Part shown: piece by piece, positions 1 to 64,000 of the stretch | Position numbering within the stretch: the stretch's first letter is position 1 | How the letters are laid out: the number at the start of each line of letters is the position of its first letter | Assembly (NCBI GenBank): GCA_947478455.1 | Contig: CANJWR010000004.1 | Span: 1-64,000, forward strand | DNA: 64,000 bases | Source of the DNA: Beijerinckiaceae bacterium | Lineage (GTDB): Bacteria > Pseudomonadota > Alphaproteobacteria > Rhizobiales > Beijerinckiaceae | Direction: 5' to 3' | Position numbers and translations under genes: made by a program | Notes under the pieces: generated by a model | What the model saw: only the letters and a program-made list of their open reading frames with translations | Databases searched by the model: none | Told to the model about the DNA's origin: nothing

Positions 1-133
1 CGGACTTCTGGAGGCCATCAACGGAAACGTCCAGGCCGCCAAACGCAAGGCAAAAGGCTATCGCAGCAAGCGCAACCTCAAGTTGATGGTCTACCTCATC
101 GCCGGAGGGGTGCTGGACACGCTACCCACATGA
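1..133 (+). mobile_element. C-terminal fragment of ISL3-family transposase (truncated by window edge)
   Basis: Reading frame from base 2 gives GLLEAINGNVQAAKRKAKGYRSKRNLKLMVYLIAGGVLDTLPT*, which resembles the ISL3 transposase C-terminus (G-(L/I)-E-(A/G)-IN...QAAKRKARGYR...YLIAG). Confidence 0.8.
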
Positions 134-152
134 AACAGCGACGAGCCGCAAA

Positions 153-467
153 ATGGATCACGATCGACGCAAGCTGCAACGCGAGCCCACGCTGGTCGAG
201 GGCATGGTGGAATTCGGGCGTCTCCGCAAAAGGTACGCCTCGTGCCTGATCACAGAGATTTCCGGTGAAGGCGCGCGAATCTGGATGGTCGAACGGACCA
301 TTCTGCCGAAGAAATTCAAGCTTTTTGTCGGCCTGGACGATCAGGTCGGGAAGGACGCCACAAAGGTCTGGCGGCGCGAATCCGAGCGCGGAATTCGTTT
401 TGAAAAGCACGCCGCTGCACCGGCGCGGCTGCTTTCGGCGCTTCTGCCGAGGTGGTCTGCGGCGTAA
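153..467 (+). CDS. PilZ-domain-like protein
   Basis: 104 aa. N-terminal RKLQR (RxxxR) and TEISGEGARI (degenerate D/NxSxxG) fit a PilZ c-di-GMP-binding fold. Confidence 0.55.
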   Translation: MDHDRRKLQREPTLVEGMVEFGRLRKRYASCLITEISGEGARIWMVERTILPKKFKLFVGLDDQVGKDATKVWRRESERGIRFEKHAAAPARLLSALLPRWSAA

Positions 468-605
468 AACTGTAAAATCCGGGGGCGAGTGCTCCCGGAG
501 ACGTGCATAAGTCCCAAAACAGGGCAGGCATTAACACGACATTTACCCTGATCGACCAGCATGTCCCACACGCAGGCAAGACGACCTGTGGGAAAAAGGG
601 GCTGC

Positions 606-2096
606 ATGAGTTCGACAATTCTGATCGCCGACGACGATCCGGTACAGCGCCGACTGCTGGAGGCGATGGTTCGCCGTTTTGGCTATCAGGTGGAAACCGT
701 CGATGGCGGCGAAGCCGCGCTGGCGCGCATCGACGCCGGCGACCAGCCCGAAGTTGATCTGCTGATTCTCGATCTCGTCATGCCTGATCTCGACGGCATG
801 GGAGTGCTCGGACGTCTGCGCGAGAAGAAGAATTCGCTGCCCGTCATCGTCCAGACAGCTCATGGGTCGATCGAGGCGGTCATTTCCGCCATGCGGGCCG
901 GCTCTACCGATTTCGTCGTGAAGCCTGTTGGCGCCGAACGATTGCAGATTTCCATCAAGAACGCCCTGCGGGTCGATGCGCTTGAGGATGAAATCCGTCG
1001 CATCTCGAAGCGCAACGCCGGTACGCTGAGTTTCAAGGATATCGTGACGCGCAGCGACGATATGGGGCGAATCATTCGCCTGGGCGAACGCGCCGCCAAA
1101 TCGTCGATTCCGGTCCTCATCGAGGGTGAGTCGGGCGTCGGCAAGGAACTGATCGCGCGCGCAGTGCAGGGCGCGTCTGACCGCAAGGGCAAGCCGTTCA
1201 TCACAGTCAATTGCGGCGCGTTGCCGGAAAATCTCGTCGAGTCAATTCTGTTCGGTCATGAGAAGGGCGCCTTCACGGGCGCAACCGAAAAACACGTCGG
1301 CAAGTTTGTCGAAGCCAACGGCGGCACGCTGTTCCTCGACGAAGTCGGCGAATTGCCGCTCGAGACACAGGTGAAACTGCTGCGCGCTCTTCAGGAGGGC
1401 GAGATCGATCCTGTCGGGGCCAAGCGGTCCGTGAAGGTCGACATTCGCCTTATCTCGGCGACCAACCAGAATCTCATCGAACTGGTGAAGCGCGGCAAGT
1501 TCCGTGAAGATCTGTTCTACCGCCTCAACGTATTCCCGATCACAATTCCGCCGCTACGCTCGCGTCGCGACGACATTCCCGATCTGGCGCGGCGCTTTTC
1601 GGCCCGCTTTGCGGCTGAGGAAGGCAAGAAGCTGCGCGGCCTCACGGCCGAAGCGAGCGCATTGCTGACGCGCTATGACTGGCCCGGCAATGTGCGCCAG
1701 CTCGAAAATGCTGTTTTCCGCGCCGTGGTTCTGGCCGATGGCGACGAACTGGGCGTGGCGGAGTTTCCGCAAATTGCCGCACAGGTGGACGGCTTCGACG
1801 TGCGTGTGCCGCCGGCGCCCGCCATGCCGGTTTCGACACATCCCGCGCAGCGCGAATTCGTTCGCGTTGAAGTACGCGACCCGAATGTGCTGAAATTGCT
1901 CGACGATGGCGGCGATGTCCGCAAGCTCGAGGAACTCGAAGCCGAAGTCATCAGGTTCGCGCTGTCGCACTATCGCGGACAGATGTCCGAGATGGCTCGT
2001 AAACTGGGCATCGGCCGCTCAACGCTCTATCGCAAGATGAAAGATTTCGGACTCGACGAAGGAAGCTCCATGGCCGGCGAGGCCAGCGCCGCCTGA
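606..2096 (+). CDS. sigma-54-dependent NtrC-type response regulator (REC-AAA+-Fis)
   Basis: MSSTILIADDDPVQRR receiver; GESGVGKE Walker A; GAFTGA; C-terminal Fis-like HTH (MARKLGIGRSTLYRKMKDFGL). Confidence 0.93.
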   Translation: MSSTILIADDDPVQRRLLEAMVRRFGYQVETVDGGEAALARIDAGDQPEVDLLILDLVMPDLDGMGVLGRLREKKNSLPVIVQTAHGSIEAVISAMRAGSTDFVVKPVGAERLQISIKNALRVDALEDEIRRISKRNAGTLSFKDIVTRSDDMGRIIRLGERAAKSSIPVLIEGESGVGKELIARAVQGASDRKGKPFITVNCGALPENLVESILFGHEKGAFTGATEKHVGKFVEANGGTLFLDEVGELPLETQVKLLRALQEGEIDPVGAKRSVKVDIRLISATNQNLIELVKRGKFREDLFYRLNVFPITIPPLRSRRDDIPDLARRFSARFAAEEGKKLRGLTAEASALLTRYDWPGNVRQLENAVFRAVVLADGDELGVAEFPQIAAQVDGFDVRVPPAPAMPVSTHPAQREFVRVEVRDPNVLKLLDDGGDVRKLEELEAEVIRFALSHYRGQMSEMARKLGIGRSTLYRKMKDFGLDEGSSMAGEASAA

Positions 2097-2273
2097 AACT
2101 GTTGCGGCAGCGACACGCAGGTCTGAAGTCTTGACCTGTGCGCCGCCGCACAGCCACGCCGCCATTGCATTCCTAGTGTTGGAACGGTTGAGATAGCGAA
2201 TCGAAAGTCGTCCCCGGTGGGGCGGCCGGTCGGATGCTGCGCCGACGTTCGCATTCACCAAAGGGGCCTTCGG

Positions 2274-4225
2274 ATGTCATCGCCTGTGACAAAGTTCTGG
2301 CTTGCGGGTGTATCTTCGGTCGTCCTGGCGCTGGCCTTGTCCGGGCCCGTGCGCGGGCAGGAGGCGATATCCGCGACCGCAGCCCCGATGGAACTGCATA
2401 ATCTCGATGTGATGCTGCCGCCGGAAGCCCCGGCGCGCTTCGACGACATTGTGGCGACCCCGCTCGCGCCGCCCGAAACGGCTGTAAAAGCTGACAATGT
2501 CAATGGTTTGATGCCGGCCCTGCCGCCGGACGTCACGGCGAATTTCGACGATGTGACTCAAGCTCCGACCCAGCGCGCCGGGGCCGATGTCGTGGTTCCG
2601 TTGCCGCCCGATGCGACCGCGCATTTCGACGATGTGACGGCCGAACCGAAGGCCGTTGCGGCAACGCCAGAATTGAAGCTCGATATCGATCTGCCGCCGG
2701 CTGCGGTCGCGCAGTTCGATGACATCTTGCGTCAGCAAGCGGCGCAGGCGCTGGGCGAGGCTGTTCGCACGTCCGTTGCGTCGGTGAACGAGGTCCCGAT
2801 CGTGCGCGGTCCCTTCGCGGTCGCCATGCGCAAGGAGCGGGAAGCGGTTGCGGCCTTCTATGAGGCGCGCGGTTTTGCGCCTGTCTGGCTTGCGGACGGC
2901 AAATGGACCCCGCAGGCGGCAGCCGCAATCGCGCGGCTCGAGCGCGCAGGCGACGACGGCCTCAACCTTCAGGCCTACAAAATTCCGACGCTTAAGAGCG
3001 CTGCGCCCGCCGAACAGGCGGCGGTAGATGTGGCGCTGTCACAGGCGGTGGTCGCCTATGGGCGGCAGGCGAGCGGCGGGCGTCTCGATCCGCGCTCGAT
3101 CGCGGCGACCATTACGGCGAAGCCGGAAGTAGCGGATGCGGCGAAGATTCTGGCCGATGTATCGGGTTCCGCCGACGCGGGCGCGACCCTGCAGGGCTTC
3201 AATCCGCCCCATAAGGGCTATGTGGATTTGCGGGCCAAACTCGCCGAACTGCAGCGGGAGAAGCCCGCCATGCCGCCGCAGGTGCGCATTCCTGCCGGTC
3301 GCGAACTCAAGATCGGCATGAAAGACCCTCGCGTTCCGCTGATCCGGTCGCGGTTCGGCATCGACAATGCGCAAGTTGCCAATACGAGCGACGATCTGGT
3401 TTATGATTCTCGCGTCGCGACCGCGGTAGCGGATTTTCAACGCGAGGCAGGCCTGCCGGCGTCAGGCGCTTTGACGGCGCGCACCATTGCGGCCCTGTCG
3501 GGTGGCGAGCCTTCGCAACTGGAAGGCGAAATCGTCGCCAATATGGAGCGCTGGCGCTGGCTGCCGCGCGACATGGGCGAGGACCGGATCGAGGTCAATG
3601 TTCCCGACTATGCGCTGAAGGTCACGAAGGCGGGGACGGTCGTACACCGCACCCGCGTGGTGGTGGGCAAGCCGCAGAATGCGACGCCGATCTTTTCGGA
3701 CACGATGCGCTATCTGATCGTCAATCCTTACTGGAACGTGCCGGTCTCGATCATCAAGAAAGAGATGATGCCCAAGCTCGCCGCCGATCCGTCCTATCTG
3801 ACGCGGCAGGGCTACGAGGTCACCCAGTACCGGGGGCAGGTGGTGGTTCGCCAGCCGCCGGGCGAGCGCAATGCGCTGGGCCGCATCAAGTTCATGTTCC
3901 CTAACGAACATTCGGTCTATCTGCACGATACGCCGTCGCGCCACCTCTTCGCCAATGCGGAGCGGGCCTACAGCCATGGCTGCGTGCGCGTCGAAAATCC
4001 TTCGCGCTGGCCGAAGTTGTGCTGGGCCGCGACAATGGCTGGACCGAGGACCGGCTGAAGAAGATGGTCGGCGGCGGCGAAAAGACCGTCCATCTGCCCA
4101 AAACCTTGCCCGTCCACATCCAGTATTTCACCGCGCTGGTGGACGAGGCGGGCAAGCTGCAGCTTCGCAAGGACATCTACGGATATTCGAAGAAAGTGCG
4201 GGCGGCGCTCGGCGTCGACGCTTAG
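2274..4225 (+). pseudogene. YcbB-type L,D-transpeptidase with an apparent 1-nt frameshift near 4000 (or sequencing error)
   Basis: Peptidoglycan-binding plus YkuD region with YSHGCVRVEN. The first frame ends at 4058 with non-homologous PSRWPKLCWAATMAGPRTG. The expected continuation (LAEVVLGRDNGWTEDRLKKMVGGGEKTVHLPKTLPVHIQYFTALVDEAGKLQLRKDIYGYSKK) is in another frame and ends at 4225. Confidence 0.85.
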
Positions 4226-4516
4226 GCGGCGCGAATCGAGGCCAAACTGGCCCTTTTCGGACTCAGGTCAAATATTTGTAATCGGGATGCTTTTTGTCCG
4301 CAGGCTGCTTTTTTCCGGCCTGCGGCGCTTTGCCTGGCGCAGCGCCACAAAGCCGCCATGATCTGGGGGCTTTTTTTCCCCTGCGGATCGGAGTAAACAT
4401 TGCGTGATGCCGTCAAGGTTGGGGAAAGGTTCTCGGGCTTACGAGGATTTAACCCTTCTTCGCAATAATTCGCTCACCATAAGTTCACCCGTGTATGGGG
4501 TGAACCTCCTCAAAAT

Positions 4517-6346
4517 GTGAGTTCGAGCTTGCTGAAAGCGCGTATGCGAAACGCCGCCCGGAAATGCTGGTCGCTGATGGCGACCGCCGGAGCTAGTGCA
4601 ATTGCGCTGACTGCCCTTTCGACAACCGAAACCCAGAATGCGGTCGCCAACGGCGACACCCGCACCATCAGCCTGTTTCACTCCCATACGAACGAAACCA
4701 TCACGGCCACCTTCATGGTCGACGGCCAATATGACGGTCGTGTTCTCGAAAAGCTGAACTGGTTCCTGCGCGACTGGCGGCTCGATGAGCCGGTCAATAT
4801 GGACCCGCGCCTGTTCGACACGATCTGGGCGACCTATCGGGAGAGCGGATCACGCGAGCCCATGAAGGTCATGTCGGCCTACCGGTCGCCGCGCACCAAT
4901 GCGATGTTGCGCCGCCGGTCGAAAGCTGTGGCCGAGAATTCCCAGCACATGGTCGGCAAGGCCATGGATATTCATTTCGTCGACGTTCCCATGTCGCGAG
5001 TCCGCGAAATCGGTATGCGCCTGCAGCGCGGCGGCGTCGGCTATTATCCGAGCGCCGGTTCGCCCTTCGTGCATCTGGACGTCGGCAGCGTGCGCGCCTG
5101 GCCGCGCATGAGCTACGACCAGCTCGCCCGTATTTTCCCGGACGGCAAGACCGTCCATATCCCCAGCAACGGACAGCCGTTGGCTCGCTACGAAGAAGCC
5201 CGCGCCGAACTCGCGGCGCGTGGCGGGGCGCTTGCTCCGACACTTGCACAGGTCAAGATGCCGGGCTTCCTGGCCTTCCTGTTCGGCGGCGGCGAAGATG
5301 AAGACGTTGCCGCTACCCGGGCTCCTGCTCCGACCCGTAACACACGCGGTCGCCAGCAGGTCGCTTCGCTCGGTCGCGCGACCGGCATCGGGCCTGCACC
5401 GATCGCCGCGCCCGCCAATGGAGACGACAACAGCGCCGCCGCGTTTTTCCGCGCCGATGCGGCCCGCTTGGCGCCACAGGCGCCTGTCCAAACGCAGGTT
5501 GTGGCGCGCGCGCAGACCAATCTTCCGCGTGGCGAGACTTTCCTGAGCCCTGCGCCGCCGCAGAGCGCGCCGGTTCAGACTGCCGCTCCTGCCCCTGCTC
5601 CTCAGCCGGTGGCTATTGCGGCGCTCGACCCGCGTCTGCAGGATCGCGCGGCCTCGCTGCCGCTGCCGCCGCGCCGTCCTGACGATCTGCCGCTGATTAC
5701 GGCCAGTATTCCGGCGCTTGCGCCGTTGCCGCCGGTTCGCCCGGTTGAGTTGGCTTCGCTGGTCACTCCGCGCGCGTCGAATGGTTCGGCTTCCGCCGCG
5801 AAGGCTGACGCCATCGCGGGTCTGATAGGCACGTTCAGCACTGTGCCGCCGCCGCGCGGCCGCGATCTGCCGAAAATCATCACGCAGGGAACATCGCTGC
5901 AGCAAAAGCCATCGGCTCCGGGCGTCATGTCCTATGCGCCCGAAGATTCGCTGCTGGCGCGTTCGGTCATCATGACCAAATCGACGTCTATCATACCAAC
6001 ACCGCCCACGACGGCTCGTCCGCCGGTTCGCTCCTCCGGCCCGGCCAAGAAGGCCGATCTGGTGGCGGCGCGGCTTGATCGCTCGAATTTCCGCAGTTTG
6101 ACGGCGAGCGTCGAGATGGCGCGGGTTACGACCCCGACTGTGCTGGGTTCGACCGTCGCGCCGCTTCGGCCCGCAGGCCGCGTCGATGCGCGGGCGCTGG
6201 TTTTCTCGTCGGCTTCGGAACTCCCGGCAAGCTTCGAGGCGCGGAAGCCGGAATTCGACAGCAAGAGCTTTTCGGGTTCCGCCTTGCAAGCCCCTGCAGG
6301 CAGCGACCAGCGTGCCGACGCTGCCGGCGACAAGCGCGTCAACTAA
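4517..6346 (+). CDS. DUF882 / M15-like (YcbK-type) murein-peptidase-fold protein with long Pro/Ala-rich C-terminal tail
   Basis: SAYRSPRTNAMLRR...SQHMVGKAMDIHF...FVHLDVG metal-site pattern; N-terminal hydrophobic segment; low-complexity remainder. Confidence 0.85.
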   Translation: MSSSLLKARMRNAARKCWSLMATAGASAIALTALSTTETQNAVANGDTRTISLFHSHTNETITATFMVDGQYDGRVLEKLNWFLRDWRLDEPVNMDPRLFDTIWATYRESGSREPMKVMSAYRSPRTNAMLRRRSKAVAENSQHMVGKAMDIHFVDVPMSRVREIGMRLQRGGVGYYPSAGSPFVHLDVGSVRAWPRMSYDQLARIFPDGKTVHIPSNGQPLARYEEARAELAARGGALAPTLAQVKMPGFLAFLFGGGEDEDVAATRAPAPTRNTRGRQQVASLGRATGIGPAPIAAPANGDDNSAAAFFRADAARLAPQAPVQTQVVARAQTNLPRGETFLSPAPPQSAPVQTAAPAPAPQPVAIAALDPRLQDRAASLPLPPRRPDDLPLITASIPALAPLPPVRPVELASLVTPRASNGSASAAKADAIAGLIGTFSTVPPPRGRDLPKIITQGTSLQQKPSAPGVMSYAPEDSLLARSVIMTKSTSIIPTPPTTARPPVRSSGPAKKADLVAARLDRSNFRSLTASVEMARVTTPTVLGSTVAPLRPAGRVDARALVFSSASELPASFEARKPEFDSKSFSGSALQAPAGSDQRADAAGDKRVN

Positions 6347-6474
6347 GACAGACTTCCTCGAAACGGCCGATTGGCCCGGCGTTGACAATGCCGGGTGGGC
6401 AAAACATGATCGCCTTCGATCAGTCTGCTGCGCATTTGCATGATGCCTGACGCCCGGGAAGAGACGCCGACATC

Positions 6475-7317
6475 ATGAGCACGCCGGTCGAGAATGCCGC
6501 CGATCCGCTCCTCGTCATCGACAATATCTACAAGCGCTTCGGCACGGACGCCGATGCGACTGTGGCGGTCGATCACATGTCGTTCGGCGTGAAGCCCGGC
6601 GAATTCGTTTCGGTGATCGGCCCGTCGGGTTGCGGCAAGTCCACACTGTTCAACATCATCGGCGGATTGCTGGGCGACTACGACGGCGAGGTGCGCGTCG
6701 GCAAGGAGCGCATCGACGGTCCGCATCCGGCCATCGGGATGGTGTTTCAGGAAGAATCGACCTTCCCGTGGCGCAATGTCATCGACAATGTCGCCTTCCC
6801 GCTGGAATTGCGCGGCGTGCCGAAGTCGGAGCGTCAGGACCGGGCGCATCACTTCATCGACATGGTGGGTCTGGCGAATTTCGAAAAGCGCTTTCCGTCG
6901 CAGCTTTCCGGCGGCATGAAACAGCGCGTGTCGATCGCCCGAACGCTGGTGTCGGAGCCGCGCATCCTGCTGATGGATGAGCCGTTCGCGGCGCTCGACG
7001 AGCAGACGCGGCTTTTGCTGGGCGACAAGATTTTGCAGATCCAGCAGCAGTTGAACCAGACGACGCTGCTAATCACCCACAATCTCACCGAGGCCGTGCA
7101 GCTGTCCGACCGGATCGTGGTGATGACCTATCGGCCCGGCAGGTTGAAGCGCATCGTCAATATCGATTTGCCGCGCCCGCGGACGTCTGAGGTGGTCGGC
7201 AGCGATGCGTTCGGCCATTACGTCGCGGAAATCTGGAACGATCTGCGCGAGGAAGCCAGCCGCGGCATGGTGGACGCCGAGGCCTCGATTTCCCGCCGGA
7301 GCGCCGCCCGTGGCTGA
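6475..7317 (+). CDS. ABC transporter ATP-binding protein (nitrate/sulfonate/taurine type)
   Basis: GPSGCGKST Walker A, LSGGMKQR signature, ILLMDEPFAALD Walker B. Confidence 0.93.
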   Translation: MSTPVENAADPLLVIDNIYKRFGTDADATVAVDHMSFGVKPGEFVSVIGPSGCGKSTLFNIIGGLLGDYDGEVRVGKERIDGPHPAIGMVFQEESTFPWRNVIDNVAFPLELRGVPKSERQDRAHHFIDMVGLANFEKRFPSQLSGGMKQRVSIARTLVSEPRILLMDEPFAALDEQTRLLLGDKILQIQQQLNQTTLLITHNLTEAVQLSDRIVVMTYRPGRLKRIVNIDLPRPRTSEVVGSDAFGHYVAEIWNDLREEASRGMVDAEASISRRSAARG

Positions 7318-8092
7318 ACGGGTCCACTTGCGGCGGCTTGCGGGGACATCGTGGTTTCCGGTCGCGGTCGGGATCGCGACGCTCGTGGCGGTCGGGGCGC
7401 TCGTCGAGGTTCTGCTCCTTGCGGGCGTGATGAACCGCTACATGCTGCCGTTGCCCTCCGATGTGCTGGGCGCATTTCGGCGCGTGATCATGGAAGAAAA
7501 CATTCTGTCGCGCACGGGCGATACGGCGTTCGAGGTTCTGACCGCCGGCTTTCTGGTAATTGTCTTCGGGGTTCCGCTGGGCGTGCTGTTTCACCGCTTC
7601 CGTATTCTGCGGATGGCGCTGGAAGACTGGGTGGCGGCGCTGGCGGCTGCGCCCATCGTTCTGGCGTTTCCGCTGTTTCTCGTGCTGTTCGGGCGCGGGC
7701 CGAAAACGGTGATCATCATCGCCTTCGTGTACGGCATTCCGCCGATCTTGCTGAAGACGCTGGAAGGCCTGTCGTCGACGCGCGGCGTGCTGATCAACGT
7801 GGGGCGCAGCCTCAACATGACGCCGACCCAGATGTTCTGGAAGATCATGTTCCCGTCCGCGATTCCATCGATCTTCACCGGCATCAGGCTGAGCTGGACG
7901 TTTTGTCTGGTGACGGTGGTGGGCGTCGAATTTCTGGTCAATCTTGGGGGACTGGGCCAACTCATCAATGATCTCGCGGAACGTTACGATCTGCCCGGAA
8001 CCTATGCGGGAATTGCGTTCGTGATCCTGCTCAGTGTGGCCTTCTTCATCGTGCTTGAACGGATTGAGACATGGCTGCAACCGGAGCGATAG
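7310..8092 (+). CDS. ABC transporter permease (nitrate/sulfonate/taurine type), first
   Basis: GTG start overlaps the end of the ATPase gene; BPD_transp_1-like hydrophobic protein with EAA-like loop (GRSLNMTPTQMFWKIMFPSAIPSIFTGIRL). Confidence 0.88.
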   Translation: MAERVHLRRLAGTSWFPVAVGIATLVAVGALVEVLLLAGVMNRYMLPLPSDVLGAFRRVIMEENILSRTGDTAFEVLTAGFLVIVFGVPLGVLFHRFRILRMALEDWVAALAAAPIVLAFPLFLVLFGRGPKTVIIIAFVYGIPPILLKTLEGLSSTRGVLINVGRSLNMTPTQMFWKIMFPSAIPSIFTGIRLSWTFCLVTVVGVEFLVNLGGLGQLINDLAERYDLPGTYAGIAFVILLSVAFFIVLERIETWLQPER

Positions 8093-8883
8093 CGGCCCGG
8101 CCACGCAAGCGCACCTGGCTCGATCTTGAGTCCGGGCCCGCGCCGTCGCGCAGCGCCGTGCTCGGCGTGCGGATCGTGTTTGCAATTGTGGTCATCGCCA
8201 TCTGGGAAGCGATCTCGGCCTCGGGGCTTTTCTTCGGCGACGTGGTGCCGTCGCTGGTGAAAATCCTCGCTTCCATGTGGCGTCTGCTGATTCAGGATGC
8301 GTTCTGGACCAATCTGCAGGTGACGGCGCTGGAGATTCTGGTTGCGCTGGGGATCGGGGCTGCGGCCGGAATCGCCTGCGGAATCATTCTGGGGGCCAAT
8401 GGCTTTCTGCGAAAGGCCTATGAGCCTTTCATGTATTACTTCAGCCCGACGCCGCGCATCATCCTGTTCCCGATCATGATCATGTGGTTCGGGATCGGGG
8501 TGGAATCGAAAGTCGCACTGGGGGCGCTGTCGAGCTTTTTCCCGATTGCGCTCTCCACTTCCGCCGGCATGGCGCTGATCGACAAGGTGCTGATCCGGGT
8601 CGGGCGCAGTTTCCGCGCCAGTGCTTGGCAGATGGCGACGAAAATTTATCTGCCGGCCATGCGGGTTCCAGTTTTGACCGGCATTCGCCTCGGCTTCGGG
8701 CTGGCGATGATCACAGTGCTCCTCGCCGAAACCAAGCTCTCCAACAAGGGGCTTGGCTATCTGGTGATGCAGTTTTACCAGCGCTTCGACATGCCGACGC
8801 TCTATGCGCTGCTGATCGTGCTGTTCTTGATCGCCGGCGCCGGAAACGCCCTGATCGGACGCTTCGAGCGCGCGTCTCGCTAG
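8071..8883 (+). CDS. ABC transporter permease (nitrate/sulfonate/taurine type), second
   Basis: Overlaps the preceding permease; EAA-like loop (GRSFRASAWQMATKIYLPAMRVPVLTGIRLGF). Confidence 0.9.
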   Translation: MAATGAIAARPRKRTWLDLESGPAPSRSAVLGVRIVFAIVVIAIWEAISASGLFFGDVVPSLVKILASMWRLLIQDAFWTNLQVTALEILVALGIGAAAGIACGIILGANGFLRKAYEPFMYYFSPTPRIILFPIMIMWFGIGVESKVALGALSSFFPIALSTSAGMALIDKVLIRVGRSFRASAWQMATKIYLPAMRVPVLTGIRLGFGLAMITVLLAETKLSNKGLGYLVMQFYQRFDMPTLYALLIVLFLIAGAGNALIGRFERASR

Positions 8884-8886
8884 GCT

Positions 8887-9129
8887 CTAAACGTCGCCCA
8901 GTGCGGACAGGTAGAGTTCCAGAATCTCTTCTTCCTCGCGGCGCTTGTCGCGATCCATACGGCGGATCGAGACGATCTTGCGGATGATCTTGGAATCGTA
9001 GCCGGTGCCCTTGGCCTCGGCATAGACTTCCTTGATGTCGTCCGCGATGGCGCGCTTTTCTTCTTCCAGACGCTCGATGCGCTCTAGGAAAGCGCGCAAA
9101 TGGTTGGCGTCGACCGCGTTGGTGCTCAT
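8887..9129 (-). CDS. gapR: DUF2312 / GapR-family nucleoid-associated protein
   Basis: 80 aa ...[63 protein letters not shown], matching GapR. Confidence 0.9.
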
Positions 9130-9243
9130 GTGCCGGCCTGTCTCTGTGGTGTGGGCGCCCGCGCCCGTTCTGGCCGGGATGGATGGAACGCGGGCGCGGG
9201 CGCGTCAAGGATGTTGCGCCCGCAATCCCCGGTTTCCTTCCGT

Positions 9244-9561
9244 TCAGCCGTGCTTCTGCTGGCCTGCGGGCGACTGGGCGAAGGCCTTCAGCTGTTCGGG
9301 GCTGGCCTCGCGCTGGTTGAGTTTCTTCCAGTCGTCGTAGGGCATGCCGTAGACCTGCGTGCGCAGTTCTTCCTTGCCGATGTTCAGGCCGCGCTCGTCG
9401 GCTGCGTCCTTCAGCCAGTTCGACAGGCAGTTGCGGCAGAAGCCGGCCAGGTTCATCAGGTCGATGTTCTGGACCTCGGCGCGTTCGCGCAGATGTTTGG
9501 TGAGGCGACGAAAGGCTGCGGCTTCCAGTTCGGTCTGGGTCTTCTGGTCGATCTCGGTCAT
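9244..9561 (-). CDS. DUF1244 family protein
   Basis: MTEIDQKTQTELEAAAFRRLTKHLRERAEVQNIDLMNLAGFCRNCLSNW...YGMPYDDWK pattern. Confidence 0.85.
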   Translation of the reverse strand: MTEIDQKTQTELEAAAFRRLTKHLRERAEVQNIDLMNLAGFCRNCLSNWLKDAADERGLNIGKEELRTQVYGMPYDDWKKLNQREASPEQLKAFAQSPAGQQKHG

Positions 9562-10379
9562 GGGGTCTTCCTCACGGGTCTTTCGGTGCGGCTTCGATGA
9601 TGTTCGATCATATGGGCGTGTGGGCTCGCCAGTACAGAGGCAAGCAGGGGGGCGAGACGATTGGCCCAGTCTTCCGCATGGGCGCGGGTGGCGACGAGGT
9701 CCTGCCTGAGCTCGATCAGCATGTGGGCGAGGCCGCGCTTCGTGCCGAGTTCGTGCAGCGTGTCGCCTTCGAGCGCGCCATCATAGGGCTCGTTGTCGCC
9801 CACAGTCAGGTCGGGCTGGGCGCGCAGGGCTGCGATGAAGGGCTCCGCAATGCGCGGATCTGAATCCCACAGGATTCCAACCTGCCATGGCCGCGCGTAG
9901 GACTTCCAGACTGGCGTGAAGGAATGCAGAGCGACGATGACGGGGATCTGGACGCTCTGGCTCATCCGGTCGAGCAGTTCGCCAGCCTGTTCGCGATAGG
10001 GCTTCCAGAAGCGGTCGGTTCTGGACTGCACTTCGGCGGCGTCGATGCGCGCATTGCCGGGAATCAGCGCGCCGTCCGAGAGGCGCATGACGAGGGTCGG
10101 ATCGTCCGCGCCGCGATTGGGATCGATCAGCAGGCGCGACCAGGTGGTGAGCAGGGCGGGCGCGTTGAAAATCTGCGCCAGCCGCCGGGTCAGGTCGGCC
10201 GCGCCGATGTCGTAGGCGATGTGGCGTGTGAACTGCATCGGATCGAGGCCGAGATCGCCATATTCGGCCGGCAGGGCGTTGGAGGCATGATCGCACAGGA
10301 ACAGAACGCCGGAATCCAGCCGACCGTCGATGAACTCGACCGGCGAAGGAACGGCATTGCGGGGATCGACGTTGGTCAT
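9558..10379 (-). CDS. N-formylglutamate amidohydrolase family protein
   Basis: FLCDHASNALP...HSFTPVW; overlaps the DUF1244 gene start. Confidence 0.88.
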   Translation of the reverse strand: MTNVDPRNAVPSPVEFIDGRLDSGVLFLCDHASNALPAEYGDLGLDPMQFTRHIAYDIGAADLTRRLAQIFNAPALLTTWSRLLIDPNRGADDPTLVMRLSDGALIPGNARIDAAEVQSRTDRFWKPYREQAGELLDRMSQSVQIPVIVALHSFTPVWKSYARPWQVGILWDSDPRIAEPFIAALRAQPDLTVGDNEPYDGALEGDTLHELGTKRGLAHMLIELRQDLVATRAHAEDWANRLAPLLASVLASPHAHMIEHHRSRTERPVRKTP

Positions 10380-10595
10380 GGAAGCTTTCTGCCGGATTCG
10401 AATGGCAATCGAAAGGCGATGATGCAGGACGAGCCAAAAAATCGTACTCGTTGCGTCGCGTCATCGCCGCGCCAGCTTCATGGTCGACAAGCACTCGTTG
10501 ACATGCGGACGCGGTGACTGAAGATGCGCGAAGGTGATTTGCGATTTTACGCTGATCGCCATTTTGATGACATGAGCTTTGGATAACCGGGACCC

Positions 10596-11030
10596 ATGAG
10601 CTGCCTGATCAAACGTCTCATCGCCCCGAGCGCTTTTATTTTGGGGCTACTGGCTGCGAGTTCTGCGGCCCGCGCCGATTTTCGGCTTTGCAACAACGCC
10701 TCCAACCGGGTCAGCGTCTCGATCTCCTATACGGACGGACAGACCTGGGTGACCGAAGGCTGGTGGAACCTCAAGGCCAGCGCCTGCGAGACCCTGCTGC
10801 GCGGGCCGCTGGCGGCACAGTTCTACTACGTCTACGCGATGGACGAACGGGGTGGAGAATGGCGCGGCAAGGCCTACATGTGTACGCGGGACCGCGAATT
10901 CCGCATCGAGGGCCGTGAGAACTGCCTTGTGCGCGGCTATGACCGGACCGGGTTTTTCGAGATCGACACCGGCAAGGACGCCAAGAACTGGACCGTCCAG
11001 TTGACGGATGCAAATCAGCCGGCTCGCTAG
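10596..11030 (+). CDS. DUF1036 domain protein, exported
   Basis: Signal peptide then RADFRLCNNASNRVSVSISYTDGQTWVTEGWWNL...FYYVYAMD. Confidence 0.88.
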   Translation: MSCLIKRLIAPSAFILGLLAASSAARADFRLCNNASNRVSVSISYTDGQTWVTEGWWNLKASACETLLRGPLAAQFYYVYAMDERGGEWRGKAYMCTRDREFRIEGRENCLVRGYDRTGFFEIDTGKDAKNWTVQLTDANQPAR

Positions 11031-11049
11031 GCCTGCCGAAAGGATTTTG

Positions 11050-12474
11050 ATGAGACGGCTCCGCCGCGTGAAGATCGTCGCCACTCTGGGGCCGGCTTCT
11101 CAGGATCGTGACGTTGTGGTGAGGCTGTTTGAAGCCGGCGTCGACGTTTTCCGCATCAACATGAGCCACGGCTCCCACGATAATCTGCGCGAACGCGTGC
11201 AGACCATCCGCTCCATCGAGAAGGAGCAGGGGCGGCCGATCGGAATTCTGGTCGATCTTCAGGGCCCAAAACTGCGCGTCGGCGAATTCAAGGGCGGTTC
11301 CGCCGAACTGAAGAAGGGCGAGAAATTCGTCCTCGACGCCAGCAAGACGCCGGGCGACGCCAAACGCGTCTATCTTCCGCATCCCGAAATTCTGGCGGCG
11401 CTCGCGCCCGGACATACGATCCTGATCGACGACGGCAAGCTGGCGCTGCATGTGATCGAGGCCTCGGCCGAAAAGGCGACGTGCCTCGTGGACGTCGGCG
11501 GCAAGATTTCCAACCGCAAGGGCGTGAGCCTGCCGGACACCGACATTCCGGTTTCGGCCATGACGTCGAAGGACCGTTCCGATCTTGAGGCGGCGCTGCA
11601 TGTGGGCGTCGACTGGATCGCGGTGTCGTTCGTGCAGCGGCCCGAGGATATTGCGGATGTGAAGAAGACCGCGCGCGGCCGCGCGCTCGTGCTGGCCAAG
11701 ATCGAAAAGCCACAGGCCATCGCGCGTCTCGACGAAATCATCGAGATTTCCGACGCCCTGATGGTGGCGCGCGGCGATCTCGGCGTCGAAATGCCGGTCG
11801 AGAAAGTGCCCGGTCTGCAGAAGCGCATCACCCGCAGCGCGCGCCGTCTTGGCAAGCCCGTGGTGGTGGCGACACAGATGCTGGAATCCATGATCACAGC
11901 GCCGGTGCCGACGCGCGCCGAAGTGTCGGACGTGGCGACCGCCGTGTTCGAGGGCGCGGACGCCGTGATGCTCTCGGCGGAAAGCGCTGCGGGGCTGTAT
12001 CCGGTCGAATCGGTAAAGATGATGAACCGCATCGCCGAGGAGGTGGAGTGCGATCCGCTCTATCGCTCCATCATCACCGCGCAGCGCGCGGCGCCCGAAG
12101 CCACAGGCGCTGACGCCATTGCGGTGGCGGCGCGCGATGTGGCCGAGACGCTCGATCTCAAGGCCATCGTGGCGTGGACAGCGTCAGGCTCGACGGCGTT
12201 CCGCATCGCCCGAGAACGCCCGCAGCCGCCGATCCTTGCCCTGACCCCGAAACTCGATACGGCACGGCGACTGTGCATGGTGTGGGGCGTGCATGCGGTG
12301 GTGACGAAAGACGCCGACGATCTCGACGACATGGCGAAACGCGCCTGCAAGTTTTCCAACCGCGAAGGTTTTTCCAGCGCGGGCGAGCGCATCATCATCG
12401 TGGCGGGCGTGCCGTTCGGAACGCCCGGCGCGACCAATATGGTGCGGATTGCATTTACGGGCGAGGAGAAGTGA
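11050..12474 (+). CDS. pyk: pyruvate kinase
   Basis: RVKIVATLGPASQD, FRINMSHG, DLQGPKLRVG, MVARGDLGVE, ending FGTPGATNMVRIAFTGEEK. Confidence 0.96.
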   Translation: MRRLRRVKIVATLGPASQDRDVVVRLFEAGVDVFRINMSHGSHDNLRERVQTIRSIEKEQGRPIGILVDLQGPKLRVGEFKGGSAELKKGEKFVLDASKTPGDAKRVYLPHPEILAALAPGHTILIDDGKLALHVIEASAEKATCLVDVGGKISNRKGVSLPDTDIPVSAMTSKDRSDLEAALHVGVDWIAVSFVQRPEDIADVKKTARGRALVLAKIEKPQAIARLDEIIEISDALMVARGDLGVEMPVEKVPGLQKRITRSARRLGKPVVVATQMLESMITAPVPTRAEVSDVATAVFEGADAVMLSAESAAGLYPVESVKMMNRIAEEVECDPLYRSIITAQRAAPEATGADAIAVAARDVAETLDLKAIVAWTASGSTAFRIARERPQPPILALTPKLDTARRLCMVWGVHAVVTKDADDLDDMAKRACKFSNREGFSSAGERIIIVAGVPFGTPGATNMVRIAFTGEEK

Positions 12475-12479
12475 GGGGA
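12412..12479. repeat. 68-nt direct repeat, copy 1 (3' end of pyk)
   Basis: ccgttcggaacgcccggcgcgaccaatatggtgcggattgcatttacgggcgaggagaagtgagggga; 64/68 identical to 14816-14883. Confidence 0.95.
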
Positions 12480-12639
12480 GTGAGTATCTGATGAGGATTT
12501 GTTTTTAAGGTCTATTTTTACAATCCTGTTTCTGGATGCTTGGTCCAAAACTCAAGACTTCTGACAACGCTGATTGGGGTTGCAATCGCAGGCTGTTTCG
12601 AGAAAAAGGCGCTGCTCCTGCAGTGTGTCGAAATTCGAT

Positions 12640-12951
12640 TCATCTCTTTCCGGGCGGGATATCTTTAATCCGCTTTGAATGTGCGGCGATATCTGCGGCG
12701 CTGTAGGAGAGGTGCACGCGCTTGCTTGAAGGCGGACGCTTCTCAACAGAGAGTCCGGGGCGCCACTCTGTCGCTGGGCGTATCGGACGTGGCGAAAACC
12801 CTCCGCCGCAGTTTGGACATACGTTGTGCAGTTTGTTTTCGACGCAATCCGCGCAAAACGTGCATTCGTATGAGCAGATTCGAGCGAGCGGAGAAGCAGG
12901 CGGCAAGTCCTGGTCGCACCACTCACAGTTCGGGCGGAGTTCGAGAGCCAC
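12640..12951 (-). CDS. DUF1272 domain protein (small zinc-finger-like)
   Basis: LELRPNCEWCDQDLPPASPLARICSYECTFCADCVENKLHNVCPNCGGGF Cys pattern; GTG start. Confidence 0.85.
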   Translation of the reverse strand: MALELRPNCEWCDQDLPPASPLARICSYECTFCADCVENKLHNVCPNCGGGFSPRPIRPATEWRPGLSVEKRPPSSKRVHLSYSAADIAAHSKRIKDIPPGKR

Positions 12952-13183
12952 AATTCCCTCTTTGCTTGAAGCCAGCGTGAACAGTCAGTCTAGCAATGTT
13001 GAACGAGAGCTGAAAGATGAAGCCGCGCGGCTTCGGCCAGGATTGAAGGATGGCGAATATATCTCAAAGACGCACCACTTTGCGAAGTCCCGATTTTTGC
13101 GCCTGTCCGCATGTTTGGGAAGATACCTGCGAGGTGGCGGAGCCGGGGTTGCCGTGGTCCGCCGCTTTTTGACAGAACAGCGA

Positions 13184-13609
13184 CTACGCTTTCGAAGTGG
13201 CGCGCACTCGATTGTTGCGTGGACCGTGCTCCAGTTCGACATAGCCGAGCAGTTCAAGGAGCGGGGTGACGTAGTTGGCAAATCGACCGCGATATCCTTT
13301 TCGCAGGCCGTAATAGCCGCCAACCGGGTTGCCAGGATCGCGCGCCCATGCTTCCACCGTTCCATCCTTGACGGGCTTGCCTTCGTCGGCGTTACCCAGT
13401 TCAATCCAATCTCCCCTCTCTAGCAACATCGCACGTAGGTCCTCGATGCAACGGAGTTGGTAGGAGAGCCGCGTCGTGCCAACTTGCACCACCAGGGCAG
13501 GAGGACTGAGCGTCTTGTCCTGCCAGGCTTGATACTCCGAACTCAGCGATGGCGTCTTCAAAATCCAGGGATCGTCCTTGTCGCCGCTTCCATAAGTGAC
13601 GGTATTCAT
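13184..13609 (-). CDS. conserved protein of unknown function
   Basis: 141 aa; GDKDDPWILKTP...VQVGTTRLSYQLRCIEDLRAMLLERGDWIELGNADE.KP.KDGTVEAW...GGYYGLRKGYRGRF; stop/start overlap with the next gene. Confidence 0.7.
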   Translation of the reverse strand: MNTVTYGSGDKDDPWILKTPSLSSEYQAWQDKTLSPPALVVQVGTTRLSYQLRCIEDLRAMLLERGDWIELGNADEGKPVKDGTVEAWARDPGNPVGGYYGLRKGYRGRFANYVTPLLELLGYVELEHGPRNNRVRATSKA

Positions 13610-14037
13610 CGCGCGTTTCCTTCCGAAAGAGATTGCAGGCCTTTTGCGAATTTTTCGAATGAGGGATTGAGGTCTGGCATGAAGCGAAGAAGTATCGGCG
13701 CCAATGGTCCCGTGTAGTCCTCTCGCATGGTGAAGTTAACGCCTCCGCTGGTGCGCGAAAGCGTGAACGTCCGCACCCCCTGGAACAGCCCAAGCGGGAT
13801 GCCTCCCTTCCACACCATGCGGCGCTCCGGCTCGAAGGTCGTGACGCGCAGTCTGAACGCACGTTCGGGTGCGACCTCGGACCACAGTTTGAACTTTTCT
13901 CCCGGCCCGATCGAACCCTCGATTTTGGTGACGCCCAAGTCGCCACTGGCGAGCCCCCGGGCATCTGTCAGGTTCCGCCATACCTGTGCTGGCTCGGCAT
14001 CGATCATCCGGCTGACCTCAAAGAACTTCATTGCCAC
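13606..14037 (-). CDS. SRPBCC (polyketide cyclase/START-like) family protein
   Basis: MKFFEVSRMIDAEPAQVWRNLTDARGLASGDLGVTKIEGSIGPGEKFKLWSEVAPERAFRLRVT. Confidence 0.8.
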   Translation of the reverse strand: MAMKFFEVSRMIDAEPAQVWRNLTDARGLASGDLGVTKIEGSIGPGEKFKLWSEVAPERAFRLRVTTFEPERRMVWKGGIPLGLFQGVRTFTLSRTSGGVNFTMREDYTGPLAPILLRFMPDLNPSFEKFAKGLQSLSEGNAR

Positions 14038-14075
14038 TTCCTCGTTGGAGAATTTGACGAATGTGTACGGGCGCT

Positions 14076-14098
14076 AATATGACATCTTATGTCATATT
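14076..14098. promoter_or_regulatory. perfect 10-bp inverted repeat (AATATGACAT-CTT-ATGTCATATT) in divergent promoter region
   Basis: Read directly; lies between the SRPBCC gene (-) and the HTH regulator (+). Confidence 0.75.
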
Positions 14099-14110
14099 TG
14101 GAACCGAGAC

Positions 14111-14737
14111 ATGCGCGCCTCTCGATTGCTTAGACTTTTGCTGCTGCTACAAAATCGGGGGCGGCTCACCAGCGGCGAACTCGCGCGTGAACTGGAAGTG
14201 GCGCAGCGCACCATTCTGCGCGACGTTGATGCGTTGACGGAAGCCGGTCTTCCGATCGTCGTGTTGCAGGGCAATCAGGGCGGCATCGAACTCGGATTCA
14301 ACTATAGGACGCGATTGACCGGGCTTGCGACGGACGAAGCCGAAGCGCTCGGCGTCACGCTCGGCCACCCATTCCCCGTATTGGAAGTGCTTGGCATGGG
14401 CAAAGCAGCCGCCCTGGCTCGCAGTAAGCTGCTCGAATCCCTACCCGACAGTGTTCGGACTGCGGCGGAAACCGCGCGACGAAGATTCCGGTTCGAACTG
14501 CCGTCAAACGCTGAAGCCGACCCTCGCATTGCCGCATTTGTCAGCGCCATCCGCCAGCGGCAGCGCGTTCGAATCCGGTCAAAATCCAGCGCCCCTCAAG
14601 AAATTCATCCTGTGGGCCTCACGTTGACCGGCGAAGGCTGGCAGGTGCGCGATGCTCGCACACCTGATCGTGGCATTTCACTTGCCGAGTGCGAAGACAT
14701 CAACATTTCGGCCCGAACGTTTGAGGTCGACGATTGA
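14111..14737 (+). CDS. HTH type-11 (YafY/DeoR-like) transcriptional regulator, short form
   Basis: MRASRLLRLLLLLQNRGRLTSGELARELEVAQRTILRDVDALTEAGLPIVVLQGNQGGIEL. Confidence 0.85.
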   Translation: MRASRLLRLLLLLQNRGRLTSGELARELEVAQRTILRDVDALTEAGLPIVVLQGNQGGIELGFNYRTRLTGLATDEAEALGVTLGHPFPVLEVLGMGKAAALARSKLLESLPDSVRTAAETARRRFRFELPSNAEADPRIAAFVSAIRQRQRVRIRSKSSAPQEIHPVGLTLTGEGWQVRDARTPDRGISLAECEDINISARTFEVDD

Positions 14738-14815
14738 GTGCATCGGCGCGCTCGAAATACCTGGTCCATCGCGCCCGTTCGAATGTCGCTTTAAGGCTTA
14801 TTACCGACGAGCATT

Positions 14816-14883
14816 CCGTTCGGAACGCCGGGGGCGACCAATATGGTGCGGATCGCGTTTACGGGCGAGGAGAAGTGAGGGGA
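14816..14883. repeat. 68-nt direct repeat, copy 2 (ectopic pyk 3' end)
   Basis: ccgttcggaacgccgggggcgaccaatatggtgcggatcgcgtttacgggcgaggagaagtgagggga; encodes PFGTPGATNMVRIAFTGEEK* as in pyk. Confidence 0.95.
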
Positions 14884-14897
14884 CAAAGAAACTGCTG

Positions 14898-15026
14898 CGT
14901 CATTGCGTCGATCTTCGATCGACAGAGGAGCGATGCGACGAAGCAATCCAGTTCGGCATCAGCCTCGCAGTCATAAGCAAATGCGCGCTGGAAAAGGTTG
15001 ATTGCTTCGCTTCGCTCGCAATGACG
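14898..15026. repeat. palindromic intergenic repeat element (REP/BIME-like)
   Basis: Outer arms cgtcattgcg (14898-14907)/cgcaatgacg (15017-15026) and inner arms cgaagcaatc (14939-14948)/gattgcttcg (15000-15009), both perfect; resembles the dispersed alphaproteobacterial CGTCATTGCGAGCGAAGCAATCC family. Confidence 0.65.
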
Positions 15027-15066
15027 GCTTCGAGCGCACTAAAGTCTTCAATAAATTTCCCCGCCC

Positions 15067-16044
15067 TCACCGCGCCCCAACTTCGGTCGCTTGCGCGCCT
15101 CTCCCGGCCACCTCAAGCACCGCATCCACCACCGCCTGTGGCTCTGCCCAATGGACCGAGTGGCCGACGTTCGGCAGAACTTTCAGCGTCGCGCCCGGAA
15201 TTTCTTTCGCGCTTCCGTAGGAATGAATGTGGGTGAGCACAATCGTGTCGGAATCGCCGGTCACGATGGCGGTCGGGGTTTTGATTTCAGGCAGGCGCGG
15301 AGCCTGTTTTTCGACGAAGGCGTGAAGCCCCGCAACGTCCTGCGCATTGGCCATGAAGGAACTCGGGCGCAGGACCAGTTGCGCGCCGGTCTTTTGTAGA
15401 TAATCGGTCGGGGGAACATTGGGCTTGAAGACGAATTCAAGTCCGCTCTCGAAACGCAAAAGGGCCATAGGCATCACCAGCAGGCGCGTGAAAAGCTGGC
15501 CGATCACCCGCGTGGCGGCGACCGTATAATAGGCCTCGATGCCGCCCGGCCAGGGATGGGTGACGGGCGCCACCAGCACGAGGCCCGACACAAAGCTCTG
15601 GTGCTCGATGGCCAGGTTGGTCGCCACGACGCCCGCAAGCGAATGGGCGACCAGCAGCACCTTGTCGACGCCCAGCATTTCGACCGCGCGTCTGATGAGG
15701 GCTGCCTGAACGGCCGGAGAGGCGTCCGCGCGGCCTCCCGGGCGCTGGCTCCAGCCGTGTCCCGGACGGTCGAACGCCAGAACCCCGAAACCTTCGGCTG
15801 CGAGGCGGTCTCCCAGCGGGACCATCATGTCGGCCTGATTGCCGCTCGCTCCATGGAGCAGAAGCACCGTCGCGCGCGCCTGCCTGTCGGGCTTGCGCTC
15901 TGTGTAATGCATCCGGGCGTTGTCGATTTCGACAAACTGGCCGCGCGGCGGAAATGCGCGCGCAATCCGACCAGTCTGGGATATCGTAAAACCTGCCAAT
16001 CCGACTGATACGGTCAGTGCAGCCAAAACAAATATTCTGAACAT
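15067..16044 (-). CDS. alpha/beta hydrolase
   Basis: TVLLLHGASGNQADM...LLVAHSLAGVVA nucleophile elbow; conserved C-terminal His region (NVGHSVHW). Confidence 0.88.
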   Translation of the reverse strand: MFRIFVLAALTVSVGLAGFTISQTGRIARAFPPRGQFVEIDNARMHYTERKPDRQARATVLLLHGASGNQADMMVPLGDRLAAEGFGVLAFDRPGHGWSQRPGGRADASPAVQAALIRRAVEMLGVDKVLLVAHSLAGVVATNLAIEHQSFVSGLVLVAPVTHPWPGGIEAYYTVAATRVIGQLFTRLLVMPMALLRFESGLEFVFKPNVPPTDYLQKTGAQLVLRPSSFMANAQDVAGLHAFVEKQAPRLPEIKTPTAIVTGDSDTIVLTHIHSYGSAKEIPGATLKVLPNVGHSVHWAEPQAVVDAVLEVAGRGAQATEVGAR

Positions 16045-16115
16045 AATAACCCGTTCCGACGACTGAGCAGTCGCAAGTGGTTTACGCCTTGAAGTTACGG
16101 ATGGACGCAGTCGGA

Positions 16116-16955
16116 TTAAATTTCGCGGCCTTCGATCTCAATAGTCATTTGGTCAACCTGCTTTTTAATATCGTCAAGCTTCGGATAAATTCCGAGCGCC
16201 TTCCGGAAAACTTCCAGCGCCCGCCTTTCAAAACCAGTCTTTTGTAAAATAAAACCCATGCCGCTTAAAGCGCCGAAATGCCGCGGTTCAAGTTTCAGGA
16301 CTTCGCCGATATCGGCCATTGCACCCTGATAATCGTCTGCGAAATATTTTGCTGTAGCTCGCTTGTTCCAGGCCTCCGCCCATTCGGGGTCGAGCACCAC
16401 GACCTTGTCGAGAATTTCGATAGCCAGATCATATTGTTTCAACTGAAAGGCGCTGACGGCGCGGCCCATCAGAAGGTCGGATGTGTCTGAACCCGTGCGA
16501 AGCCAGACGCGCTCGATGGCGCCCGCAATGCCGCGCGCCTCGTCGACATCGCCGGATTTGCCGAGACGGTCGAACAATTCAGCCAGAAATTTCTGGCGGG
16601 TATCGGGAACATTGATGTCAGAGCGCTTGCGGGGCGGCTCGGCCTTTTTCGGCTCCTCGGCCTTCTGGGCGGTGGTCGGCGGCGCGCGGCGGGCCGGAGC
16701 GTCGGCGTCGCGCTGCGGCGGCAGGGGCGCAACGCCCTGTGCGCCATTGGGCCCGAAGGCGCGGCTGCCGGGCGGCAGTTCGACCGGCGGGAGGCCAGGA
16801 ATCTGGAGTGTGTTGGGAGGCGCGGACGGCCGCGGAATCGCCGGAGCCGCATCCTCATTGGCTGCAAGCGCAGCCGTCAGGCCTGCGAGGCCGACGATAA
16901 ACGCCAGTCCGGCAGAAAAGATCGTGCGATGTGAGCGGTCCGTTAAATCGCGCAT
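16116..16955 (-). CDS. exported TPR-repeat protein
   Basis: Signal-like N-terminus; TPR-like helices (LDPEWAEAWNKRATAKYFADDYQGAMADIGEVLKLEPRHFGALSGMGFILQKTG). Confidence 0.82.
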   Translation of the reverse strand: MRDLTDRSHRTIFSAGLAFIVGLAGLTAALAANEDAAPAIPRPSAPPNTLQIPGLPPVELPPGSRAFGPNGAQGVAPLPPQRDADAPARRAPPTTAQKAEEPKKAEPPRKRSDINVPDTRQKFLAELFDRLGKSGDVDEARGIAGAIERVWLRTGSDTSDLLMGRAVSAFQLKQYDLAIEILDKVVVLDPEWAEAWNKRATAKYFADDYQGAMADIGEVLKLEPRHFGALSGMGFILQKTGFERRALEVFRKALGIYPKLDDIKKQVDQMTIEIEGREI

Positions 16956-17026
16956 GTGGGAAGTCTAGGACGAGACTCGCGCGGCGTCAAAGTCACAAGC
17001 CATCAACATTTCGTGCGGGCGCAAAC

Positions 17027-17054
17027 GAAAAGCCCCGGTGGTTGGCCGGGGCCT
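17027..17054 (-). terminator. rho-independent terminator after rpmJ
   Basis: Minus strand GGCCCCGGCCAACCACCGGGGCTTTTC. Confidence 0.75.
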
Positions 17055-17079
17055 TGGGTCTCAACAATCAGAGGACTGA

Positions 17080-17205
17080 TTAGCCCTGACGCGCCTTGAA
17101 GCGCTTCTGCGTCTTGTTGATGATGTAGACGCGGCCCTTGCGACGCACGAGCTGGTTGTCGCGGTGGCGGCTGCGCAGGGACTTGAGAGAGTTACGGACT
17201 TTCAT
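17080..17205 (-). CDS. rpmJ: 50S ribosomal protein L36 (bL36)
   Basis: 41 aa [41 protein letters not shown]; below the ORF-track length cutoff. Confidence 0.95.
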
Positions 17206-17325
17206 CGGTTTACCCGTCAACGAAAAGAGTTGGAGCGGGGAAGCCCGCCAGACGTGGCGCTCCTATGCCCCATTTTGTCGGGACGATCAACCCGGAAATG
17301 AACAGGAATCGCCGACCCGGCCGGA

Positions 17326-18042
17326 TTATACCGGGTTCCGGCCATTCAGGGCCGAAAGCGACAGGCGCTGGCGGCCGTCGGGCCCGAAATTCTCCGGTTT
17401 CAGCCAGTTCTCGAAAGCGGCGCGGAGGGCCGGCCAGTCCCGGTCCAGCATGGAATACCATGCGGTGTCGCGGTTGCGGCCCTTGATGATCATGTGCTGG
17501 CGGAAGACTCCCTCGAACGAAAACCCGAATCGCGTCGCCGCCCGGCGCGAAGGGGCATTGAGGTCGTTGCACTTCCATTCGAGTCGCCGGTAGCCGAGGA
17601 TATCGAATACATAACGCGCGGCCAGAAAGACCGCCTCGGTCGCCCCGGGGGTTCGCTGGAGGGCCGGTGTGTAAAGAATATTGCCGATCTCGATGACCCG
17701 GTTGGGCTGATCGATCCGAATGAGCGACAGGTAGCCGAGACAGCGCCCGGACGCGTTGTCGATGACTGCATAGAAGGGATCCGGGCCGGTCGCCTTCGCG
17801 GCGATGTTTGCGGCGAAACTTTCCGGATCAGGATAGGGGCCGTCGCCCATCCAGGCCCAGAGGGCTTCGGCTTCCGGCCCGTGCGAAGGGCCGTACAGCT
17901 CGTCGGCGTTGGCAGCTTCCAGCGGAAAAAGGGTAACAAAGCGTCCGGCGAGCGTTGTGCGCTCCGGGCGCGGTGCGGCGGCTGCGTCAATTGGCGGGCC
18001 GAGTGGAAGGTGGGTCGTGCCGTCGCGGTTTCGATCTTGCAT
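17326..18042 (-). CDS. GNAT family N-acetyltransferase (RimJ/RimL-like)
   Basis: GRCLGYLSLIRIDQPNRVIEIGNILYTPALQRTPGATEA...YRRLEWKCNDLNAPSRRAATRFGFSFEGVFRQHMIIKGRNRDTAWYSML. Confidence 0.9.
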   Translation of the reverse strand: MQDRNRDGTTHLPLGPPIDAAAAPRPERTTLAGRFVTLFPLEAANADELYGPSHGPEAEALWAWMGDGPYPDPESFAANIAAKATGPDPFYAVIDNASGRCLGYLSLIRIDQPNRVIEIGNILYTPALQRTPGATEAVFLAARYVFDILGYRRLEWKCNDLNAPSRRAATRFGFSFEGVFRQHMIIKGRNRDTAWYSMLDRDWPALRAAFENWLKPENFGPDGRQRLSLSALNGRNPV

Positions 18043-18155
18043 CGTTCGGTTCTAACAGCGACGGCGGGTTTTGGCACAGGGTCTTACGTCGACGCTGGAC
18101 GTTCGATCGCAGAGGCTTCATACCGGGCTTCGCGACGCCCGGCCAGAGCCGCAAA

Positions 18156-19436
18156 ATGGAGCCGTTTTCAAGCATGGCAGCACCCGCGCAACATTCGCCT
18201 CCATCCGAGCGAAAGCCCATTGCGCGCATCTGGGGTCACCGCAACTTCACGATCTACATGGTTGGCTCTGTTCCGGCGACCGTCACCCAATGGATGCAGC
18301 GCGTCGGCATGGGCTGGATGACGTGGGAACTGACACATTCTCCGGCCTGGCTGGGCATTATTGCGGCGGCGGATCTTGCCCCCATGCTGGTGTTGGCGCC
18401 TTTCGCTGGGGCCATCACGGACCGTTCCGATGCGGCGCGCCTGTTGCGTATCACGCAGGCCATGCTGGTGACGCAGGCCATCGGGCTGGCGGTGATGACC
18501 GAAATCGGCTGGATGAATATCTGGATTTTACTCTTCATGAGCCTGATCACCGGATTCATCGCGCCGTTCTTCTCGGCTGCGCGACAATCCGTGTTGCCGA
18601 ATACGGTGCCGCGGTCGGATCTTTCCACGGCGATTGCGCTCGATTCCGCGCTGTTTCAGCTCACGCGCTTCATCGGGCCTGCGCTGGCGGCGATCATGAT
18701 TCCTGTTTACGGCGTAGGCGGAACATTCGCCTCCTACGCTGTTGGCAGTTTCACGTTTCTGGCTGCGGTTTATGTGATCGATGTTGAATTGCCCAAGCGG
18801 CCCGTGAATGCAACGCGCAACATCTGGCAGGAAATCGGCGAGAGCTTTACCTATGTTCGCACGCATCAGGGAATCTGGCCGGCGTTTCTGCTGCTGACGG
18901 TCGCTTCTGTGTTCATTCGTCCGGTTCAGGACATGATGCCCGGCTTTGCGGGCGATATTTTCAATTCCGACGCTGTGGGGTTGGCCTATCTCACGTCATC
19001 CATGGGCGTCGGCGCGATGGCGAGCGCGGGGCTTGTGGCGTTTCGCGGCCGCATCACCGGGCTGACGCGCCATGCGATTCTCGGGACCATCGGGCTGGCC
19101 ATCTCGACGCTGGGCTTTGTGGCGTCCGACATGCTCTGGGCGGGCGTCCTGTTTTCGGCCTTCATCGGCTTCACGCTGAACACAATGTCGACGAGCATTT
19201 CGGCGCTGGTGCAATGCGCTGTCTCCGACGACATGCGTGGTCGCGTGGTCTCGCTTTACGTGCTCATCTTTCGCGGCACGCCCGCTCTGGGCTCGCTGAT
19301 CGTCGGAATCGTTTCCGGCTCGATTGGACTGCGCTGGTCGTTTGTACTCTCGGCTGTGATCTGTTTCATCGCCTGGCTGGTGGTGCTTCCGCGCCGCCGG
19401 AATATTGCGGCGGCGCTGGAAGTCGAGCGCAGCTGA
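18156..19436 (+). CDS. MFS transporter (EntS-like)
   Basis: RNFTIYMVGSVPATVTQWMQRVGMGWMTWELTHSPAWLGI; multiple hydrophobic segments. Confidence 0.88.
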   Translation: MEPFSSMAAPAQHSPPSERKPIARIWGHRNFTIYMVGSVPATVTQWMQRVGMGWMTWELTHSPAWLGIIAAADLAPMLVLAPFAGAITDRSDAARLLRITQAMLVTQAIGLAVMTEIGWMNIWILLFMSLITGFIAPFFSAARQSVLPNTVPRSDLSTAIALDSALFQLTRFIGPALAAIMIPVYGVGGTFASYAVGSFTFLAAVYVIDVELPKRPVNATRNIWQEIGESFTYVRTHQGIWPAFLLLTVASVFIRPVQDMMPGFAGDIFNSDAVGLAYLTSSMGVGAMASAGLVAFRGRITGLTRHAILGTIGLAISTLGFVASDMLWAGVLFSAFIGFTLNTMSTSISALVQCAVSDDMRGRVVSLYVLIFRGTPALGSLIVGIVSGSIGLRWSFVLSAVICFIAWLVVLPRRRNIAAALEVERS

Positions 19437-19437
19437 T

Positions 19438-22400
19438 CTATTCGGCAGCGATGCGTAAAGGCTGCTGATCAGGCTTTGTGTTTTGCGGAACTTGCTCCGT
19501 CTCGGCCTCGTCGGTGGGGCCAATGATGCGCGAGAAAAGGCGCCAGGCCAGTTTGCCAAGATCGTCCATCAAAGTGAAGACCGCAGGCACGAAAACCAGC
19601 GACAGCATGGTCGAGACCAGCAATCCGCCCACAACCCCGATGGCCATGGGCGAGCGGAATTCGCCGCCGTCGCCGAGGCCCAGCGCGGAGGGAATCATGC
19701 CGGCCGCCATGGCGATGGTGGTCATCACGATGGGGCGGGCGCGCTTGCGGCCTGCATCGACAATCGCCTCGGTGCGATCCATGCCGGCCGCCATGCGCTC
19801 AAGCGCGAAATCGACCAGCATGATGGCGTTCTTGGTTACGATGCCCATGAGCATCAGAATGCCGATCACGACCGGCATCGAGATCGCCTTGTTGGTGATG
19901 AACAGCGCGAAGATCACGCCGCCGATGGAGAGCGGCAGCGAGAACAGAATGGTGATTGGCTGCAGGATGCTGGCGAACAGCAGCACCAGCACGGCCAGCA
20001 CCATCATGAGACCGGCGCCCATCGCTTGCGCGAAGCTCTGGAACACCTCGACCATGATTTCTGCGTCGCCTGATTCCTTCAACGTCACGCCGGCCGGCAA
20101 GGCCTTTGCGGCAGGCAGGGCGTAGATGGCTTCAAGCGCCTGACCGAGCGCATCTGTGCCGGACAGATCGGCCTCGACCGCAATGCGTCGGACGCGATCA
20201 TAGCGCGAAATGCTGGTCGGGCCCTGGCCGAGTTCTACATCGGCGACCGAAGACAATGGTACAGTTGCGCCGCGCGACGTCGTCAATTTGAGGTTGCCGA
20301 GCGTGTCCATGTCGGCGCGCGCCGCTTCCGGCAATTGCACGCGGATCGGGATCAGTCGATTGCCGGCGTTGAACTTGGCGAGGTTGGCATCAAGATCCCC
20401 GATGGTGGCGACCCGGATGGCTTCTGCGAGAGCCTCTGTCGAGACGCCGAGTTCGGCGGCGCGGTCGAGGCGCGGGCGAATACGGATTTCCGGTCGATCC
20501 AGCGCGGCGGTCGAGACGACATTCGAGATCAGCGGAATGCGCTTCATCTCGCTCTGCAGGGCTGCGCCGGTGCGCTCCACAGCCTCGTTGTCGAGGCCGG
20601 AGACGACGAGCGAAACGGCGCGCTGGCCGTTGTCGTTCAGGAACCAGCTACGGATGTCGGGAACGCGATCCACCTGCGCGGCGATCTCGCGCTGCAGTTC
20701 CTTCTGCGATTTCGTGCGCTGGGTCTTGTGCGAGAGGTTGATGACGAACTGCGCCTTGCGAACTTCCGTTGCCCCGAGGCCGATCTTGCCGCCGTCGACG
20801 AAGACGCTGCGCACTTCTGGAATCTGCTTCAGGCGCTGGGCGATGTCATCGGTGACCTGCATTGTATCTGACAGGCGCGAACCGGGCGTAAGTTCGACGG
20901 CGAGCAACAGGCGCGCCACATCTTCGCCGGGCATGAAACCCGACGGCAGAAATTGTGTCGACCAGAGCGAGCCGGCGAAAATGCCGAGGCCGGCAATGAC
21001 CGTCAAGAAACGGTGGCGCACGGAGAGCAGCACGAGCTTCGTGTAGCCGCGCATGATCGGCCCCTCCCGATGAACTTCATCCGGATGGGCTTTCAGGAAA
21101 TAGGCGGCCAGCAGAGGCGTAATCAGGCGCGCCACCAGCAGCGAGAACAGAACAGAGATCGCAACCGTCAGGCCGAATTGCTTGAAATACATGCCCGCAA
21201 TGCCGCCCATGAAACTCACGGGCGCAAAGACCGCCACAATGGTCAAGCTGATCGCGATAACCGCAAGTCCGATCTCGTCAGCAGCTTCGAGCGAAGCGCG
21301 CCAGGCGGATTTGCCCATGCGCATGTGACGCACGATATTCTCGATCTCCACGATGGCGTCGTCGACCAGAATGCCTGTGGCGAGCGTCAGGGCCAGCAGG
21401 CTCACGAGGTTGAGCGAGAAGCCCAGCATATCGAGCGCCCAGAAGGTGGGCAGGATCGATAGCGGAAGCGCGATGGCGGTGATCAGCGTGGCGCGCCAGT
21501 CCTTCAAAAAGATCAGTACGACCAGCACGGACAAAAGCGCGCCCTCGATCAGCGTGTGCATGGCGCTTTCGAAATTGCCGACCGTGTAGGCCACATAGGT
21601 GTCGATCAGATCGATCGAAACATCGGGATGCTGGCGCTTGATGTCCTCGACGCGTTTGGCGACCGTTTCAGCCACCACTGCGTCGGATGCGCCGGCGCTG
21701 CGGGTGACGCCGAACGCCACAACAGGGCGGCCGTCGAGACGCGCGAAACGGCGCTGTTCGGCAGCGCCATCCGTGATGGTTCCTAGATCGGAAAGTTTGA
21801 CTTTACGACCGCCCGACAGGGCGATTGTCAGGCTGGCGAGATCCTCGATCTTGCGAGCGCCGGCAAGCGCCCGGATCGATTGTTCGCGGCCCGCCACATC
21901 GCCGCGCCCGCCGGCCAGATCGGCGTTCATGGCGCGCACCTGACGGCTGACATCAGCGGCGGTTACGCCGAGCGATGCCAGACGGTCTGGATCGAGCGTC
22001 ACGCGGATTTCGCGATCCACGCCGCCGATGCGCGAGACGGAGCCGACGCCGCGAATGTTCTGCAGTGCGCGCGCGACTGTATCGTCGGCAAACCACGAAA
22101 TTTCTTCCAGCGACATTGTGGGCGATGCGACCGCGTAAGTCACAATCGGCAGACCGACCACATCGACGCGCTGCACCAGCGGTTCCTCGATGCCGCGCGG
22201 CAGATCGGAACGAATGCGGGCGACCGCATCCTTCACGTCGTTCAGCGCGCGGTCGGAATTTACTTCAAGGCGGAATTCGATTGTGGTGGTCGAAAGCCCT
22301 TCGGAAATCGACGACACAATGTGCTTGATGCCGGCGACGCCTGCGATGGCATCCTCGACCTTCTTGCTTATCTGCGATTCAAGCTCGGACGGTGCAGCTC

Positions 22401-22563
22401 CTGGCTGTACGACGCTGATCGAGATGACCGGAATGTCCACATTCGGAAACCGCGTAATCGGTAGTTTCAGAAACGAGAAAATGCCGAGCAGCAGCAGGAC
22501 TGTGAACAATACAAGCGAGGGAATCGGGCGGCGGATCGACCAGGCCGAAATGTTCATGGCCAT
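19438..22563 (-). CDS. RND efflux transporter permease subunit
   Basis: 1041 aa; MNISAWSIRRPIPSLVLFTVLLLLGIFSF...; HAE1-like motifs (GILVDDAIVEIENI). Confidence 0.94.
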   Translation of the reverse strand: MAMNISAWSIRRPIPSLVLFTVLLLLGIFSFLKLPITRFPNVDIPVISISVVQPGAAPSELESQISKKVEDAIAGVAGIKHIVSSISEGLSTTTIEFRLEVNSDRALNDVKDAVARIRSDLPRGIEEPLVQRVDVVGLPIVTYAVASPTMSLEEISWFADDTVARALQNIRGVGSVSRIGGVDREIRVTLDPDRLASLGVTAADVSRQVRAMNADLAGGRGDVAGREQSIRALAGARKIEDLASLTIALSGGRKVKLSDLGTITDGAAEQRRFARLDGRPVVAFGVTRSAGASDAVVAETVAKRVEDIKRQHPDVSIDLIDTYVAYTVGNFESAMHTLIEGALLSVLVVLIFLKDWRATLITAIALPLSILPTFWALDMLGFSLNLVSLLALTLATGILVDDAIVEIENIVRHMRMGKSAWRASLEAADEIGLAVIAISLTIVAVFAPVSFMGGIAGMYFKQFGLTVAISVLFSLLVARLITPLLAAYFLKAHPDEVHREGPIMRGYTKLVLLSVRHRFLTVIAGLGIFAGSLWSTQFLPSGFMPGEDVARLLLAVELTPGSRLSDTMQVTDDIAQRLKQIPEVRSVFVDGGKIGLGATEVRKAQFVINLSHKTQRTKSQKELQREIAAQVDRVPDIRSWFLNDNGQRAVSLVVSGLDNEAVERTGAALQSEMKRIPLISNVVSTAALDRPEIRIRPRLDRAAELGVSTEALAEAIRVATIGDLDANLAKFNAGNRLIPIRVQLPEAARADMDTLGNLKLTTSRGATVPLSSVADVELGQGPTSISRYDRVRRIAVEADLSGTDALGQALEAIYALPAAKALPAGVTLKESGDAEIMVEVFQSFAQAMGAGLMMVLAVLVLLFASILQPITILFSLPLSIGGVIFALFITNKAISMPVVIGILMLMGIVTKNAIMLVDFALERMAAGMDRTEAIVDAGRKRARPIVMTTIAMAAGMIPSALGLGDGGEFRSPMAIGVVGGLLVSTMLSLVFVPAVFTLMDDLGKLAWRLFSRIIGPTDEAETEQVPQNTKPDQQPLRIAAE

Positions 22564-23729
22564 CAGGGCGTCTCCGTTCCGGCGACGGGCGAAACCGCAT
22601 CGCCGTCGCGCAGGAATGCGCCGGCGCGGGCCACGACCTTGAGGTTTTCATCCAGCCCGTCGCGGATTTCGATCATCGAGCCCGATGTGACGCCGAGCAC
22701 GACAGCGCGCGTATGAACTTGATCGCGCTCGACCAGTTGCACGGTCGGCTTGCCGTTGGCGTAGAAGATCGCGCTGGTGGGGACCATGACCGACATGGCA
22801 CGGCGCAATTCGATACTGCCGCGCGCAAAAGATCCGACGCGCGCCGCCGCATGCGGCTGCAGCGACAGACGCACGCGGCCAAGGCGTGTCGTGCGGTCAA
22901 TTTCGGGCGACAGCAACCGCACCTTGCCGGGCACGATGGCGCCATTCGCGAGCGTGACCTGCGCCGGTTGACCGACCGACAATGCGCCGATCTTTGCTTC
23001 GGGCACGTCGCCTTCGAGTTCGACTGCTCCATCGGCGATGATGCGGAACATTGGCTCGCCGGCGGCGGTCGCCATGGCGCCGAGTTTGGCGCTGCGGCGC
23101 GAAATGAGTCCGTCAGCCGGCGCGCGCACTTCGGTACGGCCGATGCGGACCATCAATTCGCGACGTTGCGCGGCGATGTTGGCCTTGTCTGCTTCCGAGA
23201 CGCGAACGGCGTCGCGGGCCGATTGCAATTGCGCCCTGGCCGCATTGGCGGCGTTGGTTTTCTGCTCGACCTGCGCCTGCGTGGAGGAGCCCTGTTTCAA
23301 AAGCACCTGTGCGCGCTCGAGATCCTGCGTGGTCCAGGTCTGGTTGGCCTGCGCCTGTTCGATCTGGCTGTTTGCCTGCGCGATAGCTGCGTCGGCGCGC
23401 GTCAGGGCGGCGTCGGACTGCGCCAGTAGCGCATCGAGTTGATCGCGTGCGAGACGCGCCAGCACCGCGCCTTTGGCGACCTTGTCACCTTCCTCGACGA
23501 GCAATTCGATGATGCGAAGCCCCTCGATTTCGGGGCCAACCAGCACTTCGTCACGCGCCACCAGCGTGCCGCTGAGACTGATGCTCTCGACGATTTCACG
23601 TCGTGTTGCATTGGCGGTGGTGACGGCAGGCGCGCGAGCAGCCGAGAGGGTCGGGGCGGCTTCGACCGCAAAAGCGGGGGCGGCGAGCGTTGCGGTTGCA
23701 AACGCCGCAATCAGCAGGCGGGATTTCAT
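22563..23729 (-). CDS. RND efflux periplasmic adaptor subunit
   Basis: SGTLVARDEVLVGPEIEGLRIIELLVEEGDKVAKGAVLARL lipoyl motif and coiled-coil hairpin. Confidence 0.92.
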   Translation of the reverse strand: MKSRLLIAAFATATLAAPAFAVEAAPTLSAARAPAVTTANATRREIVESISLSGTLVARDEVLVGPEIEGLRIIELLVEEGDKVAKGAVLARLARDQLDALLAQSDAALTRADAAIAQANSQIEQAQANQTWTTQDLERAQVLLKQGSSTQAQVEQKTNAANAARAQLQSARDAVRVSEADKANIAAQRRELMVRIGRTEVRAPADGLISRRSAKLGAMATAAGEPMFRIIADGAVELEGDVPEAKIGALSVGQPAQVTLANGAIVPGKVRLLSPEIDRTTRLGRVRLSLQPHAAARVGSFARGSIELRRAMSVMVPTSAIFYANGKPTVQLVERDQVHTRAVVLGVTSGSMIEIRDGLDENLKVVARAGAFLRDGDAVSPVAGTETP

Positions 23730-24394
23730 GTCACGGACTCCGACGTCGCTTTTCTGGAGCGGGTAGTGCTGGTTTTCTGTTTGATTGTGGCCGGCGGCTC
23801 GGCCACCGGGCGCAGGATGGCGGTCATCATGGCGGTAATAACCGGCGCAACAACCGCAGCATCGAAGTTGGGATCGACAGCGCGGCGCCAGAAGACTCCG
23901 TCGGCGACAACCATCATGGATGTCAGCGCCTGATCGATTGATGTCAGAGGCGCAATACGGCCTTTGGCGAGAGCGTCTTCAAGCAGAAGGCCGAGCGATC
24001 CGCGAAGGGATTCGTCGAAACGCTTCATGGTTGTTGCGATGGCCGGGTTGCGAGTCGATTCCGCCCCGATCTCGATGCAAAGCGTGGATTTATGTCGCGG
24101 CTGTTCGACGATGCAGACACGAAACAAATGCTCCATGACGGCGGTGAAATTTTCGACCTCTCCGGCGTCGGCGAAATGGCCGAGAAACTGTTCGCGATCC
24201 CGCTCTGTCAGTGCCTCGATCAGGGCCTCCTTCGAGTCGAAATAGACGTAGAGCGCGCCCGAACTGATGCCGGCTTCGCGGCAGATGTCCTGCATGGTGG
24301 TGCGGTGGAAGCCGTTACGGGCAAAGCACTGCTCGGCGGCGTCCACGATCCGCTTGCGTCGGTTGTTCTGCTGTTCGGGGCTGAGCTTGGGCAT
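23726..24394 (-). CDS. TetR/AcrR family transcriptional regulator
   Basis: RRKRIVDAAEQCFARNGFHRTTMQDICREAGISSGALYVYFDSKEALIEAL. Confidence 0.93.
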   Translation of the reverse strand: MPKLSPEQQNNRRKRIVDAAEQCFARNGFHRTTMQDICREAGISSGALYVYFDSKEALIEALTERDREQFLGHFADAGEVENFTAVMEHLFRVCIVEQPRHKSTLCIEIGAESTRNPAIATTMKRFDESLRGSLGLLLEDALAKGRIAPLTSIDQALTSMMVVADGVFWRRAVDPNFDAAVVAPVITAMMTAILRPVAEPPATIKQKTSTTRSRKATSESVT

Positions 24395-24428
24395 GAGGCA
24401 GTCTGGACTTCGCACATTAATAAAAAAC

Positions 24429-24440
24429 GAATGATCATTC
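24429..24440. promoter_or_regulatory. GAATGATCATTC palindrome, candidate TetR operator
   Basis: Perfect 12-bp palindrome upstream of the tetR start in an AT-rich promoter region. Confidence 0.6.
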
Positions 24441-24583
24441 TTTTTTGCATTGCAATATGACTTTTGTCAAGAGGCGTGCCGCGCGGGGCCGTCCCGGTCC
24501 GGATTCAGCACGTTTTCAATCTCGCCTTGCCGGACGGGCGCTGTCGGACAAACGTCCGCGAAGCGTCAGGTCAGGAGGCCGGC

Positions 24584-25762
24584 ATGTCGGGAAATGTGCA
24601 CCCATGGGGCTGGATCGTGGTTTGGGCGTTGCTGGCGACGCCGGCTGTCGCGGAGCCTGCCGGCGCTCCGGCGCTCAAACTGACATTTGCGGGCGAGACC
24701 GAACTCGTCTTCAACCCGAAGCGGGATCGCTGCGACGGCCATGACGTGCCGGACGCTCCGTTGCGGGCCTATCGGGACGCCGAGGGCAAGACGGTCGCGT
24801 TTGGACTTCACTTCGTCAATCGAGCGTTACGCGGCGATACGCTCGACCGGATCAAGATTGACTGCAATGTCGTGCTGAACTCGAAACATCTGGCCGATCC
24901 GGCAGCCTACGACGACTACAACTGGATCACCGCTACCTGGACCAACGATGGCAAGAGCGTCGACGCCATCATCCACCACGAATATCATGGCAACGAACAT
25001 GAAGGTCGTTGCGCGTTCAAGGAGATGATGAAGTGCTGGTACAACACGCTCGTCGGCTATCGATCGACCGACGGCGGAGCGAATTTTCTGCGCTCAGCGC
25101 GTGCGCCCGTGGTGGCGGCGGCGGCTTTTACGCAGGACAAGCAGCAGGGCCGGCACCGAGGCTTTTTCAATCCGTCGAATATCGTCGCCATGGGAAACCA
25201 TCGTTATTTCATGGCTTCCAATACGGGCTGGGACGGGCAGGGGTTCGGGGTGTGCCTGTTCCGCACGCAGGACACGTCCGATCCATCGTCCTGGCGGGCG
25301 TGGGACGGTAAGGATTTCAGCCGGCGCTATGGCGATCCCTATGGGCCTGCTGGAACCAATACGGGCAAACCCTGTCAGCCAATCCTGCCGTTTCAGGCGC
25401 CTGTCGGGTCGGTGACGCGCCATGCGGCTTCGGGAAACTGGATCGCGGTCTATCAGGCGTGGAAGGACGATAAATATCACCCGCTGGCGGGTCTCTATTA
25501 TGCGACCTCGCGCAACCTGACCGACTGGACAATGCCGCGCCTGCTGCTGGCGGGTGCAACCAATTACGACGATCCCTGCAAGATTTCAGGGCCGTTGATG
25601 GGTTATCCGTCGATGCTCGATCCGCAATCGAAATCGCGCAATTACGACGAGACCGGCGACAGTGCGCAGCTTTATTACGTCTCGCTGGAGACGAAAGGTT
25701 GCTCGATCACCTCGAACCGCGATCTGCTCCGCCGCAGGGTCGCAATCGCTCCCGCAAAATAG
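24584..25762 (+). CDS. exported Cys-rich beta-propeller/glycoside-hydrolase-like protein of unknown function
   Basis: Signal peptide; YRSTDGGANF, MASNTGWDGQG..LFRTQD, YYATSRNLTDWTMPRLLL propeller-like repeats; conserved Cys pairs. Confidence 0.6.
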   Translation: MSGNVHPWGWIVVWALLATPAVAEPAGAPALKLTFAGETELVFNPKRDRCDGHDVPDAPLRAYRDAEGKTVAFGLHFVNRALRGDTLDRIKIDCNVVLNSKHLADPAAYDDYNWITATWTNDGKSVDAIIHHEYHGNEHEGRCAFKEMMKCWYNTLVGYRSTDGGANFLRSARAPVVAAAAFTQDKQQGRHRGFFNPSNIVAMGNHRYFMASNTGWDGQGFGVCLFRTQDTSDPSSWRAWDGKDFSRRYGDPYGPAGTNTGKPCQPILPFQAPVGSVTRHAASGNWIAVYQAWKDDKYHPLAGLYYATSRNLTDWTMPRLLLAGATNYDDPCKISGPLMGYPSMLDPQSKSRNYDETGDSAQLYYVSLETKGCSITSNRDLLRRRVAIAPAK

Positions 25763-25866
25763 ACGCCGGAATCTGGCCTGGCTTATGGCGACGCCGTTCG
25801 ATTTATATTATATTCGGACGAGCGGCTTTCGCGCCGCCATAATAATTTCGTGCAGGGAGGCACTCT

Positions 25867-27417
25867 ATGACATCGCAAAAATGGTTGCGTCTGATGGGCG
25901 CTGCTGCGCTCGGCGCACTCGCAAGCGCCCCCGCACTGGCGCAAAAATCTCAGGATACTTTGCGGATCGGGGCCTATCAGCCCATCGCGATCATTGATGC
26001 GCTCTGGGATCCGCAGCCGCAGAGCAATCTGATGGACCGCGTGGTGTTCGACACGCTGGTGGTGTTCGACGTCGACAATCGCAAGATCCTGCCGAGCATT
26101 GCGGAATCGTGGTCGCAGATCGATCCGCTTACTTACGAGTTCAAACTCCGCAAGGATGTGAAGTTCCACAATGGCGATCCGATGGACGCCGACGATGTGG
26201 TCTATTCGGTGAAATACGCCATCGATCCTGAATCGAAGTTCCGTTTCAAGGAACAACGTTTCGGCCAGTTCGCGTCGGTCGAGAAGGTCGATCAATATAC
26301 GGTGCGGATCAAGACGAAGACGCCTTTCGCGCCGTTCCTCGCACGCCTGACGACCATCCTGCCGATCCTGCCGGCGAAATATCATTCGGCCCTGCCGGAC
26401 AAGGCAGCGTTCGGTCGCGCGCCCATCGGCACCGGCCCCTACAAGGCCACGCAGGTCGATCCCAACAAGGGCGTGATCCTCGTCAAGAACCCCGACTTCA
26501 AATGGGGTAATGCGGGCCAGCCCACCGCAAAGATCGGCAAGATCGTCTTCACGCCGGTGCCGGATGCGCAGACGCAGGTGGCGCGGATGATGGTCGGCGA
26601 ACAGGACCTCATGTACGACGTGCAGAAAGACGTTGCGGACTTCCTGAAGCAGAATCCCGCGCTCGATTTGTCCGTTCGCCCGTCCATCCAGTTCACCTAT
26701 CTGGCGCTGGACGCCATGGGCCGCACCGCTACGACGCCGTTCAAGGACAAGCGCGTGCGCGAGGCCGTGATGCGCGCCATCGACCGTCAGGCAATTGCTG
26801 ATGCGCTGCTGCCGAAGGAGATTGCGTCGGCGCCGTTCCAGCTCGGCATGTGCCACCCGTGGCATATTGCGTGCGCGACGAGCGTTGCACCGCCGTCCTA
26901 CAATCCCGATCTCGCAAAGAAGCTTCTTGAAGAAGCCGGCGTGAAGGATTTGAAGTTCACCATTGCGGCGTGGGGGCCGTCGCGCGCCGTGGCTGAAGCC
27001 GTCACCGGCCAGTTGCGTCGCGTTGGCATCAACGCGTCGGTTGAGAGCCTCACCATCAACGCCTTTGTGGGCAAGCGTCAGGCGGGGCAGCTCGAGTCCT
27101 TCCTCGTGCTGTGGGACAATGGCGGCGGCGCACCGGACGTCGAATCGACGGCAGGCTTCTTCTACGAGCCGGGCGACCGCAACTACAACGGCGACAAGTC
27201 GCTCTCTGAACTGATGGAAAAGGGCCAGAGCGAACTCGATCCGGCCAAGCGCGAAGATCTCTATCGCACCATGTTCAACAAGGCGAACGAGGAGCGCTAT
27301 TCCATGCCAATTTCGGCGCTGCCGGCGCTGATCGCGCATTCAAAGGACATCAAGATTCCTGACGGCGGAACCAAGAAGCCCGAAGGCTTCATGTTCAACA
27401 TGTTGGAATGGAAATAG
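25867..27417 (+). CDS. ABC transporter substrate-binding protein, family 5 (peptide/nickel type)
   Basis: DTLVVFDVDNRKILPSIAESWSQIDPLTYEFKLRKDVKFHNGDPMDADDVVYSV. Confidence 0.92.
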   Translation: MTSQKWLRLMGAAALGALASAPALAQKSQDTLRIGAYQPIAIIDALWDPQPQSNLMDRVVFDTLVVFDVDNRKILPSIAESWSQIDPLTYEFKLRKDVKFHNGDPMDADDVVYSVKYAIDPESKFRFKEQRFGQFASVEKVDQYTVRIKTKTPFAPFLARLTTILPILPAKYHSALPDKAAFGRAPIGTGPYKATQVDPNKGVILVKNPDFKWGNAGQPTAKIGKIVFTPVPDAQTQVARMMVGEQDLMYDVQKDVADFLKQNPALDLSVRPSIQFTYLALDAMGRTATTPFKDKRVREAVMRAIDRQAIADALLPKEIASAPFQLGMCHPWHIACATSVAPPSYNPDLAKKLLEEAGVKDLKFTIAAWGPSRAVAEAVTGQLRRVGINASVESLTINAFVGKRQAGQLESFLVLWDNGGGAPDVESTAGFFYEPGDRNYNGDKSLSELMEKGQSELDPAKREDLYRTMFNKANEERYSMPISALPALIAHSKDIKIPDGGTKKPEGFMFNMLEWK

Positions 27418-27440
27418 TTTCCGTTCTGCTTGCATCTTGC

Positions 27441-27466
27441 AAGGGCGCCCGAACGGGCGCCCTTTT
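27441..27466 (+). terminator. rho-independent terminator
   Basis: AAGGGCGCCC-GAAC-GGGCGCCCTTTT. Confidence 0.85.
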
Positions 27467-27525
27467 GCGTTCTGGGCCGTTGGAGTTGCCACAATTTCTT
27501 CGGTTCGCGGGCCGCAAGCAAGCTA

Positions 27526-28182
27526 TCACGCTGCGACGATCTGACCGTCCCGAAGGTGTATGCGTTTGCCTGTCACGCGTGCCAGAAAATCCTCGTCGTG
27601 AGAAATCACCATCAGGGTCTGGGGCAGGGCGACCAGAATATCGGTGAGGCGCGCCTCGGTCTCGGCGTCGAGCGCATTGGTGGGCTCGTCGAGCAGCAGC
27701 ACATCGGGCTCCATGGCCAGCACCGCCGCCAGCGCCACGAGTCTGCGCTGACCGCCCGACAATTTATGTGTGATGCGGGTCTCGAAGCCCTCAAGCCCGA
27801 GTGACGATAGGGTGCGGCGCACGATGGCGCGCGCTTCCAGCGCGGTCTTGCCGAGGTTGAGCGGCCCGAAGGCGACGTCTTCCGCCACGGTGGGGCAGAA
27901 AAGCTGGTCGTCTGAATCCTGAAACAGCAATCCGGCGCGGGCGCGGACTTCGACAAAATCCTTCTCGGCATTGCGGATTTTGCCGAAGGCCTCGATGGTT
28001 CCCGACTGCGGGCGCTGCAGGCCAACCATCAGGTGAAACAGGGTCGTCTTGCCCGCGCCGTTGCGGCCTACAAGCGCGATGCGTTCGCCGCGACGCAATT
28101 CGAAATTCGCTTCGCGCAGAACGACGCGCTGTTTGTCGTAGGCGAAATGAACGCCGGCGAGCCGGAACAAAACCTCGCTCAC
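27526..28182 (-). CDS. nikO: ECF nickel/cobalt transporter ATPase (NikO/CbiO)
   Basis: LVGRNGAGKTTLF, LSGGQRRLVALA, VLLLDEPTNALD; operon context. Confidence 0.85.
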   Translation of the reverse strand: MSEVLFRLAGVHFAYDKQRVVLREANFELRRGERIALVGRNGAGKTTLFHLMVGLQRPQSGTIEAFGKIRNAEKDFVEVRARAGLLFQDSDDQLFCPTVAEDVAFGPLNLGKTALEARAIVRRTLSSLGLEGFETRITHKLSGGQRRLVALAAVLAMEPDVLLLDEPTNALDAETEARLTDILVALPQTLMVISHDEDFLARVTGKRIHLRDGQIVAA

Positions 28183-28976
28183 GCATGCTCCAGAGTGAAC
28201 AGCGCGATGCAGGCTGCAAACGACACAAGCGCAAAGGCGCGATCGGCGCCGCGCACAGTCTGCACATCAGCGAGCGATGGCAGGCGGCCCTGAAAGCCCC
28301 GGCAACGCATGGCGGCCACGATGCGCTCGGAGCGCTCGATGCTGCGGATCATCAACATGCCGAACAGAAAACCTACGCTGCGCCATGTGTGCCAGTTGCA
28401 CCGCATGGTGAAACCGCGCGCCCGCATGGAGGTGCGCAGGCGGCGATATTCGCGGCCCAGGACCTCGATGTAGCGAACCGTGAATAGAAACAGATGCACG
28501 AATTTTTCCGGCGCGCGCAGGCCCGCCATGGCGTGACCGAGTTCGACCTGTTCCATCGTGCCCAGAAGCGCGAGGATCATCAGCACGACAGCGTTCGATT
28601 TCAAAAGAATTTCGATGGCGCGCGTCAGTCCTTCGTGGCTTGCCTCAAATCCCCAGATCGCAAACAGGGGCGAACCGGGAGTCGTAAAAGGCAGCAGGGC
28701 CAGAACGAAAAACATGAAACCGTCGAGCGACGCCATGCGCCTGAACGTTGCGCCCGGTTCAAGCCGCGCCGCCAGCGCCGCCCCGATGGCTAGCCCCAGT
28801 GCGGCCAGCAGGCCCGGCAGATGCGAGAGGCTGACAGTCGCAAGCGCGAACGCCATGCAGACGAGCAGTCGCACGCGAGGATCGATCATGCGCAGCAGCG
28901 GCGGCGTCTGGCGTGGCGCGTCGCATTCATCGTCGGCGTGCGCGATGGTGGATGATGTCTGTTCGGGACGCGTCAC
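28179..28976 (-). CDS. nikQ: ECF nickel/cobalt transporter T component (NikQ/CbiQ)
   Basis: Hydrophobic protein with the T-component signature region (LRTSMRARGF...MRCRGFQG). Confidence 0.88.
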   Translation of the reverse strand: MTRPEQTSSTIAHADDECDAPRQTPPLLRMIDPRVRLLVCMAFALATVSLSHLPGLLAALGLAIGAALAARLEPGATFRRMASLDGFMFFVLALLPFTTPGSPLFAIWGFEASHEGLTRAIEILLKSNAVVLMILALLGTMEQVELGHAMAGLRAPEKFVHLFLFTVRYIEVLGREYRRLRTSMRARGFTMRCNWHTWRSVGFLFGMLMIRSIERSERIVAAMRCRGFQGRLPSLADVQTVRGADRAFALVSFAACIALFTLEHA

Positions 28977-29587
28977 CGGCGCGCCTCCTTCATGGCGGAG
29001 GAGGCTTGCGGCTTGCTGCGGCGATTGGCCGAAAGGCCGTATGCGAGGCCTGCGAGGCCGATAATATAGCCGAGACCGCCCAGTACATCGTGCAGCCAGA
29101 CCTTCTCCTGCCAGGCGTCGATCTGTTCGCGCAACGGGCGAAGCTGGTGGGCGACGCCCTGCTCGACCATGGCGCGAATCTCGGCTGAAGAAACATCGCC
29201 CTTTGCGGTTTGCGCCTGCGGGGCAGGCGTCGCGGCGATTGCGGGCGCGGCGCCTGCGCCCGGCAATGTATCGGGCAATTCGGCTGCGGCGATCCTGTAG
29301 GTCGCCACATGACCGTCTCCGGCGTCGAGTGTGAATACATGATCGGCCCGCGTCTGCGCCACAAAAGCGAACTCGCCTTCCGCATTTGTCCGGAGTGTAG
29401 CCAGCACGCGTCCGTCCGGCAGAGTCACGGAAACTGCGGAATCCTGCGCCCTTCCGCCTGGTGCGAAATAGCCGTAGCCGGAGATCTCGGCCCCGATGGC
29501 GGTGGCGAAGACTTTCAGTTTGTGCGCCAGCGCGGGTGGCGCGCAGATCGTCAGGGCAAGAGCCAGAATCGCGAGGCGCTTACGCAT
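28973..29587 (-). CDS. nikL: NikL/CbiL-like accessory component of nickel/cobalt ECF transporter
   Basis: AHKLKVFATAIGAEISGYGYFAPGGRAQDSAVSVTLPDGRVLATLRTNAEGEFAF plus C-terminal TM; between T and S component genes. Confidence 0.75.
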   Translation of the reverse strand: MRKRLAILALALTICAPPALAHKLKVFATAIGAEISGYGYFAPGGRAQDSAVSVTLPDGRVLATLRTNAEGEFAFVAQTRADHVFTLDAGDGHVATYRIAAAELPDTLPGAGAAPAIAATPAPQAQTAKGDVSSAEIRAMVEQGVAHQLRPLREQIDAWQEKVWLHDVLGGLGYIIGLAGLAYGLSANRRSKPQASSAMKEARR

Positions 29588-30209
29588 AGGACGCCTCCTG
29601 CGGTTCGGGCATGCCGAGAAATTCCGGCTTCACGCGCAGAAGCAGGCTGACGGCGGCAGCCGTGAAGGCGGACTCGATGGCCATGACGGGCAGATGGGCG
29701 AACAGGGTGAGGCGCGCGGCCGCGTCGAATTCCTTGCCGGATAGGGCAAGAGAGCCCGCGACCATCAGGGCGGTGAGAATTACGCCGAGACCGCCCGCGA
29801 GCGCGGCGGCGAGGATCGAGAGTTTGCGACTGTCGCGTCGTCCGATAGCGGCAAACAGCGCGTAGCAAAGCAGGGCCGGCACGGCCATGTTCATGGCGTT
29901 GACGCCCAGCACCACCAGTCCGCCGAAGCCGAACAGAACGGCCTGCAAAAGCAGCGCCACCACAATGGCCGGAAAGGCCGTCCAGCCCAGTGCGACGCCC
30001 ACCAGACCATTCAGAATCAAATGGACCGACGAGGGCCCGACCGGGAAATGCACCAGCGACGCGACGAAAAACACCGAGGACAGCATGGCGGTCCGGGGGA
30101 TTTTTTCGTGATCGAGGGCGCGCAACCCGATGGCGCATCCGGCCAGAGTCACGGCTACGCCGGTCGCCAGGACCGGGGCAGACAGAACTCCATCCGGGAT
30201 ATGCGCCAC
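29580..30209 (-). CDS. nikM: ECF nickel/cobalt transporter S component (NikM/CbiM)
   Basis: MAHIPDGVLSAPVLATG...VHFPVGPSSVHLILNGLVGVALGW; GTG start. Confidence 0.92.
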   Translation of the reverse strand: MAHIPDGVLSAPVLATGVAVTLAGCAIGLRALDHEKIPRTAMLSSVFFVASLVHFPVGPSSVHLILNGLVGVALGWTAFPAIVVALLLQAVLFGFGGLVVLGVNAMNMAVPALLCYALFAAIGRRDSRKLSILAAALAGGLGVILTALMVAGSLALSGKEFDAAARLTLFAHLPVMAIESAFTAAAVSLLLRVKPEFLGMPEPQEASYA

Positions 30210-30313
30210 GCTTGCTCCGCCCTGAACGCTTTAAGCCGTTTAATGAGATTTCTCATACACCCGGCGCGCGGCCTTGCGCAACAAGGCTTTGCGCGCCGGA
30301 ATGCGGCAAAATC

Positions 30314-31075
30314 TCATTTCAGATCGACCGCCTTCACCCACATGGTTCCGCCGATTTCCGCGTCGGCCTGCTTGCCGTCAGGGCCGGTGATTTTTCCGTC
30401 CACCAGCACGTTGAGGCCCCACCAGCCGGCGCGCGGAATCGCATAGGCGAAGACGCCGTTCTGGTCGGCCTTCACCACCTGTGTGGTGAACGGATCGGAC
30501 GGAACCTTGATCTTTGCGTCGTTGATCCATTCGATTTCGATAGTGGCGTAAGGCAGGGGTTGCCCGTCCTTCAGGGCGATTCCGCGAAACAGATTGCCGG
30601 TCCACAGGCCGTAGGGGCGCGTGAGCGGGCGGATTTCGACCGGCGCGCCGACCAGCGCATCCCATTGATCGCCTGCGCCAAAATCCACCACCACCTTGGT
30701 GTGATGGACGAGGAAGTGCTTTTCGGCGGCGTCCCAGTAGGGGGCGGGGTTGAGATAGAAAACATAGTCGCCCGGCTTGCCGAATTTATAGCTCGCCTCG
30801 AAGGCCTTCCGGCCGTCGATGGTTTTGGGCGCAAGGCTGGCGCGAAGATCGATCTTCTTGCCGTCCGCCAGAACTCCGAACTCGACCGGCTGCCCCATAT
30901 CCATCACCGGTCCGCCCTCGACCGGATGGGTAAAGGTGAGGGACAGCTTCACCGAGTGATCGCCCTCGTCGGGCACGATGTCCGTGGAGGGGATGAGTTC
31001 CTGAAAATGTGCGGATGCGGGGGCCGCGAGGGCCAGCCAGATTGCCAATGAGGCTGCAAGTGGTCGCCGGGGCAA
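30314..31075 (-). CDS. nikK: DUF4198 / NikK-like periplasmic protein
   Basis: AHFQELIPSTDIVPDEGDHSVKLSLTFTHPVEGGPVMDMGQPVEFGV...; probable TTG start at 31075 behind AGGGAGGG. The ORF-track start at 31102 lies inside the operator palindrome. Confidence 0.82.
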   Translation of the reverse strand: MPRRPLAASLAIWLALAAPASAHFQELIPSTDIVPDEGDHSVKLSLTFTHPVEGGPVMDMGQPVEFGVLADGKKIDLRASLAPKTIDGRKAFEASYKFGKPGDYVFYLNPAPYWDAAEKHFLVHHTKVVVDFGAGDQWDALVGAPVEIRPLTRPYGLWTGNLFRGIALKDGQPLPYATIEIEWINDAKIKVPSDPFTTQVVKADQNGVFAYAIPRAGWWGLNVLVDGKITGPDGKQADAEIGGTMWVKAVDLK

Positions 31076-31081
31076 CGGTCC

Positions 31082-31121
31082 CTCCCTGTATGATGAATAC
31101 ATAAATTCATCATACAGGGAG
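31082..31121. promoter_or_regulatory. NikR operator candidate: 17-bp perfect inverted repeat with 6-nt spacer
   Basis: CTCCCTGTATGATGAAT-ACATAA-ATTCATCATACAGGGAG; contains GTATGA-N16-TCATAC (31088-31115). Confidence 0.88.
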
Positions 31122-31231
31122 ATGAGTCAAGTCGTTCGACGGCAGTGATTCAGGGATTGGAAATCTGGACCAGCGGGATCTTTTGGGAGACCGTGCCAAT
31201 CCTTATGGTCGCTCCGGCTGGAGATGCATGC

Positions 31232-31260
31232 AAAAAAGGCCCGCCTTGCGGCGAGCCTTG
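31232..31260 (-). terminator. rho-independent terminator downstream of FAH-family gene
   Basis: Minus strand AAGGCTCGCCGCAAGGCGGGCCTTTTTT. Confidence 0.8.
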
Positions 31261-31314
31261 ATTTCCGACTTCCAAGCTCGCGTCTCGAGAACGAGCGCTC
31301 GTTCCAGAGACGAC

Positions 31315-32229
31315 TTACGCGGGCAACACCTTGTTGCGCAGGACGCCGATGCCTTCCACGCAGGCTTCCATCACGTCGCCGGACTGCAGCCACAGCGGCG
31401 GCTCCATGCCGGAGGCGACGCCGGCCGGGGTGCCGGTGCAGATCACGTCGCCCGGCTCCAGCGTGATGCCGGCCGAGAGGCTTTCGATGATCTTCGGCAC
31501 GCCGAACAGCAGGTCGGACGTGTTCGAATCCTGACGGATCTTGCCGTTGACGGTCAGGTACAGGCGGTGGCCGGACCAGTCGCCGAATTCGTCTTTGGTG
31601 ACCACATAGGGGCCGATCGGGCAGAAGGTGTCGAAGCTCTTGCCCTTGAAGAACTGGCCGTGGTTGGTCTGGGCGTCGCGGGCGGTGACGTCGTTCAGCA
31701 CCGTATAGCCGAAGACGTGGTCGAGGGCGTTGGCCTCCGAAATATCGCGACCGCGCTTGCCGATGACGACCGCGAGCTCGACTTCATAATCGAGCTTCTG
31801 GGTATGGGCCGCATGGCGCTCGATGCCGTCTGTGTGGCCGACGATGGTTGTCGGCGGCTTGGTGAAATATTCCGGGAACTTCGGGTAGGACGGCGGAATG
31901 TTCTTGGCGCGGGCCATTTCCTCGATGTGCAGCTTGTAGTTGCGGCCGACGCAGAAGACGTTCTTGGTCGCGCCCGGCAGGGGCGTGGCGACAATGTCGT
32001 CCGACAGGGGCGTCCACAGGTCGGCTGCGCCGCCCTTCTGGGCCGCCGAGAAGGCCGCGCGGGCGTCCGCCAGAGCCTGATCGCCGCCGGCCACGAGGCC
32101 GCGCAACGTCACCGGTAGATCCTTGCCGGTCAGGGTGCGGGCGGCGCGGACGAGATCGAGAACGCCCTTCTGCGGATCGAGCGCGCCAAGGCGCAGGCCG
32201 CCGAGAACTTTGTAGGTCAGGAATTTCAC
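31315..32229 (-). CDS. fumarylacetoacetate hydrolase family protein
   Basis: FCVGRNYKLHIEEM...DYEVELAVVIGKRGRDI...GYTVLNDVTARD...TGTPAGV; GTG start at 32229. Confidence 0.93.
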   Translation of the reverse strand: MKFLTYKVLGGLRLGALDPQKGVLDLVRAARTLTGKDLPVTLRGLVAGGDQALADARAAFSAAQKGGAADLWTPLSDDIVATPLPGATKNVFCVGRNYKLHIEEMARAKNIPPSYPKFPEYFTKPPTTIVGHTDGIERHAAHTQKLDYEVELAVVIGKRGRDISEANALDHVFGYTVLNDVTARDAQTNHGQFFKGKSFDTFCPIGPYVVTKDEFGDWSGHRLYLTVNGKIRQDSNTSDLLFGVPKIIESLSAGITLEPGDVICTGTPAGVASGMEPPLWLQSGDVMEACVEGIGVLRNKVLPA

Positions 32230-32384
32230 TGGGACGTCCCTTTCTGGATGGTCGTTAAGCGGATCAATTCCGGCAAACGAGATAGACCGAAGGACGCAAA
32301 GAGTCACGCCGGTTTGGCGGGGCAGGGCCGGGAGCCATGCGCGGGCCACACTTGCGCGGAGGCGGCCAGCCGCTAAACGGGCGT

Positions 32385-33134
32385 ATGGATTTCATCATTC
32401 CCCCCGACATCGGCCCGCTGCTGTTCTCCGGCCTGACGCTGGCGTCGTTCGCGACGGCCTTCATCGGCGTGTTCACCGGCACGGCGGGAGGGCTGATCCT
32501 GCTGGCCATCATGGCGGTCACCATGCCGACGGCTGTGGTGATCCCCATACATACGGTGGTTCAACTCGGCTCCGGCGTCACCCGCACGCTGATCATGTGG
32601 CGCTACGTGATGCGGGCGACGTTGCTGCCGTTTTTGCTGGGAGCCATGGGCGGGGCGGCGCTGGGCGGGCGGATTTTCGTGTCGCTGCCGATGAACTGGC
32701 TGCAACTGATCCTCGGGGCGTTCATTCTGGTCGTGACGTGGATGCCGAAACTGGGACGCATCGGGGCGGAGCGCGGGCGCTTTCTGGTTCTGGGATTTGT
32801 GGCGACTTTCGTTGGCGTTTTCGTCAGCGCGACCGGCACGCTGGTCGCGCCGTTCGTGGCGAGCGCCGCCCCGGACCGTCGCCAGCATGCGGCCACTGTG
32901 GGCGCGCTGATGACCTTTGTGCATATCGCCAAGCTCGTCGCCTTCGGGTTTCTGGGCTTTGCGGTCGGGGCCTATGTGCCGTTGATGGTCGCCATGATCG
33001 CATCGGGCGCGCTCGGCAACTGGCTCGGCGAGGAAGCCCTGCACCGCACGAGCGAACAAAGATTCCGGATGATCTTTCAGTGCGTGCTGACGTTGCTGGC
33101 GCTGCAACTGGTATGGAACGGCCTGCGCGCCTGA
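32385..33134 (+). CDS. TauE/SafE family sulfite exporter-like membrane protein
   Basis: FIGVFTGTAGGLILLAIMAVTMPTAVVIPIHTVVQLGSGVTRTLIMWRYV; hydrophobic throughout. Confidence 0.85.
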   Translation: MDFIIPPDIGPLLFSGLTLASFATAFIGVFTGTAGGLILLAIMAVTMPTAVVIPIHTVVQLGSGVTRTLIMWRYVMRATLLPFLLGAMGGAALGGRIFVSLPMNWLQLILGAFILVVTWMPKLGRIGAERGRFLVLGFVATFVGVFVSATGTLVAPFVASAAPDRRQHAATVGALMTFVHIAKLVAFGFLGFAVGAYVPLMVAMIASGALGNWLGEEALHRTSEQRFRMIFQCVLTLLALQLVWNGLRA

Positions 33135-33205
33135 TCTCCGCAAACATGGCTTGCGACATACGCCGGACGGGTTCACAAAGTTCCGGCTGAACAACGGAGC
33201 ATCCA

Positions 33206-34264
33206 GTGGATTTTGCCAGCGACAACGCCTCGGGCGCAGACCCGAAAATCCTTGCGGCGCTGGTGGCGGCGAATGGATCCTCTTATCCGGCCTATGGGGC
33301 CGATCCCTATTCTGAGCGCGCTGAAAAAATGCTGTCCGACGTTTTCGAGCGCGATTGTGCGGTGTTTCTCGTCGCTACAGGCACGGGCGCAAATGCGCTG
33401 GCGCTTGCGGCGCTGACGCCCCCGTGGGGGGCGATCTTTTGTCACGAAGACGCCCACGTAATGGACGACGAATGCGGCGCGCCGGAATTCTTTTCCGCCG
33501 GTGCAAAAATGATCGGCCTGACGGGCCATGCGGGCAAGATCGCACCGGATGTGCTGCGCGATGCGCTGGCCGCCTATCCGCGTGGGCTCGTCAAACAGGT
33601 GCAGCCCGCCAGTCTGTCGCTGTCGCAGGCCAACGAATGCGGCACGCTATACGCACTGAATGAAGTTTCCGAACTTTCCAGCATCGCTCATGCGGCGGGC
33701 GTTAAAGTCCATATGGACGGAGCACGCTTCGCCAATGCGCTTGTTACTATGGGGTGTTCACCCGCAGAGATGACGTGGAAGGCGGGCGTCGACGCCTTGT
33801 CTTTCGGGGCGACAAAAAATGGCACACTGGCCTGCGAGGCGGTGATTTTCTTCAATAAGAAGCTCGCAGAAGATTTTGCCTACCGGCGCAAGCGGGGCGG
33901 GCATCTTCTGTCGAAAGGCCGTCTGCTCGGCGCACAAATGATCGCCTATCTGGAAGGCCATCACTGGCTGGCTCTGGCGCGCTGCGCCAATGATTCAACC
34001 GCCAAACTCGCAAAAGGTCTTGCGACGATTCCGGGCGTGCGCATTCCATGGCGGCCGCAAGTGAACGAATTGTTTGTCGTGCTGCCGCGCCACGTGGACG
34101 CTGCGCTCAAGGCGGCGGGGTCACGCTATTACGACTGGGGCGCGCGCGGCCTGCGCGACGACGAGCGGCCTTCGGCCGACGAGATTTTCGTTCGGCTCGT
34201 GACGTCGTTTGCGACGCGCGATTTCGAAATAGAACATTTCCTCGATATTGCCCGCTCGGCCTGA
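33206..34264 (+). CDS. low-specificity threonine aldolase / beta-eliminating lyase family (PLP)
   Basis: FASDNASGADPKILAAL...HMDGARFANAL...DALSFGATKNGT (PLP Lys). Confidence 0.9.
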   Translation: MDFASDNASGADPKILAALVAANGSSYPAYGADPYSERAEKMLSDVFERDCAVFLVATGTGANALALAALTPPWGAIFCHEDAHVMDDECGAPEFFSAGAKMIGLTGHAGKIAPDVLRDALAAYPRGLVKQVQPASLSLSQANECGTLYALNEVSELSSIAHAAGVKVHMDGARFANALVTMGCSPAEMTWKAGVDALSFGATKNGTLACEAVIFFNKKLAEDFAYRRKRGGHLLSKGRLLGAQMIAYLEGHHWLALARCANDSTAKLAKGLATIPGVRIPWRPQVNELFVVLPRHVDAALKAAGSRYYDWGARGLRDDERPSADEIFVRLVTSFATRDFEIEHFLDIARSA

Positions 34265-34366
34265 CGCGGCTTCGCAGAGGAGACCAAAACCTCCCGAATT
34301 TCGTCCAATCGACGCCGCAATCGTGCTGCCATCCTTGGGGGTGGGGCGCAGGATACGGAGAGTTTG

Positions 34367-35215
34367 ATGACGACTTCCGGCACGATTGATGACCGCCCAA
34401 AGGCGGGGCGCATTACGGCCATTCGAATTCTTGCACTCGGCGGGCTGGGTGCTGCACTTGCGGCTTTCATTCCGGCGTCTGCTAACGCGCAGATCTATGG
34501 CGCATGGGGTTACCGCACCTGGCGGGAACCGGTGGAAATCGCGCCGGATCTTCCGCGCGGGTTCGAACGGCGGCAGAACTTCCGGTCGGACGATCCCGAC
34601 ACCCTCACCCGAACCGAAATTCGCGACATTCTGGCCTACAGGGGCTTTCGGGTGTCGGGACCGATGGAGCGGCAGGGCGACGTCTTTGTTGCGACCGTTC
34701 TCGATCGCAACAATCGCAGCGGACGTGTGGTGGTCGATGCGCTCGATGGCGTTATTCTCGAACATATTGTCACAGGCGCGGGCGTGCGTCCGCCACGCGA
34801 TATTCCACGCCGGGGTGATGATTTTCGGGATACCGAAGATTTTCCCCAATCCGTCGGCGAACCGCGCGTGGTCACCGGCGTCGGACCTGCACTGCGCGGC
34901 GAACCGCAGACAAAGCAGAAGGTCGCGGTTGCGCGCGAGCCCAAGTCCGCAACAGCGCCGAAGCCGGTCGAGCGAAAAGCGCTTCCGTCGCAATCTATGA
35001 AAAGTCAGAAACCCCCATCCGCGAGGCCAGAGGCGCGGGTTCCCGAAAGGCAAAGCGCGGCAGCGCCGCAGGCTTCCAAGCCGGAATTGCCTGCCGCGCC
35101 GGTTGAAACAGCGCCGTTCGTGATCGAAGCCCCGCCGGAGGTTCCGCGAATTCCGGAAATCGCCCGAAATCCGGACGGCGTCGCCAATGGGGTGCCGGTC
35201 AATCCACTCGAATGA
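34367..35215 (+). CDS. exported hypothetical protein
   Basis: Signal-like N-terminus; TRTEIRDILAYRGFRVSGPMERQGDVFVATVLDRNNRSGRVVVDALDG; Pro/Ala-rich C-terminus. Confidence 0.6.
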   Translation: MTTSGTIDDRPKAGRITAIRILALGGLGAALAAFIPASANAQIYGAWGYRTWREPVEIAPDLPRGFERRQNFRSDDPDTLTRTEIRDILAYRGFRVSGPMERQGDVFVATVLDRNNRSGRVVVDALDGVILEHIVTGAGVRPPRDIPRRGDDFRDTEDFPQSVGEPRVVTGVGPALRGEPQTKQKVAVAREPKSATAPKPVERKALPSQSMKSQKPPSARPEARVPERQSAAAPQASKPELPAAPVETAPFVIEAPPEVPRIPEIARNPDGVANGVPVNPLE

Positions 35216-35220
35216 TGCGA

Positions 35221-35248
35221 AAAAGCCCCCGCTTTGGGCGGGGGCTTT
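35221..35248. terminator. bidirectional-type terminator hairpin
   Basis: aaaagcccccgctttgggcgggggcttt. Confidence 0.75.
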
Positions 35249-35292
35249 CCGGCCGGGAGGGTGGGGAGCCCTTCCATCTGGCCGCTTGATCG

Positions 35293-35757
35293 TCAGGCGG
35301 CCTTGCGGGCCTCAATGACCTGAGCGCCGCCGATGGGAATCTGGCGGGGTTTCTGGGTCTCGGGAATCTCGCGCACGAGATCGACGTGGAGCAATCCATT
35401 TTCCAGCGCCGCGCCGGTGACCTGTACATGATCGGCAAGCTGGAAACGTCGCTCGAAGGCGCGCGCTGCAATGCCCTGATGCAGGATTTCGACTTTATTA
35501 GTCAGATCTCCCTCGACGCGTGTTTCACGGTTGCCGCGAATCGACAATGTGTTCTCGCGTGTCTCGATGGTCAGATCGGCTTCGGCGAAGCCTGCAACAG
35601 CGACGCTGATGCGATATTGGTTCTCGCCGCGACGCTCAATGTTGTAGGGCGGATAGGTGGGAGCAGGATCAACGCCTGTGGCGTTATCGAGCATTGTAAA
35701 AAGACGATCGAAACCGACGGTCGAACGATAGAGCGGCGAGAGATCGAAATGACGCAT
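35293..35757 (-). CDS. small heat shock protein Hsp20 (alpha-crystallin family)
   Basis: MRHFDLSPLYRSTVGFDRLF...YNIERRGENQYRISVAVAGFAEADLTIETRENTLSIRG...GLLHVDLVREIPE. Confidence 0.95.
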   Translation of the reverse strand: MRHFDLSPLYRSTVGFDRLFTMLDNATGVDPAPTYPPYNIERRGENQYRISVAVAGFAEADLTIETRENTLSIRGNRETRVEGDLTNKVEILHQGIAARAFERRFQLADHVQVTGAALENGLLHVDLVREIPETQKPRQIPIGGAQVIEARKAA

Positions 35758-35820
35758 GACATATCCTCCAAAGAAGCGACATGAGCACCCTGGCCCCTTA
35801 GGCTAGGGCGCCGTTTGCAC
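35758..35820 (-). promoter_or_regulatory. ROSE-type RNA thermometer candidate in hsp20 5'UTR
   Basis: mRNA CAUGUCGCUUCUUUGGAGGAUAUGUC-AUG: UYGCU (UCGCU) facing SD GGAGG in a hairpin, with an upstream GC stem GCCCUAGCCUAAGGGGC. Confidence 0.7.
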
Positions 35821-36004
35821 GTCCGTTGCGGCCCGTGCGTCTATGAATTGGGAACGCGTCTCGGGCGTCGCAAGAGGCCGGGTGCAAATTTTCTCTTTGT
35901 CATGGCCAAGCATTGTGACGCGCGGTTTTCCTTGACGAGCGCCATGATTATTCACCAATCTGTCCAGATGATGCTGCGGCTTCCGACACATTAAGGCGAA
36001 CCAG

Positions 36005-37600
36005 ATGAAACAGCGCACGATCTGGTGGCTGGCGGCTCTGGCGGTCGCGATCCTCTGCACCGCAGGGGCCGGGAGCGAAATCTATCGCGACTATCGGGCA
36101 ACCCGCGACGCAATACGTACGCAGACCGAAGCCACTGTGCGGCTCGCCGATGTCCACGCGGAGCGCTCGCTCAACCGGATTCAGGAAACCTTCGAGAGGC
36201 TGACGCCATTTGTGCTCGGCGTGAACCGGAACGACGCTGCGGCGATGTCGGACCTGGTCGACCGCTTTCAGGACATGAGTATCGCCAGCGAGTCGATCGG
36301 CACCATCTGGGTGATGGATCAGGATGGCTGGCGCTGGCTCAACAATGTTCCGGTAGAAGGGCCCAGCACGAACAATAAGGATCGCTATTATTTCAAGGCT
36401 GCCCAGCAGGCGCCCGGAACTTACGTGGTGGGGCCGACCGAGACCGGGATCATTGTGCCGCGGCCGCGCTTTACCCTGAGCACGGCGCTCGTCGATTCGT
36501 CCGGCAAATTTCAGGGCGTGTTGGCGGCAGGCATCGACGCCGAGCATTTCAGCCGACTTTACGATAGCGTCCGCACTGGGCCCAACGTGCAGCTGGTGGC
36601 GTTCAATGTTGCCGGCGATTTGCTCGCCAGATCTCCAAACTCCGATCCATTGGCAGTGGAGGCAGCCCGCAAGGCGTTTGGTGCCAATGCCGGAACAGCT
36701 GCAGACGACGATGACTGGGTATCTGCCGTCAAGCGGCTTCAGTCCTTTCCGATCACCCTCGTGGCGGTGACGGATTTCAACCAGGCGCTCGATCGCTGGC
36801 GCTTCAGGTCGTGGCAGGTGGGGTTGCTGAGCGCGTTGATGATGCTGGGTTTCGTGATGCTGACACTGGCCGGTATTCGCTCGTCGCAACGCGAAACGAA
36901 AGCGACCGAGAATCTGCGCAATCTGAACGAGCATCTGGAGGAACGGGTTCGGGATCGCACGCAGTCGCTCAATCTTCTGCTCCGCGAACTCAATCATCGG
37001 GTGAAGAACAATCTGCAGATCGTCGGCAGTCTCATCCGCCTTCAGGCGCGCACCCAGAAGCAGCCGGAAGTGACCGAGATGCTGGAGCGCACCAACCAGC
37101 GGCTGTTCGCAATTGCGGATTTGCATAGCGAGCTTGAAACCGCCGAAACCGGTTCTGCCTCGTCACGTCAGTTCTTTGACCGGATCATCCGGCGCATTCT
37201 GGACGTATCGGAGATGCCGGGCCGCCGCATCGACTTGCGGCTCGACCTTGACGATGTGCCGCTGCCGGTCGACCGCGCGGTGCCGATGGGCCTGATCCTC
37301 AACGAACTCGTCACCAATTCGGTCAAGCATGCTTTTGCGGACCGGATTTACGGCAAGATCGCAGTTCGCTTCAAGGTCTCCGACGGCGTCGCTGAACTCA
37401 CAATTCGGGACGATGGCGAATCGCCTGTTACACGAACGAAGCCTGATGGGCTGGGTTCCCAAATCGTCGCCATGCTGACCCGGCAGATTCAGGGCGTCTA
37501 CAAGATCGAGGACGGCGCCGGACGCATGGTGCAGATCGTTGCGCCTCTAGCGGTTGTGCCGCAAACCGAGGCGGCGCCCCTTGCACGGGCGGCCGAATAG
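36005..37600 (+). CDS. membrane sensor histidine kinase (dCache-like N-terminus, HisKA_2/HATPase)
   Basis: LLLRELNHRVKNNLQIVGSLIRLQARTQ HisKA_2 motif; LILNELVTNSVKHAF N-box; two TM segments. Confidence 0.9.
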   Translation: MKQRTIWWLAALAVAILCTAGAGSEIYRDYRATRDAIRTQTEATVRLADVHAERSLNRIQETFERLTPFVLGVNRNDAAAMSDLVDRFQDMSIASESIGTIWVMDQDGWRWLNNVPVEGPSTNNKDRYYFKAAQQAPGTYVVGPTETGIIVPRPRFTLSTALVDSSGKFQGVLAAGIDAEHFSRLYDSVRTGPNVQLVAFNVAGDLLARSPNSDPLAVEAARKAFGANAGTAADDDDWVSAVKRLQSFPITLVAVTDFNQALDRWRFRSWQVGLLSALMMLGFVMLTLAGIRSSQRETKATENLRNLNEHLEERVRDRTQSLNLLLRELNHRVKNNLQIVGSLIRLQARTQKQPEVTEMLERTNQRLFAIADLHSELETAETGSASSRQFFDRIIRRILDVSEMPGRRIDLRLDLDDVPLPVDRAVPMGLILNELVTNSVKHAFADRIYGKIAVRFKVSDGVAELTIRDDGESPVTRTKPDGLGSQIVAMLTRQIQGVYKIEDGAGRMVQIVAPLAVVPQTEAAPLARAAE

Positions 37601-37748
37601 CCAGCGGAAAGCCGGTCTGGCCTATCAAAAAAACGCAGCCGCGCTTTCCATCGCGCCCCGTTCCTATTAGACCAAAAGGCGAAGGCGCGACGGGCTATCC
37701 GGCCTGCCTGCGCGGCTGTTTTTTTGATCGAACTAAATTGGGGGAATT

Positions 37749-40076
37749 ATGGGCGAGTACGCCATAGGTCAGCCGGTTCCGCGCTTCGAAGATCCACGTC
37801 TCATTCAGGGCGGCGGCCGCTATGTGGACGATTACGCCATGCCGAACATGGCGCATGGGGCGGTGCTTAGGGCCAAACATGCCCATGCAAAAATTCTCTC
37901 CATCGACACGACGCGCGCCAAGGCCGCGCCGGGCGTGCTGGCGGTTCTGACGCACGAGGACTGGGTCAAGTCCGGCTGGAACAGTCTGCCGCGCCCGACC
38001 GGCAAGCAGAAGCGCGACGGTTCGGATTTCTATCGTCCGCCGTTGCCGGGCCTCACCGGCGACAAGGTGCGCTGGGTCGGCGACTATGTGGCGTTTGTGG
38101 TCGCCGAGACGAAGGTTCAGGCCGCCGACGCGGTCGAGATGATCGACGTCGAATACGAGGTTCTTCCGGCGGTATTGTCGGGCCTGGACGCCCTCAAGCC
38201 GGGCGCGCCGGTGGTGTGGGACGCCAATTCTGACAACATTTGCTATGTGCATCTGGAAGGCGACAAGGCGAAAGCGGACGCCGCTTTCGCCAGCGCCGCC
38301 CATGTGGTCAAGCATCGCTTCGTCATCAATCGCGTCTATGCGGCCACCATGGAGCCGCGCGGTTGCCTCGGCCATTACGACGCATTTGACGATCGCTATA
38401 CGATCTACACGACGCTGCAACGCGCGCTGAATTTCCGTCAACAACTCGCCGGGTCTATGAAAATCCCGGAGAGCAAGCTGCGCGTGGTTGCCGGCGACAT
38501 CGGCGGCAGCTTCGGGATGAAGTCGGGCGTGTTCAACGAGGTAGCCCTGACCCTGCTGGGCTCGAAGGTCACCGGCCGTCCTGTAAAATGGACAAGCACG
38601 CGTTCCGAGGCTTTTCTCAGCGACGCGATGGCGCGCGACAACGTTTCGGATGCCGAACTGGCGCTCGACAAGAACGGCAAGTTCCTTGGTCTGCGGGTAA
38701 AGACCGTCGCCAATCTCGGCGCCTATATCCAGACCGGCTCGGAAGGCGGGCCGATCAGCAATCTGGGCACGCTCGCCGGCCCCTATATTCTGCCTGCGGC
38801 TCATGTGGACGTGACGGCTGTCTATAGCCACACGCACTGGATGAGGCCCTACCGGGGCAATGGCCGCCCGGAAGCCGCCTATGTGATCGAGCGTCTCGTC
38901 GATCTGGCCGCCGACGAATTGAAGATCGATCCGGCGGAACTGCGTCGCCGCAACATGATTCCGGAAAACGGGTTCCCTTATCAGACAGCCTTGTCGTTCA
39001 AATACGATTGCGGAGAATTCGAGAAATGCCTCGATAAGGCGCTCGACATGGCCGACTATAGGGGCTTCGAGAAGCGTCGCCGCGAGGCCCGCAAGCGCGG
39101 CAAGTATCGTGGCATCGGTATTTCGTACTCGATCGAGAAGGCCGCGGGAGCCGGGTTCGAAGGCGCAGAACTGCGCTTCGACCAGAGCGGCTCGATCACG
39201 ATGATCTCCGGCGCTGTTACGCAGGGGCAGGGCCACGAGACGGTGTTCAAGCAGATGGTGGCGGATCGTCTTGGCATTTCGCCCGACGAGATCAACTACC
39301 AACAGGGCGACACTGACGCAGTGTTCTTCGGAGAGGGCACCGGTGGGTCGCGCACTTCGGCGCTTGGCGGTTCGTCCATGCATATGGCGATCGAGAAGGT
39401 TGTCACCAAGGCGAAGAAGCTTGCTTCGCATATCATGAAGGTCGACGATGTCGAATTCGCCGAAGGCGTCTTCACGAGCCGCTCGTCCAACGCCACCATG
39501 ACGATGAAGGAAGTGGCGCGCGCCGCCGCAAAGCCGAATCTGCTGCCGCCCGACATGGAGCCAGGTCTCAACGCTAATGCGGTCTATTACGGCAAGCAGA
39601 TGAATTACCCGAACGGCGCCCATGTGGTCGAACTGGAAATCGACGAGGACACCGGCGTGGTCGAATTCGTCCGCTACAGCGTTGTGGATGATGTGGGCGT
39701 GGTGTTGAATCCGCTGCTGCTCAAGGGCCAGATTCATGGTGGCATCGCGCAGGGCATTGGGCAGATGCTGATGGAGGATCTGAAATACGATCCGCAGTCG
39801 GGCGAATTGCTCACCGGCTCGTTCATGGATTACGCCATGCCGCATGCCGACAATATGTGCTCGTTCGACATCAAGAGCCATCCGGTGCCGACAAAAGCCA
39901 ATTTGCTCGGCGTGAAAGGCGCAGGCGAGGCCGGTTGCGTGGGCGCGCTGCCGGCGGTGGCGAATGCGCTGGCCGATGCGCTCAGCGAACTCGGCATCAA
40001 CGATGTGCCGATGCCGGCCACCTCGCATCGCATCTGGAAATTGATGCAGGACGCGAAGAAAAAGAACGCAGCCTGA
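37749..40076 (+). CDS. xanthine dehydrogenase/CoxL-like molybdopterin-binding large subunit
   Basis: IGQPVPRFEDPRLIQGGGRYVDDY...VGDYVAFVVAETKVQAADAVEMI...GGSFGMKSGVFNEV...MRPYRGNGRPEAAYVIERL...VKGAGEAGCVGALPAVANAL. Confidence 0.93.
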   Translation: MGEYAIGQPVPRFEDPRLIQGGGRYVDDYAMPNMAHGAVLRAKHAHAKILSIDTTRAKAAPGVLAVLTHEDWVKSGWNSLPRPTGKQKRDGSDFYRPPLPGLTGDKVRWVGDYVAFVVAETKVQAADAVEMIDVEYEVLPAVLSGLDALKPGAPVVWDANSDNICYVHLEGDKAKADAAFASAAHVVKHRFVINRVYAATMEPRGCLGHYDAFDDRYTIYTTLQRALNFRQQLAGSMKIPESKLRVVAGDIGGSFGMKSGVFNEVALTLLGSKVTGRPVKWTSTRSEAFLSDAMARDNVSDAELALDKNGKFLGLRVKTVANLGAYIQTGSEGGPISNLGTLAGPYILPAAHVDVTAVYSHTHWMRPYRGNGRPEAAYVIERLVDLAADELKIDPAELRRRNMIPENGFPYQTALSFKYDCGEFEKCLDKALDMADYRGFEKRRREARKRGKYRGIGISYSIEKAAGAGFEGAELRFDQSGSITMISGAVTQGQGHETVFKQMVADRLGISPDEINYQQGDTDAVFFGEGTGGSRTSALGGSSMHMAIEKVVTKAKKLASHIMKVDDVEFAEGVFTSRSSNATMTMKEVARAAAKPNLLPPDMEPGLNANAVYYGKQMNYPNGAHVVELEIDEDTGVVEFVRYSVVDDVGVVLNPLLLKGQIHGGIAQGIGQMLMEDLKYDPQSGELLTGSFMDYAMPHADNMCSFDIKSHPVPTKANLLGVKGAGEAGCVGALPAVANALADALSELGINDVPMPATSHRIWKLMQDAKKKNAA

Positions 40077-40128
40077 CGATTGATCGGGCGGGCCGCAAGG
40101 TCCGCCCATATACGGGTCGAATTCCCGC

Positions 40129-41127
40129 ATGGAACTCATCCTCACGCGCGACAATCCGGCCCCGACCGGCGGTTATGCGGCGCAAATTCGCGCCGCAGAC
40201 GGATTGTCCCTGCGCGTCGGCCGTTGGCACCCGGCGGGCATCTCCGTCGGGACCGTGGTGATCTGTACGGGGCGCGCAGAGTTCATCGAGAAATATTTCG
40301 AGACTGTCAGCGAATTGCTGATGCGTCGTTTGACGGTGGTAGTGTTTGACTGGCGCGGACAGGGTCTGTCGGCGCGCGAACTCGACAATTCCCGCAAAGG
40401 GCATATCGATGATTTTTCGCTCTACGAGCGTGACATTGGTGCGCTGGCGCTGCAGGTGCTCGAACCCTTTTGTCCGAAGCCATGGTTTGCGCTTGCCCAT
40501 TCGATGGGTGGCGCGATTCTGATTCAGCAGGCGCGCTCCGGCAGTTCGCCGTTCGAACGTATTGTGACGACTGCGCCACTCATAGGAATTCATGGGCTTC
40601 GCTGGCCTAACGGCGCACGCTTTTTGGCCGAGATGCTGGATATTGTGGGCCTCGGGGGCGCGTTCATTCCGGGCGGCGGCGAAACGTCTATTCTCACGAA
40701 GCCATTTCGGGACAATCCGCTCACGTCCGATCCCGTTCGTTATGCGCGCAGCGCCGACATTGTGGCGGCCGCCTCGCATATCGGGCTGGGTGATCCGACG
40801 ATCGGATGGATCAATGGCGCGTTCCGGATGATGGAAAAATTCGCCGATCCTGAATTTGCGCGCCGCACGCTGACGCCGATTCTGGTGATTGCGGCAGGCG
40901 CTGATCGCGTGGTGGACACGGGCGCGATCGAACGTTTCGCCACGCGGCTCAAGGCAGGGCGGCTGATCGTGATCCCTTATGCGCGCCACGAGATCCTGAT
41001 GGAACGCGACGAGTTTCGCGATCAGTTCTGGGCGGCGTTCGACGCTTTCATTCCGGGCACGCGCGACGAGTTGAAGGCGCTGGTGTCGGCGCAGGACGTG
41101 ATCGAGAAAGCAGGAGTGCGCGTCTGA
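40129..41127 (+). CDS. alpha/beta hydrolase (lysophospholipase-like)
   Basis: VVFDWRGQGLSARELD...FALAHSMGGAILIQQA...IPYARHEILME. Confidence 0.9.
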   Translation: MELILTRDNPAPTGGYAAQIRAADGLSLRVGRWHPAGISVGTVVICTGRAEFIEKYFETVSELLMRRLTVVVFDWRGQGLSARELDNSRKGHIDDFSLYERDIGALALQVLEPFCPKPWFALAHSMGGAILIQQARSGSSPFERIVTTAPLIGIHGLRWPNGARFLAEMLDIVGLGGAFIPGGGETSILTKPFRDNPLTSDPVRYARSADIVAAASHIGLGDPTIGWINGAFRMMEKFADPEFARRTLTPILVIAAGADRVVDTGAIERFATRLKAGRLIVIPYARHEILMERDEFRDQFWAAFDAFIPGTRDELKALVSAQDVIEKAGVRV

Positions 41128-41283
41128 ACCGGCCCGAGAGGAATCAAGACATCCGAGCCCACATTCAAAAAATCGCGCATGAGCAGAGTAAGCGTCGTCA
41201 CGGACCTGTCGGTTTGCAAGTTTCGTGATCTCCAGAAAGACATCAGAATAACAGCCCGGAAGATTGAGCACAGGGAGCCGGAC

Positions 41284-41730
41284 ATGAGCGACAGAACCAT
41301 CCGTCTGCATCGGGTTTTCACCACAAAGCCGGACAAGATCTATCGTGCGTTTTTAGAGCCCGATGCATTGGCGCGCTGGCTGCCGCCGAACGGCTTCATC
41401 GGCCGCGTGCATGAGATGGACGCACAAGTCGGCGGAGGCTTCCGCATGTCCTTCACCAATTTCACCAGCAGAACAACGCACAGCTTTCGTGGCGAATACC
41501 ACGAACTCCTGCCGAATGAACGTTTGCGCTACACGGATGTCTTCGACGATCCCAACCTGCCCGGAACGATGACCGTCACGGTTATGCTGAAAGAGGTATC
41601 GGTCGGCACTGAAGTCACAATCGCGCAGGAAGGCGTGCCGCAGATGATTCCGTTGGAAGCCTGCTATCTCGGCTGGCAGGAATCGCTGCGCAATCTGGCG
41701 CGACTCGTCGAGCCCAATATTCCGGGTTGA
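41284..41730 (+). CDS. SRPBCC/AHSA1-like protein
   Basis: MSDRTIRLHRVFTTKPDKIYRAFLEPDALARWLPPNGFIGRV...CYLGWQESLRNLARLVEP. Confidence 0.88.
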   Translation: MSDRTIRLHRVFTTKPDKIYRAFLEPDALARWLPPNGFIGRVHEMDAQVGGGFRMSFTNFTSRTTHSFRGEYHELLPNERLRYTDVFDDPNLPGTMTVTVMLKEVSVGTEVTIAQEGVPQMIPLEACYLGWQESLRNLARLVEPNIPG

Positions 41731-41769
41731 ACCGTCAGATGCGCCACAGCCCTGACGGTTGGGTTGGAT

Positions 41770-42570
41770 TCAGTTTACGGCTAGCAATTTCAGCGCTTGC
41801 TCGTGCAACCGCTTGTCGCCCGAGGCGATGATGGTTCCGCCATTGGTGGCGGAGCCGCCGTCCCATGTGGTGACCACGCCGCCGGCACCTTCGACAATCG
41901 GGATCAGGGCCACGATGTCGTAGGGCTTCAGGCCGCTTTCGATGACCAGGTCCACATGGCCGGCGGCCAGCATGCAATAGGAATAGCAATCGCCGCCGTA
42001 GCGTGAGAGCCGCACCTCTTTCTCGACGCGCCGATATGGCTCCAGCGTTCCTTCGGAGAGAAGCGACGGATGGGTGGTCATCAGCGTCGCCTGATCGAGA
42101 GACGCGCAGGGGCGGGTGCGCAGCTTGCGTTCGATATCCTTGCGATTGTGGTCGAGGCCGCGCCATGTAGCGGCCGAGCCGTCGCCGAAAAACCGTTCGC
42201 GCGTGAACGGCTGGTGCATCATCCCGTAGCAGGGATGGCCGTTGCGGGTGAGGCCGATCAGGGTGCCCCAGACCGGCATGCCGGAAATGAAGCTCTTGGT
42301 ACCGTCAATGGGATCGAGCACCCAGACATATTCGGCGTCCGGCGCGTGGTTGCCGAATTCCTCGCCGATGATGCCGTGGCCCGGGAAGGTCTGGGTGATA
42401 AGGCGGCGCATGGCGACTTCGCCCGCTCTGTCTGCCTCTGTCACAGGATCAAAGACGCCACCCTTCGACTTGTCGTCGGCCCCGATGGTGGTGCGGAAAA
42501 AAGGCAGAATGGCCTCGCCCGAGGCATCCGCAAGGTGATCGACGAAGCTGACGAAATCGACAGGTTTCAT
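41770..42570 (-). CDS. hisN: inositol-monophosphatase family / histidinol-phosphatase
   Basis: DPVTEADRAGEVAMRRLI...GIIGEEFGNHAPDAEYVWVLDPIDGTKSFISGMPVWGTLIG. Confidence 0.88.
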   Translation of the reverse strand: MKPVDFVSFVDHLADASGEAILPFFRTTIGADDKSKGGVFDPVTEADRAGEVAMRRLITQTFPGHGIIGEEFGNHAPDAEYVWVLDPIDGTKSFISGMPVWGTLIGLTRNGHPCYGMMHQPFTRERFFGDGSAATWRGLDHNRKDIERKLRTRPCASLDQATLMTTHPSLLSEGTLEPYRRVEKEVRLSRYGGDCYSYCMLAAGHVDLVIESGLKPYDIVALIPIVEGAGGVVTTWDGGSATNGGTIIASGDKRLHEQALKLLAVN

Positions 42571-42641
42571 GAGTCCGGCGTCCTATGGCGTTCGCGTTGG
42601 CCTCCTGATACGCAGTCGCGTCGAAAAACACCACAGAGCAG

Positions 42642-43934
42642 ATGTCAGAACAAAAGAAATCCCACGATCCTGCCTTCGGCGCGGCTTCCGGTGACGGTTG
42701 GCGCAGCGCGGCGCTTCTGGTCGGGCTGTTGGTGGCCGTTTATATGGTCAGCCAGTTCATCCGGAATTCTATCGGGGTCATCGGTCCGGATCTGGCGCGC
42801 GAATTCGATCTCGATGCGAACGCCCTCAGCCTGCTTTCGTCGATCTTCTTCCTGTCTTTCGCGCTGGTGCAAATTCCGCTGGGAATCGCCATCGACGGGT
42901 ACGGCCCCAAGGCCTCCATGCTGGCGACTGCGGCCATTATGGTCGGCGGGCTGGCTCTGTTCGCCGTTGCGCCGGACTATCGCTGGCTGCTGGCGGCGCG
43001 GATCGTACTGGGACTGGGGTGTTCGAGCTTTCTGATGGCTCCGCTGGCGATCTATTCGGCGCGGTTTCCGCCGCAGCAATTCGCCACCATGGTGGGCGTC
43101 CAGATCGGCGGCGGCAATCTGGGCACGCTGTTGTCGACAGCGCCGCTAGCGGTGGCTTCTGCCGCCATTGGCTGGCGCGGGAGTTTTCTGGTCATCGCTG
43201 CCGCGGCGGCGCTGGTCTCGGTTGCGGTGATGTTTCTCGTCGATGATCGGCGGAGCCGTGAGGCGCTGGCGGGACGGCCACGCGATACCCCGACGGAACT
43301 GCTTCTCGGCGTGCGGGAGGCCACGCGGGTTCCGTTTTTCTGGCCGATCTTCCTGATGCAGGCGGTATCCTATTCGTCTTTCGCTGCCGTTCTGGGCCTG
43401 TGGGGCGGTCCGTGGCTGACGCATGTTTATGGCTACGATCTCGCCGGGCGCGGCAATCTGTTATTCTGGATGTCGCTTTCGCAGATCGTCGGCCTGTTCG
43501 CGTGGGGCGTGAGCGACCGCCTGTTTGGCAGCTACCGGATTCCGGCTATGATCGGCGGCGCTGCGGCGATCGGGCTGCTGGGGCTGGCGGCGCTGGTGGG
43601 CATTTCGGTGCCGTTTCTCCTGCCCTTCCTGCTCGCCTATGGCTTCGCGTTCGCCACGACGCCGTTGCTGACCGCGCAAGGGCGTTCGCTGTTTCCACCC
43701 CGCTTGCTCGGCCGGGGGCTGACGCTGATCAACATCGGCTCAATGGGCGGCGTTTTTGCCCAGCAGGCTCTCACCGGACTGGTGATCGGCCTGTTCGAAC
43801 CGATGATCGTGGACGGCGCGCGAATCTATCCGGAGATCGCCTATCGGGCGGTTTTCGCGCTGCTGGGCGTCGAGATGGTCCTCGCGATGGGCGCCTATGC
43901 GTTTTTTGGGCGACGGTTCCTTGAGAATAAATGA
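42642..43934 (+). CDS. MFS transporter
   Basis: VAVYMVSQFIRNSIGVIGPDLAREFDLDANALSLLSSIFFLSFALVQIPLGIAIDGYGPK. Confidence 0.9.
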   Translation: MSEQKKSHDPAFGAASGDGWRSAALLVGLLVAVYMVSQFIRNSIGVIGPDLAREFDLDANALSLLSSIFFLSFALVQIPLGIAIDGYGPKASMLATAAIMVGGLALFAVAPDYRWLLAARIVLGLGCSSFLMAPLAIYSARFPPQQFATMVGVQIGGGNLGTLLSTAPLAVASAAIGWRGSFLVIAAAAALVSVAVMFLVDDRRSREALAGRPRDTPTELLLGVREATRVPFFWPIFLMQAVSYSSFAAVLGLWGGPWLTHVYGYDLAGRGNLLFWMSLSQIVGLFAWGVSDRLFGSYRIPAMIGGAAAIGLLGLAALVGISVPFLLPFLLAYGFAFATTPLLTAQGRSLFPPRLLGRGLTLINIGSMGGVFAQQALTGLVIGLFEPMIVDGARIYPEIAYRAVFALLGVEMVLAMGAYAFFGRRFLENK

Positions 43935-44040
43935 ATAAATTCAGAGCCTTGATAGAAAGGCATTGAAAATACGCAATGGGACCCAAAAAAATAGGTCAGC
44001 ATCACTTGCTTTTTGTGCGCTGCTTCTGCATATTATTGCG

Positions 44041-44130
44041 GTGCGGCAACTTTGTTGCTGCCGATGCCCTCCTTGGGCGTTTCCTCCCTAGACTTGGGCC
44101 GCCTGTGAAAACGGGCGGCCTCCTTTCTTT
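44041..44130 (+). ncRNA. mmgR: mmgR/suhB-family (alpha-r8) trans-acting sRNA candidate
   Basis: gcggcaactttgttgctgcc hairpin, GCCCTCCTTGGGC hairpin, single-stranded TTTCCTCCCT, then GGGCCGCC..GGGCGGCC-T-rich terminator; plausible -35 CTTGCT and -10 CATATTAT upstream. Confidence 0.78.
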
Positions 44131-44192
44131 CCGGGGCAGGGTTATCCCTTAACGCTCAGTTTGTGCCGACGTCAGTTTCAGACGCGCTCCGC

Positions 44193-45155
44193 TTACTCGG
44201 CCGCCAACCGGGGCTGGTGGCCGGCGGCCCCAAGCATTTCCGTCACATCGCCAATGGCGGTCGCCAGATCCGCTGCCAATTGGTCGAAGGCCGGCAGACG
44301 CTCCAGTGTCTTTTCGTTCATATAGATGCGCCGGTTCACCTCGATCTGCACCGCGTGGCAGTTCGAAGAGGGATTGCCGTAAAATTCGGTGATGAAGCCG
44401 CCCGCATAGGGCTTGTTGCGGCGAACTATATAGCCCAGTTCGCGCAGCCGCCGGTCCATCAGATCGACGATCCCGAGGCCAGCGCTGGTGCCGTAGCGGT
44501 CGCCCAGAACCAGATCGATGGTCCGACCATCGCTCTGTCTGGCTTCATTGGCGATTGAGGACGATGGCATGGAATGGCAGTCAATCAGCAGAACCTGTCC
44601 GAATCGTTCCAGTGACGACTCGAGCAATCCGCGCAGGGCCGCATGATAGGGCCGATAAAACGATTCGATTCGTCCCAAAGCCTCTTCAATTGGCAGACGA
44701 TGGGCGTAAATTTCCTGCGCCTCGCCAACGACGCGCGCAATCGTGCCCAGTCCGCCGGCGACCCGCATCGAGCGCGTGTTGGCATAGGCCGGCAAACGTC
44801 CCTCGAACATTTTTGGGTCGAGTTCGAAAGGCTCGCGATTGAGGTCCAGATAGGCGCGGGGGAACAGGGCCTTGAGTAGCGGAGCTCCCAGCGCCGCAGC
44901 GGGGGCGAACAAAAGGTCCACATGTGCGTCTTCGGACCGGCGCAAAGTGCGTGCGTCGAGGCGAGCGGAAGCCAGAAAACGCGCCGGATAGATATTGCCC
45001 GAGTGGGGAGATGAAATGACAAGCGGCACAGTAGGTGCTTCGGGCCAAACGACCTCGTGCGCGGGCTCGAGCTCGGGCTCAAAAGACTGCGCACCCGAGC
45101 TTTCGCTGGCGCGGGCGTTGAAAAACAAGGAAGTGGTTTCTTCGCGGTAAGGCAT
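44193..45155 (-). CDS. N-formylglutamate amidohydrolase (second paralog)
   Basis: PLVISSPHSGNIYPARFL...LLIDCHSMPSS...GGFITEFYGNPSSNCHAVQIEVNRRIYM. Confidence 0.93.
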   Translation of the reverse strand: MPYREETTSLFFNARASESSGAQSFEPELEPAHEVVWPEAPTVPLVISSPHSGNIYPARFLASARLDARTLRRSEDAHVDLLFAPAAALGAPLLKALFPRAYLDLNREPFELDPKMFEGRLPAYANTRSMRVAGGLGTIARVVGEAQEIYAHRLPIEEALGRIESFYRPYHAALRGLLESSLERFGQVLLIDCHSMPSSSIANEARQSDGRTIDLVLGDRYGTSAGLGIVDLMDRRLRELGYIVRRNKPYAGGFITEFYGNPSSNCHAVQIEVNRRIYMNEKTLERLPAFDQLAADLATAIGDVTEMLGAAGHQPRLAAE

Positions 45156-45360
45156 TGAGGCGTCCGGCTGCGGATTGCCGAGGCAAACCCGCCCTGATGA
45201 AATCCAATGTGCCAAGTCCCGACTCGCCTGTCCATCGTTTCAAGTGGCCCGACTTTGAAAATGGGTGGGCAAAAATCGTCGAGAAATCAGGATCGTTAAA
45301 TTTTTTCACCCGTTCTTTACTCTCGCGGGTTCTTATGGGGCATATTCAAGTGAGGGCGAC

Positions 45361-45741
45361 ATGAACGACCAGACTGCGACGTCGAGCAAAATCCTCCTGG
45401 CTGAGGACGATAACGACATGCGTCGTTTTCTGGTGAAGGCCCTGCAGAACGCCGGCTACGACGTAGCCTCGTTCGACAACGGTCTTTCGGCCTACAATCG
45501 CCTGCGTGAGGAGCCTTTCGAGCTTCTGTTGACCGACATTGTGATGCCCGAGATGGACGGCATCGAGCTGGCGCGTCGCGCCACCGAGCTCGATCCAGAC
45601 ATCAAGGTGATGTTCATCACCGGATTCGCGGCAGTGGCTCTCAACCCGGACAATAACGCCCCGAAGGAAGCCAAGATTCTGTCCAAGCCCTTCCATCTGA
45701 AGGATCTGGTTAACGAAGTGCAGCGCCTGCTGGCCGCCTGA
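45361..45741 (+). CDS. cpdR: cell-cycle response regulator CpdR
   Basis: KILLAEDDNDMRRFLVKALQNAGYDVASFDNGLSAYNRLREEPFELLLTDIVMPEMDGIELARRATELDPDIKVMFITGFAAVAL. Confidence 0.93.
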   Translation: MNDQTATSSKILLAEDDNDMRRFLVKALQNAGYDVASFDNGLSAYNRLREEPFELLLTDIVMPEMDGIELARRATELDPDIKVMFITGFAAVALNPDNNAPKEAKILSKPFHLKDLVNEVQRLLAA

Positions 45742-45772
45742 CATACCGAATTCCGGTTCGTTTCGACCGTCT

Positions 45773-45797
45773 AAAGCGCCTTTCGGGGCGCTTTTTG
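45773..45797 (+). terminator. rho-independent terminator after cpdR
   Basis: AAAGCGCCTTTCGGGGCGCTTTTT. Confidence 0.85.
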
Positions 45798-45888
45798 CGT
45801 TTCTGCACAGCAAACGCCGAAGAGACAAGAAAATCGTCCTCATGCGCTTGCGCACCTGCGGGTGAGCCGGTATATCCGCCCTGCCTGT

Positions 45889-45963
45889 GGGCGCGTAGCT
45901 CAGCGGAAGAGCACTACCTTGACATGGTAGGGGTCACAGGTTCGATCCCTGTCGCGCCCACCA
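45889..45963 (+). tRNA. tRNA-Val (GAC), CCA encoded
   Basis: gggcgcgtagctcagcggaagagcactaccttgacatggtaggggtcacaggttcgatccctgtcgcgcccacca; anticodon loop TTGACAT. Confidence 0.97.
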
Positions 45964-46170
45964 TCCGATCCGAATTCGGATACTCCCTCAGCCACGATAA
46001 AGCTGTCGCAATATTGCGATGGTTTGTCGCGCGTGAGGCGCCATCACTTTCCACTTTCCGGCCAGCCGAAAAGCGCCTAACATTTTTCCCGAAATAAAAA
46101 TTGGCGGGGGAAATTTGCGCATTGGTTCGGGATGTTTGGCGAGCAGGGGTTCTAACGCCGGAGGCGTCGC

Positions 46171-48183
46171 TTGATCCCGACGCGTGAAGTTTACTGGAAC
46201 ATCAGCAATATCTGGTTGATGTATGTGCTGTTCTGCTTCGCGGCGGCAGCCTTTGCGTATGGATTCTGGCGACACATCCGCGCCTGGGGGGCGACGCTCC
46301 CGGCAGATCGCGCTGGCCGGGTGGGCGAACGGCTGGCGGGCTTCGCAAAATATGTCTTCGGTCAGGCGCGCATTCACGGCCTCGGGCGGCCGTCGCGGCT
46401 GCGGCACATCTATGCCGGGACTTTCCACGGCTTTTTCTTTTTCGGTCTGATCATTCTGTTCGTCGGCACGCTGGTGGTGATGGCGCAGGAAGATTTCGGC
46501 CTGCACATCATGCAGGGGACGTTCTACCTCTGGTTCCAGTCGCTGGCTCTCGATCTGGCGGGGCTGTTTGCGATTGTCGGTCTTTGCATGGCGATGGCGC
46601 GGCGGTTGTTCTTCAAGCCGGACCGGCTGGAAAACACGCAACGAGAACTGTTCAACGCGCCGGTGCTGCTGGTCATTCTGGTAACGGGTTTCACAATTGA
46701 AGGCCTGCGCATCGCGGCCACCAACGATCCATGGGCCGCTTGGTCGCCCGTCGGGGCGCTGGCCGCGAAGGCGCTCGCTGCCGCAATCCCGGCCGAAGGT
46801 TTGCGCCCGCTGCATGCCTCGCTCTGGTGGTTCCATCTGGTGACGGTTCTGGCGCTGTTCGCTGCGCTGCCCTACACGAAATTGCGGCACGTCTTCACCG
46901 CTCCGTTGAACATTTATTTTCGTCCGCTCGACGCACGCGGGGCGATACTCAAGCCCATCGATCTGGAAACGGCTGAAAGTTTCGGCGTGAAGGCGCTCGA
47001 TCAATTCAGTTTCAAAAGTCTGCTCGATCTCGACGCCTGCACCGAATGTGGCCGCTGTCAGGATGCTTGCCCTGCCTTTGCGTCCGGCAAGCCGCTGTCG
47101 CCGAAGAAGGTGATCTTCGACCTGCGCGATCTGCTGCACGAGAAGCGCGACTCAGAGGGCGCAATCGAGACCGACGCCGCCACGCTGGTTCCGGACCTCA
47201 TCGGCGAAAATGCGCTCTGGGCCTGCACCACCTGCATGGCCTGCATGGAGGCGTGCCCGGTTTTCATCGAGCATGTGCCGAAGATCGTCGATATGCGCCG
47301 CTATCTGGTGATGGAGGAGGGGCGCTTCCCGGACACGATGCAGCAATCCGTGCGCAGCATGGAATCGCGCGGCCATCCGTTCCCGGGCAATACGATGGGG
47401 CGTCTCGACTGGTGCAAGGATCTCGACGTTCGGGTGCTCGCAGAAGGTGAAAGCGCTGAATATCTTTACTGGGTCGGTTGCGCGACGGCGCTCAACGCCC
47501 GCAATCACAGCACCGCGCGGGCGCTGGTGAACATCCTCAACGAAGCCAGAGTGGATTTCGGCATTCTGGGAGAGGCGGAGCATTGCACGGGCGATCCGGC
47601 GCGCCGCATGGGCAACGAATATCTGTTCCAGACCCTGGCGCAGCAAAACATCGCGACGTTTGAATCCCGTTCCGTGCAGAAGATCATCACCACCTGCCCG
47701 CATTGCCTGAATTCGCTTAAGAACGAATATTCGGCGTTCGGGACAAAATATGAGGTGGTGCATCACAGCCAATTGCTGGCGGATCTGGTGGCAAGCGGGC
47801 GCTACGCGCCGCACGGTGATTACAACGCCAGCGTCACGTTCCACGATTCCTGCTATCTGGGCCGCTACAACGGCGTGTTCGATGAGCCGCGCGAAGTGAT
47901 TGCAGCGCGGGCCGGAACCAGTATGATCGAGATGGAACGTCACCGCGAAGCAAGCTTCTGTTGTGGCGCAGGCGGCGGAAGAATGTGGATGGAGGAGCCG
48001 CTCGAAAATCGTGTCAGCAATCTGCGCGCGCGACAGGCGCTGGAAACCGGCGCCGATGTTGTGGGAGTGAGCTGTCCGTTTTGCATGACGATGCTCGAGG
48101 AAGCCGTGAATGCCGAAAAAGGCGGTCGCGATGTGCGCGTTCTCGACATTGCCGAATTGCTCCACGGTCCGGAGCGGAAATAA
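46171..48183 (+). CDS. membrane Fe-S oxidoreductase (NarI-like TM + ferredoxin + two CCG domains), EtfAB:quinone oxidoreductase (EMO)-like
   Basis: Five or so TM helices, then CTECGRCQDACP, CTTCMACMEACPV, and CCG-type motifs (TTCPHCLNSLKNEY; HDSCYLGRYNGVFDEPR..CCGAGGGRMWME). Followed by etfB/etfA. Confidence 0.88.
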   Translation: MIPTREVYWNISNIWLMYVLFCFAAAAFAYGFWRHIRAWGATLPADRAGRVGERLAGFAKYVFGQARIHGLGRPSRLRHIYAGTFHGFFFFGLIILFVGTLVVMAQEDFGLHIMQGTFYLWFQSLALDLAGLFAIVGLCMAMARRLFFKPDRLENTQRELFNAPVLLVILVTGFTIEGLRIAATNDPWAAWSPVGALAAKALAAAIPAEGLRPLHASLWWFHLVTVLALFAALPYTKLRHVFTAPLNIYFRPLDARGAILKPIDLETAESFGVKALDQFSFKSLLDLDACTECGRCQDACPAFASGKPLSPKKVIFDLRDLLHEKRDSEGAIETDAATLVPDLIGENALWACTTCMACMEACPVFIEHVPKIVDMRRYLVMEEGRFPDTMQQSVRSMESRGHPFPGNTMGRLDWCKDLDVRVLAEGESAEYLYWVGCATALNARNHSTARALVNILNEARVDFGILGEAEHCTGDPARRMGNEYLFQTLAQQNIATFESRSVQKIITTCPHCLNSLKNEYSAFGTKYEVVHHSQLLADLVASGRYAPHGDYNASVTFHDSCYLGRYNGVFDEPREVIAARAGTSMIEMERHREASFCCGAGGGRMWMEEPLENRVSNLRARQALETGADVVGVSCPFCMTMLEEAVNAEKGGRDVRVLDIAELLHGPERK

Positions 48184-48217
48184 TCAGGTTCAAGAATTTC
48201 AACATTGGAGGAAGAAT

Positions 48218-49711
48218 ATGAAGACTGAGGTGTGTGACGTTGTCGTTGTCGGTTTCGGCAATGCGGCGCAGGCCGCGGCCTTTGCGGCCTATCAGGCTGG
48301 CGCCAAGGTGATCATCATCGAGAAGGCGCCGGAGAACAAGCGCGGCGGCAACACCTGGCACAGCCATGGCGCGCAGTTCCGTCATTGTCATAACGGCATC
48401 GCGGACGAGAAGCCCCTGTTGCCGCATGTGCCCGAGTCTGAATGGGCCAAGATCAAGATCGAACCCTATACGCAGGACGATTTCTACGCCGATCTGATGC
48501 GCGTGACGCGCGGCCGCTCGATTCCGGAACTGGCAGAAATGCTCGTCCGTGAATCCTATCCCACCGTGCGGTGGATGCGGGAATCGGGCGTCGAGTTCGA
48601 CATACTTTACGGCGGCGCGGTCCCCGACAAGGAGGGCAATTTCCGCTGGCATCACGGCGCGAGCTTCATTCACTCGAAGGATGGCGGCGCGGGCCTCGTG
48701 ACCGGCTGGCATCGGGTTCTCAAGAAGCACAATATCGACATTCGCTTCGAGACGGGGGCCGCCAAACTGGTGACCGACGAGAAGGGCGGCGTTACCGGCC
48801 TCGTCTGTCTCACACCGGATGGCTACATCCAGATCAACTGCAAGAGCGTTGTGCTCGCTTGCGGCGGCTTCCAGGCCAATCCGGCGATGCGCGTGCAATA
48901 TCTGGGCGCAGGCTGGGACGTCGCAAAATGTCGCGGCAGCAGCTACGACACCGGCGACGGGCACATCATTGCGCAGGAAATCGGCGCGCAGGTCGTTGGT
49001 CACTGGGGCGGCGCGCATGCAACCCCGATTGACGCCGATGCTGGCGAATACGAGGGCGGCTTTCTCGATCCCGAAACCCGTCGCCACCGCACGCATCGTT
49101 ATGCGTGGACATGGGGCATCATGGTCAACACGCTGGGCAAGCGCTTCATCGACGAGGGCGAGGACTTCCACGCCTATACTTACGCCAAGACCGGACAGGA
49201 AATCGTCAAGCAGCCGAGCGCTGTCGCCTATCAGGTCTTCGACCAGAAGATGATGGAGGCCGTCGGCCGCCAGAAATACAGCGGCTGCGTCGAGGTGAAG
49301 GCCGACACGCTGAAGGAACTCGCCGAGCAACTCGAAATCAATGTCGACGGTTTCCTGCAGACGGTTGAAGAATATAACGCAGGCTGTCTGAACGATCGTC
49401 CGTTCAATGAAGTCACGCGCGATGGCCTCGCCACCAAAGGCGTCACGCCACCGAAGACCAACTGGGCGACAAAGATCGACAAGGGGCCATTCGTGGCTTA
49501 CGCCTGCACAGGTGGGCTTACTTTCACATTCGGCGGTCTGCGGGTCGATCCGAACTGTCAGGTGCTGAACAAGCTCAATCGGCCGATCCGCGGCCTTTAT
49601 GCTGCGGGTGAAATCACCGGCGGCTTCTTCTACTACAATTATCCGAGCGGCTCCGGTCTCACACGCGGCGCTGTCACGGGTCGCGTGGCGGGCCGCAGCG
49701 CTGCTGCCTGA
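48218..49711 (+). CDS. FAD-dependent dehydrogenase, TcuA (tricarballylate dehydrogenase)/fumarate-reductase-flavoprotein-like
   Basis: DVVVVGFGNAAQAAAFAAYQAGAKVIIIEKAPENKRGGNTWHSHG...GGLTFTFGGLRVDPNCQVLN...GLYAAGEITGGFFYYNYPSGSGLTRGAVTGRVAG. Confidence 0.88.
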   Translation: MKTEVCDVVVVGFGNAAQAAAFAAYQAGAKVIIIEKAPENKRGGNTWHSHGAQFRHCHNGIADEKPLLPHVPESEWAKIKIEPYTQDDFYADLMRVTRGRSIPELAEMLVRESYPTVRWMRESGVEFDILYGGAVPDKEGNFRWHHGASFIHSKDGGAGLVTGWHRVLKKHNIDIRFETGAAKLVTDEKGGVTGLVCLTPDGYIQINCKSVVLACGGFQANPAMRVQYLGAGWDVAKCRGSSYDTGDGHIIAQEIGAQVVGHWGGAHATPIDADAGEYEGGFLDPETRRHRTHRYAWTWGIMVNTLGKRFIDEGEDFHAYTYAKTGQEIVKQPSAVAYQVFDQKMMEAVGRQKYSGCVEVKADTLKELAEQLEINVDGFLQTVEEYNAGCLNDRPFNEVTRDGLATKGVTPPKTNWATKIDKGPFVAYACTGGLTFTFGGLRVDPNCQVLNKLNRPIRGLYAAGEITGGFFYYNYPSGSGLTRGAVTGRVAGRSAAA

Positions 49712-49726
49712 GCGAGAGGATCGACA

Positions 49727-50491
49727 GTGAAGATTGTTGTTTGCTGCAAGGCGGTTCCAGGTGCGGTGACCGAAGTGGCTGTGGCTCAGGGCAATGTCCT
49801 GAGCTACCGCAGCCAGTTTCAGTCGATGAATGAATGCGACGAATATGCGATGGAAGAAGCCATCGTGTTGAAGCGCCAGATGGGGGGCGAGATCATCGCC
49901 CTCACCATGGGGGGCATCACGACGCAGGACATTCTCTTTACGGCGGCCGCAAAGGGCGCGGACAAAATAGTCCGCGTCGATGCGCAGGCGCAGGATCCGC
50001 GTGCAGCAAGCATCGTTCTTGCTGCGGCGTTGAAGACGCTTGGCGCCGATCTGATTCTCACCGGCACGCAATCGCGCGATTCACTGTCGAGTTTCGTCGG
50101 CGTGGCGACGGCGCAGCAACTTGATATCCCGTTCGCATTCGCCGTCACCGCCATCGAGAAGGACGGCGACAATTCCATCAAGGTCCGCAAGGAGCTTGGC
50201 GGCGGGCGCAGCGCTGATGTGCGTCTACCGCTGCCTGCGCTGGTCTGTATTCAGACCGGCATCCAGCCGCTCAACTACGTTCCGCCTGCACGCCTCATGC
50301 GGGCGCGCCAGCAGCGTCCGACGTCGCTCTCTCTGGCCGATATTGGCCTCACGCAGGACGATCTGGCGTCGAAGGGTTACAGGATCGCCAGCGTCGCGCC
50401 GCCGGTGCGCACCGGACAGGCGACGATGATCGAAGGAACGCCGGCCGAGATTGTCAGTACACTGCTCGCCAAGATGAAAGAGGTTCGCTGA
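49727..50491 (+). CDS. etfB: electron transfer flavoprotein subunit beta
   Basis: MKIVVCCKAVPGAVTEV...NECDEYAMEEAIVLKRQ...GADLILTGTQSRDSLSSFVGVATAQQLDIPF. Confidence 0.94.
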   Translation: MKIVVCCKAVPGAVTEVAVAQGNVLSYRSQFQSMNECDEYAMEEAIVLKRQMGGEIIALTMGGITTQDILFTAAAKGADKIVRVDAQAQDPRAASIVLAAALKTLGADLILTGTQSRDSLSSFVGVATAQQLDIPFAFAVTAIEKDGDNSIKVRKELGGGRSADVRLPLPALVCIQTGIQPLNYVPPARLMRARQQRPTSLSLADIGLTQDDLASKGYRIASVAPPVRTGQATMIEGTPAEIVSTLLAKMKEVR

Positions 50492-50492
50492 C

Positions 50493-51470
50493 ATGGCCGG
50501 AAATGTTCTGATCATCGCCGAACACTGGAACGGCAAACTGGAGGGCGTGACCTTCCAGATGCTCACCAAGGGGCGCGAACTGGCCGACGCCATGGGCGTC
50601 TCACTTGAAGCACTTGTGGTCGGCGGCAATGTGGGCGGCATGGCCGAGCAACTCGCGACAGCGGGCGCGGATGCAGTGTTCGTTGTCGACGATGCTGCGC
50701 TCGCCAATGCGGCAGGCGGCTTGCAGGCCGAAGCCGCCGTTGTGGCGCTGCGCGGTATCGCGCCGCGCCTGACGCTTGTCGGTTACACGCTTGTCGGCAT
50801 GGAACTGGGGCCCGCAATTGCGGTACGGCTCGATGTGACGGCCATGACCAATTGCGTCAGCGTCGACTATGTCGATGGCGCAGTGACGGTTGCGCGCCCG
50901 GTTTACGACGGCGCGCTGCATGCACGCATTGTGCTCGACGCCGACAAGCCGGCGCTCGTGGCCTTGCAGAAAGGCGCGACGCCGACGGCGGAACTCGCAT
51001 CGAAGAATGCGTCAGTCCAAAAGCTCGCCATCGATGTGAGCTCTCTGCCGAAGCGCGGCGAGATCGTGCAGTTTATCGAGGAGCCGGTTAGCGACATCGA
51101 CATCACCAAGGCGGACATCATCGTGTCGGCGGGGCGCGGCCTCGGAGAAGCTTCCAAGCTGCCGATGATCGACGAATGCGCAAAGGCGCTGGGTGGCCTC
51201 ATGGGATGTTCGCGTCCACTTGTCGATCAGGGCTGGTTGCCGCGCGAGCGGCAGGTGGGGGCTTCCGGCAAGACCGTGACGCCGCGCGTCTATATCGCCT
51301 GCGGCATTTCGGGCGCCAGTCAACATCTGGCAGGCATGAGCGAATCGCGCATGATCGTCGCCATCAACAAGGATGCGAATGCGCCGATCTTTCAGGTCGC
51401 GCATTATGGCATTGTTGGAGACCTTTTCGAGATTGTGCCGGAACTGACCGCGCAGGCGCGCAAGGGCTGA
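50493..51470 (+). CDS. etfA: electron transfer flavoprotein subunit alpha
   Basis: VLIIAEHWNGKLEGVTFQMLTKGRELADAMG...IIVSAGRGLGEASKLPMIDECAKALGG...RQVGASGKTVTPRVYIACGISGASQHLAGM. Confidence 0.95.
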   Translation: MAGNVLIIAEHWNGKLEGVTFQMLTKGRELADAMGVSLEALVVGGNVGGMAEQLATAGADAVFVVDDAALANAAGGLQAEAAVVALRGIAPRLTLVGYTLVGMELGPAIAVRLDVTAMTNCVSVDYVDGAVTVARPVYDGALHARIVLDADKPALVALQKGATPTAELASKNASVQKLAIDVSSLPKRGEIVQFIEEPVSDIDITKADIIVSAGRGLGEASKLPMIDECAKALGGLMGCSRPLVDQGWLPRERQVGASGKTVTPRVYIACGISGASQHLAGMSESRMIVAINKDANAPIFQVAHYGIVGDLFEIVPELTAQARKG

Positions 51471-51514
51471 CGCATGGAAGCTTTGCAGAATAAATCAAAA
51501 AGGGAGGGGATGAG

Positions 51515-52528
51515 ATGAAGAAAAGGGCAATCGCCGCTTTGGGTTTTCTGGCTGCAATCTCGGCCAGTCCCGTTGCGCAGGCCGATCCGGTCGAGGATTT
51601 TTACAAGGGCCGGCAGATCAAGGCCATTGTGGGAAATCCCGCGGGCAGCGATTACGACAACTGGATGCGTCTGATGACGCGTCACTGGGGCAGGTTCATT
51701 CCCGGCAAGCCGACATTCATCGTGGTGAACATGCCCGGCGCCGGACAGATCATCGCCGCAAATCACGTGGCGAATCTCGCCGATCGCGATGGATCCGTGG
51801 TGGCTTTTACCGAGCGTGCGATTCCCTATCTGGTGCTGACCGGCGACAAGAATATCCGCTTCGATCCGCGCGATCTGAACTGGATCGGCAGCCCTGAACT
51901 GACCAACCGCACCTGCGTGGCCATCAAGGGCGCGCCGGTTCAGACGGCGGAGGAATTGTTCGAGAAGGAACTCATTGTTGGGGGGGCTGGCGCCGGCACC
52001 TCCGTCACCAACACGCCGATTCTGTTGAGCCGCCTGCTTGGCATGAAGTTCAAACTGATTGAAGGTTACGGCAGCGCCGATGCGGTGATCCTCGCGATGG
52101 AACGCGGCGAGGTGCAGGGCATTTGCCAGACGGTCGGGGGCATCAGCCGCGGCCATCCGGATGCTTTTTCGTCCGGCAAGTTCAAGCCGCTGTTCACGAT
52201 GGAGCATGAGCCGGTGCCGGGCCTCAACGCGCCGATCATCTACAAGTTCACGAAGAACGAAGAACAAAATCAGGTGATTTCGTTCTACAATTCGAGCCTC
52301 GAACTCGGTCGTCCGGTGGTGACGACCCCGGGCGTTCCGGCCGAACGAGTGGAGGCCTTGCGGCGTTCCTTCGATGCGATGATGGTCGACAAGGAATTCC
52401 TTGACGAAGCCAAACGTCTGGGATTTGACATCACATTGCGGAAGGGCGAGCACCTTCAGCAAGTCGTGCATGAGTTAATGAACACGAAGCCTGAAATCAT
52501 CAAGCGCGCCGCCGATCTGATGCGTTAA
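51515..52528 (+). CDS. TctC/Bug-family tripartite tricarboxylate transporter substrate-binding protein
   Basis: Signal peptide; DFYKGRQIKAIVGNPAGSDYDNWMRLMTRHWGRFIPGKPTFIVVNMPGAGQIIAANHVANLADRDG. Confidence 0.9.
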   Translation: MKKRAIAALGFLAAISASPVAQADPVEDFYKGRQIKAIVGNPAGSDYDNWMRLMTRHWGRFIPGKPTFIVVNMPGAGQIIAANHVANLADRDGSVVAFTERAIPYLVLTGDKNIRFDPRDLNWIGSPELTNRTCVAIKGAPVQTAEELFEKELIVGGAGAGTSVTNTPILLSRLLGMKFKLIEGYGSADAVILAMERGEVQGICQTVGGISRGHPDAFSSGKFKPLFTMEHEPVPGLNAPIIYKFTKNEEQNQVISFYNSSLELGRPVVTTPGVPAERVEALRRSFDAMMVDKEFLDEAKRLGFDITLRKGEHLQQVVHELMNTKPEIIKRAADLMR

Positions 52529-52553
52529 CCGCTCTTTTCATGAATGAACCTTG

Positions 52554-52580
52554 CGCCGTGCGGGACCGTCCCGCGCGGCG
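52554..52580 (+). terminator. strong hairpin, candidate operon-end terminator
   Basis: CGCCGTGCGGGA-CCG-TCCCGCGCGGCG: 12-bp stem with one G-T pair, 3-nt loop; downstream tattcattt is only weakly T-rich. Confidence 0.5.
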
Positions 52581-52740
52581 TATTCATTTCTGGCGACGTG
52601 TTCAAAACTGAAACGGCTTTTGCTGAAGCGTTTCTGTCTGAAACAGTTTTGCCGTTTCGGTTCAGGTCTGGAACTTGCTGCGCGCGATACAGCGAAGGCG
52701 TCCCTGTTGTGGCGCGCCAATTCGGGACTGGATCGCACGT

Positions 52741-53904
52741 ATGAAACTTTTCCGCACGGGCTGGCCGCGCATTGCCGATATGCTGTCGCCGCTGGAGAAC
52801 AATCTGACGGCGTTGCGCCTTGTGGCCGCACTTTGTGTGGTGGTTTCGCATGCGGCCCTGCTGAAGACCGGTTACGAAGAAGCCGAGCCACTGGCGGGCG
52901 TGATGACCTACACGCTGGGCGAACATGCGCTGCATGCCTTCTTCTATATATCCGGCCTGACAATTGCGGCGAGCCTTGCGCGCAGCACATCCGTCGTCGA
53001 CTTCGCGACTGCGCGCATATTGCGCATCTGGCCGGCGTTGATGATTGTCTCCGGCATTCTGGCGCTCGCGGTCGGGCCTCTGCTCGGTCAATTGCCCATC
53101 GCGGATTATTTCCGCGATACATCCTGGTCAGCTTACCTGGCGAGCGCGCCGCTACTTGCTACGTCAGGTAAAGGTCTCGCGGGTCTCTTCGTCGACAGTC
53201 CACTTTTGCCGATCGCCAATGGCGCGCCCTGGACGCTGAAATACGAAGTCATCTGTTACATCGTGCTGGCATTCGGGATGGTTCTTGGAGGCAAGGCCCG
53301 GATGCGCACCGCGCTCTGGGTTCCGGTGCTGACCCTTGCGGCCGGGCTCTGGATGATGAAGCTCCCTCCGGAAGCGCGTGAGACCTACATCGATCACATC
53401 GCTCGGTTATGGTTTGCGTTCGGCCTCGGGGTCATCACATGGCAGGCAGCAGACAAGTTACGCCCGTCGGTGCTCATCATGGCCGGGCTCGGGTTCGATC
53501 TCTGGCTGGCCCTCGGCGGACCCTTCGAGAGGCCGCTATCGGTCATGTTTGTTGCGTCGATTGTATTGGTGTTCGCAGCTATTCCGGCTGCCGGATTGAG
53601 GCGCCTTACTAACAAGATCGACTTGTCCTATGGCGTCTACATCGTCGCCTGGCCGGTGACGCAAATTATTGTCGAGAAGGCACCGCTTCTTCCGCTGTGG
53701 GCTGTGATGGTTGCGGCGGTCGTTGTGTCAATGGTCCTGGCCTATGCCTCGTGGACATTCATCGAGAAGCCTGCGTTAGGGTTGCGTCCTTACATCGCGG
53801 GCTCGCTCCATCAGGCAGGTCGCGGGTGCCGTGATCTGTTTTCAGCCATGCGCGCGAAACTGTTACGCAAAAATGCAATCCTGGATTCAACGCCCGGCAA
53901 ATAG
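52741..53904 (+). CDS. acyltransferase family 3 membrane protein (OafA/YrhL-like)
   Basis: NLTALRLVAALCVVVSHAALLKTGYEEAEPL...HALHAFFYISGLTIAASLARSTSVVDFATARILRIWPAL. Confidence 0.92.
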   Translation: MKLFRTGWPRIADMLSPLENNLTALRLVAALCVVVSHAALLKTGYEEAEPLAGVMTYTLGEHALHAFFYISGLTIAASLARSTSVVDFATARILRIWPALMIVSGILALAVGPLLGQLPIADYFRDTSWSAYLASAPLLATSGKGLAGLFVDSPLLPIANGAPWTLKYEVICYIVLAFGMVLGGKARMRTALWVPVLTLAAGLWMMKLPPEARETYIDHIARLWFAFGLGVITWQAADKLRPSVLIMAGLGFDLWLALGGPFERPLSVMFVASIVLVFAAIPAAGLRRLTNKIDLSYGVYIVAWPVTQIIVEKAPLLPLWAVMVAAVVVSMVLAYASWTFIEKPALGLRPYIAGSLHQAGRGCRDLFSAMRAKLLRKNAILDSTPGK

Positions 53905-53921
53905 TCGCTGCAGCTCGCAAC

Positions 53922-53954
53922 AAAAAAGTCCGCCGGGCGTTTCGCCGGGCGGAC
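53922..53954 (-). terminator. rho-independent terminator of outer-membrane-protein gene
   Basis: Minus strand GTCCGCCCGGCGAAACGCCCGGCGGACTTTTTTG. Confidence 0.8.
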
Positions 53955-53983
53955 CTGTCTGACAAACTATCTGAGTTCCAAGC

Positions 53984-54913
53984 CTAGAACGCAACAGCCA
54001 GTTTGGCGCGGAAGATCGAGCGTTCGAAATTGTCGAGATCGAGCCGCAGACCCGGTGTGGCTGCCGCGCGACCGGAGAGTTGGGGAAGATAGACGGCGTT
54101 GAACGCGATCTTGTCCGTAATTTTCCAGAAAAGTGTCGGGCCGAAGAAGAGGGCGTCGCCCTGCTTGTTCTTGAAGAAGTAGTCTCCGAAGGACGTCACG
54201 TATTTGGCTTCCACACCCACCATTACCTTGTCGGAAAAAGCATAGGTGAGGGCGGTCGAAATGTTGGTCGTCGATGACCGCGCCATCTGGTCCTTCATGC
54301 CGACAACCTCTTGGACGCCTGGAGCCCAGTTGAAGTTCGCCGCCCAATAAAGCTTGTCGGGAATGAGGACAGCATCAATGAGGAGTTTGGCTTCTGCCGA
54401 AAAGCCCTGCGCGTGAATTCCGCTAGGGCCGTCAATCCGGCTCCAGCGCGGCTCGAGCCGGATGGTCACGCCGAACGGATTGCTGAGCGAACGTTCCACC
54501 AGTTTGTAGGCGAACTCCGCCGACACGCCGTCGAAATTGTAGCCCGTGCGGTCGACCGGCTGGACCGTCACGTTCTTCATGTTGTGGTAGGCCCCGAACA
54601 GCGAAATCGCCGCAGCGAAATTGTCCGTGATCGTGCGGCTGTATTCGAGTTTCTGGGTCAGCACCCCATACGTTCCGTCACGCTTGCCGATACGAAAATC
54701 ATTTTCGAGCGCCACGCCATGGTCGCCGGCCTTGCCGAGATCGGTCGGGCTGGTGAATCCGAAAATGTCTTCGCCGGGGACGCCCGGAGCTTCCTCGACC
54801 GCGGGGGTGGGCGTGCGCTTGACGTCAGCTGCGTGTGTAACGCCGGCCAGAGCCGAAAATGATCCAAACGCCAGAACAGCAGCGCCCAAACGCGCCTTTT
54901 CGCCGAATATCAT
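53984..54913 (-). CDS. exported outer-membrane beta-barrel-like protein
   Basis: Signal peptide; alternating amphipathic strands; C-terminal aromatic residue (FRAKLAVAF*). Confidence 0.7.
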   Translation of the reverse strand: MIFGEKARLGAAVLAFGSFSALAGVTHAADVKRTPTPAVEEAPGVPGEDIFGFTSPTDLGKAGDHGVALENDFRIGKRDGTYGVLTQKLEYSRTITDNFAAAISLFGAYHNMKNVTVQPVDRTGYNFDGVSAEFAYKLVERSLSNPFGVTIRLEPRWSRIDGPSGIHAQGFSAEAKLLIDAVLIPDKLYWAANFNWAPGVQEVVGMKDQMARSSTTNISTALTYAFSDKVMVGVEAKYVTSFGDYFFKNKQGDALFFGPTLFWKITDKIAFNAVYLPQLSGRAAATPGLRLDLDNFERSIFRAKLAVAF

Positions 54914-55127
54914 TTGAAGCCCCCAGCCGTGTATGTGTTTTATCTATTTCGTATGAGCTTTGTGTGCCTGTCAAACTTGATCTTGAATCACGAACCTTGT
55001 TGCTTGTCGATCCTCCTGCGTCTTGAGCCGGTTCACAATGCAATCAGGCTGTGGACGAATTGCTTTTCATAAAGGTGCCACAAAGGGTAGCCAGTGCAGG
55101 CTGCTCCATTGATGCCAGGTTGCCGAC

Positions 55128-56057
55128 ATGACTGAACCCGAAAACGCCAGAGCCGCCCTCTCTCCGGAAGCCGAACTGGAGCGGGTCGACGAGATGAAGG
55201 CGATTCGCCGGGAGCCGGCGGTCGGAGACGCGCCTGCCGATGACGGCGACACGATGGTTGAACCGGATGTGCCGGATTCCGACCCCATGGACGATATTGT
55301 CCCCAACCGTCCCAAGACCTCCAAGAAGAAGCCTTCCGCCATCAGCGGGCGCAAGTTCAAGAAGCGCGAACTGGTGCGTATTGATGAGCTGAGGCCGAGT
55401 CTTGCCGAGCGAATCCGGGCAGATTTTCCCGATCTGCCGAAAGACGCCAAGATCAGCCGCAACGAGCTTGCCCGTTACCGGATGATCTATGTGGAGGAGC
55501 TTCTCCAGACCGAACATGGCGAATTCACCGAACTCGACCGGCAGGTGGTGGAGAGCATCGCCCGGCAGGACACGATTTCGGAAAACAGCGAGGATGAGTT
55601 TGCCGAGAAGCGCACCATCGGTGAAAAACTCTCTGATCATTTGTCGAGTTTTGGCGGCAGCTGGTCATTTCTGATTTCGTTCGGCTGCATCCTGGTTCTT
55701 TGGATGGCGCTCAATGTTGCGCTCGGCGAGTCGCGGGCTTTCGATTCCTATCCGTTCATTCTGCTCAATCTGGTCCTGTCCTGCATCGCGGCCGTTCAGG
55801 CGCCGATCATCATGATGAGCCAGAAGCGGCAGGAGGCGAAGGATCGCCTGCGGGCCTTCAACGATTATCGGGTGAACCTGAAGGCCGAACTGGAAATCCA
55901 GCATCTGCACGAAAAGATCGACTATCTGATCTCGCGTCAGTGGCAGCGTCTGGCCGAGATCCAGCAAATGCAGCTCGAAATCATGCAGGAAGAACGGATG
56001 GGCCAAAAGTCGACCCGCCAGAAGACTCAGGCGGTCGTCGAGGCTTTCAACGACTAG
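55128..56057 (+). CDS. DUF1003 family membrane protein
   Basis: GEKLSDHLSSFGGSWSFLISFGCILVLWMALNVAL...FDSYPFILLNLVLSCIAAVQAPIIMMSQKRQEAKDRLRAFNDYRVNLKAELEIQHLHEKID. Confidence 0.92.
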   Translation: MTEPENARAALSPEAELERVDEMKAIRREPAVGDAPADDGDTMVEPDVPDSDPMDDIVPNRPKTSKKKPSAISGRKFKKRELVRIDELRPSLAERIRADFPDLPKDAKISRNELARYRMIYVEELLQTEHGEFTELDRQVVESIARQDTISENSEDEFAEKRTIGEKLSDHLSSFGGSWSFLISFGCILVLWMALNVALGESRAFDSYPFILLNLVLSCIAAVQAPIIMMSQKRQEAKDRLRAFNDYRVNLKAELEIQHLHEKIDYLISRQWQRLAEIQQMQLEIMQEERMGQKSTRQKTQAVVEAFND

Positions 56058-56131
56058 CCGCCGGGCGGCTTGCGCCGCATGACTCTGCCCGATAGACCTT
56101 TGGCCTATCCTTCGGACGCGGTTTTTCTGGC

Positions 56132-56989
56132 TTGACCCACTCTTCGGACGACGCGGCCCTGCTGGCCGCCATGACGCGGGTGACGCTCGAAGCCGGGCGT
56201 CTGGCGATGGCGTTCTTCAAGTCTGGCGAGAGGACGAGCGCGTCCGTCGAATCCAAACATGGCGGCTCTCCGGTCACGGAGGCCGATTTCGCCGTCGACC
56301 GTTTTCTGAGGCCGGCCCTTTCGGCTCTGATCCCGGACGCCGGCTGGCTTTCCGAGGAGACCACCGACACCGACGAGCGGCTGGGACGTTCCCGGGTTTT
56401 CGTGGTTGACCCCATCGACGGGACGCGCGCCTTCATAAAGGGCGATCCGCGCTGGGCTGTTTCGGTGGCGTTGGTGGAAGAAGGGCAGCCGCGCTTCGCA
56501 GTGCTGCATCTGCCAGCCCTGACCGAGACTTTCGGAGCAATAGCCGGTCGGGGGGCGACACTGAATGAGGTTCCGATCCGGGCGTCCAGTCGTCCGAGCC
56601 TGACCGGGGCCCGGCTGGCCGGACCGCCCAAAATGCTGGATTCGCTGCGACATTCGGGACTTGATTTCGAATCCATGCCGCGTGTGCCTTCGCTTGCCTA
56701 TCGATTGGCGCTGGTGGCGGACGCCCGGCTTGATGTCAGCCTGGCCTCGACCAATGCTTATGATTGGGATATAGCGGCGGCCGATCTTCTCTTGCGGGAA
56801 TCCGGCGCGCGTCTCGCCGGCCTCGACGGGAGACAACCCGTTTACAATGCAGCAGAACCCCGTCACGGGGTGCTGACTGCGGCCCCCGACCAATTAGGAC
56901 CGGAGCTTGTCCGGGTCTTGTTGCAGAGCAGCAATGATGCGAAAGCTTCCGGCGAAATCAGCGTATCGCGCATGAATCGTCCGGGCTGA
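56132..56989 (+). CDS. cysQ: 3'(2'),5'-bisphosphate nucleotidase CysQ-like
   Basis: SPVTEADFAVDRFLRPAL...WLSEETTD...VFVVDPIDGTRAFIKGDPRWAVSVALVE. Confidence 0.87.
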   Translation: MTHSSDDAALLAAMTRVTLEAGRLAMAFFKSGERTSASVESKHGGSPVTEADFAVDRFLRPALSALIPDAGWLSEETTDTDERLGRSRVFVVDPIDGTRAFIKGDPRWAVSVALVEEGQPRFAVLHLPALTETFGAIAGRGATLNEVPIRASSRPSLTGARLAGPPKMLDSLRHSGLDFESMPRVPSLAYRLALVADARLDVSLASTNAYDWDIAAADLLLRESGARLAGLDGRQPVYNAAEPRHGVLTAAPDQLGPELVRVLLQSSNDAKASGEISVSRMNRPG

Positions 56990-57032
56990 TCTGGCCCGGC
57001 CGTTTCGGCTCCCTTCACCAGACAGGTTTGAA

Positions 57033-57275
57033 ATGACCGATCACCTCAAGCATCCGCGCAAGTCCAGCCAGTTGCTCCACATCGTCTTCGGCGGCGAACT
57101 CGAACATCTCGACGGCACCGAATTCAAGGATCCTTCGAAGCTCGACGTCGTCGGAATCTATCCGAATTACGCCACCGCCCATGCTGCCTGGCAGTCGAAG
57201 GCGCAGGCGACCGTCGATAACGCCACGATGCGTTATTTCATCGTTCATCTGCATCGCTTCATGGATCCGGCCTGA
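57033..57275 (+). CDS. DUF4170 family protein
   Basis: QLLHIVFGGELEHLDGTEFKDPSKLDVVGIYPNYATAHAAWQSKAQATVDNATMRYFIVHLHRFMDP. Confidence 0.85.
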   Translation: MTDHLKHPRKSSQLLHIVFGGELEHLDGTEFKDPSKLDVVGIYPNYATAHAAWQSKAQATVDNATMRYFIVHLHRFMDPA

Positions 57276-57312
57276 GATCTGTTGCGTCGCTCGCCCGGAC
57301 AGAACTGACCGC

Positions 57313-58029
57313 ATGCTGAAAAAGATCGGTAGATCATATTTCGTGCGGAGTTTGATCGCCCGGGTGGCGACGGCCTATTTTCGTATTGTACGTTCGACGT
57401 CGCATTTTGTTTACGAGCCGGCGGATTTCGAAGCGCGCGTCGCCCCGAACCTGCCGGCGATTGCAGCCATGTGGCATGGCCAACATTTGATGATTCACTA
57501 CGCCTGGCCGAAAAACACGCCTGTCTCCGCGCTCATTTCCCGTCACGGCGACGGCGAAATCAACGCGATGGTGCTTGAACGTCTGGGCGTCACTCCGATC
57601 CGCGGATCGGGCGGTTCGCCCGACAAGATGCGTAAACGCGGCGGCGCGATGGCCTTACGCGAGATGCTGCGGGCGCTCGCGGGCGGCTCCACCATGGTGC
57701 TGACCGCCGACGTGCCAAAAATTTCGCGCATTGCGGGGCCGGGCATTGTGTTACTGGCGCAGAAATCAGGCCGACCGATCTATCCGGTGGCGGTGGTGGC
57801 GAGCCGTCGCATCGACTTCAATTCATGGGATCACGCCAGCGTCGGCCTGCCGTTCAGCAAGGGTGCCATCGTGGTTGGGGACGCGATCCGGGTTTCTGCG
57901 GATGCGGGCCCCGAGGAATGTGAAGCGGCGCGGCTTGCGGTTCAGAACGGGCTCGACGATGTGCATCGCCGCGCCTATGCGCTGGTGGGTTCGAAAGATC
58001 CCGGCGCGCGCGAGGCGCTTCCGCAATGA
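57313..58029 (+). CDS. DUF374/lysophospholipid acyltransferase-like protein
   Basis: AAMWHGQHLMIHYAWPKNTPVSALISRHGDGEINAMVLERLGVTPIRGSGG...MVLTADVPKISRIAGPGIVLLAQKSGRPIYPVA. Confidence 0.88.
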   Translation: MLKKIGRSYFVRSLIARVATAYFRIVRSTSHFVYEPADFEARVAPNLPAIAAMWHGQHLMIHYAWPKNTPVSALISRHGDGEINAMVLERLGVTPIRGSGGSPDKMRKRGGAMALREMLRALAGGSTMVLTADVPKISRIAGPGIVLLAQKSGRPIYPVAVVASRRIDFNSWDHASVGLPFSKGAIVVGDAIRVSADAGPEECEAARLAVQNGLDDVHRRAYALVGSKDPGAREALPQ

Positions 58030-59309
58030 GGCGCAATCCGCTTTTGTTGACGTACGAGACGTTGACGCGCGCCTTTGCACCGTTCGCGCCCCTGTTGCTC
58101 GCGTGGCGCAAGCGGGTCGGCAAGGAAGATCCGGCGCGGTTGGGCGAGCGTCTCGGCATTGCGGGCCGGGCGCGCGGCGACAAACCGGTGGCGTGGTTGC
58201 ATGGCGCGAGCGTCGGCGAAGGGCTGGCGCTGATGCCACTGGTCGAGCGGCTGATCGAGCGCGGTTTCGAGGTGCTGGTGACGACCGGCACGGTGACCTC
58301 GGCGTCGGTGATCGGCGCGCGGTTGCCGGCGGGCGCGATCCATCAATATGTGCCGCTGGATGCGCCAAAATTCTTTGCGCGCTTTCTGGATCACTGGCGG
58401 CCCAGCCTAGTGCTGGTGGCCGAATCCGAACTCTGGCCGAACATGATCCATGCGCTCGGATTGCGCGGCGTGCCGGTCGTTCTGGTGAATGCGCGCGTGT
58501 CCGAACGTTCCTTCCGTCGCTGGATGAAAGTTCCCGCCGCCATCGGGACCATGCTGGGCAAGGTCGATCTTTGTCTGGCGCAATCGCAGGACGATGCGGG
58601 TCGGCTGGTGCAGCTCGGCGCGCCGCGCGTGCAGGTAGCCGGCAACCTGAAATATGATGTGGCAGCGCCACCTGTCGACAGCGCGCAACTTGCCGAGATC
58701 GCAGCGATCATCGGATCGCGTCCGGTATGGGTCGCGGCTTCGACACATCCGGGCGAGGAAGACATTGCGGCGCAGGTTCATCTACAACTCGAGAAACGTT
58801 TCGATCTGCTGACCATTGTGGCCCCGCGCCATCCAGAACGTGGCGACGAGATAGCAACGGGCGCTGCGAACTCCGGACTTGATGTCGAACTTCGCTCCTC
58901 CGGCGCGCCGATTGCGGCGCACTCAAGATTTTATATTGCCGATACGGTCGGCGAGATGGGCCTGCTGTATCGCCTTGCCAGCGTGGTGTTTCTGGGAAAA
59001 TCACTCACCGGCTCCGGCGGGCAAAATCCAATTGAACCGGCCAAACTGGGTTGCGCCATTCTGCATGGGCCCCGCGTCGAAAACTTTGCCGAGGTCTATC
59101 GTGAACTCGATTCCGCACAGGGCGCTGTCGAGGTCGGCGACGCCGAAACGCTGGCGCGCGTGCTGGCGATGCTGTTTGCGGATTCAGCGCGGCTGCGGCA
59201 GATGGCGCGCTCCGCCAATGAAGCGGTGGAGCGTTTTGCGGGCGCGACGAACAATATCATGAGCGCGCTTGAGCCTTATTTCATGCAGATGCGGGTGGAG
59301 CGTCGCTAA
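58026..59309 (+). CDS. waaA: 3-deoxy-D-manno-octulosonic acid transferase
   Basis: WLHGASVGEGLALMPLVERLIERGFEVLVTTGTVTSASV...HQYVPLDAPKFFARFLDHWRPSLVLVAESELWPN. Confidence 0.94.
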   Translation: MRRNPLLLTYETLTRAFAPFAPLLLAWRKRVGKEDPARLGERLGIAGRARGDKPVAWLHGASVGEGLALMPLVERLIERGFEVLVTTGTVTSASVIGARLPAGAIHQYVPLDAPKFFARFLDHWRPSLVLVAESELWPNMIHALGLRGVPVVLVNARVSERSFRRWMKVPAAIGTMLGKVDLCLAQSQDDAGRLVQLGAPRVQVAGNLKYDVAAPPVDSAQLAEIAAIIGSRPVWVAASTHPGEEDIAAQVHLQLEKRFDLLTIVAPRHPERGDEIATGAANSGLDVELRSSGAPIAAHSRFYIADTVGEMGLLYRLASVVFLGKSLTGSGGQNPIEPAKLGCAILHGPRVENFAEVYRELDSAQGAVEVGDAETLARVLAMLFADSARLRQMARSANEAVERFAGATNNIMSALEPYFMQMRVERR

Positions 59310-60310
59310 TGCGCGCGCCGACCTTCTGGTGGAAGAAAAATCCCGGTTTCTTCGCATTGTGCCTGTGGCCCGTGAGCTTTGTTTACGGGATGATCGCCAG
59401 TCGTCGATTGCACGAACCCGGCGCACGCGCGACGGCGCCGGTGATCTGCGTCGGTAATTTCGTGATGGGCGGCGCGGGCAAGACCCCGACGGCGATTGCG
59501 CTTGCCAGATTGCTGAAAGTGCGAGGCGAGACGCCGGTGTTTCTGACGCGCGGCTATGGCGGCGCTCTGTCTTCGCCAACGCCGCTGGTTGTGCGTCTTG
59601 AGCATCATTACGCGCGCGACGTCGGCGACGAAGCATTGCTGCTCGCCAACGTTGCGCCGACTGTCGTGTGCATTGACCGCGTGGCGGGTGCGTTGGCGGC
59701 TGTTGACGCAGGAGCCAGCGTGATCGTGATGGACGATGGCCTGCAGAATCCGACGTTGGTAAAGGACCTCTCCTTTGCGGTCGTCGATGGAGGCTCGGGC
59801 ATTGGCAATGGGTTGACGTTTCCGGCCGGGCCATTGCGTGCGCCGATGACCGCGCAAATCCCGCTGGTGTCGATGGCGGTGCTGGTCGGCGATGGTGAGC
59901 CGGGAAATCGCGCCGCAGCCCGTTTGAGCGGCAAAGCGATCCGGATTTTCCGCGCGAAGCTTGCGCCTCGGGCGGCGATCGCGGATTGCCTGCGGGGCCG
60001 CAAGGTCATTGCATTTGCGGGGATCGGGCGGCCGGAAAAGTTTTTTGTTACGCTGGAGGAAACTGGCGCGCAGATCGTCGCGCGCCACGCCTTCGACGAT
60101 CATCACATGTTCAGTTCGCAGGAGCTGCGCGGTCTCGTCGATGAAGCGCGCGCGGCTGATGCGCTGCTGGTGACGACCGAAAAGGATTTCGTGCGTTTGC
60201 CTGCGGGCGTCAACGTTATGGCTTTACCGGTCGAACTGGTTTTCGACCGGCAAGACAATGTCGATCAGTTGCTGACTTCGGAATTGAAGCGGCTCAGAGC
60301 TTCACGTTGA
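59309..60310 (+). CDS. lpxK: tetraacyldisaccharide 4'-kinase
   Basis: VICVGNFVMGGAGKTPTAIALARLLKVRGETPVFLTRGYGG...VIVMDDGLQNPTLVKDLSFAVVD. Confidence 0.95.
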   Translation: MRAPTFWWKKNPGFFALCLWPVSFVYGMIASRRLHEPGARATAPVICVGNFVMGGAGKTPTAIALARLLKVRGETPVFLTRGYGGALSSPTPLVVRLEHHYARDVGDEALLLANVAPTVVCIDRVAGALAAVDAGASVIVMDDGLQNPTLVKDLSFAVVDGGSGIGNGLTFPAGPLRAPMTAQIPLVSMAVLVGDGEPGNRAAARLSGKAIRIFRAKLAPRAAIADCLRGRKVIAFAGIGRPEKFFVTLEETGAQIVARHAFDDHHMFSSQELRGLVDEARAADALLVTTEKDFVRLPAGVNVMALPVELVFDRQDNVDQLLTSELKRLRASR

Positions 60311-60515
60311 GGCCGAGCCTGTCGAGCTTGGCCTGCGGGGTCGAATAGGCTTCCTGCCGGTCCACATCCCAGTAGCGCAATTCCTCGACCGGGATCGGCG
60401 TCCCGGTTGTGGCGCAACGCACGAAAGCGCCGGGCTTCATCACGCGGAAATCGCCGTCCAGATACTGGATCTGGGCTTCGACAGCGTTGAGCGGATTACG
60501 TTCCAAACGGTTCAT
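60294..60515 (-). CDS. DUF2093 family protein
   Basis: MNRLERNPLNAVEAQIQYLDGDFRVMKPGAFVRCATTGTPIPVEELRYWDVDRQEAYSTPQA; overlaps the 3' end of lpxK. Confidence 0.85.
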   Translation of the reverse strand: MNRLERNPLNAVEAQIQYLDGDFRVMKPGAFVRCATTGTPIPVEELRYWDVDRQEAYSTPQAKLDRLGLNVKL

Positions 60516-60613
60516 GGTCGCCGGCATTCTGCGTGATCTGAAGCTGCGTTGGTATCGCATTCGCGGGCGGATTTCCATCATTTCATCCGCGCCTGCCTGA
60601 ATTGGCTTGAATC

Positions 60614-62176
60614 TCAGGCTGTCTTGAGCGCCAGCGCGCCGCCTGTCTGTTGCGGACGGAGTAACAGGATCAAGCCGAGTAGCGCAATGGCGGCGGCGGC
60701 CGGGACCGGCGCCCAGTGGTTTTCCTCGATCATCATGCTGGTCCATCCGGCCCAGGCGATGTTGAGCGCCATTTCGGCGATCGGCAGCAGGGGCGAGCCC
60801 TTGTAGCGATAGTTGAAGGCCTTGTGTCCTTGCGCACGACGCATGGTGAGGCCAAGCAATGTGGCCGATCCTGCTGCGGCGATGCTGCCGGCCAGCGCCC
60901 AGAAGGCGGCCTCAAAATCCTCCGCTGCCACGAAAGCGAGCGGCAGGCCGACAATGATTGCGACCGGCAGGATGGCGGCGAGCAGTTTCGCGGTGAAGAT
61001 TTCACGCTCGACGACTGGCGCGGTCGCGAGCAATTCGGGCGAGTCTTCACCTGCGATCGTCAGCCATACGAGCCCGCCGGCGATCTGCCCGGCGATGATC
61101 ACCGTCAGCGGCGCAAGCCCGCCCACCCCCATGGCTGCTTCGAGGTTGCGACGGAAGAACACCGCCAGAAGCGGCAGCAAATAGAGAATCTGGAACAGGG
61201 TCTGCGAGATCAGCCACGGATCGCGAAACAGCAGCAGCCATTCTTTGGCGAAAAGAACGCGTCGTGCACCGGTGCGGAACACTCGCCGCGACGAGCGCTC
61301 GCTGCGCCGGGTGCGGGCTGTCTGGGCGGAGCCCGCGACCGCCGCCGCATTGGCGGCGAACTGGCCGGTGAAAACCCAGAGGGCTAAGCCAAAAATCGCC
61401 GCTGCCGCCAGCGTGAAGCCCAGCATCGGCAAGGGTTCGCCCATGAGGGCGCGGGCCGGCCACGACAGGGGATTTGTCAGCCCCAGCCCGCTGGCGTCCG
61501 CCGACAAGATCTGCGCCCAGAAGGCTTCCTTCGTGCTGCGCGAGGCGAGGTTCGGGGCCTGAAGGGTGAAGATTGCGACAGCGCCCGCCATCGCGCCCAG
61601 AACCTGCGCGAGGGTTCGGGTATGGCGCGGGCCGATCAGGGCGAACAGGAGCGTGGCGATACCCATGCCGGCTGCGCTTGCGCCCATGCCGAGCCCGATC
61701 AGCAAGGGATAGAGGCCGAGCGCTTTCCATTGGCCGAACAACGCAAACACATGCGCAAAAGGCAGCAGCAGAAAGGCCCAGAGACCGATGACCCCGATGG
61801 CGGTGGAACCGGCGCGGATCGCCAGAATTCGTCTGAGGTTAGCGGGCGAGGAGGCCAGCAGATCAATATCTCCACGCACATAGACCGCCTGTGTGGCGGC
61901 CAGAAGCGCAGTTGGGAGCATCAGCAGGAAGATGATCAGAATTCCGACCGACACAGCATAGACCGGTGGCTCAACCGTCATATAGGACAAACGCTTCGCG
62001 CCGAACGCAAATGGTACTGCGAACAGATGAAGCGCAATGAAAATGCCGATCAGGATCCGCGTCATACGCCGCGAAGCGCGTGCGTCGCGCCGCCAGGCGT
62101 TGCGAAACTCATGACGCAGATACCAGACGAACGAGCCCGGCGTGAATGTGATCAAGTCCTTGCCGTGGCGCACCAC
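60614..62176 (-). CDS. ABC-2-like multi-spanning permease
   Basis: 520 aa with many hydrophobic segments; VRGDIDLLASSPANLRRILAIR; FAKEWLLLFRDPWLISQTLFQILYLLPL. Confidence 0.75.
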   Translation of the reverse strand: MVRHGKDLITFTPGSFVWYLRHEFRNAWRRDARASRRMTRILIGIFIALHLFAVPFAFGAKRLSYMTVEPPVYAVSVGILIIFLLMLPTALLAATQAVYVRGDIDLLASSPANLRRILAIRAGSTAIGVIGLWAFLLLPFAHVFALFGQWKALGLYPLLIGLGMGASAAGMGIATLLFALIGPRHTRTLAQVLGAMAGAVAIFTLQAPNLASRSTKEAFWAQILSADASGLGLTNPLSWPARALMGEPLPMLGFTLAAAAIFGLALWVFTGQFAANAAAVAGSAQTARTRRSERSSRRVFRTGARRVLFAKEWLLLFRDPWLISQTLFQILYLLPLLAVFFRRNLEAAMGVGGLAPLTVIIAGQIAGGLVWLTIAGEDSPELLATAPVVEREIFTAKLLAAILPVAIIVGLPLAFVAAEDFEAAFWALAGSIAAAGSATLLGLTMRRAQGHKAFNYRYKGSPLLPIAEMALNIAWAGWTSMMIEENHWAPVPAAAAIALLGLILLLRPQQTGGALALKTA

Positions 62177-62273
62177 GCCTTCCGCTGCGGAAGCGGCAGT
62201 CTAGCGGTCGAACGTGTATGGCTGGTGAATCGCCCTGCCGGGCTCGGTCACGACTTTTTGACGATGCCGTAGC

Positions 62274-63866
62274 CTAGAACAGCGAGCCCTGACTGCGCAC
62301 CGGCGTCGCCCGCGTCGGCTTTACCGTGACGGGCTTCGGGCGTCCGCCAGTCGGCGGGCCGCCGCTCGCCACCGCAGCGACCTTTCCGTCGGCAAATTCG
62401 ATTGTCAGCGAAGCGCCCGGTTCGATCACGGTCGCCGACCGAGCCGGCTTGCCGGAAGCGTCGCGCACCAGCGCATAGCCGCGCGCCAGCACATTCTTGT
62501 AACCGAGCGTGCCGAGCAGTTGGGCGAAGGATTGCAGCCTCGCCGTGCGGCGCTGGTTGGCGTTGTTCAGCGCGTTCTGCATTCGGGTGTGGGCAAGCTC
62601 GAGTTTCTGGCGATCCGCCGCAAATGTATGGCGGGCCAGTCCGGCGCGGTTGGCGAAGGCAGTCTTGAGGCGCTTGTCGAGCGCATCGAGTTTCTGGCCG
62701 CGGCGCTCGGACAGATTTTCCTGCGCCTTGCGCAATTGCTTTTCGAGACTGTCGAGTTTTTGCGACGCGCGCGCCATGCGGGCCTGCGGCGATTGCGCCA
62801 ACAGGGTGCGGGAGGCGCGTTCCAGATGAATCCGCCGGGTGCGGACGCCGGCTTCCAGCGAGGTTATCAGTCGTTCGCCGGCGCGGTCGAGGCGCTGGCG
62901 CGGCACGGCCACAATCGCGTCGCCAGTCGGCAGGGCGCGGGTGAGGCCGCGCAAATCCGAGCGACGTCGCTCGACAAGGCGTAGCAGCGCGCCCGTGTGG
63001 CGGCGCGCGAGATCGACGATCTGGCCCATGAGATCGGCCCGCACCGGCACGCACATTTCGGCGGCGGCGGTCGGGGTGGGGGCGCGCACATCGGCGGCGT
63101 GGTCGATCAACGTCCAGTCTGTCTCGTGGCCGACGGCTGAGACCAGCGGCAACATGCTGCCGGCTGCCGCGCGCACGACGATTTCCTCGTTGAAGCCCCA
63201 GAGGTCTTCGAGCGACCCGCCGCCGCGCGCCACGATGATCACGTCTGGACGTGGAATCCTGCCGCCGTCGGGCAGCGCGTTGAACCCCTCGATGGCGCGC
63301 GCCACCTCGGCGGCGCTCGTTTCGCCCTGAACTCGCACAGGCCACACAATGACGCGTCGCGGAAACCGGTCGGCGATGCGATGCAGGATGTCGCGAATGA
63401 CAGCCCCGGTCGGCGACGTGATGACGCCGATAATTTCGGGCAGATAGGGCAACAATTGCTTGCGACCGTCATCGAACAGGCCTTCGGCGGCCAGTTTGCG
63501 ACGGCGATCTTCCAGCAGCGCCATGAGCGCCCCGATGCCGGCGGGCTCGATGGATTCGACAACGATCTGATAGGACGACTTGCCCGGAAACGTCGTGAGC
63601 TTGCCGGTCGCCACGACCTCCATGCCTTCCTCGGGCCGGACGCGGAGCTTGGAGAAGACTCCCTTCCACATGACGGCGTCGATCTTGGCGGTCTGATCCT
63701 TGAGGGCAAAATAGCAATGGCCGGACGAATGGGGGCCGCGATAGCCGGTAATCTCGCCGCGCACGCGCACAAATCCGAACCGATCCTCAACCGTGCGCTT
63801 GAGCGCTGAGGAGAGTTCGCTGACAGTGACTTCCTGTGCGTTGGAAACGGCAGGTTTTTCGACCAT
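62274..63866 (-). CDS. xseA: exodeoxyribonuclease VII large subunit
   Basis: VTVSELSSALKRTVEDRFGFVRVRGEITGYRGPHSSGHCYFALKDQTAKIDAVMWKG...IIGVITSPTGAVIRDILHR...RGGGSLEDLWGFNEE. Confidence 0.95.
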   Translation of the reverse strand: MVEKPAVSNAQEVTVSELSSALKRTVEDRFGFVRVRGEITGYRGPHSSGHCYFALKDQTAKIDAVMWKGVFSKLRVRPEEGMEVVATGKLTTFPGKSSYQIVVESIEPAGIGALMALLEDRRRKLAAEGLFDDGRKQLLPYLPEIIGVITSPTGAVIRDILHRIADRFPRRVIVWPVRVQGETSAAEVARAIEGFNALPDGGRIPRPDVIIVARGGGSLEDLWGFNEEIVVRAAAGSMLPLVSAVGHETDWTLIDHAADVRAPTPTAAAEMCVPVRADLMGQIVDLARRHTGALLRLVERRRSDLRGLTRALPTGDAIVAVPRQRLDRAGERLITSLEAGVRTRRIHLERASRTLLAQSPQARMARASQKLDSLEKQLRKAQENLSERRGQKLDALDKRLKTAFANRAGLARHTFAADRQKLELAHTRMQNALNNANQRRTARLQSFAQLLGTLGYKNVLARGYALVRDASGKPARSATVIEPGASLTIEFADGKVAAVASGGPPTGGRPKPVTVKPTRATPVRSQGSLF

Positions 63867-63907
63867 GCCTCAGCTATGACGGATTCGCGCGCTCGGGAAA
63901 AGCTTCG

Positions 63908-64000
63908 TTATTCCGCCCGCTGATCAACGGCTGATCGGGCGACCGGGATCTCGGGCAGGCGCGGTTTCAAGGCGAAGACGAGCACGGGCCGGGCCGTCCG
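63908..64000 (-). CDS. C-terminal fragment of an unidentified CDS (runs off window)
   Basis: Open frame ...RTARPVLVFALKPRLPEIPVARSAVDQRAE* on the minus strand; too short to identify. Confidence 0.3.
   Translation of the reverse strand, partial: RTARPVLVFALKPRLPEIPVARSAVDQRAE

Follow-up and report, generated by a model that had tools for sequence, protein, structure and literature searches.

The locus raises the question of whether a long palindrome in front of an operon for nickel import is the binding site of a NikR repressor, and whether its presence identifies the operon as regulated by nickel. The features that bear on this question, with their coordinates in the window (the whole 64,000-nucleotide stretch of DNA that was analysed), are:

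27526–28182, minus strand: nikO, ECF ATPase (Pfam PF00005; best NCBIfam match TIGR01166, cbiO, below its cut-off)
28179–28976, minus strand: nikQ, ECF T component (Pfam PF02361; TIGR02454 above cut-off)
28973–29587, minus strand: nikL (NCBIfam NF058648, "NikL family", E=1e-53, above cut-off)
29580–30209, minus strand: nikM, substrate component of the CbiM/NikM family (Pfam PF01891, E=1e-55; NCBIfam NF004905 above cut-off)
30314–31075, minus strand: nikK, DUF4198 (Pfam PF10670, E=4e-52; start predicted from relatives, mechanical open reading frame extending to 31102)
31080–31087, minus strand: Shine-Dalgarno sequence AGGGAGGG, read from the sequence, overlapping the end of the repeat
31082–31121, no strand: 17-bp perfect inverted repeat with a 6-nt centre (repeat search and expectation from composition)
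31088–31115, no strand: NikR-type operator core GTATGA-N16-TCATAC (exact, unique in the genome, position before nikK conserved in the genus)
31125–31130, minus strand: putative -35 hexamer TTGACT, 9 bp upstream of the operator (from conservation in the nearest nikK relatives)

The genes nikK, nikM, nikL, nikQ and nikO are adjacent and follow the K-M-L-Q-O order of NikKMLQO transporters; the assignment of NikO combines an ABC_tran match with the place of the gene in the operon. The same five-gene ECF transporter is present in Brucella abortus, where experiments showed it to be a nickel transporter required for full urease activity, which added nickel restored (PMC2868824). The B. abortus genes sit in the ure2 operon, and the authors report no NikR-binding site there (PMC2868824). 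The genome studied here carries a gene for the urease alpha subunit, and urease is present in 45 of the 51 genomes of the genus. Matches to [NiFe]-hydrogenase were not counted; with the exception of one genome of the genus, they were short and did not reach the family cut-off. Convergent with nikO is a gene for a family-5 solute-binding protein (25867–27417, plus strand), whose best NCBIfam match is nikA (TIGR02294), far below the model cut-off. The same genome contains a second, diverged NikK-like gene of the DUF4198 type (L096:1498–2346; G000:C135:11388–12167), with no relatives of nikM, nikL, nikQ or nikO within the fetched locus and no operator-like site. The window also contains an Rfam match to the suhB/mmgR small RNA (44059–44135, plus strand, 72.4 bits).

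The palindrome is a perfect inverted repeat, as a preliminary description of this DNA had claimed: its 17-bp arms (31082–31098 and 31105–31121) are 100% complementary. It is the longest perfect hairpin-type repeat of the window, the runner-up having arms of 11 bp, and about 0.00016 repeats of 17-bp length (loops of 3–20) are expected from the base composition. The operator core inside it matches exactly that of E. coli NikR at nikABCDE, with half-sites GTATGA and TCATAC 16 bp apart (PMC7055735), so the E. coli spacing ascribed to it earlier was correct. A search for further exact sites, which the same description had proposed, returned 31088–31115 as the only match in the 4.6-Mb genome and none for the reversed control pattern; the relaxed pattern KTATGW-N16-WCATAM also found this site alone. 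With two mismatches allowed, the genome contains 32 sites compared with 32 for the control, which is no excess, and these were left uncounted.

The placement of the repeat just upstream of nikK holds in that it lies on the nikKMLQO promoter, but the operon is on the minus strand, and the repeat end overlaps the Shine-Dalgarno sequence instead of lying beside it. An operator-like site with the same spacing precedes nikK in all 21 cases examined in the genus, each with three or fewer mismatches in the 12 core positions. The mean is 1.5 mismatches compared with 5.0 in dinucleotide shuffles, with single-locus p values from <0.005 to 0.035. The sites are located just before the start of nikK, and in one genome (G047) before an FmdE-like gene that precedes nikK. 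Half-sites and spacing are conserved among the relatives; the long 17-bp arms generally are not, and several of the sites are non-palindromic inside. In the nikK subgroup nearest to the window, TTGACW or a form with one mismatch lies 7–12 bp upstream of the site, which would place the -10 region and the start within the palindrome. A generic sigma-70 scan detected no promoter, and the -35 hexamer was therefore assigned from its conservation. The nikK start is probably the TTG at 31073–31075 and not the ATG at 31100–31102 within the palindrome. From the exact half-sites and the conserved location at promoters of nickel uptake, we infer that 31082–31121 is a genuine regulatory site, of the type that NikR recognises, at the promoter of an operon for nickel import. 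Taken alone, the operator is an ordinary NikR site, and it is the regulator that is unusual. The operator shows the regulator family and does not by itself identify the signal.

The preliminary description had also called for a search for nikR, and the genome encodes a single protein with a NikR_C domain (L002:1345–1809), unlinked to the operon, on a different contig beside soxG. The protein aligns over its length with E. coli NikR and matches PF08753 (E=3e-23) and NCBIfam NF002815 above its cut-off, and TIGR02793 below its cut-off. An RHH_1 match marks the ribbon-helix-helix DNA-binding domain, which has the DNA-reading strand, QRLTIS here and QRVTIT in E. coli, in which R3 and T5 are kept and T7 is replaced by serine. 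The AlphaFold model of the monomer (mean pLDDT 70.5, pTM 0.51) matches the chains of E. coli NikR, which supports the fold only and says nothing about a metal site between subunits. Nickel in the E. coli structure is coordinated by three residues of one subunit (H87, H89 and C95) and by H76 of a second subunit (PMC7055735). The protein studied here keeps H76 and C95, but both H87 and H89 are arginines (RxR in place of HxH), H62 is replaced by tyrosine and H123 by phenylalanine, and there is a histidine-rich C-terminal tail. It also differs from its E. coli counterpart in its target, nikKMLQO, and in the unlinked position of its gene. No convincing operator was found in front of nikR. A functional link with the adjacent sarcosine-oxidase genes was considered and dropped, because soxG adjoins nikR in only four of 45 relatives. 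Judged by its sequence, the RxR protein belongs to the NikR family by descent and is not of the His3Cys type.

The substitutions extend to the whole genus. NikR_C occurs once per genome in 47 of the 51 genomes, and a second, canonical copy was never found; the other four have no match, and among them G038, which is 83% complete, still carries a site upstream of nikK. All 47 proteins combine R87 and R89 with H76 and C95, and none has the complete His3Cys site (H76, H87, H89, C95). The arginines are encoded by varying synonymous codons, three for R87 and all six for R89, a pattern that rules out sequencing error and indicates selection to maintain both residues. Position 62 is tyrosine in 45 of 46 genus sequences and histidine in 49/49 HxH NikRs, and position 123 is phenylalanine in 46/46, compared with histidine or tyrosine in HxH NikRs. 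H76, H79, D80, D91, H92 and C95 are invariant in the genus. With two of the four ligands missing from the high-affinity nickel site, a response to nickel is not implied. The operator and the regulon are of NikR type, but this pattern of residues makes it unsafe to assume that the RxR NikR senses through the classical His3Cys site.

The His3Cys site has been described as conserved among NikR homologues (PMC9860126), and most NikR-bearing genera of the family keep HxH. In genus g40, two proteins (L114, L116) have QxR and retain H76 and C95; a single species of genus g9 (G230, L140) has QxP and has lost both H76 and C95. Elsewhere in the class, a degenerate NikR-like protein (L222, G280) has altered strand ligands and has also lost H76 and C95. 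A separate NikR_C subfamily with the sequence SRISLSLSE (L121-type: L115, L128, L129, L138) keeps HxH, with H76 changed to arginine or leucine and C95 to threonine. When the two trait columns were left out of the tree, the RxR sequences grouped as a single clade (support 100) at the end of a long stem and separate from QxR, and the tree requires three changes. Few columns were available for it, and the program cautions that the placement of the long stem may be wrong. Among 385 genomes sampled across the class, no RxR protein was detected outside the genus. Peptide patterns derived from the RxR alignment were also scanned against 84,980 species genomes, an approach that would miss divergent forms; this gave 45 loci of 60–93% identity, labelled Beijerinckiaceae, Rhizobiales or similar, plus one distant match (L186), which has HxH. 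A search of an open-access library of papers found no report of a NikR with arginine at both strand positions.

The operator itself is shared with the canonical HxH NikRs of other genera of the family, most of which keep His3Cys. Across a sample of the family, genomes with the exact site tend to have NikR as well (20 of 22 genomes with the site, compared with 50 of 199 overall; p=5e-12). The site elsewhere in the family is mostly near nikR, 120–210 bp away, and in 11 genomes with a canonical HxH NikR it is 123–212 bp from the NikR_C match, whereas in the genus of the window it stands at uptake operons that are not near nikR, and arginines replace the strand histidines.

Fourteen of the 51 genomes of the genus contain one exact site each. 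Those away from nikK precede TonB-dependent receptors (L042, L043, L047), an ExbB-like gene (L044), a divergent pair of genes for a solute-binding protein and a TonB receptor (L046), and an FmdE-like gene (L052). One exact site, in G025 (L050), lies within a terminator-like hairpin followed by a T run and was taken as a chance match. The regulon of Helicobacter pylori NikR likewise includes TonB-type receptors and exbB/exbD (PMC7055735); HpNikR differs from the genus of the window in having a complete His3Cys site and a recognition sequence that is loosely conserved (PMC9860126). Many genomes of the genus with an RxR NikR have neither a nikK of the window type nor an exact site. FmdE-like proteins with an N-terminal signal-like stretch are found repeatedly behind NikR-type sites or beside nikK (L052:1002–1487, L054:1499–2041, L045:2–454), and possibly belong to the metal-uptake set. 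In a second nikK subgroup (L078, L081, L082, L083, L084), the operators have drifted to a shared form, approximately [GT]TATGTA...TTCATA[AC], which suggests a shifted half-site preference within the genus.

We consider it slightly better than an even chance that the single NikR-family repressor of the genus acts at the palindrome and continues to regulate nickel uptake, by way of a remodelled metal site. The palindrome is assigned to the RxR NikR because the protein retains the DNA-reading strand, the operator persists, and the genomes of the genus yielded no second NikR. The repressor would bind 31082–31121 as its operator. The palindrome appears to straddle the -10 and start region of the nikKMLQO promoter, so that bound repressor would exclude RNA polymerase, switch nikKMLQO off and shut nickel uptake by promoter occlusion. 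The remodelled metal site may be built on H76 and C95 together with other invariant residues (H79, D91, H92) or with the histidine-rich tail. A remodelled site is favoured because no NikR of the genus has lost H76 or C95, whereas the degenerate proteins of G230 and G280 lost both residues along with the strand histidines. Against this explanation, nikR is unlinked to the operon and four of the 51 genomes lack a NikR match.

A serious rival to the remodelled metal site, although we regard it as rather unlikely, is a repressor that works independently of metal or answers to a new ligand. The RxR NikR would then bind the operator without sensing nickel, either constitutively, with the arginine pair mimicking the metal-bound state, or in response to another ligand of the C-terminal domain. 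The joint replacement of H62, H87, H89 and H123 on the long stem branch points in this direction, as does the separate loss of the strand histidines in genus g40. The invariance of H76 and C95 in 47/47 proteins would be unexpected if the site had no metal role, and the targets are still metal-uptake genes. It is also conceivable, since the genome of the window is 92% complete and in 317 contigs, that a classical NikR absent from the assembly controls the operon and that the RxR protein does something else. This is extremely improbable given that every one of the 47 NikR-bearing genomes of the genus, several of them 99–100% complete, has exactly one NikR_C match, and this match is RxR.

The remaining alternatives concern the site and the transporter. 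Folded as RNA, the repeat is strongly stable (-38.2 kcal/mol, z -5.0), and it contains the Shine-Dalgarno sequence of nikK, which a hairpin could hide. Conservation of half-sites and spacing without the long arms fits a protein operator over the promoter better than an RNA hairpin, and with the putative -35 hexamer transcription would start inside the repeat, so that the hairpin would not be transcribed whole; we consider control by a hairpin very improbable. Equally improbable is that the transporter serves cobalt under the control of cobalamin. Some NikKMLQO versions of alpha- and gammaproteobacteria are linked to B12 genes or B12 riboswitches, and some NikK1ML1QO operons, for example in Rhodopseudomonas palustris, lie beside the former or behind the latter (PMC2667541), but the window has no match to a cobalamin riboswitch at the gathering threshold, no B12 gene was found among the neighbours examined, and the NikR-type site is present. 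The earlier claim that the operon is nickel-regulated rather than cobalamin-regulated is therefore only partly sustained. The NikR-type operator, the presence of nikR and urease, and the lack of a riboswitch in the window agree with it; nickel control is not established from the operator, because the sole NikR homologue has arginine at two of the four nickel-ligand positions.

What makes this system interesting is the variant of the regulator. A broader interpretation, to which we give somewhat less than an even chance, is that throughout the genus a clade of NikR proteins has abandoned the classical nickel site and kept the DNA-reading strand, the operator and the metal-uptake regulon, its effector having changed to another ligand, another metal or geometry, or metal-free repression. 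The findings are a warning that nickel regulation should not be called from an operator or a NikR annotation alone. A lineage in which two ligands are fixed as arginine while operator and regulon persist makes the parts of NikR needed for nickel sensing directly testable. If the broader interpretation is true, the RxR clade would be a natural example of a metalloregulator with a changed effector and an unchanged regulon.
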